A stretch of DNA of 33,540 nt. Source: Acidobacteriota bacterium (lineage in GTDB: Bacteria > Acidobacteriota > Terriglobia > Acidiferrales > 2-02-FULL-67-57). The notes beneath the pieces were generated by a model. It did no database searches. It saw nothing but the letters and a program-made list of their open reading frames with translations, and was not told the origin of the DNA. A program made the translations under genes and the position numbers. How positions within the stretch are numbered: the stretch's first letter is position 1; every line of letters starts with the position of its first letter. The stretch spans positions 1 through 33,540 of the forward strand of contig JACZYA010000016.1 of assembly GCA_022571295.1 (NCBI GenBank), in the 5' to 3' direction. Of the stretch, positions 1-33,540 are shown piece after piece.

Positions 1-141
1 GAATCTCTCTGCGATGGGACAGTCCTGTTCCCAACAGGGAAACTCACCCTGGCAGATGTCGCAGGTATGGGTGTGGGTTGGCTTGTCTACTCCCGACATG
101 AGAGCGTGGCGACCCATGCCGTCATTGATGGGAAAAACTAG
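1..141 (+). CDS. C-terminal end of a hypothetical protein truncated by the window edge
   Basis: Frame 1 is open from base 1 to TAG at 139-141 (ESLCDGTVLFPTGKLTLADVAGMGVGWLVYSRHESVATHAVIDGKN*). No family recognised. Confidence 0.35.
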   Translation, partial: ESLCDGTVLFPTGKLTLADVAGMGVGWLVYSRHESVATHAVIDGKN

Positions 142-364
142 CGTGTTTGGCGATGCAGTTTCCCCAGGCAACATGAGCCGCTACTGAGAGACTTATCCTA
201 CCGTTTGGCTATGGTGTCAACTAATCCTCTGCGCGTTGACTTGCCTGGGAGCCGGGCTGCGATGGGAGCCAGTCTGAACCAGTAATCGAGTCGCACTTGC
301 CTGACAAGAGCGAGAAGCGGATGATCAAAAACCGCGTAAACTAGGTCTTCAGAAGGACACGCAA

Positions 365-1390
365 ATGGGTGTCACTACACTGCTGCTGGGTTTGGTCGCT
401 CTGTTTCTGCTGCTGCTACTTGCGGGCATGGCCTACCAGGCGATCGGCAGCGCCCGAGACGCTCGGCGCTATCCACCGCCCGGGCGGATGGTGGACGTGG
501 GAGGCCATCGCTTACATCTCTACTGCACGGGCGAAGGCAATCCCACAGTGGTGCTGGATTCCGGGCTTCCCGGGACTTCACTCAGTTGGCGGTGGGTGCA
601 ACCGGAAGTCGCCAGCTTCACGCGCGTGTGCAGCTACGAACGAGCCGGACTGGGTTGGAGTGAGGCCGGTCCGAGGCCCCGCACCAGCCGTCAAATCGTC
701 GCAGAACTTCGCACCCTGCTAAACCACGCTGGCATCGAAGGACCGTATGTGCTGGTGGGGCATTCGTTCGGCGGGTTTACCGCCCGCCTCTTTGCCAGCC
801 AGTACCCGGAGGAAGTTGTCGGGATGGTGTTAGTCGATCCCATCCACCCACAGGAGTGGTTGCCGCTGGCCGAGGAAGCAAGAAGAAAACTGGTGGGTGG
901 AGCGAGGATGTCCCGCTACGGCGCTCTGCTCGCGCGGCTGGGCATCGCGCGGCTGGTCGCCTTTCTGGGCAGTGTGGGCGCGGCAAGATTGGCGCGCGGG
1001 GTTGTGCGGATAATGACGGTCGGGGTCATCCGGCGGCAGGAACAGATGGTCGCGCCGGGCGGCAAGCTCCCCGCCCAGTGGCGACCCGTCGTCAGGTCAT
1101 TCTGGCTGCAGCCCAAGGCCTACGAGGCCATGGCCGGCCAAATAGAATCCCTCCCGGAAAGCGCGGAGCAGGTGGCGGCGGCCGGTGGGTTCGGAGAGAT
1201 GCCGTTAGTCGTCATGTCGGCCGGCAACCCGGATGCAACCCGGATTCAGCGACAGGAAGAGGCGGCGCGGCTTTCTACCAAGGGCGAACACGTCATTGCG
1301 CCCCACAGTGGCCATTGGATTCAGCTCGACCAGCCCCAACTGGTGGCGGAGGCCATTCGCAAGGTGGTTGAGTCAGCTCGTCGCGGATAG
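365..1390 (+). CDS. alpha/beta hydrolase, membrane-anchored by an N-terminal TM segment
   Basis: 341 aa ORF, RBS-like AGAAGGA upstream; GHSFGG nucleophile elbow, LDSGLPG oxyanion region, C-terminal SGHWIQLDQP His region. Confidence 0.9.
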   Translation: MGVTTLLLGLVALFLLLLLAGMAYQAIGSARDARRYPPPGRMVDVGGHRLHLYCTGEGNPTVVLDSGLPGTSLSWRWVQPEVASFTRVCSYERAGLGWSEAGPRPRTSRQIVAELRTLLNHAGIEGPYVLVGHSFGGFTARLFASQYPEEVVGMVLVDPIHPQEWLPLAEEARRKLVGGARMSRYGALLARLGIARLVAFLGSVGAARLARGVVRIMTVGVIRRQEQMVAPGGKLPAQWRPVVRSFWLQPKAYEAMAGQIESLPESAEQVAAAGGFGEMPLVVMSAGNPDATRIQRQEEAARLSTKGEHVIAPHSGHWIQLDQPQLVAEAIRKVVESARRG

Positions 1391-1984
1391 AGAGAGCTGT
1401 TTCCCCGCTTTGGGGGCAACCTCTACATTGTGCCCGTCGGCAATGACTAGCTAAATTCCACGCTAACACCCGCTTCCAATCCCTCCTCCGCCGCATGAAC
1501 TTCCCGGAGTAGGCTCGAGGCCCGCATCTCGTCGCGGCTCGCCAAAAGGCTAGATTCACCCCAGCGAGAATTTCTGGTGAAATGGAAACGAAATTACCTT
1601 AGGAATCCTGGGTCTCCAACACCCCCCAGGGGGTGTCACTCCAAGCAATCGTGTGTGCCCACAGCGTGCCTGAAACTATCATCCTTGACACCGCACCTCG
1701 CCCCCTAGAGGCATCGGTGTAGATGAGGCGGACAAGAGGCAGACAAATCTCGCAGGATTTCAATTGGTCGTGCCTCAGCACCCGGTAGAGAGAGTCGTAG
1801 AAAGGGGGCCAGTCCTTTCCCAGCGCGCCATCGAGCGAGAGCCGGTTTGGGTAGGGGTCGCCATTACGCTGCCACCGGGAGAGAAAATTTGGGAACAACT
1901 TGGGAACAATAAGCCCCGAATACCGTGCTATACGGTGATGTAAGACGCAGGAAGAAGCTAGACGAACCAACAAGATAGTGTTTG

Positions 1985-2030
1985 GAGCGACAACGGCAGG
2001 TCGTCAGTTCAATTCTGACCGCCGGCTCCA
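1985..2030 (+). other. probable 3' tRNA fragment (tRNA-Thr-like), candidate att-site scar
   Basis: AGGTC, then T-stem GTCAG (2003-2007), loop TTCAATT, CTGAC (2015-2019), acceptor 3' strand CGCCGGC (2020-2026), discriminator T and CCA (2028-2030). The expected 5' acceptor (GCCGGCG), D arm and full anticodon arm are absent upstream. Confidence 0.5.
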
Positions 2031-2174
2031 ACTTCTACCTGTTCCACAACAAGTTGTCCCACCGTCTCTCGGCACGCCGCCTCGCGGGTGGGCTACTACT
2101 CTGGGACTCGCTGCGGCGTTTCGACGAGATCTTCAGGGCTGGGCTGAAGCTGCTGGTGTACACTCGGAGGACTG

Positions 2175-3107
2175 ATGCGGGCACTGGCTATAGACTTGGG
2201 CGGAACGCACGCAAAGTGCGCCGTGGTGGAAGATCGGAAGGTTCAAGCAGCGCGACATCTTGATCTCGACAGCGCGCAGGGGCTCAACACAGCCCTTCCG
2301 CTCTTGGCCGGCACCTTGCGGGAGCTGCTGAGCGAATGCGGTCTCTCGGCCAAGGATTGTGCGGGCCTCTCTTTTGGCTCGTGCGGCATCGTCGATTCAT
2401 CCACCGGGCGCTTCCTCTCCACGAATCAGAAGTGGGACGACGCGCCCAGTCTGGACTTGCCGGAGTGGTGCCGGCAGGAATTCTCTCTCCCCTTAAGACT
2501 CGAAAACGATGCGCGCATGGCCCTGCTGGGCGAATGGTACGCGGGGGCGGCAAGAGGGTTCGAGGACGTGGCCATGCTCACCCTGGGCACGGGTATCGGC
2601 GGCGCGGCCATGATTGGGGGACGCCTCTTGCGCGGGAAACACTCTCAGGCGGGCAACCTCGGAGGGCATCAACCCGTGCTGTTTACCGGCAGAGCGTGTA
2701 CCTGCGGCGGCATTGGTTGTGCCGAGGCGGAGGCCGGCGGCTGGTCGCTTCCGCTGATCGCCCGGGAGTGGCCGGGGTTTGAACAGAGCGCGCTGGCGAA
2801 AGAGGCTCAGGTCAACTTCGAAGCGCTTTTCCGCTTGGCGGGACAAGGCGACCGCGTCTCGGGCGAGGTTCGCGACCGATGCCTGCACGTCTGGGCGGCA
2901 GCGGCCGTGGGCATGGTGCACGCGTTTGATCCGGAAGTAGTCGTTTTCGGCGGGGGCGTAATGAAAAGCGCCGATGTGATTCTGCCCTTCATTCAGGAGC
3001 ATGTGAGCAAGCATGCCTGGACTCCCTGGGGGAAAGTTCAGGTGCGTGCCGCGGAACTCGGCAACGACGCCGGATTGCTGGGTGCCATCCCTCTTCTGAG
3101 TGAGTAG
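2175..3107 (+). CDS. ROK family sugar kinase (glucokinase-like)
   Basis: 310 aa; N-terminal DLGGTHAK phosphate-binding motif, TLGTGIGGA, ROK zinc motif CTCGGIGCAE. Confidence 0.92.
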   Translation: MRALAIDLGGTHAKCAVVEDRKVQAARHLDLDSAQGLNTALPLLAGTLRELLSECGLSAKDCAGLSFGSCGIVDSSTGRFLSTNQKWDDAPSLDLPEWCRQEFSLPLRLENDARMALLGEWYAGAARGFEDVAMLTLGTGIGGAAMIGGRLLRGKHSQAGNLGGHQPVLFTGRACTCGGIGCAEAEAGGWSLPLIAREWPGFEQSALAKEAQVNFEALFRLAGQGDRVSGEVRDRCLHVWAAAAVGMVHAFDPEVVVFGGGVMKSADVILPFIQEHVSKHAWTPWGKVQVRAAELGNDAGLLGAIPLLSE

Positions 3108-3243
3108 CCTGGTGCCACGGCGCTCGACCTACGGCAAGTTTTCCTGCGTCGTCGAACGGACTACCTCAAACCACCGGCTCTGCACGATTTCTACTTGTAG
3201 GGATTCTTGTTTCTTGTCGCCGATGCGAGACCGTAATGGAAGT

Positions 3244-3288
3244 GTTGCCTCCGGCGGTGGGGTTCAATTCCCCTCCGCCGGAGGCAAC
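3244..3288. repeat. long near-perfect hairpin (18 paired positions, one T.T mismatch, 7-nt loop)
   Basis: GTTGCCTCCGGCGG-T-GGGG-TTCAATT-CCCC-T-CCGCCGGAGGCAAC, pairing read directly from the sequence. No T-tract follows. Confidence 0.85.
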
Positions 3289-3330
3289 TCCGAAGGTGAG
3301 TGTCTGTGCACTAGCCTCCCGTGCGCGCAG

Positions 3331-3732
3331 CTAGAACGGGATGCTTATGCCGATGCCGATGTGAATGCGTCCCCGGCGGTGGTGACCCCCACCGTGACCG
3401 CGCCCATGCCCGTAGCCATGCCCATAGCCGTGGCCGCGAGAATGGTCATAACCGTAGGCGTAACCCTGAGACTGGCGGTAGTGACGATGATGGTCGTGGC
3501 CGTAGTAACGAGCCCGGCGGTGGCGGCGATAATGGTCGGACCTGTAGTGGCGATCCCGGCGTTGGTAACGATGATCGTCTCGATCGTAGTCTCGGTCATC
3601 GTAGCGGTCGTACCGGACATCGGCGCGTGCGTCCCGGTCGCGGTTGCGGGTATTGTGGTCCGCCCGTAAGGGGGTGAAGCCCGTTCCTACGAAAACAGCG
3701 AGCAAGAGCAACAACTTGTAAAGCCGTCTCAT
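3331..3732 (-). CDS. secreted low-complexity His/Arg/Tyr/Gly/Asp-rich protein
   Basis: Strong SD (GGAGG upstream of ATG), signal peptide MRRLYKLLLLLAVFVGTGFTPLRA, then RDRDxRYDRYDDRDYDRD and GHGYGHGYGHGRGHGGGHH, ending IHIGIGISIPF. Confidence 0.7.
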   Translation of the reverse strand: MRRLYKLLLLLAVFVGTGFTPLRADHNTRNRDRDARADVRYDRYDDRDYDRDDHRYQRRDRHYRSDHYRRHRRARYYGHDHHRHYRQSQGYAYGYDHSRGHGYGHGYGHGRGHGGGHHRRGRIHIGIGISIPF

Positions 3733-3947
3733 AAGCCACCTCCTCCCTCTTCTAATCTGGATGCTGAATCAACGCCAAAGGTTTCCTCTCGAAAAATAGC
3801 TCCATCGGTTGGTGGAACCTGCCGGACATACTTGCAGCAAGCAGCCGGTTCCATCCCCATCGCCGGGGCCCTTAGCGAACGCGTGGGAGGCTTGCCCGGT
3901 CGCCGCTACGCGGATAGAATGAATGCTCTGCTGGAAGGAGAGAAACT

Positions 3948-4175
3948 GTGCCGATTTTCGAATATGTCTGCAAGCAATGCCAGCATCACTTTGAGGCGAT
4001 TGTCCAGGGAGCGGCGCTGCCGGAGTGCCCCACCTGCGCAAGCAAGGAGCTGGAGAAACAGCTCTCGGTCTTCGCGGTAGGGGGTAAGGGTGTCGGCTTG
4101 GCTGCGCGCGAACCGGCCGGCGCTTGCGGAACCTGCGGCGACCCGCGCGGGCCCGGCTCCTGTTCTCTGAACTAA
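3948..4175 (+). CDS. FmdB-family zinc ribbon protein
   Basis: GTG start after GGAGAGAAA; MPIFEYVCKQCQHHFEAIV...CPTCAS is the typical FmdB/CxxC zinc ribbon. Confidence 0.9.
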   Translation: MPIFEYVCKQCQHHFEAIVQGAALPECPTCASKELEKQLSVFAVGGKGVGLAAREPAGACGTCGDPRGPGSCSLN

Positions 4176-4206
4176 GCCCCACCTGCATACCGGCAAGGCA
4201 AACAGC

Positions 4207-4404
4207 CTAGCGCGAGAAGAGGTACATCACCCACCCCAAACCCACGCCAACTACCACGAAGAGCAGGAAAGTCCAGAGGAATTCTTTGGCGCGCTCCCGC
4301 CAGGTTCTGTGACTGATGACGGCGAACACCGCCGAGGTAAAAAAAGCAAACAGCGCCAGCGCTTGGAAATGGCTGAGGACCAAAGGTTGGGCGAGCAAGT
4401 GCAT
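4207..4404 (-). CDS. small two-TM membrane protein
   Basis: 65 aa with two hydrophobic segments, directly downstream of 4408-4857 on the same strand. Confidence 0.6.
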   Translation of the reverse strand: MHLLAQPLVLSHFQALALFAFFTSAVFAVISHRTWRERAKEFLWTFLLFVVVGVGLGWVMYLFSR

Positions 4405-4407
4405 GGG

Positions 4408-4857
4408 TTAATCCTTCTTCCCGACGGCGATGTCGTAAGCGTCGAGCACGGTGAGCAAATTCAGCAAGCCCGCGCACAGGAAAAATACTGTGCCGTAGTC
4501 GCCGCTGGCGCGCGCCAGGTAGTCGCGCCCGAACCCGGCCATCCAGCCCAGGAAGAAGAGCAAGCCAGCGCCCAGATCGCCGAGGAACGCCAGGACGTGC
4601 AGCAGCCCGACGAACATCCCTTGCCCCTCGCCAAAGGGCAGGACATACAGTTTGGCGCCCATCGCTATTCCCAGGCCCGCCATCGCTGCCACCGACACAA
4701 AGAATATGCCCGCCCGATCATATTTTCGTTGCACCAGATGCCCCAGGCCCGGCAGCAGCCAACCCAAGAAACCAACCACATACGGCCAGGCCGCCGGGCC
4801 GGTGCGCCCTGCTCGACGCTGCGCTTCCGCCGGTCTAGGCGTCGCAGTGTTAGTCAT
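4408..4857 (-). CDS. conserved multi-TM membrane protein of unknown function
   Basis: 149 aa from ATG at 4857 (MTNTATPRPAEAQ...), ATGA overlap with the upstream M24 peptidase; GFLGWLLPGLGHLVQRKYDRAGIFF resembles TM2-like membrane proteins. Confidence 0.75.
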   Translation of the reverse strand: MTNTATPRPAEAQRRAGRTGPAAWPYVVGFLGWLLPGLGHLVQRKYDRAGIFFVSVAAMAGLGIAMGAKLYVLPFGEGQGMFVGLLHVLAFLGDLGAGLLFFLGWMAGFGRDYLARASGDYGTVFFLCAGLLNLLTVLDAYDIAVGKKD

Positions 4858-6041
4858 GCTTTCCCCTTCCCCACACATACAATCTCGTTCTGCACCGCGC
4901 CGGTTGGGCCTGCGCTGCGCTCGTCCACGTAGACGTCCACCTCCAAGCGCACGCCGAATTCGGGCAGGTAGATCCCCGGCTCCACCGAGAAACACGTGCC
5001 CGTGATAATCTCGCGCTCGTCGTGCGTCTCCAGGTTGTCCATGTTGGCTCCGGTGGAGTGTACCTCTTCCCCAATGGAATGGCCGGTGCGATGCACAAAG
5101 CGGTCGCCGTATCCGTGCCGGCAAATCACCCCGCGAGCCGCGTCATCCACCTGGTAGCCGCGGATGGTTTCACCCCGGCTGACCGCTCGGCTTACAAACT
5201 CCACCGCCGCGTCGCGGGCCTCACGCACCACAGTGAAGATTTTCCGCTGGCTGGCCGGCGCCTCGTCCCCGACGTAGCCCACCCAGGTGATGTCATAGTA
5301 CACCGCCTCGGGCTGGTTCAGCTTGGCCCACACATCCAGCAGCACCCAATCGCCGACGCGAATCTGCTGGGAGCTGGCAGCCGGCGGCTCGTAGTGCGGG
5401 TTGCCGCTGTTCTCGTTGACCGCCACGATGGGGCCATCGTCGGTCACCAAGCCCTGAGCTGCGAACTGTTGCAGAATCCATTGCTGCAAGTCGTACTCGG
5501 TCAATTTCTTCCCGGCTTGGATTTGGTCTGTAATTTGCCTGAAGGCCGCCGCCATAATCCCGTCAACCAGCTTCCCGGCCGCCCGGTGGCTCTCCACCTG
5601 TGCACGCGACCAACGCGCTTCAAACTGTTGCACCAAGTCCGCCGAGGTAACCACTTCCGGGCCGAAGCTGCGCACCAATTCGATCGTCCCTCCGTCCACC
5701 AGCGACACATACGGGATGGCGTTTTGCGGCGAGTATTGCATGGCGACGCGCTTGGCCGAACCCAGGACGCTCGCTAGTTTTTCGCGCTGCTCGTTCCAGG
5801 CGACGTATTCGTGCTTTTGGCCCGGCAGCTTGTCCAGGCGGTTGGCCTCGATGCGGTGGACCAGCTTCTGGGGCGTGCCCTGCGCGGGAACAAAGTAGTA
5901 CCAGCGGCGGGTGACCATCTCCGCTTGCAGGCCCAGCACCCGGTAGGCAATCGGGTCGCGCCCATGAAAATCATAGAAGAGCCAGCCGTCCAGTCCTTGG
6001 CTTTGGAGCTCGGCCTGAATCTTGCTCAGATCGAAGCTCAC
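4854..6041 (-). CDS. M24 family metallopeptidase (Xaa-Pro aminopeptidase/dipeptidase-like)
   Basis: GTG start at 6041 overlapping the stop of the symporter gene; M24 ligands in VLLDVWAKLNQPEAVYYDITW, HRTGHSIG, SVEPGIY and VRLEVDVYV. Confidence 0.88.
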   Translation of the reverse strand: MSFDLSKIQAELQSQGLDGWLFYDFHGRDPIAYRVLGLQAEMVTRRWYYFVPAQGTPQKLVHRIEANRLDKLPGQKHEYVAWNEQREKLASVLGSAKRVAMQYSPQNAIPYVSLVDGGTIELVRSFGPEVVTSADLVQQFEARWSRAQVESHRAAGKLVDGIMAAAFRQITDQIQAGKKLTEYDLQQWILQQFAAQGLVTDDGPIVAVNENSGNPHYEPPAASSQQIRVGDWVLLDVWAKLNQPEAVYYDITWVGYVGDEAPASQRKIFTVVREARDAAVEFVSRAVSRGETIRGYQVDDAARGVICRHGYGDRFVHRTGHSIGEEVHSTGANMDNLETHDEREIITGTCFSVEPGIYLPEFGVRLEVDVYVDERSAGPTGAVQNEIVCVGKGKA

Positions 6042-7471
6042 GACTCCACCGCCATCACGGCACGCCACTTCTCTTCCGGCGGCGGCGCCGTCGCCAGGCT
6101 CACCCCCACCAGCAACAAGGTCGAAAGCAGCAGCGCGGGGATCACCGCGTCCACCTCCTGCGTGAAGGCGATGAACGCCGAAGTGGATTCCATGCCCGCG
6201 ACCAAGTTCCACCCGATGCTAACCGCCGTCCCGCTCACAATCGAGGCCAGCGCTCCGTGTCGATTGGCTCGTTTCCAAAAGAAGGCCGCCAGCACCACCG
6301 GTGTCACGCCCGCGCCATAGACCGTGTAGGCATAGAGCATCATCTTGAGAACCGACTCGGTAAATACTGCCAGCGCAAGCGCCACTCCGCCCAGCACAAT
6401 CACAATGCCGCGCGACCACAACAGAATCCGCCGCTCGCTGGCCTGTGGATTAATAAAGCGGTGGTACACGTCGTGGATCAAGTTGCTGGCGGGTGAAAAC
6501 AAGAAGTTGTTGGCGGTGGAGAGGACCTGGCCGAATATCCCGCCCAACAGCAACGCCCCCAGTATGGCGGGTAGCCCCTGCCGCGCCGCCACCGGGATGA
6601 CGGTGCGCGGCTCAATGCCCTGGTAAATCGCGCTGCCAACCACGGCCAGCACAATGATGACGGTTTCAAGTATCAAGGTTCCGATCAGCCAGCCGGTAAC
6701 GGAAATCTTCGCGTCCCGCTCACTGCGGGCGGAGAAGAACTTCTGGTACATGGTCTGATTGCCCAGCAGCAAAAGCAACGTCGGCAGAAAATAATTCAAC
6801 GTCTGGTACCACTTGAAGGGTCCGAAGACGGTAAAGTGACTATCCGGCAGCGCTGCTCGCACGCCGCTCCACCCTCCAGCGGCGCTAATCAAAAACGGCA
6901 CCGCAATAACCGTTGTGAGGGTGGCCAGCACACCGATGATCACATCGAGATACGCCACAGACTTCATTCCCGCCAGCGCAGTAAACAAAATGACGAAACC
7001 GGCAATGATGTACCGGCCTGTCATAGGGTCAATCGTCTCCGGGAAAATCAAACTGAGTATGTCCCCGCCCCCGATAAACTGGTAACTGGTAATGCCCACA
7101 TAGGAGATGACAATCGCGAGGGTTCCGAACAGCCGCGCAAAGCGATCGTAGCGGGCTTCCAGCAGGTCCGGGACAGTGTACTGGGCGAACCGGCGCGCGC
7201 GGGCCGCGATCAGGTAGATAACCAGCAGCCCCACCCAGCCTCCGGCGGGCTGCCAGAGAGCGGCAAAACCATTCTTGAAAGCGTTTTCTGCGCCGCCGAA
7301 AAGACTTCCCGACCCGATCCAGCTCGAAAGCAAGGTGAATACCAGAATCGGCCAGGCCAGCTTCCGCCCGGCCAGCACAAAGTCTGCCTTGCTTTTAACC
7401 CGCAGACTGCGCTCAATGCTGACCGCCAGCAAGATGGCCATCATGCCGATCAGCACAACTGCGTACAACAT
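6038..7471 (-). CDS. sodium:solute symporter family (SSS) transporter
   Basis: 477 aa, about 13 TM segments; KSKADFVLAGRKLAWPILVFTLLSSWIGSGSLFGGAENAFKNG is typical of SSS. Confidence 0.92.
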   Translation of the reverse strand: MLYAVVLIGMMAILLAVSIERSLRVKSKADFVLAGRKLAWPILVFTLLSSWIGSGSLFGGAENAFKNGFAALWQPAGGWVGLLVIYLIAARARRFAQYTVPDLLEARYDRFARLFGTLAIVISYVGITSYQFIGGGDILSLIFPETIDPMTGRYIIAGFVILFTALAGMKSVAYLDVIIGVLATLTTVIAVPFLISAAGGWSGVRAALPDSHFTVFGPFKWYQTLNYFLPTLLLLLGNQTMYQKFFSARSERDAKISVTGWLIGTLILETVIIVLAVVGSAIYQGIEPRTVIPVAARQGLPAILGALLLGGIFGQVLSTANNFLFSPASNLIHDVYHRFINPQASERRILLWSRGIVIVLGGVALALAVFTESVLKMMLYAYTVYGAGVTPVVLAAFFWKRANRHGALASIVSGTAVSIGWNLVAGMESTSAFIAFTQEVDAVIPALLLSTLLLVGVSLATAPPPEEKWRAVMAVES

Positions 7472-7519
7472 TCGCGCTCCTGTTCTGTGCGGGTTTCGCC
7501 CCCCTGGGCGGGAAAAAAA

Positions 7520-7845
7520 TTACTCCGACTCGCCTGCGCTGGAGCCGGAGTGGGCAGGTCCGAGCTGGAGGCGTTCCAACACCATGGCCGCGGTCAGCCC
7601 CGCTACCTCCACCACCTTGAGCGAAGCCAACTGGCCGGCGGTTATCTTAACCAAAGCCCGTGGCACATGCAAACACTCGGCCAGCAGCGCCACCACGGCT
7701 TGGTTCGCCCGGCCATCAATGGGTGGCGCAAGTACCCGCAAGCGCAACCTGCCATCGTGGACGCCGACAATTCCTTCCCGCCGGGCGCGCGCCTGCACTT
7801 TGACTCGGAAACGCACGCCGCGGGCCCGCTCTTCCAGCACCAGGC

Positions 7846-7849
<4 letters not shown>
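7520..7849 (-). CDS. DUF167/YggU family protein
   Basis: 109 aa; VKVQARARREGIVG...LRVLAPPIDGRANQAVVALLAE..., adjacent to yggS as is common. Confidence 0.9.
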
Positions 7850-8556
<707 letters not shown>

Positions 8557-8630
8557 TCCGTTTGTGGGTCGCCGCAAATTCTACCACCCTCCTGCTCGTT
8601 CCGGCGTTCGTGCTATAGTCAGAGAGTACA

Positions 8631-8684
8631 ATGAAAACTTTACTTTTGCCCAGCCGGTCCGAAAGCTGGCCCAAGCTCTCCTAA
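8631..8684 (+). CDS. possible 17-codon leader ORF upstream of tmk
   Basis: ATG at 8631 reads MKTLLLPSRSESWPKLS*, TAA at 8682-8684; tmk ATG begins at 8686. Confidence 0.3.
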   Translation: MKTLLLPSRSESWPKLS

Positions 8685-8685
8685 G

Positions 8686-9360
8686 ATGTCCCCTCGCCCA
8701 CGGCGCGGACGTTTTCTTACTTTTGAAGGCATTGACGGCTGCGGCAAGACTACGCAACTCAAGCAGTTGGCCGAGCACCTCAAGCGCCTGCGGCTCCCGT
8801 TCGTAGTGACGCGCGAGCCCGGCGGCTCGGAAACCAGCGAGCGTATCCGTGAGGTGTTGCTGAGCTGCGAGAGCACCGGCATGGAGGCTGCCGCAGAGTT
8901 GCTGCTCTACTTTGCCGCTCGCGCGGAGAACGTCGCCCGCATCATCCGCCCGGCGCTCGCCCAGGGGCGTTTCGTTCTGTGCGACCGCTTCACCGATGCC
9001 ACCATCGCCTACCAAGGCTACGGGCGCGGCCTCGACTTGCGCCTGATCCGCCGCCTGCACAAATTTGCCTGCCAGGGCCTCAACCCCGACCTGACCTTCG
9101 TCATCGACATCGATCCCCACACCAGCGTCCGCCGGGCTTTGCAACGCAACACGGAAGCCAGCCGCGACGAAAGCCGCTTCGAGCAGGAAAGCCTGGAGTT
9201 CTACCAGCGTGTCCGCCGCGGTTACCACGCCCTGGCCCGGCAGGAGCCCCGCCGGGTGCGCATGATCCCGGGCGAGGACACGATCGAAAACGTCCACCAG
9301 AAAATCCTGTTTCAGGCCCGCCGCTTGATCGCCGCCGCCCAACGGAGAGGCAAGCGATGA
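8686..9360 (+). CDS. tmk: thymidylate kinase
   Basis: FLTFEGIDGCGKTTQLKQL P-loop, TREPGGSE, LCDRFTDATIAYQGYGRG. Confidence 0.96.
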   Translation: MSPRPRRGRFLTFEGIDGCGKTTQLKQLAEHLKRLRLPFVVTREPGGSETSERIREVLLSCESTGMEAAAELLLYFAARAENVARIIRPALAQGRFVLCDRFTDATIAYQGYGRGLDLRLIRRLHKFACQGLNPDLTFVIDIDPHTSVRRALQRNTEASRDESRFEQESLEFYQRVRRGYHALARQEPRRVRMIPGEDTIENVHQKILFQARRLIAAAQRRGKR

Positions 9361-10469
9361 CCTGGGCTGATTTTGTAGGCAATAGCCGCGTGGTGGGCGT
9401 GCTGCAGCGCATGCTCTCCAGCGGCCGCGTCCCCCCAGCGTTGCTTTTTGCCGGACAAAAGGGGGTAGGCAAGTTCACCCTCGCCACCCTGTTCGCCCGC
9501 GCGGCCAACTGCGAGCAAAAGGGGAAGGATAGTTGCGGACGCTGCCAGAGTTGTCAAACCTTGGAGGCGCTCGATGATCTGCCCGGACTCCGCAAGGCTG
9601 CCCTGGACGCCCGCGGCAGCGCCAATCCGGAGGCGGTTCCGCTTATTCTTCGTCCCCACCCCAACGTCACCGTCCTGGTGCCTGACGGTGCGTTTATCCG
9701 GGTCAGCCAGATGCGCTATGTGGTTCGCCAGTCTTACAACGTTCCCACCGGCGGGGGCCGGGCCGTCTTCCTGATTGACCAAGCTGAGCGGCTTCGCTTT
9801 GATTTCGCCGATGTCCTGCTGAAAGTTCTGGAGGAGCCTCCGGACCGCACCACTGTGATCCTGGTCACTTCGGAGCCTTTCCAATTGCGGCCCACCATTC
9901 GGTCGCGCTGCATCCCGGTGCACTTCGCACCCCTTTCGTCTGCCCAAATTGAGTCCCATTTGCAGCAGCAGCGCCCTAAATGGAAGAAAACAGAGCGTGA
10001 ACTGGCGGCGGCTGCGGCTGCGGGGAGTTTAGCCACGGCCCTCACCCTCGACCTCGACCTCTACCGCCAAGTCCGCCGTTCTGCCCTTGAATTGCTCCGA
10101 GCCTCCCTCCGCGGCGAGTTTGACCCGGAGCGCCTCTTCGCGGCTACCGCCCAACTAGCCGGCAAAGGGAGCGCAGAAACTCGCGAAACGGAGGACAGCG
10201 GCAGCAAGCGAGAAAGATTTGATTTTGTGCTTGAAGTCGTGTATGGTCTCATCAACGACGTTCTCTACCTCAGGTCTGGGGCTTCAGAGTTAAGACTACG
10301 GAACCCGGACATACAAGGTGAGCTAGAGAGAGCAGCGGGTTCTGTTGAGGGAGAAGGGCTGAACCGGCTGGTCAAGAAGCTGGATCGGATTGAAGGTTGG
10401 CAGCGCCAAAATATCAACCGGCAATTGGCCTTAGACGCGGTTGCACTTGCTCCTACGCGGGTATTGTAG
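9357..10469 (+). CDS. holB: DNA polymerase III delta' subunit
   Basis: ATGA overlap with tmk; GQKGVGKFTLA Walker A, CGRCQSCQTLE zinc module, LLKVLEEPP, SRC. The tmk-holB neighbourhood is common. Confidence 0.93.
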   Translation: MTWADFVGNSRVVGVLQRMLSSGRVPPALLFAGQKGVGKFTLATLFARAANCEQKGKDSCGRCQSCQTLEALDDLPGLRKAALDARGSANPEAVPLILRPHPNVTVLVPDGAFIRVSQMRYVVRQSYNVPTGGGRAVFLIDQAERLRFDFADVLLKVLEEPPDRTTVILVTSEPFQLRPTIRSRCIPVHFAPLSSAQIESHLQQQRPKWKKTERELAAAAAAGSLATALTLDLDLYRQVRRSALELLRASLRGEFDPERLFAATAQLAGKGSAETRETEDSGSKRERFDFVLEVVYGLINDVLYLRSGASELRLRNPDIQGELERAAGSVEGEGLNRLVKKLDRIEGWQRQNINRQLALDAVALAPTRVL

Positions 10470-10641
10470 GAACGGCGAAAAACGTGAAACATCCTGCCTC
10501 CTCTCTGCATCATAGCTAGTAGCTAGCGAGAATGTCCCGGGGCGCATGTGCGCGAGAAGCGTCCAAGAAAAGGCGCCTAGAAAGTCAACATATAAGCGTT
10601 TAGATAGTTGTACCAGCGAGTCTAGCAAGAGGAGAAAGGAC

Positions 10642-11004
10642 GTGAATCGCCGACTGATTCGTCCCAGCCTGTCCGACATCAGAGAACAAGCAACCCAGAA
10701 ACAGCCGCCGGGCGCCCGCCGCAAACCCGTGCCGCCCGAGCAGACCCACGCCGAGTCCTACTACTACGTCAAGCAGATGCAGGCCCGGACGCCGATCGTG
10801 GTGATTTTAACCGACGGAGAAGTTCTGCGCGGAACCATCGAGTGGTACGACAAAGACTGCATTAAAATTACGCGCACCGGCGCCCCAAACTTGCTCGTGT
10901 ACAAAACCAGCATCAAGTACGTCTACAAGGACGAAGACGCTGCCGACGCCACCGACGAGCCGCAAGAACCGGAGTTAGCGCACGTAAGCAAGGAGAACGA
11001 CTAA
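10642..11004 (+). CDS. hfq: Hfq-like (Sm-fold) RNA-binding protein with N-terminal extension
   Basis: GTG start preceded by AGGAGAAAGGAC; core RTPIVVILTDGEVLRGTIEWYDKDCIKITRTGAPNLLVYKTSIKYVYKD matches the Sm1/Sm2 layout of Hfq. Confidence 0.75.
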   Translation: MNRRLIRPSLSDIREQATQKQPPGARRKPVPPEQTHAESYYYVKQMQARTPIVVILTDGEVLRGTIEWYDKDCIKITRTGAPNLLVYKTSIKYVYKDEDAADATDEPQEPELAHVSKEND

Positions 11005-11046
11005 CTCCTTTGCTTTCCAACTGACGCTACAGGAAGCCTTTTCTTC

Positions 11047-11472
11047 CTAGTCGTTTTCTGCTTGGAAGTGAAGACTGAAGGTTAGCAAACTTTTGGCCAC
11101 CAGTTTTCCCGTCGGGTTGCGGATTTCCACCTCCCCCATCGCCAGGCGCTTACCCTGATGCAAGACCCGCGCCTCGGCTCGCAACCGCCCGCGCTTGTGC
11201 GGCAAGAAGTAGTTGATTTTCATCTCCACCGTCGAAATCCGCGTCTGCTCGGGCAGGCGAGTGAAAATAGCCATCGCCAGCGCCGTATCCGCCAGCGTTG
11301 CCAGCACGCCGCCGTGAATGCCTTGGGGATGAGAGTGGCGGGGACTTGCATCGAGGGTCAGGGCGGCTCGGCCCGGCCTCAGTTGAGCCAGTTTCAGTCC
11401 CAACAGCCGCACCGCGCCTACCCGGCTGAATCGCTTGCGAATTTCCGCGTAATGGCGCTTCCGGCTCACCAT
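11047..11472 (-). CDS. PaaI-like hotdog-fold thioesterase
   Basis: HSHPQGIHGGVLATLADTALAMAI hotdog core; STVEMKINYFLPHKRGRLRAEARVLHQGKRL. Confidence 0.9.
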   Translation of the reverse strand: MVSRKRHYAEIRKRFSRVGAVRLLGLKLAQLRPGRAALTLDASPRHSHPQGIHGGVLATLADTALAMAIFTRLPEQTRISTVEMKINYFLPHKRGRLRAEARVLHQGKRLAMGEVEIRNPTGKLVAKSLLTFSLHFQAEND

Positions 11473-11611
11473 GTTGCTTCAGCCCAGCTCGACAGTCTCA
11501 CGCTTCGAGGAAAAAGAAAAGTGAGCCACTTTAGCATGTGCGCGCATCCAAGTCTATTTGGGCTCCCGTTCTTGCAAGAGTTGAATTCCGCCGGTTAGAG
11601 TGCCCAGTACA

Positions 11612-12754
11612 ATGAAAATCGGCATCACATGCTATCCCACTTACGGAGGCAGCGGCATCGTCGCCACCGAATTGGGCATGGAACTAGCTGCGCGGGGGCA
11701 CGAGGTCCACTTCATCAGCTACGCCCAGCCCATCCGCCTGACCGGCTTGGAGGACCAGCCGGAGGCAGCGCGCCGCATCACCTACCACGAAGTGGAAGTG
11801 CCGACCTATCCGCTATTCGACCACCCGCCTTACTCCCTGGCCCTGGCAACCAAGATGGCGGAGGTAGCCGAGCATTATTCGCTCGACCTGCTGCACGTCC
11901 ACTACGCCCTGCCGCACTCCATCAGCGCCTACCTTGCCCAGGCCATGTTGGCGCCGCGCCACCTGCCCTTTGTGACCACACTCCACGGCACCGATGTCAC
12001 CCTGGTAGGTCAGGATCGGTCCTTCCTGCCCATCACGCGCTTTGCCATTGAAAAGTCAACCGCCGTCACCGCAGTCTCGCAGCACCTACAGCAGGTGACG
12101 CGGGAAGTTTTTAAAGTTCGCCGACCGATCGAAGTGATTCCCAATTTTGTCAACTGCCACCAGTATCAGCGCTGCGAAAATCCTTCTTTGCGCGAGCAAT
12201 TTGCTCCCCACGGAGAACGGCTGCTCGTCCACCTTTCAAACTTTCGCCCGGTCAAACGCATCCCCGATGTAATTGAAGTCTTTGCGCGGGTGCGGAGCAA
12301 GCTGCCCGCCCGCCTATTGCTCATGGGCGACGGCCCGGAACGCGCCAATATCGAGTATCTGGTGCGGGAAAAAGGCCTCGACCAGTACGTCTGTTTCTTG
12401 GGGAAACAGGATGCCGTCTATGAAAAGCTCGGCGTCTGCGACCTCTTTCTTCTTCCCAGCCAGTTGGAGTCCTTCGGCTTGGCGGCGCTGGAAGCCATGG
12501 CGTGCGAAGTGCCCGTGATTGCCACTAACGTCGGGGGTCTGCCGGAGGTGATTCGCTCCGGCGAGGATGGCTACTTGCTTGAACCCGGTGATGTAGAAGG
12601 GATGGCGCGCTGCGCCCTCCAGCTCCTGGAGGTCCCGGAACAGGCGCGCGCCATGGGCCGGCGAGCCCGTCAAACCACGCTCAAGCGTTTCTGCTCTTCC
12701 CTTATCGTTCCCCGCTACGAAGCGTTCTATCAACAAGTCCTCGACGCCTGCTGA
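11612..12754 (+). CDS. bshA: N-acetyl-alpha-D-glucosaminyl L-malate synthase BshA (bacillithiol pathway)
   Basis: MKIGITCYPTYGGSGIVATELGMELAARGHEVHFISYAQPIRL and the GT4 C-terminal domain with ESFGLAALEAMACEVPVIATNVGGLPEV. GTG at 11600 is an alternative start. Confidence 0.92.
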   Translation: MKIGITCYPTYGGSGIVATELGMELAARGHEVHFISYAQPIRLTGLEDQPEAARRITYHEVEVPTYPLFDHPPYSLALATKMAEVAEHYSLDLLHVHYALPHSISAYLAQAMLAPRHLPFVTTLHGTDVTLVGQDRSFLPITRFAIEKSTAVTAVSQHLQQVTREVFKVRRPIEVIPNFVNCHQYQRCENPSLREQFAPHGERLLVHLSNFRPVKRIPDVIEVFARVRSKLPARLLLMGDGPERANIEYLVREKGLDQYVCFLGKQDAVYEKLGVCDLFLLPSQLESFGLAALEAMACEVPVIATNVGGLPEVIRSGEDGYLLEPGDVEGMARCALQLLEVPEQARAMGRRARQTTLKRFCSSLIVPRYEAFYQQVLDAC

Positions 12755-12891
12755 CAACCAAATCCCGGCGCGAATATGGCCCGCCCTGCGCCCCCGCTGC
12801 CCCTGTCCACGCCACTACAAGTCCGGAAGAGGTGGAGTTTACCCGTACGGGCACCTGCCAATGGTGAAGCGTCCTCGCCTGATTTGGTGGG

Positions 12892-12960
12892 GCAGACATT
12901 CCTGTCTGCCTGCCTACCGCAGGTAGGTCTCACCCGTGCTGCGTGGACAAGAATGTCTGC
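12892..12960. repeat. small inverted-repeat element with nested palindromes (REP/MITE-like)
   Basis: GCAGACATTCCTGTC (12892-12906) vs GACAAGAATGTCTGC (12946-12960): 14/15 inverted match. Nested GGCAGACA-TTCC-TGTCTGCC and CCTACC-GCA-GGTAGG. Confidence 0.7.
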
Positions 12961-12987
12961 GCTACCGTGTTCCAAAGCAGGCAGAAC

Positions 12988-14286
12988 TTAAGACGTGTGC
13001 AATTCCGGAATCTCAATCCGAACGGAAGTGCCGAGCCCGGGTGAGCTTTCAATCTTGAAGACGTAATCTTTGCCGTAGAGAACCTTCAGTCGCTCGTTGA
13101 CGTTGCTGATGCCGATCCCACTGCGGAAAATCTCGGGGATTCGCTCATCGGGAATCCCCACGCCGTTGTCGGCGACTTCGATTATCACGCGGCCATCGGA
13201 GCGGGTGGTGCGCAACCGGATCTGGCCGCCTTCGATGCGCGGCGCTAAACCATGGCGAATGGAATTTTCTATGATGGGCTGCAACAACATGCTGGGCACC
13301 ATGGCATCCAGGGTCTCCTCGTCCACCTCTTTGGAAAAGGTGAGTTTTTCCGAGCCGAAACGCACCATCTCAATGTCCAGGTAGTTGTCGATAAATTCCA
13401 ATTCCTCCCGCAACCGCACAAAGTTTTCCTGCTTGCGCAACAACCGGCGCAGGATAGTGGAGAGCTTGACCAGCAGACCGCGCGCCGCCTCGGGGTTGAT
13501 CCGGGTCAGGGAGCCAATCGTATTCAAGGTATTGAATAGGAAGTGCGGATTGATCTGGCTTGCCAGAGCCGCCATGCGCGCTTCCAGCAGAGACTGTTCT
13601 TGATCCTGGAGCTTGATTTGCATGCGAGTGTTGTTCCAAGTCGTGAGCGTAAGCGTGACCGCGAACAGTGTGCTGAAGACGGGGAAGAGTGTCTGCCAGC
13701 CCTCTTCCGTATTCAAAAAATAAAGCGCGCCGGGAAACATTCGGCCCAGGCCGTTGCGAAGCAGCGCCAGCCCGATGCAGGCTGCCAGCGGCAGGATTTG
13801 CCAGTTCCCTTCCCCGCGCGTCACCATGCGCCACAACCGACGCGGCACCGTCAGGAAAAAGAACGGACCGAATCGCCACACCTGCTCTTTATTCGCGCAC
13901 AGTTCCCGCAGGATGCCGCCCACAGCGCCGCATAACATTCCGAACGGAAGCGAAAGCAGTTCATGGTTGAAAAAAGCTGGCAGCGCCACCAGCGTGCCGA
14001 CAATCATCCCGGCCGTGCGCCCGCCCACCAGGCCGGCCACCAGGGCTCCTTCCAAACTCACATCCGTGGCTTGATAGCCGAGCAGGATGCGAGTCATCAC
14101 GCCCAGTGCGACCGGGGGGCCGTAGAGCAGAACGAACAGAAGCCGCTCGTCCAGCTCCCGCTCCTCCTCCCTCAGCACCCGCTGAAAAATGGGCCAACGA
14201 ACAATTAGTGCTGCGATGGAAGAAGCCGCGACTAAGCGGAACAGCAGCGTGAAAACAGCGTCCTGGAGGGAAAGTGCTTGTCCCAT
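12988..14286 (-). CDS. LytS-type sensor histidine kinase (5TM-LYT-like sensor, His_kinase, HATPase_c)
   Basis: Six or so N-terminal TM segments; ALASQINPHFLFNTLNTIGSL phospho-acceptor region, DNGVGIPDER and GIGISNVNERL ATP-binding motifs. Confidence 0.92.
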   Translation of the reverse strand: MGQALSLQDAVFTLLFRLVAASSIAALIVRWPIFQRVLREEERELDERLLFVLLYGPPVALGVMTRILLGYQATDVSLEGALVAGLVGGRTAGMIVGTLVALPAFFNHELLSLPFGMLCGAVGGILRELCANKEQVWRFGPFFFLTVPRRLWRMVTRGEGNWQILPLAACIGLALLRNGLGRMFPGALYFLNTEEGWQTLFPVFSTLFAVTLTLTTWNNTRMQIKLQDQEQSLLEARMAALASQINPHFLFNTLNTIGSLTRINPEAARGLLVKLSTILRRLLRKQENFVRLREELEFIDNYLDIEMVRFGSEKLTFSKEVDEETLDAMVPSMLLQPIIENSIRHGLAPRIEGGQIRLRTTRSDGRVIIEVADNGVGIPDERIPEIFRSGIGISNVNERLKVLYGKDYVFKIESSPGLGTSVRIEIPELHTS

Positions 14287-14459
14287 GTGATTCCTAGTGT
14301 ATCCGCGCTACGGTAGCGCACGGGCACCCACTTGTAAAGCCGCCGCTCTGTGCGCGCTACCCCGTGTTGCTGGTATGCCGGTATCTGCTGGAAGCGTTTG
14401 CGGCGGCTGAGGGACTCGCTCGCATTGCTCACTATCCCGTCCGCACCTATAATGGTTCT

Positions 14460-15071
14460 GTGAAGCGGAAAAGGAACTCTCGTCCGAGGATTCGCAAAGC
14501 GGCGGAAGCGCGGCTCCCCACCCGTTTCGGAACCTTCCGAATCGTGGGCCTGGAAAATGCCCGCCGACAATGGATTGTCGCCCTCATCAAGGGCAGGCTG
14601 AGCCGTGTACGTGCTCCGCTCGTCCGCATTCACTCCCAGTGTTTGACGGGCGACGTCTTCACCTCGCTGCGCTGTGACTGTCGCGCCCAACTTGAGCTCG
14701 CGCTGGAAGCCATCGCGCGCGCGGGCGCAGGGCTTCTGCTCTATGAACCCCAGGAAGGGCGCGGCATTGGACTCATCAACAAATTGCGCGCCTACGAATT
14801 GCAGGACAACGGATTGGATACGGTCGAAGCCAACCGCCGCCTCGGCTTTCCAGCCGACCGGCGCAACTATGCCTTCGCCGCCCAGTCCCTCCGGTTTCTG
14901 GGCGTAACAAAAATCCGCCTGCTGTCAAATAATCCCGACAAGATCGCCGGCCTGGAACGCTACGGTATCAAAATAGAAGAACGTATCCCTTGCGAGCCAG
15001 CGACCCATCGAGCCAGCCGCACCTACTTGCGGGTCAAGAAGAAGAAGCTCGGACACCTGCTGGCAGTTTAG
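14460..15071 (+). CDS. ribA: GTP cyclohydrolase II (standalone RibA)
   Basis: RIHSQCLTGDVFTSLRCDCRAQLELAL and YEPQEGRGIGLINKLRAYELQDNGLDTVEAN. GTG at 14460 assumed; the ORF extends upstream to 14364. Confidence 0.93.
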   Translation: MKRKRNSRPRIRKAAEARLPTRFGTFRIVGLENARRQWIVALIKGRLSRVRAPLVRIHSQCLTGDVFTSLRCDCRAQLELALEAIARAGAGLLLYEPQEGRGIGLINKLRAYELQDNGLDTVEANRRLGFPADRRNYAFAAQSLRFLGVTKIRLLSNNPDKIAGLERYGIKIEERIPCEPATHRASRTYLRVKKKKLGHLLAV

Positions 15072-15271
15072 CCGCCGCCAACGAAGTGGACGATTTCCAG
15101 CCGGTCTCCCGCCGCCACCCGCACCCGTGTCCAGCGGTCGCGCTTCACAATCTCACGATTGTGCTCAATCGCCACACGGTTCTCCGTCAACTCCAGGAAC
15201 TGAAGCAACTCGTCCAGCGTGAGCTCATCGGGCAGGTCACGCGCTTCACCATTGATGGTGACAGGAATCAC
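15068..15271 (-). CDS. thiS: ThiS-family sulfur carrier protein
   Basis: 67 aa, [28 protein letters not shown]...VAAGDRLEIVHFVGGG with C-terminal GG. Confidence 0.9.
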   Translation of the reverse strand: MIPVTINGEARDLPDELTLDELLQFLELTENRVAIEHNREIVKRDRWTRVRVAAGDRLEIVHFVGGG

Positions 15272-15864
15272 TGTTCGGGCTTGGGCTTGGGCCGGAGGTT
15301 ATACTTGATCTCGTCCCGATGCTCTGCGCTGGAAGCTTCTATCCTCAGCTCAGCCCCGCCCGGCCCCAGGCGCGGCATCGGGAATTGCACTTCGGCTTTG
15401 CCGGTAGCATCTGAAGTGCCAACAAATTCCAGTGGTTCATCACCGCCGAGATGGAGCCACAGCCGCACGCTGGCCTCGCTCACCGGCTCCCCGCCCAGAG
15501 TCTTCGTCACCGCTATCTGCACGTGCGCCGTGGTGCCTTTCAAGAAGGTAGCCGGGTTGAGCAGTTGCACGCTGATACCCTCTTGGGAGGACTGAGTTTG
15601 AAACTGTTCCAGCCCTTCCAGCTGTCCCCGGCGGGCCGCTTCGATCATCTCTTTGTGCTGCTGCTCCAACATGGCATGCAGCTCAGAGTCGCTAAAATCG
15701 GGTGACGCCAGGAAATCGCGGTAGTCGGTGTTGCGCCGCGCCACCACCCGGCCTTTCAAATAAACGGTGGTATCAAGCATCGGATTTTTCTTTCCCCGGT
15801 CTTCGGTTTGCACGTGGAACACGGTCTCCCCCACGCGGATGTCCGTGTTGAAACCGAAAACCAT
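15268..15864 (-). CDS. conserved hypothetical protein with a C-terminal Ig-like/beta-sandwich-like region
   Basis: 198 aa; ATGA overlap with thi[28 protein letters not shown]...[17 protein letters not shown]. Confidence 0.7.
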
Positions 15865-15912
15865 TTCCTCTGCTCCCGCCCGCCGCCTAGCTTGGCGAGC
15901 TGCTTTCCTCAG

Positions 15913-15942
15913 CTTGACAACGCCGCGCGCCCAACCCTATAG
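15913..15942 (+). promoter_or_regulatory. candidate sigma-70 promoter of the nuo cluster
   Basis: TTGACA (15913-15918), 18-nt spacer, TATAGT (15937-15942), about 68 nt before the nuoA start. Confidence 0.6.
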
Positions 15943-16009
15943 TCAATTTCTCAGCATTCCCGGCGGGTCGGGTCATTATAACATCGAGTCAGACCTTCCC
16001 GGCAACGAG

Positions 16010-16399
16010 ATGAATCAGAACTATCTATCCAGTTACGTTCCTATCCTCATCTACTTTCTATTGGCTATGGGTGTGGCCGGCGCCATCATGCTGCTGTCCT
16101 GGCTGATCGGCCCGCGCAAACCCACGCCCACCAAGCTGTCGCCCTACGAATGCGGCATGTTGCCCACGGGTGACGCGCGCGAGCCTTTTTCGGTCAAGTT
16201 CTATCTGGTCGCGATCCTCTTTATCCTTTTCGACGTGGAAGCTATGTTTCTGATTGTCTGGGCTGTCGTCCTCCGGCAGCTTGGCATGTACGGGTTCATC
16301 ATCATGTCGATCTTCCTCTTCCTGCTCATGGTCGGGTTCGTGTACGAATGGAAAAAGGGCGTGTTGGATTGGGCTCCACGCCAAAGCCGGAGAGGATAA
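16010..16399 (+). CDS. nuoA: NADH-quinone oxidoreductase subunit A
   Basis: 129 aa, [46 protein letters not shown]. Confidence 0.96.
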
Positions 16400-16401
16400 C
16401 G

Positions 16402-16881
16402 GTGGGCATCCCGCAGGAATTGGCGACCCGGTCGCCGGTGCAACGGCTCACCGCAGCTCTTCCCGACGCTATCGTGGAAGCCGTCGAGTTCCGCAGCGAG
16501 CTGACCGTGCGGGTTGAGCCGGCTCACAGCCGCGCCGCGCTCGAATTCCTCAAGAACGACCCCGAGTTGCGCTTCAATGTTTTGAGCGACCTCACGGCGG
16601 TCGACCGCTACCCGCTCGAGCCGCGTTTTGAGATTGTTTATCAATTGCTCGCCTTGAAGCGCGGCGAGCGCTTGCGGTTGAAAGCCCGCCTGCCCGGCGA
16701 CGACCCCCGCATCGATTCCATCACCTTCCTCTGGCCCGCTGCCAATATGCTGGAACGCGAAGTGTTTGACCTCTTCGGCGTCCACTTCGCCGGCCACCCC
16801 AACCTGCGCCGTTTGATGATGCCGGAAGACTGGGAAGGACATCCCCTGCGCAAAGACTACCCGGTGGAGGGCTACCGCTAG
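16402..16881 (+). CDS. nuoC: NADH-quinone oxidoreductase subunit C
   Basis: GTG start 2 nt after nuoA; EREVFDLFGVHFAGHPNLRRLMMPEDWEGHPLRKDYPVEGYR. Confidence 0.95.
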   Translation: MGIPQELATRSPVQRLTAALPDAIVEAVEFRSELTVRVEPAHSRAALEFLKNDPELRFNVLSDLTAVDRYPLEPRFEIVYQLLALKRGERLRLKARLPGDDPRIDSITFLWPAANMLEREVFDLFGVHFAGHPNLRRLMMPEDWEGHPLRKDYPVEGYR

Positions 16882-18077
16882 TGGTTGAGCCCATCGCTCC
16901 CCCGCCCGTTTCCGCTGAGACCATGACCCTCAACATGGGGCCCCAGCACCCCTCTACCCACGGCGTCCTGCGGCTCATCCTGGAACTTGACGGCGAGACT
17001 ATCCTGCGCGCCACGCCCGACATCGGCTTCCTGCACACCGGCATCGAGAAAAACGCCGAAAAGCTCTACTACTCCCAGGTCATCCCCTTGACCGACCGCA
17101 TCGACTACTTGGCGCCGCTCTCCAATAACCTGGTCTTTTGCCTCGCGGTGGAAAAACTCCTCAAACTGCAAATCCCGCCCCGCGCCCAGTGGATTCGGGT
17201 TCTGCTCACCGAGCTGAGCCGCATCAACAACCACTTGGTCTGGCTGGGCACCACCGCGCTCGAAATCGGCGCCATGTCGGTGTTTCTCTACTGCTTCCGT
17301 GAGCGAGAGGAAGTTCTCAAAATCTTCGAGCTCTGCTCCGGGCAGCGCATGATGTGCAGCTACTTCCGCATCGGCGGGCTGGCGGTGGAGCCGCCGCTGG
17401 ATTTCTACTCTCGCGTGGACGGCTTCCTGAAAATGATGCCCGCGCGCATCGATGACTACGAAGACCTTCTCACGGAAAACAGAATCTGGCTCGGCCGCAC
17501 CAAAGGTGTTGGCGTTCTTTCCCTGGACGATGCCCTGGCGTACAGCATAACCGGCCCCAACTTGCGGGCCTCGGGCCTGGCCTACGATTTGCGGAAGGAG
17601 TGTCCCTACTCAGGCTACGAAAATTTTACTTTCGACGTACCCTCGCGCTCGGAGGGAGACTGCTACGCCCGCTACTCAGTTCGCATCGAGGAACTGCGGC
17701 AAAGTCTGCGCATTGTCCGCCAGGCGCTTGACGGACTCCCAGAGGGCCCCATCCAGGCTGACGCCCCCGGCGTTGTGCTGCCGGACCGTGACAAAATGAA
17801 GGCCGAGATGGAAGCTCTGATCTACCACTTCAAGCTGGTGGTGGATGGATTTGCCCCGCCGGCGGGAGAAGTCTATTTTCCCATTGAGTCGCCCAAAGGC
17901 GAGTTGGGTTGCTACCTGGTCAGCGACGGCGGCCCCCGCCCCTGGCGCATGCGCTGGCGCGGTCCCTCGTTGTTCAACGTGCAACTGCTCGCCAAGCTCT
18001 TGCCCGGCCACCTGCTGGCCGACGCCGTCGCCATTACCGCCAGCGTGGATTTTGTCCTGGGCGAGGTGGACCGCTGA
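16881..18077 (+). CDS. nuoD: NADH-quinone oxidoreductase subunit D
   Basis: GTG start overlapping the nuoC stop; MTLNMGPQHPSTHGVLRLILELDGE, GFLHTGIEK, C-terminal DFVLGEVDR. Confidence 0.97.
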   Translation: MVEPIAPPPVSAETMTLNMGPQHPSTHGVLRLILELDGETILRATPDIGFLHTGIEKNAEKLYYSQVIPLTDRIDYLAPLSNNLVFCLAVEKLLKLQIPPRAQWIRVLLTELSRINNHLVWLGTTALEIGAMSVFLYCFREREEVLKIFELCSGQRMMCSYFRIGGLAVEPPLDFYSRVDGFLKMMPARIDDYEDLLTENRIWLGRTKGVGVLSLDDALAYSITGPNLRASGLAYDLRKECPYSGYENFTFDVPSRSEGDCYARYSVRIEELRQSLRIVRQALDGLPEGPIQADAPGVVLPDRDKMKAEMEALIYHFKLVVDGFAPPAGEVYFPIESPKGELGCYLVSDGGPRPWRMRWRGPSLFNVQLLAKLLPGHLLADAVAITASVDFVLGEVDR

Positions 18078-19909
18078 TGGCCCTGCAACTCTCGCCCGAA
18101 CTCCGCAAGAAGTTTGAGAGCCTCAAGCAGCGGTACCCGCGGCAGCGCTCGGCCTTGATTCCCATGCTGCTCTTCGCTCAGGACGAGCTCGGTTGCGTGC
18201 CCGACCAGCTGGTGGACTATTTGGCCGACGATCTCGATCTTCGCCGCATGGAAGTGGAGGAAGTCATCTCTTACTACTCCATGTTGCGGCGCCGGCCCGC
18301 CGGTCGCTACCACCTGCAAGTCTGCACCAACGTTTCTTGCCTGCTGCGCGGCGGCAAGCAAATTCTCGACCAGGTGCAGCGCCACTGCGGGGTTCCGCCC
18401 AAAACCGCAACGGATGACGGACTGTTTTCCTACGAAGAGGTCGAGTGCATCGGCGCCTGTACCGGCGCGCCGGCGATGCAGGTGAACTACGACTACTATG
18501 AGAACCTGACTCCGCAGTCCTTGAACGAACTGCTTGACCAGCTGCAACTAGGAAACACTCCCTCTCCGACCCGCCAAACCACCGACTTCCTCAAGCAACA
18601 AAAACCGCATTCAGCCGAAGTGCGCGTTGTCGGCCGCCGCTTCGGCCTGCGCAACTCGGCCGCGCTCACTACTTATCTGAAGCATGATGGCTACCAGGGG
18701 TTGGAAAAAGCGCTGAAGGAAATGACACCGGAGCAAATCCTGGAAGAGGTCAAGCGCTCCAACCTGCGCGGCCGGGGCGGCGCCGGCTTTCCGGCCGGCA
18801 TGAAGTGGGGCTTCGTTCCCAAGGACACCGACAAGCCCAAGTACATCATCGCCAACGCCGATGAAAGCGAGCCCGGCACCTGCAAAGACCGCGCCCTGAT
18901 GGAGCATGACCCGCACCAGTTGATCGAGGGTTTAGTGATTGCCGCCCGCGTCGTCAACGCTCACCAGGGTTACATCTACATCCGGGGCGAGTACCGCTAC
19001 GTGATGGAAATCCTCGACCGTGCCATTGCCGAAGCCTATGAGCGCAACTACCTGGGTAAGAACATCCTCGGTAGCGGTTTTGATTTCGACCTCTGCACCC
19101 ACACTGGCGCGGGCGCCTACGAATGCGGTGAGGAAAGCGCCCTGATGGAATCGCTGGAGGGCAAGCGCGGCTACCCCCGCATCCGCCCGCCCTTCCCGGC
19201 CGTGGTCGGCCTCTACGGCTGCCCGACCGTAATCAACAACGTCGAAACCTTGAGCTCGGTGCCGGCCATCATTCTGAAAGGCGGGGAGTGGTACGCAGAC
19301 CTGGGCAGCGAGCGCAACGGCGGCACGCGCCTGTTCTGTATCTCCGGCCACGTCAACCGTCCCGGCTTGTACGAGCTGCCGATGGGATTCCCCTTGCGGC
19401 GAATGATTGAAGAAGTGGCCGGCGGCATGCGTGACGGCAAGAAGTGCAAGGCGGTCATCCCCGGCGGCTCTTCCGTGCCTGTGCTGACTGCCGACCAACT
19501 CGACACCCCGATGGACTTCGACTCCGTCGCCAAGGCCGGCTCCATGCTCGGCTCCGGTGCCGTAATCGTGATGGACGAAGACACCTGCATGGTGGAAGTG
19601 GCCCAGCGAATCGCGCAGTTCTACGCCCATGAGTCCTGCGGCTGGTGCATTCCCTGCCGCGAAGGAACGGCCTGGCTGCGCAAAGTGCTTGACCGCTTCC
19701 ACTCCGGCGGCGGCCGCACCCAGGACATCCCGCTGCTGAAAGAGCTGGCCCAGAATATGCTGGGCAAGACCTTCTGCCCGTTGGGAGATGCGGCGGCCAT
19801 GCCCATCATCAGCTTCGTGGACAAGTTCCGCCACGAGTTTGAGGAGCACCTGCGCACGGGGGAATGCCCGTTCTCCCGCGACGCCGCCGCGGTCGCCACA
19901 CCACTATGA
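18077..19909 (+). CDS. fused NADH-quinone oxidoreductase subunits E and F (NuoEF)
   Basis: Single 610-aa frame. NuoE part has CTNVSC...ECIGAC [2Fe-2S] ligands; NuoF part has NLRGRGGAGFPAGMKWGF, NADESEPGTCKDR, ESCGWCIPCREGT and FCPLGD. Confidence 0.95.
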   Translation: MALQLSPELRKKFESLKQRYPRQRSALIPMLLFAQDELGCVPDQLVDYLADDLDLRRMEVEEVISYYSMLRRRPAGRYHLQVCTNVSCLLRGGKQILDQVQRHCGVPPKTATDDGLFSYEEVECIGACTGAPAMQVNYDYYENLTPQSLNELLDQLQLGNTPSPTRQTTDFLKQQKPHSAEVRVVGRRFGLRNSAALTTYLKHDGYQGLEKALKEMTPEQILEEVKRSNLRGRGGAGFPAGMKWGFVPKDTDKPKYIIANADESEPGTCKDRALMEHDPHQLIEGLVIAARVVNAHQGYIYIRGEYRYVMEILDRAIAEAYERNYLGKNILGSGFDFDLCTHTGAGAYECGEESALMESLEGKRGYPRIRPPFPAVVGLYGCPTVINNVETLSSVPAIILKGGEWYADLGSERNGGTRLFCISGHVNRPGLYELPMGFPLRRMIEEVAGGMRDGKKCKAVIPGGSSVPVLTADQLDTPMDFDSVAKAGSMLGSGAVIVMDEDTCMVEVAQRIAQFYAHESCGWCIPCREGTAWLRKVLDRFHSGGGRTQDIPLLKELAQNMLGKTFCPLGDAAAMPIISFVDKFRHEFEEHLRTGECPFSRDAAAVATPL

Positions 19910-22131
19910 GTGAAACCCAAAATTCGGTTCAGCTCACGGTTGACGGACGCGCCATCGACGTCCCTTCCGGCACCCTGCTGATCGAAGCTTGCAAGTCCAC
20001 CGGCCACGAAGTTCCGTCGTTTTGCTACTATCCGGGGCTTTCGTTGCAGGCCGCCTGTCGGATGTGCTTGGTGGAAATCGAAAAGACGCCCAAGCTCCAA
20101 ACCGCCTGCACGGTCGTGGTCCAGCCCGGAATGATCGTTCGCACCGAGACGCCGCAGGTGGCCGAGGCCCGCAAGAACATGCTGGAATTCCTCCTCACCA
20201 ACCACCCGCTCGACTGCCCGGTGTGCGACAAAGGTGGGGAATGCGAGCTCCAGGACATGGTGTTTCGCTACGGCGCCGCCGAAAGCCGCTTTGTCGAAGA
20301 AAAAGAGCACCAGCCCGAGCAGCAGTTTTCCCCCATCGTCTATTTTGACTATCCCCGCTGCATCCTCTGCTTCCGCTGCGTGCGCGTGTGCGACGAAGCC
20401 ATGGACGTCAAGGCGCTCGGCATCGGGCAGCGCGGCGTCCGCACCCTCATCATCCCCAACCGCCCCGACGGGACGCTCGAATGCGAAGAGTGCGGCATGT
20501 GCATTGACATCTGCCCGGTGGGGGCGCTCACCAGCCACCAGTATCGGTACAAGACGCGCCCGTGGGAAATGAACTACGTCGGCACGCCCTGCGCGCACTG
20601 CGGCGATGGCTGCAAGACCACCTTGAACGTCCGCAATAACCAAATCCTGCGCGGCAACAACCGTGACATGACGGGAATCAACGGCGAATTCCTCTGCATC
20701 AAGGGCCGCTACGCCGGCGACTTCACGCACCATCCCGAGCGTCTCCGGCAACCTTTGCTGCGCCGCAACGGCCAGTTGCAACCCGCCAGTTGGGAGGAAG
20801 CGCTGGGGTTCGTGGCCCAGCACCTGAAGGAAATTACCAAGCGTTCCGGCCCCCGAACGGTAGGATTCCTCGGCTCCAACCGTACCACCAACGAGGAAAA
20901 CTATTTGTTGGCTCGCTTCGCGCGCACCGTGGTGGGAACCAATAATCTCGACCACCACCGCACGGCTGACTTCGCCGCCCTGGCCGGCGCCCTCCATGGT
21001 GAGCCGGTTCGCTACGCTGCCTCCGGCGACCTCAGTCGGGCCTCCGCCATCCTGCTGGTAGGGAACGACCCCACCCATAACCACCCGCTGCTCGCGTGGA
21101 ACATCCGTTCCGCCGTCCGCCAGCACGGCGCGCACCTCTACATCATCAATTCCAGACGGATCAAACTGCGCCGGCAGGCCCGTCAACTGGTGGAGATTCC
21201 CTCGGGCAAGGAAGCTGCCGCCATTGAGGCTCTGCATGGCGCCCCCACTGACATCTCGGCTGCCACCCAACAGGAGCTTGCGACGCTGCGGGCGGCGCTG
21301 GAGAAGGAATCTGACGTCATCGTCTTGTTCGGCGCGGAAGTTTTCGGCTCGGCGGTCAGCCGCCTGGTTGAATTCAGCCGCCAACTCCCCGGCGTGACCC
21401 GCTACATCGCTTTGGGCGACTACGCCAACTCTCGTGGTGCTGCCGATATGGGCCTTTTGCCTGACCGGCTGCCCGGCTATGCTTCGCTCAAAGATGCGCT
21501 GACGCGGAAGAAGTGGGAGCAGGTCTGGGGTGCAGCCCTGCCTTCAGAGCCAGGCTTGCATGCAAAACAGATGCTCGGCGGCAACCAATTGCGTGCCCTC
21601 TACGTAATCGGGTCGAACCCGGTTAGGACTTTCGGGTTGCCGCAAACGCGCGAGGCGCTGGGCGAGCTCGAACTGCTGGTGGTGCACGAACTGTTCTTGA
21701 CGGAAACCGCGCGGCTGGCCGACGTGGTGCTGCCCGCCGCTTCCGCCTATGAAAAAGATGGCACCTTCACAAACACCTGCGGCGAGGTGCAGCGCCTGAA
21801 GCGGGCGCTGGATCCGGGCGCCGTCCGTACCGATTTTGAGATCATCCGCTTGTTGTCTTACGCCTGGGGTACGCCCCTCCCGTTGCGGTCATCGGAAGCC
21901 GCCTTTGAAGAGATTCGCCAGCACGTCCGCGGCTACAGGGTCTCCCAGGCCCAACTCGTAGCCGGGCAGGCGGTTCGTTGTGCTCCCACCAGTGGGCATG
22001 CCGCGGCGGACACCCCGCCGGGCCTGGTGTTCTCTGCGGACGACTCGTTGTTCACCTCCGGAACCCTGGGCCGATACAGCGCGGCGTTGAATTCAGTTTC
22101 GGAGCGCGATCTGCCGCGGTCACGCCTATGA
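19906..22131 (+). CDS. nuoG: NADH-quinone oxidoreductase subunit G
   Basis: [2Fe-2S] CYYPGLSLQAACRMC, His-Cys3 HPLDCPVCDKGGEC, two CxxCxxC motifs, extra CAHCGDGC cluster motif, molybdopterin-type domain. Confidence 0.95.
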   Translation: MSETQNSVQLTVDGRAIDVPSGTLLIEACKSTGHEVPSFCYYPGLSLQAACRMCLVEIEKTPKLQTACTVVVQPGMIVRTETPQVAEARKNMLEFLLTNHPLDCPVCDKGGECELQDMVFRYGAAESRFVEEKEHQPEQQFSPIVYFDYPRCILCFRCVRVCDEAMDVKALGIGQRGVRTLIIPNRPDGTLECEECGMCIDICPVGALTSHQYRYKTRPWEMNYVGTPCAHCGDGCKTTLNVRNNQILRGNNRDMTGINGEFLCIKGRYAGDFTHHPERLRQPLLRRNGQLQPASWEEALGFVAQHLKEITKRSGPRTVGFLGSNRTTNEENYLLARFARTVVGTNNLDHHRTADFAALAGALHGEPVRYAASGDLSRASAILLVGNDPTHNHPLLAWNIRSAVRQHGAHLYIINSRRIKLRRQARQLVEIPSGKEAAAIEALHGAPTDISAATQQELATLRAALEKESDVIVLFGAEVFGSAVSRLVEFSRQLPGVTRYIALGDYANSRGAADMGLLPDRLPGYASLKDALTRKKWEQVWGAALPSEPGLHAKQMLGGNQLRALYVIGSNPVRTFGLPQTREALGELELLVVHELFLTETARLADVVLPAASAYEKDGTFTNTCGEVQRLKRALDPGAVRTDFEIIRLLSYAWGTPLPLRSSEAAFEEIRQHVRGYRVSQAQLVAGQAVRCAPTSGHAAADTPPGLVFSADDSLFTSGTLGRYSAALNSVSERDLPRSRL

Positions 22132-23345
22132 GCGAATGGATTAGTCGCCATCCCGAGTTGCTGGTCGCAGGCCTGAAGGCCGGGGTCTTGATCTTTGTCC
22201 TGTTGACCGCAGTTGCTTATATGGTCTGGTTTGAACGCAAGTTGATTGCACACATTCAGTCCCGCTGGGGCCCCTACCGCGTGGGCCCGCACGGGTTGTT
22301 GCAACCGCTGGCCGATGGGCTCAAGTTTTTGTTCAAAGAAGACATCATCCTGACCAACGTCACCAGCCGCTTCGTTTACCTGTTCGCGCCTTTTCTCTCG
22401 CTCGCATTGGCGCTGCTGGCGGTGGCCGTGATTCCATTCGGGCCGGAAGAATTTGAGCTGTTGGGCACTCGCACCGGCCTCTACGTTGCCGACATCAACG
22501 TTGGGTTGCTCTTCGTGTTGGCTGTCACCTCACTGGGCGTGTATGGGGTTGTCCTGGCCGGTTGGTCTTCCAATAGCAAGTATCCTCTCTTGGGCGGCTT
22601 GCGCAGTGCCGCCCAAATGATCAGCTACGAGCTGGCTTTGACTTTTGCCGTAGTCGGTGTGCTGTTGTTGGCCGGGACTCTCTCGCTGCGCGAAATCGTC
22701 GACGGGCAAAGCGGCACCTGGGCTGGCTTCCTCCCCCGCTGGCACGTCTTTCCCCAGTTTGTGGCTTTTGTTTGTTTTTTTGTGGCCGGCGTCGCCGAGA
22801 CCAACCGGACGCCCTTCGATCTCCCCGAAGCCGAGTCCGAGTTGGTGGCGGGCTTCCACACCGAGTACAGCAGCTTGAAATTCGCCATGTTTTTCATGGC
22901 CGAGTACGCCCACATCATTACCACTTCTCTTTTGGTTACGATTCTCTTCTTCGGCGGCTGGCTCTCTCCCTTCCCCGATACCGCCGCCTGGAATTTCACG
23001 CGCTTCCTGCCTAGCGTGCTGACGGCGGTGCTGGCCCTGCTGTTCTTCCGCGACGCTTTTCGATTGACGAACCAGTACCATCGTGTCCTGACTTTTCTTA
23101 TTTGTATGGGCCTCGCGGGCCTGGCGTTCCTGTTGCTGCACCCGACAGCGCTCGTTCTGGCCCAGGGCCCGTTTTGGTTACTGGCCAAGACGGGGATGTT
23201 TCTGTTTGTGTTCGTCTGGACACGGGCAACGCTGCCGCGGTTCCGCTATGACCAGCTCATGGCCTTCGGCTGGAAGCTGCTGGTTCCGCTGGCGGTACTC
23301 AATGTGTTCGTCACCAGTTTTGTGGTGGCATGGCGGGCGGATTAA
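22128..23345 (+). CDS. nuoH: NADH-quinone oxidoreductase subunit H
   Basis: AYMVWFERKLIAHIQSRWGPYRVGPHGLLQPLADGLKFLFKED; ETNRTPFDLPEAESELVAGFHTEYS. Confidence 0.97.
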   Translation: MSEWISRHPELLVAGLKAGVLIFVLLTAVAYMVWFERKLIAHIQSRWGPYRVGPHGLLQPLADGLKFLFKEDIILTNVTSRFVYLFAPFLSLALALLAVAVIPFGPEEFELLGTRTGLYVADINVGLLFVLAVTSLGVYGVVLAGWSSNSKYPLLGGLRSAAQMISYELALTFAVVGVLLLAGTLSLREIVDGQSGTWAGFLPRWHVFPQFVAFVCFFVAGVAETNRTPFDLPEAESELVAGFHTEYSSLKFAMFFMAEYAHIITTSLLVTILFFGGWLSPFPDTAAWNFTRFLPSVLTAVLALLFFRDAFRLTNQYHRVLTFLICMGLAGLAFLLLHPTALVLAQGPFWLLAKTGMFLFVFVWTRATLPRFRYDQLMAFGWKLLVPLAVLNVFVTSFVVAWRAD

Positions 23346-23845
23346 TGAGCGCTGAGCACTGGCTGTTCTTTTTCTTCGCCGGCGTGGCCGTCCTGGGGGC
23401 GCTGAACCTGATTCTCCAGCGCCATCCTATCCACAGCGCGTTGTCGCTGATCTTGGTCATGGCTTCGCTGGCGGTGCTCTACCTGCTCTTAGGAGCCGAG
23501 TTTATTGCCGCCATCCAAATCATCGTCTATGCCGGCGCCATCATGGTGTTATTCGTGTTTGTCATTATGGTGCTGAATGCGGGCGAGGAAGAACGCACCA
23601 GCCTGAGTCGCGTGGCGAAATTCGTGGGCCTACCGCTGGCGGCGGTCTTCCTGGTCGAGGTGTGCTACGTTCTCTACCGAGCGTGGCCGAGCGAGCAGAT
23701 GGTAGTGCCCGAGCGTTTCCTGGGCCGAACCGAAGCCATCGGCAAGGCGCTCTACGGGGAATTCCTGCTGCCGTTTGAGTTGACCGCGATTCTCATCCTG
23801 ATTGCTCTGGTGGGAGCCGTTGTTCTCGCCCAGAAGGAGCCTTAA
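23345..23845 (+). CDS. nuoJ: NADH-quinone oxidoreductase subunit J
   Basis: Start overlaps the nuoH stop (TAATG); [28 protein letters not shown]. Confidence 0.95.
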
Positions 23846-23847
23846 CC

Positions 23848-24153
23848 ATGCACGTCCCTCTTTCCTACTATCTCATCCTGAGCGCAATCCTTTTCGGCTT
23901 GGGCGTGCTGGGGTTTCTGCTCAAACGCAACATCATTGCCATCTTCATGTCGCTTGAGCTCATGCTAAACGCTGTAAACCTTTCTTTCGTTGCGTTCTCC
24001 TACGCCTGGCAACAGATCAGCGGCCAGATTTTTGTTTTCTTCGTGATTGTGGTTGCAGCCGCCGAAGCGGCCGTCGGCTTGGCGATCATCATTATGATTT
24101 TCCGCAACCGCGCTTCGCTCAACATCGAGCGGATAAACTTGATGAAGCTCTAA
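23848..24153 (+). CDS. nuoK: NADH-quinone oxidoreductase subunit K
   Basis: 101 aa; [44 protein letters not shown]. Confidence 0.97.
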
Positions 24154-24160
24154 CACTGCC

Positions 24161-26107
24161 ATGCTTGATTTCCTCTGGTTGATTCCGGCCCTTCCCCTGC
24201 TCAGCGCTTTTGTCCTGGGCGTTGTGGGCTGGCGCCTGTCGAAGCGAGCGATCTGCACTCTGGGCGTCGGATCGGTAGGGCTTTCGTTCGCGGCCTCTCT
24301 GGGAATGGCGTGGGCTTTCTTTCAACTCGCGCCCGAGCAAATCCCGATTCGTTCTTCCTATTTCACCTGGTTGGCTGCCGGCAACTTCCAGGTAGAAGTT
24401 GGGTTCTACCTGGACCAGTTGTCGCTGCTGATGGTGCTGGTGGTCACGGGAGTGGGTTGGCTGATCCACATCTACTCGATTGGCTACATGGCCCACGAAG
24501 GCGGCACCTATCGCTTCTTCGCCTACATGAACCTCTTCACCTTCTTCATGCTTCTCTTGGTGCTGGCGGGCGACTACGCCTTGCTCTTTGTGGGATGGGA
24601 AGGCGTTGGGCTTTGCTCCTACCTGCTCATCGGCTTCTACTTCCTCCGCGACTCAGCCAGCGATGCAGGCAAGAAAGCTTTCATCGTCAACCGGCTGGGC
24701 GATTTCGGTTTCCTGCTGGCGTTGTTCCTTCTCTTCCGGACCTTCGGCAGTCTGGATTTCGATATTGTCTTCGGCCGTGCTGCTGTGCTGCCAGCGGAGT
24801 CTTTCTCCCCCGGCCAGGCCGGCGTGTTGACGGCTATTGCTCTCCTATTGTTGGTGGGCGCGATCGGCAAGTCGGCGCAACTGCCTCTCTACGTCTGGTT
24901 GCCGGACGCGATGGAAGGCCCCACGCCTGTCAGTGCGCTCATCCACGCTGCCACCATGGTCACCGCCGGCATCTACATGATCGCCCGCTCTCACATCCTC
25001 TTCGCCCACGCGCCCCTCGCGCTGGCGGCGGTGGCGACCATCGGTTGCCTGACCGCTTTCTATGCCGCCACCATCGGTTTGGTGCAGACTGACATCAAGA
25101 AAGTTCTGGCCTACTCCACCGTCAGCCAGCTCGGTTACATGTTCTTGGGGTTGGGCGTGGGTGCTTTTACGGCCGGTATTTTCCATCTGATGACCCACGC
25201 GTTTTTCAAAGCCCTGCTGTTTCTGGCGGCGGGCAGTGTGATCCACGCCATGAACGGGCAGCAAGACATAGGCAAGATGGGCGCGCTCCGCCGAAAAATT
25301 CCCTATACCTATTGGACATTCCTCATCGCCACCCTGGCTATTGTCGGCGTGCCGGGTTTCTCGGGTTTTTTCAGCAAGGACGAAATTCTGTGGCGAACGT
25401 TCGAGACCGGCAACCAAGTCCTGTGGCTGCTTGCCCTGGTCGCAGCAGCGTTGACCTCGTTCTACATGTTCCGCCTGGTGTTCCTTGTCTTCCACGGACA
25501 AGCTCGCTATACGCCGGAAACCGCGCGCCAAATCCGCGAATCGCCGCGCGTGATGACCTGGCCGCTGGTTGCGCTGGCAGTGCTTGCCCTCGCGGGCGGC
25601 TGGGTGGGAATCCCTGCGGCTCTGGGCGGTGCGAATCGCCTGGCACGCTTCCTCGAACCCGTTTTTGCCTCCTCTCATGCGCTCGTGCAAGCGCAGGGGC
25701 AGACCATTCTTCATTCGCATGAGTGGGAGTTGGCTTTGATGGGCTTGACGGCGTTGCTGGCCGCTACAGGCATGGGCGTCGCCTATGCTTTCTATATTCT
25801 CAATCCTGAGTTGGCCAACAATCTCGCGCAAACCCTCCGCCGGCCGTATCAAGTCTTGGTGCGCAAGTACTACGTGGATGAGCTGTATTTTGCCGCGGTG
25901 GTGCGTCCCCTGCATTGGCTTTCGGAGCGCGTCTTTTGGCAAGCCGTGGATGTGCGGATTGTGGATGGAGCGGTCAACGCCACCGCGTCGCGGGCACGGG
26001 ACCTGGGCCGATGGGCGCGACGCTTGCAATCCGGCAATGCGCGCAGCTATGCCGCCTGGGTGGTTGTGGGCGCGGTCGTCATTCTCTCGTATTTCGTTTT
26101 TTCCTAG
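24161..26107 (+). CDS. nuoL: NADH-quinone oxidoreductase subunit L
   Basis: 648 aa; GWEGVGLCSYLLIGFYF, PLYVWLPDAMEGPTPVSALIHAATMVTAGIYMIAR. Confidence 0.97.
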   Translation: MLDFLWLIPALPLLSAFVLGVVGWRLSKRAICTLGVGSVGLSFAASLGMAWAFFQLAPEQIPIRSSYFTWLAAGNFQVEVGFYLDQLSLLMVLVVTGVGWLIHIYSIGYMAHEGGTYRFFAYMNLFTFFMLLLVLAGDYALLFVGWEGVGLCSYLLIGFYFLRDSASDAGKKAFIVNRLGDFGFLLALFLLFRTFGSLDFDIVFGRAAVLPAESFSPGQAGVLTAIALLLLVGAIGKSAQLPLYVWLPDAMEGPTPVSALIHAATMVTAGIYMIARSHILFAHAPLALAAVATIGCLTAFYAATIGLVQTDIKKVLAYSTVSQLGYMFLGLGVGAFTAGIFHLMTHAFFKALLFLAAGSVIHAMNGQQDIGKMGALRRKIPYTYWTFLIATLAIVGVPGFSGFFSKDEILWRTFETGNQVLWLLALVAAALTSFYMFRLVFLVFHGQARYTPETARQIRESPRVMTWPLVALAVLALAGGWVGIPAALGGANRLARFLEPVFASSHALVQAQGQTILHSHEWELALMGLTALLAATGMGVAYAFYILNPELANNLAQTLRRPYQVLVRKYYVDELYFAAVVRPLHWLSERVFWQAVDVRIVDGAVNATASRARDLGRWARRLQSGNARSYAAWVVVGAVVILSYFVFS

Positions 26108-26116
26108 ACCGGAACG

Positions 26117-27640
26117 ATGCAGCACTATTGGCTAACACTCATCACCTTCTTTCCCCTGCTGGGCGCGTTGGTGTTGCTGCTTTTCCCACGGGAAGCGGCG
26201 GAGAAGATCCGCCGGGCCGCGCTGGTGGTGGCACTGGTAGAGTTCGGACTGTCGCTGCCGTTGTTCTTCTGGTTTGACGCCAACCGTTCCGGCATGCAGT
26301 TCTTGGAGCGCTACGTCTGGATCAGCAACCCGCCCATCCACTATCAGGTGGGCGTGGACGGGCTGAGTCTCTTCCTCATCCTCCTCACCACTTTCCTCAC
26401 GCCCCTGGCAGTGCTGGCTTCCTGGCCCATCACACACCGGGTCAAAGAGTTCTTCGTCCTGCTGCTGGTGCTGGAGGCAGGTATGTTGGGCGTGTTCGTG
26501 GCCCTCGATCTATTTTTGTTTTACGTGTTCTGGGAAGTGATGTTGATCCCGATGTACTTGTTGATCGGCATCTGGGGCCACCAACGGCGCTTCTACGCCG
26601 CCATCAAGTTCATTCTTTACACTCTGGCCGGCTCGCTGTTGATGCTGGTGGCCATTATCTGGCTCTACATCCAGACAGGAACTTTTGACCTTCTCGCCCT
26701 CTATAGCCTTCGGTATGAGATGCCCGGCCTGCTCTCGCTGGGCGCGGAACGCTGGCTGTTCCTGGCTTTCTTTCTCGCCTTCGCCATCAAGATTCCGCTC
26801 TTCCCATTTCACACTTGGTTGCCCGACGCTCACGTGGAAGCGCCCACCGCCGGCTCAGTGCTGCTGGCGGGTGTCCTGCTGAAGATGGGAGCGTACGGCT
26901 TGCTGCGCTTTTGCCTGCCGCTCTTCCCCAACGCCACACGCGAGTTCGCTCCCGCCATCTCAGCGCTGGCGATTATCGGCATCCTCTATGGCGCACTGGT
27001 GGCGCTGGTGCAGCCGGATATGAAAAAGCTGATCGCTTTTTCCTCCATCGCTCACATGGGATTCATCGTGCTGGGAATCATGGCCATGAACGTGATCTCG
27101 GTGCAAGGCGCCATCTACCAGATGCTGAGCCACGGCATCTCCACCGCCATGCTCTTCCTGCTGGCGGGCATGCTCTACGACCGGCGCCACACCCACTTGA
27201 TTAGCGAATTCGGCGGCTTGGCCACACCTATGCCGGTGCTGTCGAGCTTTTTATTGTTGGCCTGCCTGTCTTCATTGGGGTTGCCGTTGCTGAACGGCTT
27301 TGTGGGGGAATTCCTGATCCTGCTGGGCGTATTCGAGGCCAATGTTGTCCACGCTGCCTTGGCCACCTTCGGAGTGGTGCTGGCGGCTGTGTACCTGCTC
27401 TGGATGTACCAGCGCGTGGCATTCGGTCAGGTAAGCGATGTGAACAAGACTCTTCCGGATGTCAGTCGCCGTGAATTGGCTATTCTGATTCCGCTGGCGG
27501 TTTTGGTGGTGTGGATGGGCGTGTTCTCGCCCATGTTCACGCGCCGCATGGAGAGCACCACCAAGAGAATTCTCTTTCAAGCGCAATCGCCCCATTACCA
27601 ACTGGCTGAATCCGTCGATACTCTTGAGGCGAAGGAATGA
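26117..27640 (+). CDS. nuoM: NADH-quinone oxidoreductase subunit M (copy 1)
   Basis: 507 aa; FYVFWEVMLIPMYLLIGIWG, PFHTWLPDAHVEAPTAGSVLLAGVLLKMGAYGLLRF. Confidence 0.96.
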   Translation: MQHYWLTLITFFPLLGALVLLLFPREAAEKIRRAALVVALVEFGLSLPLFFWFDANRSGMQFLERYVWISNPPIHYQVGVDGLSLFLILLTTFLTPLAVLASWPITHRVKEFFVLLLVLEAGMLGVFVALDLFLFYVFWEVMLIPMYLLIGIWGHQRRFYAAIKFILYTLAGSLLMLVAIIWLYIQTGTFDLLALYSLRYEMPGLLSLGAERWLFLAFFLAFAIKIPLFPFHTWLPDAHVEAPTAGSVLLAGVLLKMGAYGLLRFCLPLFPNATREFAPAISALAIIGILYGALVALVQPDMKKLIAFSSIAHMGFIVLGIMAMNVISVQGAIYQMLSHGISTAMLFLLAGMLYDRRHTHLISEFGGLATPMPVLSSFLLLACLSSLGLPLLNGFVGEFLILLGVFEANVVHAALATFGVVLAAVYLLWMYQRVAFGQVSDVNKTLPDVSRRELAILIPLAVLVVWMGVFSPMFTRRMESTTKRILFQAQSPHYQLAESVDTLEAKE

Positions 27641-29079
27641 GCGTCCCGGTCACCGATTTGTTGCGCATTCTGCCCGAGTTGGTGCTCGCGGTCTTCGGCA
27701 CGCTGATCGTGCTGGTGGAACCCTTTTTGCGCCGAACGCAAAAGTCTTTGACCGGGTACATCGCGCTGATCGGAGCCCTACTCGCTCTTCTGTCCACTTT
27801 GGCGCCGGCAATGTACCCCGGCCCGGCTTTCAACGGCCTGGTGCTTGTGGACGGGTTCAGCATCTTTTTTCACTTCCTGCTGCTGATGATTACCACGCTC
27901 ACCATTGTGGCGTCTTTCCGCTACCTGGAGCGCGAAGGCCTGCCCCAGGGCGAGTTCTATGCCTTGCTCCTCTTTGCCACTATCGGGATGGGTTTGATGG
28001 CGTCAGGTAATGAACTGGTGCTGGTGTTCCTCGGGCTGGAAACTGTTTCCATCGCTACCTATGTCTTAGTAGGTTTTCGCCGCACGGAAGTGCGCTCCAA
28101 TGAAGCGGCCATGAAGTATTTTCTGCTGGGCTCGTTCGCCACCGCCTTCATGCTCTATGGGATCGCGCTGCTATTCGGCGCCACCGGAACCACGTTCCTC
28201 CCCGACATCGCCCGTCAGCTGGCGGAAGGCGGCGGCATGAGAACTCTGGCGCTAATGGGCATGGGGCTGCTGTTCGTGGGTTTGGGATTCAAGCTCGCCC
28301 TGGTGCCCTTCCAAGCATGGGTACCGGATGTTTATGAAGGCGCGCCCACGCCGGTGACCGCCTTTCTCTCCGCCGGCCCCAAGGCCGCCGTCCTGGCAGC
28401 TTTCTTGCGAATTTTCTTCACCGCGCTGGAACCGCTCAGCGGCTCCTGGGTCTGGGTCATCTGGGCCACCGCCATCCTGACCATGTGCATCGGCAACCTG
28501 GGCGCGCTGATGCAAGACAACATCAAGCGCATGCTGGCCTATTCCTCCATTGCCCACGCCGGCTACATTCTGATCGCCTTCGCCGCCCATTCCGAACTGG
28601 GCATAGCCGCCGTGCTCTTCTACCTGGTCGCCTACGCGTTGATGAAGCTGGGAGCGTTTTCCATTGTCTCGCACGTCTCCGCCGGCGAGGCCCACCAATC
28701 CATTGACGACTACGCCGGCCTGCACGCCCGGCACCCGCTGCTGGCCGCTTGCTTGACAGTTTTTCTACTTTCGCTGATCGGAATTCCCCTCACCGGGGGC
28801 TTCTTTGGCAAGCTCTATATCTTCACCGCCGGGATTGATGCCAACTTGATGGGTCTGGTGATTGTCGGAGTCGTGAACAGCGCACTCTCGGCGGCCTATT
28901 ATCTGCGCGTGGTGAAAGTAATGTACATGAGCGAGCCGCAAGGAAATCTGGCGGTAGTACCGGTGCCGGCCTCCCTGGTTTTTGTGCTCACCCTTACCGT
29001 CCTGGGAACCATCGGCCTGGGTGTCTTCCCTTCCCCCATCTTGCAATTTGCTCAACAGTCGGTTCTGCCCCTGCCCTGA
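27637..29079 (+). CDS. nuoN: NADH-quinone oxidoreductase subunit N (copy 1)
   Basis: 480 aa; ATGA overlap with nuoM; PFQAWVPDVYEGAPTPVTAFLSAGPKAA, QDNIKRMLAYSSIAHAGY. Confidence 0.96.
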   Translation: MSVPVTDLLRILPELVLAVFGTLIVLVEPFLRRTQKSLTGYIALIGALLALLSTLAPAMYPGPAFNGLVLVDGFSIFFHFLLLMITTLTIVASFRYLEREGLPQGEFYALLLFATIGMGLMASGNELVLVFLGLETVSIATYVLVGFRRTEVRSNEAAMKYFLLGSFATAFMLYGIALLFGATGTTFLPDIARQLAEGGGMRTLALMGMGLLFVGLGFKLALVPFQAWVPDVYEGAPTPVTAFLSAGPKAAVLAAFLRIFFTALEPLSGSWVWVIWATAILTMCIGNLGALMQDNIKRMLAYSSIAHAGYILIAFAAHSELGIAAVLFYLVAYALMKLGAFSIVSHVSAGEAHQSIDDYAGLHARHPLLAACLTVFLLSLIGIPLTGGFFGKLYIFTAGIDANLMGLVIVGVVNSALSAAYYLRVVKVMYMSEPQGNLAVVPVPASLVFVLTLTVLGTIGLGVFPSPILQFAQQSVLPLP

Positions 29080-29141
29080 CGAGGCAACCAAGTAGACTCT
29101 CTGATTCCAGAGGTGCACGCGGCTGAAAGTGTGCCGAAAAG

Positions 29142-29178
29142 AAAAAAGGGGAAACCCCAGCGGGTTTCCCCTAATTTT
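29142..29178. terminator. bidirectional intrinsic terminator between convergent nuoN and atpE
   Basis: AAAAAA precedes the stem AGGGGAAACCC-CAGC-GGGTTTCCCCT (29147-29172), followed by AATTTT. 11-bp perfect stem. Confidence 0.88.
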
Positions 29179-29193
29179 GTCTACTGCCAGCGT

Positions 29194-29520
29194 CTAGTAG
29201 GTGACTTTCAAAAAGACGATGGCAAAGGTGTAGAGCGCCAGCGATTCAATCAGCACCAGGGCCAGAATCAGCACAAATCGAATCGCGGGAGCGGCGCCCG
29301 GATTCCGTGCCATGCCTTCGCAAGCAGCCGAGGTAGCCTTGGCCTGCGCGATGGCACAACCAGCCGCGGCAATCGCCATGGCAAAGCCCGAAGTGATGGC
29401 GATCCACATGGCCACTTGAGCCGGCGGCTTTCCGTCGGCGCCCTCAGCCTGCGCGGCTGCGGGCAAAGCAAAAGTAAACAGCAGCAGAGTGAGTCCTAAC
29501 AGCACAACTGTTTTCTTCAC
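29194..29520 (-). CDS. atpE: ATP synthase F0 subunit c, with N-terminal signal-like segment
   Basis: GTG start at 29520 after AAAGGAGAACCACC; ARNPGA loop and ion-binding helix VLIESLALYTFAI; leader VKKTVVLLGLTLLLFTFALPAAAQA. Confidence 0.9.
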   Translation of the reverse strand: MKKTVVLLGLTLLLFTFALPAAAQAEGADGKPPAQVAMWIAITSGFAMAIAAAGCAIAQAKATSAACEGMARNPGAAPAIRFVLILALVLIESLALYTFAIVFLKVTY

Positions 29521-29617
29521 GGTGGTTCTCCTTTCGGTATGAAATAGTCCGCAGGAGGTGGTTCCCCGGCCACCCTCGTACGGCCGAGGCTCACGCTGAA
29601 CGGACATCAGTCCAGTA

Positions 29618-30433
29618 TTAATGCTCTTCCGCTACCGCCCCACCCACGTACACGATCGGGAGCAGCGTAAAGACGAATGCCTGCAAGAAAGCTACGAACA
29701 CATGCAACAGAACAAATGCCAGCGGGATAATCACCGGCGCAATTGCGCCCATGCCACCCAGAACCATGTTCACGCCCGCCAGCCACGTCATCATGGATAC
29801 ACCCAAGCCCAGAAAGGTCAGGTAGAGCAGCTCGCTCACCACCATGTTCACCCACAGTCGAACCGTGAGTGAAAGTAGCCGCGCCGCATGGCTGACGATT
29901 TCAATCGGCAGCATCAGCGGGGCCATGGGCAGGATGGGTCCCAGGAACTGCTTGCCGTACTTCAGCACGCCATGGGCCTGGATGCCGGCAAAGTTGTAGT
30001 AAGCAAAAACAACCAGCGCGCAACCGAGCGGCACCGTATGGTGCGCGGTGGGGGAAACAAACCCGGGAACCAAACTGATGACGTTGCAGAATAAAACAAA
30101 CAGCCCCACGCTGCCGATCGCGGCCAGGTGTTTACGTCCGCCATGCCCGACGATCTCATCCAGTAGATCGTAAATGCCCACCTGAAAGGGGTTTGAAAGC
30201 AGCGTCTCAAAACAGATTTGCAAACCGCCGGGGTTCTCGGCTGACAAGCGCTTGCGAAACCAGAGAAAGAAGAGGACGCACAAAAAGACGATGAACAGCT
30301 CGGTGGCGATGTGGTCGGGAATGGGCCGGGTGGGGTCGTGCGGATGGAAGCCCAGGCCTTCCAGCAGCGGCAGCGCCAACCAGCCGAAGAGGCGGTTGAC
30401 TATGTCGCCGATCAACGTGGGATGATGTTCCAT
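29618..30433 (-). CDS. atpB: ATP synthase F0 subunit a
   Basis: 271 aa; conserved Arg helix LLSLTVRLWVNMVV; C-terminal VAFLQAFVFTLLPIVYVGGAV. Confidence 0.94.
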   Translation of the reverse strand: MEHHPTLIGDIVNRLFGWLALPLLEGLGFHPHDPTRPIPDHIATELFIVFLCVLFFLWFRKRLSAENPGGLQICFETLLSNPFQVGIYDLLDEIVGHGGRKHLAAIGSVGLFVLFCNVISLVPGFVSPTAHHTVPLGCALVVFAYYNFAGIQAHGVLKYGKQFLGPILPMAPLMLPIEIVSHAARLLSLTVRLWVNMVVSELLYLTFLGLGVSMMTWLAGVNMVLGGMGAIAPVIIPLAFVLLHVFVAFLQAFVFTLLPIVYVGGAVAEEH

Positions 30434-30436
30434 TTG

Positions 30437-30853
30437 TTAGTGTCTCGCCTCTTGTTTCCGCACAGCCAGCACCACTTGAAATATAGCTTCCAGGAAAACT
30501 GCGGCGACCAGAAGCAACAAGCCGCCTACCACGCCCGCCAGGGACAGCAGCGAACGCGAAAAGATAACATACAGCAGCAGGGCAAGCAAGACGACCGGCA
30601 CAAACAGCTTCAGGTAGGTTCGCGTAGTGGGGCGAACCTGCTGGGCGCGCACCAGCGAGTCAACCAAGGCTACGATCCAGCGGTAGTTCAGGTACGCGAG
30701 TCCGCCCCCGAAAGCGAACGCCAGTCCCACCCCTGCGCTCCAATTCCAGGCCGCCACCACCGTGCCCACAGGCGTCAGTCCCAAGATAAACCAACCCAGC
30801 CGGCGCTCGGCGCGAGCCAGCAACTCGCGTTCGGCCTGCGGAAGCTCGCTCAC
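30437..30853 (-). CDS. ATP synthase subunit I-like membrane protein
   Basis: 138 aa, four hydrophobic segments, between atpZ-like and atpB genes. Confidence 0.7.
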   Translation of the reverse strand: MSELPQAERELLARAERRLGWFILGLTPVGTVVAAWNWSAGVGLAFAFGGGLAYLNYRWIVALVDSLVRAQQVRPTTRTYLKLFVPVVLLALLLYVIFSRSLLSLAGVVGGLLLLVAAVFLEAIFQVVLAVRKQEARH

Positions 30854-31074
30854 CGCCGGTTCAGCCTCTTCAGTTCGCGGAATAGCTCCAGCAAGGCGGC
30901 GACGAATCCAAAGCCCAGGAACACAAGGCTCAACAGGGGGCTGGTTCCGAACTTGCCGTCCAGCCAGGCTCCGATGAAGTACCCCACCGCCGCAGCAACC
31001 GGAAAAGTGAAAGCGATGCTGAGGACAAAGCCCAGTTGCCGCCAGGGGCTGGCGTCGTTGGGCTGGGGCGACAT
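30850..31074 (-). CDS. AtpZ/AtpI-family ATP synthase accessory protein
   Basis: 74 aa; two TM segments, PVAAAVGYFIGAWLDGKFGTSPLLSLVFLGFGFVAALLELFRELKR. Confidence 0.8.
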   Translation of the reverse strand: MSPQPNDASPWRQLGFVLSIAFTFPVAAAVGYFIGAWLDGKFGTSPLLSLVFLGFGFVAALLELFRELKRLNRR

Positions 31075-31084
31075 GGCGTGTGCC

Positions 31085-32551
31085 TTAGCGGAAAGGAATC
31101 ATGGAGAACTGGGCGAAGCGAATGAGAGGCTCAGGATAAATACCAGACGCCAGCGTCAAGACCACCGTAATCGCCAGAGTGGCCACCAGCCCCGGCGCCA
31201 ACTCCATCTTGCCGGGCTCGCGCGGTTTGTCCATGAACATCGCCACCACGATGCGGAAATAGTAGTAGAGAGCGACGGCCACGTAGAGCGCAGCGATGAT
31301 GGCCAGGTAGTAATGCCCGGTCTGGATGAGCGCGAGGAAGATGAAATACTTGGCCACAAAGCCGCCGGTGGGAGGGATGCCGGTGAGAGAGAGCAGAAAA
31401 ATAATCATCAGGGTGGCGGGCACGGGGTTCTTGAAGAACAGGCCGCGCATGTCCTCGATGCGGTCGCCGATCAGATTCGAGCGCCGCATGCCGGTGACGA
31501 CGGCAAAGGCTCCCAGGGTCATCATGGCGTACACAAAAATATAGACGGCAATGCCGGTGCGGCCGGTCTCGTTGCCCGCCACCAAGCCCAGCAGCATGTA
31601 GCCGACGTGCCCGATGGAGGAGTAGGCCAGCAGGCGCTTGATGTTGTCCTGGTTGAGCGCGGCCAGATTGCCAATGACCATGGTGGCCACGGCCACCACG
31701 GCGAGTATGTCCTCCCAGTTGGTCCGCACCGGGCCCAGCGGAATCAGGAACAAGCGCAGCAGCAAAGCGAAGGAGGCGGCCTTGGAGGCGACCGATATGT
31801 AGGCGGTGATGGGCGTGGGCGCGCCTTCATAGACGTCTGGCGCCCACTGGTGGAACGGAACCGCCGCCACCTTGAAAAAGAGGGCGGCGGCAATCGTGAT
31901 GGTCGCCAGAAAAACGATGGGATCGTCCGGGCCCCGTTGCCGAACTGCCTCCGCTATCCGATAGATGTTGGTGGACCCGCTGATGCCATAAAGCAACGAG
32001 AACCCATACGCCAGGATGCCGGAGGAAAACACGCCCAGGAGGAAGTATTTGATGGCGGCTTCGTTCGAGCGGCGGTCGCGGCGGAGAAAGCCGGTGAGCA
32101 GGTAGAAGGAGATGGCCATCAGCTCCAAGCCAATGAAGAGAGTGATGAGGTCGATGCCGCCGGCCAGCAGCATCATGCCGACAGTGGCGAAGAGGATGAG
32201 CGAGTAGTACTCGCCCTCGTTTTCCTTTTCGATCTCCAGGTAGCGGATGGACATCAGGATGACCAAGGCGGTGGCGAGAAGAAAAATAAAACTGAAATAA
32301 ATGAAAAAGGAGTCCACCACAATCAGGCCGCCGCCGTCGGTTCCGCGAAAGGCCAGCATGGTGCGGTCATGCAGGCGCCAGATCTGAAACCCGCTGAACG
32401 CCACGCCCAGAAGGGCGGTGATGGCGCTGACAAACTTGTAGCGCGCGTCGAGCAGGAAGTCCAACAGCAGGATGCCGCAGGCGAAGATGGTCAACTCAAG
32501 GTGCGGGACAATCGCAACGAAGTCTTCCGGCTGGAAAAAATCAGTCCACAT
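31085..32551 (-). CDS. nuoN: NADH-quinone oxidoreductase subunit N (copy 2)
   Basis: 488 aa; PFHQWAPDVYEGAPTPITAYISVASKAASF, NQDNIKRLLAYSSIGHVGYMLLG. Confidence 0.96.
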   Translation of the reverse strand: MWTDFFQPEDFVAIVPHLELTIFACGILLLDFLLDARYKFVSAITALLGVAFSGFQIWRLHDRTMLAFRGTDGGGLIVVDSFFIYFSFIFLLATALVILMSIRYLEIEKENEGEYYSLILFATVGMMLLAGGIDLITLFIGLELMAISFYLLTGFLRRDRRSNEAAIKYFLLGVFSSGILAYGFSLLYGISGSTNIYRIAEAVRQRGPDDPIVFLATITIAAALFFKVAAVPFHQWAPDVYEGAPTPITAYISVASKAASFALLLRLFLIPLGPVRTNWEDILAVVAVATMVIGNLAALNQDNIKRLLAYSSIGHVGYMLLGLVAGNETGRTGIAVYIFVYAMMTLGAFAVVTGMRRSNLIGDRIEDMRGLFFKNPVPATLMIIFLLSLTGIPPTGGFVAKYFIFLALIQTGHYYLAIIAALYVAVALYYYFRIVVAMFMDKPREPGKMELAPGLVATLAITVVLTLASGIYPEPLIRFAQFSMIPFR

Positions 32552-33540
32552 CAGCGTTCAGCCGGCTCCGAGGGGGTTTCTTCGCTGGGGATCTCGGGCA
32601 CAGCGGCCGTCACGGGCGGCGCCTCCTCCTCAACCTGGAGGCGCTCGACGATGCGGGCTATGGGCTTCTCCAACACCTCGAAGTACGGCTTGGGATAAAT
32701 TCCGATCCAGAAGCACCAGATGACCAGCGGCACCAGCGTGACCAGCTCGCGCAGGTTTAGATCAGGGAGCGACTTGTTGGCGGGCTTGGTCACCTCGCCG
32801 AACATCACCCGCTGGTAGAGCCAGAGCAAATAGGCAGCGCCCAGGACAATTCCCGCCACCGCAAAGCCCGCCCACCACATGTTGACCTGCCAAGCTCCGA
32901 GCAGGATGGTAAATTCGCCGATGAACCCGTTGAGCAACGGCATCCCCAGCGAGGCCAGGCTGATAATCAAAAAGATAGCGGCGAAGACCGGCATGGGCGT
33001 GGACAGCCCGCCGAACTCGCTGATCTCGCGCGTGTGCCGGCGCTCGTAAAGGTATCCCACAATCAAGAAGAGCGCGCCGGTCGAGATGCCGTGGTTCACT
33101 TGCTGGATCAAACTGCCGGTCAACCCCAAGTGGTTGAGCGTGAAGATACCCAGCGTGCAGAAACCCAGGTGCGAGACCGATGAGTAGGCGATCAGCCGCT
33201 TCATGTCCGTCTGCATCATGCAGACCAGGGCGCCGTAGATGATGGCAATGATGGACAACGTAACCACCACCGGGACGGCCGCGCGCGCGGCTTCGGGAAA
33301 CATCGGCAACGAGAAGCGCATCAAGCCATAGGTGCCCATCTTCAGCAAAACGCCGGCCAGGATGACCGAGCCGGCGGTGGGCGCATCCACGTGGGCGTCA
33401 GGCAGCCAAGTGTGGAAAGGAACCATCGGGACTTTGATAGCGAAGCCGATGAAGAAAGCCCAGAAAATCCAGAATTGCCACTCGTAGGGCAACACCTTGC
33501 CCAGTTCCAAAAACGCCGGGATGCTGAAGGTGTAGATGCC
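32551..33540 (-). CDS. nuoM: NADH-quinone oxidoreductase subunit M (copy 2), N-terminus outside the window
   Basis: Frame remains open to the window edge (GIYTFSIPAFLELGKVLPYEWQ...); PFHTWLPDAHVDAPTAGSVILAGVLLKMGTYGLMRF. Confidence 0.95.
   Translation of the reverse strand, partial: GIYTFSIPAFLELGKVLPYEWQFWIFWAFFIGFAIKVPMVPFHTWLPDAHVDAPTAGSVILAGVLLKMGTYGLMRFSLPMFPEAARAAVPVVVTLSIIAIIYGALVCMMQTDMKRLIAYSSVSHLGFCTLGIFTLNHLGLTGSLIQQVNHGISTGALFLIVGYLYERRHTREISEFGGLSTPMPVFAAIFLIISLASLGMPLLNGFIGEFTILLGAWQVNMWWAGFAVAGIVLGAAYLLWLYQRVMFGEVTKPANKSLPDLNLRELVTLVPLVIWCFWIGIYPKPYFEVLEKPIARIVERLQVEEEAPPVTAAVPEIPSEETPSEPAER

Follow-up and report, generated by a model that had tools for sequence, protein, structure and literature searches.

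A stretch of 33,540 nucleotides, referred to here as the window, contains a gene cluster for respiratory complex I (16010–29079) without nuoB and nuoI, which raises the question of whether and how a complete enzyme is made from it. The window is the entire contig C215 of a 3.24-Mb genome (98.6% complete, 2.9% contamination, 287 contigs) that, judging from its fragmentation and its relatives, is a metagenome-assembled genome (MAG). Open frames and HMM matches gave the order nuoA-C-D-EF(fused)-G-H-J-K-L-M-N for this cluster, hereafter cluster 1:

15914–15943, forward strand: sigma-70-like promoter, TTGACA-N18-TATAGT, 5' of nuoA; the pattern TTGAC-N16..20-TATNNT, picked after viewing the sequences, occurs in 12 of 12 genomes
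16010–16399, forward strand: nuoA (PF00507, 131 bits; NCBIfam NuoA models)
16400–16401, forward strand: A/C junction of 2 nt, the position of nuoB in outgroups (A-B-C in outgroup loci L025–L030)
16402–16881, forward strand: nuoC (TIGR01961, 142 bits, over cut-off)
16881–18077, forward strand: nuoD (TIGR01962, 550 bits, over cut-off)
18077–19909, forward strand: nuoE-nuoF fusion of 610 aa (TIGR01958 and TIGR01959 over their cut-offs in a single frame)
19906–22131, forward strand: nuoG (TIGR01973, 479 bits, over cut-off)
22128–23345, forward strand: nuoH (PF00146, 399 bits)
23345–23345, forward strand: H/J overlap of 1 nt, the position of nuoI in outgroups (order H-I-J)
23345–23845, forward strand: nuoJ (PF00499)
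23848–24153, forward strand: nuoK (NF004320, 119 bits, over cut-off)
24161–26107, forward strand: nuoL (TIGR01974, 752 bits)
26117–27640, forward strand: nuoM (TIGR01972, 626 bits)
27637–29079, forward strand: nuoN (TIGR01770, 450 bits)

Of the 14 subunit functions that make up an ordinary proton-pumping NADH:quinone oxidoreductase, 12 were encoded in the window. By HMM matches, all of the membrane arm (A, H, J, K, L, M, N) was present. The NADH module (E, F, G) was complete by its FMN/NADH and Fe-S domains (TIGR01958, TIGR01959 and TIGR01973 over cut-off; Pfam). The E part of the fusion was of the [2Fe-2S] type with Cx4C and Cx3C, and the F part carried GRGGAGFPAG and CxxCxxC plus one more cysteine. 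A single match spanned nuoE and nuoF in those relatives from the order whose loci were read; the two genes were separate in outgroups and seem split in G104. All six reading frames of the window were searched with NuoB and NuoI from the same genome, and no frame or remnant of either gene was found; the sole weak NuoI match, at 20320–20541, was rejected as a nuoI remnant and assigned to the ferredoxin domain of nuoG. An earlier note on this DNA had given the same gene order, the 2-nt A/C gap, the nuoH/nuoJ overlap and the absence of nuoB and nuoI frames from 16010–29079, all of which were confirmed. Its conclusion that no working complex I can be encoded by this cluster alone likewise holds, B and I being absent from cluster 1.

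One source of the missing subunits proposed in that note was a second, convergent nuo cluster, the end of which lies in the same window:

29194–29505, reverse strand: atpE, F0 subunit c, between the two nuo clusters (PF00137)
29618–30433, reverse strand: atpB, F0 subunit a (TIGR01131, 108 bits, over cut-off)
30437–30853, reverse strand: atpI (PF03899, 26.5 bits)
30850–31074, reverse strand: atpZ-like gene, ATPase gene 1 (PF09527)
31085–32551, reverse strand: nuoN2 of cluster 2 (TIGR01770, 451 bits)
32551–33540, reverse strand: 3' part of nuoM2 (TIGR01972 from model position 190)

The 5' part of nuoM2 (its first 199 codons) formed the end of another contig, C11, and the two parts meet at about residue 190–199 of the family model. 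The last 9 bases of C11 are the reverse complement of the window end (common 9-bp end GGCATCTAC), an overlap that is weak evidence taken alone. Tail-to-tail clusters with their nuoC genes 23–27 kb apart were found in 22 relatives, and the gene order was identical in the loci of G003, G004, G020 and G025 where the sequence was read. Because this layout recurs in the relatives, the join between C11 and C215 is very likely real. Followed onto C11, cluster 2 was A-C-D-H-J-K-L-M-N, and none of B, I, E, F and G was found in it. The F0 genes atpZ-I-B-E (29194–31074, reverse strand) follow nuoN2 between the convergent clusters; atpB and atpE occupied an equivalent position in several relatives, and F1 ATPase genes were absent from the window.

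Since cluster 2 itself lacks B and I, it cannot supply the missing subunits. That it provides NuoB and NuoI to both complexes was suggested by the presence of a real second nuo cluster, tail-to-tail with the first in the 22 relatives, but the same order without B and I was read on C11 and in the four relatives named above, and a separate cognate B and I exists elsewhere for each of the two clusters (see below). For the source genome this supply is refuted by the C11 join together with the relatives, and we give it practically no credence.

The other source that had been proposed, a location elsewhere in the genome, agreed with the data. The MAG contained two nuoB and three nuoI copies, all outside the clusters and as lone genes. 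The nuoB copies, on contigs C52 (B1) and C278 (B2), both scored above the curated cut-off. The nuoI copies were of two types: those on C129 (I1) and C63 scored above the curated cut-off, and the divergent nuoI2 on C166 just below it. No complex I gene was seen adjoining any of these orphans in the genome and none of them was close to either cluster, their absolute positions not being fixed in a MAG of 287 contigs. The Q module is thus complete in the genome, with C and D in the window and B and I on other contigs.

The gene nuoB1 had a zinc alcohol dehydrogenase gene and a GcvT-like gene as neighbours, and nuoB2 a Rieske ferredoxin gene and an EVE-domain gene; nuoI1 was located downstream of parB, and nuoI2 adjoined a DUF218 gene. 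These neighbour genes recurred across genera, indicating that the loci are old and settled. The Rieske-type ferredoxin and EVE-domain genes (C278, locus L014, 10763–11543) were found 3' of nuoB2 in the six relatives examined, and the ferredoxin is a possible candidate partner. The second nuoI1 copy lies, with about 77 bp of its upstream sequence, in a 562-bp stretch of C63 (locus L017, 3250–3810) that is 93% identical to C129; the flanks are unrelated. Either the copy arose by recent duplication or C63, which was lower in GC in the sampled stretch, is a contaminant. The C63 copy was set aside as the main I1, because its flanks had no counterpart in the nuoI locus of G001, a member of the same family, whereas the flanks on C129 had one.

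The orphans remain intact genes, maintained by purifying selection. The NuoB ligand motifs LACC, GAC and GCPPRP (N2 ligands) were intact in both NuoB proteins, and two CxxCxxCxxxCP motifs (eight cysteines) were present in all NuoI. The best matches among solved structures were chain 6 of Thermus complex I for NuoB1 and chain 9 for NuoI1 (2fug), with the cysteine ligands in place in both alignments. The dN/dS values against G001 were 0.09 for B1, 0.04 for B2, 0.07 for I1 and 0.12 for I2, compared with 0.12 for both D1 and D2.

Taken alone, a cluster 1 without B and I might be read as decaying, or as encoding an enzyme that runs without the N2 and N6 clusters and uses other electron partners, the latter also suggested in the earlier note. 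Against this reading stand the cognate, intact B and I genes in the genome, which are kept or lost with their own clusters, the complete NADH-module domains, the intact frames and the dN/dS of D1. There is no sign of an unusual enzyme, the suggestion of other electron-transfer partners was not supported, and we regard decay or such partners as highly improbable.

The gene order was compared among relatives. By NuoD (80–84% identity), the named relatives were Acidobacteria/Acidobacteriia MAGs, and three named Acidobacteria contigs (L021–L023) showed the same A-C-D-EF-G-H order. Outgroups had A-B-C-D and, where the contig extended far enough, H-I-J. A count over 55 additional genomes from the order (genus g9 was omitted, its cluster being different and CD-fused) gave closely matching copy numbers of 89 nuoC, 86 nuoB and 88 nuoI, and 0 of the 89 nuoC had a nuoB within 3 kb or a nuoI within 14 kb. 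The only in-place nuoI, in cluster 2 of G002 (contig L083, A2-C2-D2-H2-I2), is cut by the contig end and fell below the count threshold; it was seen on reading the locus. For 9 of the 12 nuoC in f4, a family belonging to the same class, neither gene was nearby, and B and I for cluster 1 were also scattered. A phylum-wide sample (n = 129 nuoC) comprised 76 nuoC with both genes, 26 with B only, 7 with I only and 20 with neither, 'absent' counts in such neighbourhood tallies being inflated by contig edges to an extent that was not gauged. The order-level zero is not due to contig edges, and neither are the genomes with long contigs, G003 (10 contigs) and G143 (3 contigs), which had the same gene order.

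The fragmented state of the MAG and its 2.9% contamination might suggest that nuoB and nuoI are missing from the clusters through misassembly or binning. The same order was nevertheless present in the named contigs L021–L023 and on the long contigs of G003 and G143. With this order in dozens of independently assembled relatives, misassembly is excluded, and an artefact of assembly or binning has a negligible probability.

Other arrangements were observed in the phylum. In two other families, nuoB-nuoI-nuoB stood together (G123:C23:82142-83616 and G144:C40:38984-41690), in G123 apart from any nuoC. Genus g9 (G009, G021, G027, G034, G039) had a fused-CD complex I cluster with nuoB in place where contigs allow. 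The NuoD of G009 grouped with a Syntrophaceae sequence, and the native complex I of this genus has apparently been replaced.

Which orphan belongs to which cluster was apparent from their joint presence and loss. Genomes with cluster 1 only (G006, G014, G032, G037, G040) contained only the C52 type of B and only the C129 type of I. With the presence of cluster 2 scored as NuoD2 at ≥75% identity in 56 genomes, D2 and B2 were both present in 37, D2 only in 0, B2 only in 1 and neither in 18 (Fisher p = 9e-14), and the corresponding counts for D2 and I2 were 34, 3, 1 and 18 (p = 1e-10); the genomes are related, so that these p-values overstate independence and are descriptive only. The exceptions were MAGs less than 85% complete and G002, in which I2 is still in cluster 2. 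Since cluster 2 was absent from several genera (g6, and part of g4 and of g8), three unlinked loci (cluster 2, B2 and I2) were probably lost together more than once. The orphan copies are therefore cognate by joint presence and loss: B1 and I1 go with cluster 1, B2 and I2 with cluster 2.

The position of the orphans alone would fit a loss of the native nuoB and nuoI and their replacement by horizontally acquired copies inserted elsewhere. The phylogenies argue against such a replacement. NuoB and NuoD, the two subunits covered by trees, gave the same groupings, although the NuoB tree is short and many of its inner forks are weak. B1 and D1 of the order and f4 fell near G136, G084, G145 and G117, in which nuoB is still beside nuoC and nuoI is not. 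D2 of the order grouped with the cluster found in G145 and G117 (94/76), and B2 was in an unresolved group with the orphan B of these two genomes. The neighbours of NuoB1 were thus those of NuoD1, and those of NuoB2 the neighbours of NuoD2, including relatives with nuoB in the cluster, and in G002 a gene of the I2 type still occupies its position in cluster 2. No direct evidence for horizontal replacement was found, and we consider it very unlikely. Because the NuoB and NuoD trees agree, the native nuoB was most likely relocated rather than replaced, presumably by vertical excision.

The split layout is ancient, with stable orphan loci. The departure of nuoI apparently preceded that of nuoB in cluster 1. 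For cluster 2 the reverse order is suggested, with nuoI leaving after nuoB, since G002 still has A2-C2-D2-H2-I2; few nodes bear on either order. G002, with nuoI2 after nuoH2, is an intermediate. The view in the earlier note that the genes underwent a lineage-specific relocation and not decay is borne out by the intact orphans, their purifying selection and the ancestry that the orphan nuoB share with the nuoD of the clusters.

Promoter-like elements were found 5' of three of the genes. The three patterns were all picked after viewing the sequences: that upstream of nuoA1 (see above) compared with a shuffle mean of 0.02, TANA[CG]T upstream of nuoI1 occurred in 13 of 13 sequences (shuffle mean 2.5), and TGNNANAAT upstream of nuoB1 in 10 of 12 (shuffle mean 0.26). 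In the source genome, the nuoB1 element extends as far as the initial ATG of the reading frame, and because of this overlap translation of nuoB1 probably begins at the next Met. A search for a common regulatory 9-mer 5' of nuoA1, nuoB1 and nuoI1 gave nothing better than shuffles, leaving separate elements only. These elements suggest that each orphan gene is under its own promoter. The loss of exactly the N2 and N6 subunits from both paralogous operons, seemingly in opposite order, might even have been selected rather than drifted. In that case nuoB and nuoI, each under a promoter of its own, would be limiting assembly factors whose independent regulation determines the amount of each complex I that is finished; we consider this unlikely.

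On this evidence, we propose that NuoB (cluster N2) and NuoI (N6a, N6b), the missing iron-sulfur subunits of the Q module, are supplied in trans. The complex of cluster 1 would comprise the products of the window genes, B1 (C52) and I1 (C129), from three loci. A second complex without an NADH module (A-C-D-H-J-K-L-M-N) would be completed by B2 (C278) and I2 (C166). It is highly probable that the genome encodes two enzymes, a conventional NADH:quinone complex I and a sister complex of 11 subunits, each assembled in trans from three loci. As predicted from the gene content, the orphan NuoB and NuoI proteins would join their respective complexes, the first of which would oxidise NADH. The second would take its electrons from ferredoxin or another non-NADH donor, or may share the E-F-G module of cluster 1.

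Cluster-based pipelines will score such Acidobacteriota as lacking a working complex I, whereas they encode two. Unlinked genes that are lost with their own cluster also constitute a natural experiment, from which the complex served by each orphan subunit can be read. From the sequence of events in the two clusters one can ask whether B and I leave the operon with unusual ease or were moved for a reason.

The set of all 14 subunit functions in the genome resembles canonical bacterial complex I (NDH-1/Nuo; Thermus thermophilus Nqo1–14), from which it differs in that nuoB and nuoI are single genes outside the cluster and nuoE and nuoF are fused. An 11-subunit complex I-like enzyme without NADH module is described for Desulfitobacterium hafniense (PMC11238625). 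Cluster 2 resembles that enzyme in having no E, F or G; it comprises A, C, D, H and J–N, to which B2 and I2 are added from elsewhere in the genome. The 11-subunit set (A, B, C, D, H, I, J–N) was thus present, with the NADH module unlinked and with B2 and I2 assigned by co-occurrence. Unlike in the D. hafniense case, B2 and I2 are here unlinked to the rest. Split nuo sets are already known in general: NUO-2 of Nitrospina gracilis has unlinked nuoB2 and nuoF2 (PMC3578206), and most clades in a survey mix split and single-cluster nuo sets (PMC12361115). A description of a class-wide, doubly parallel nuoB/nuoI split in Acidobacteriota was not found in the literature searched, the scope of which excluded most subscription journals. 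The sets described here share with these known cases that complex I subunits are encoded outside the main cluster. They differ in that one and the same pair of subunits has left both paralogous clusters with the cognate pairing kept, and in that the displacement is order-wide and, for cluster 1, extends to family f4 of the same class.
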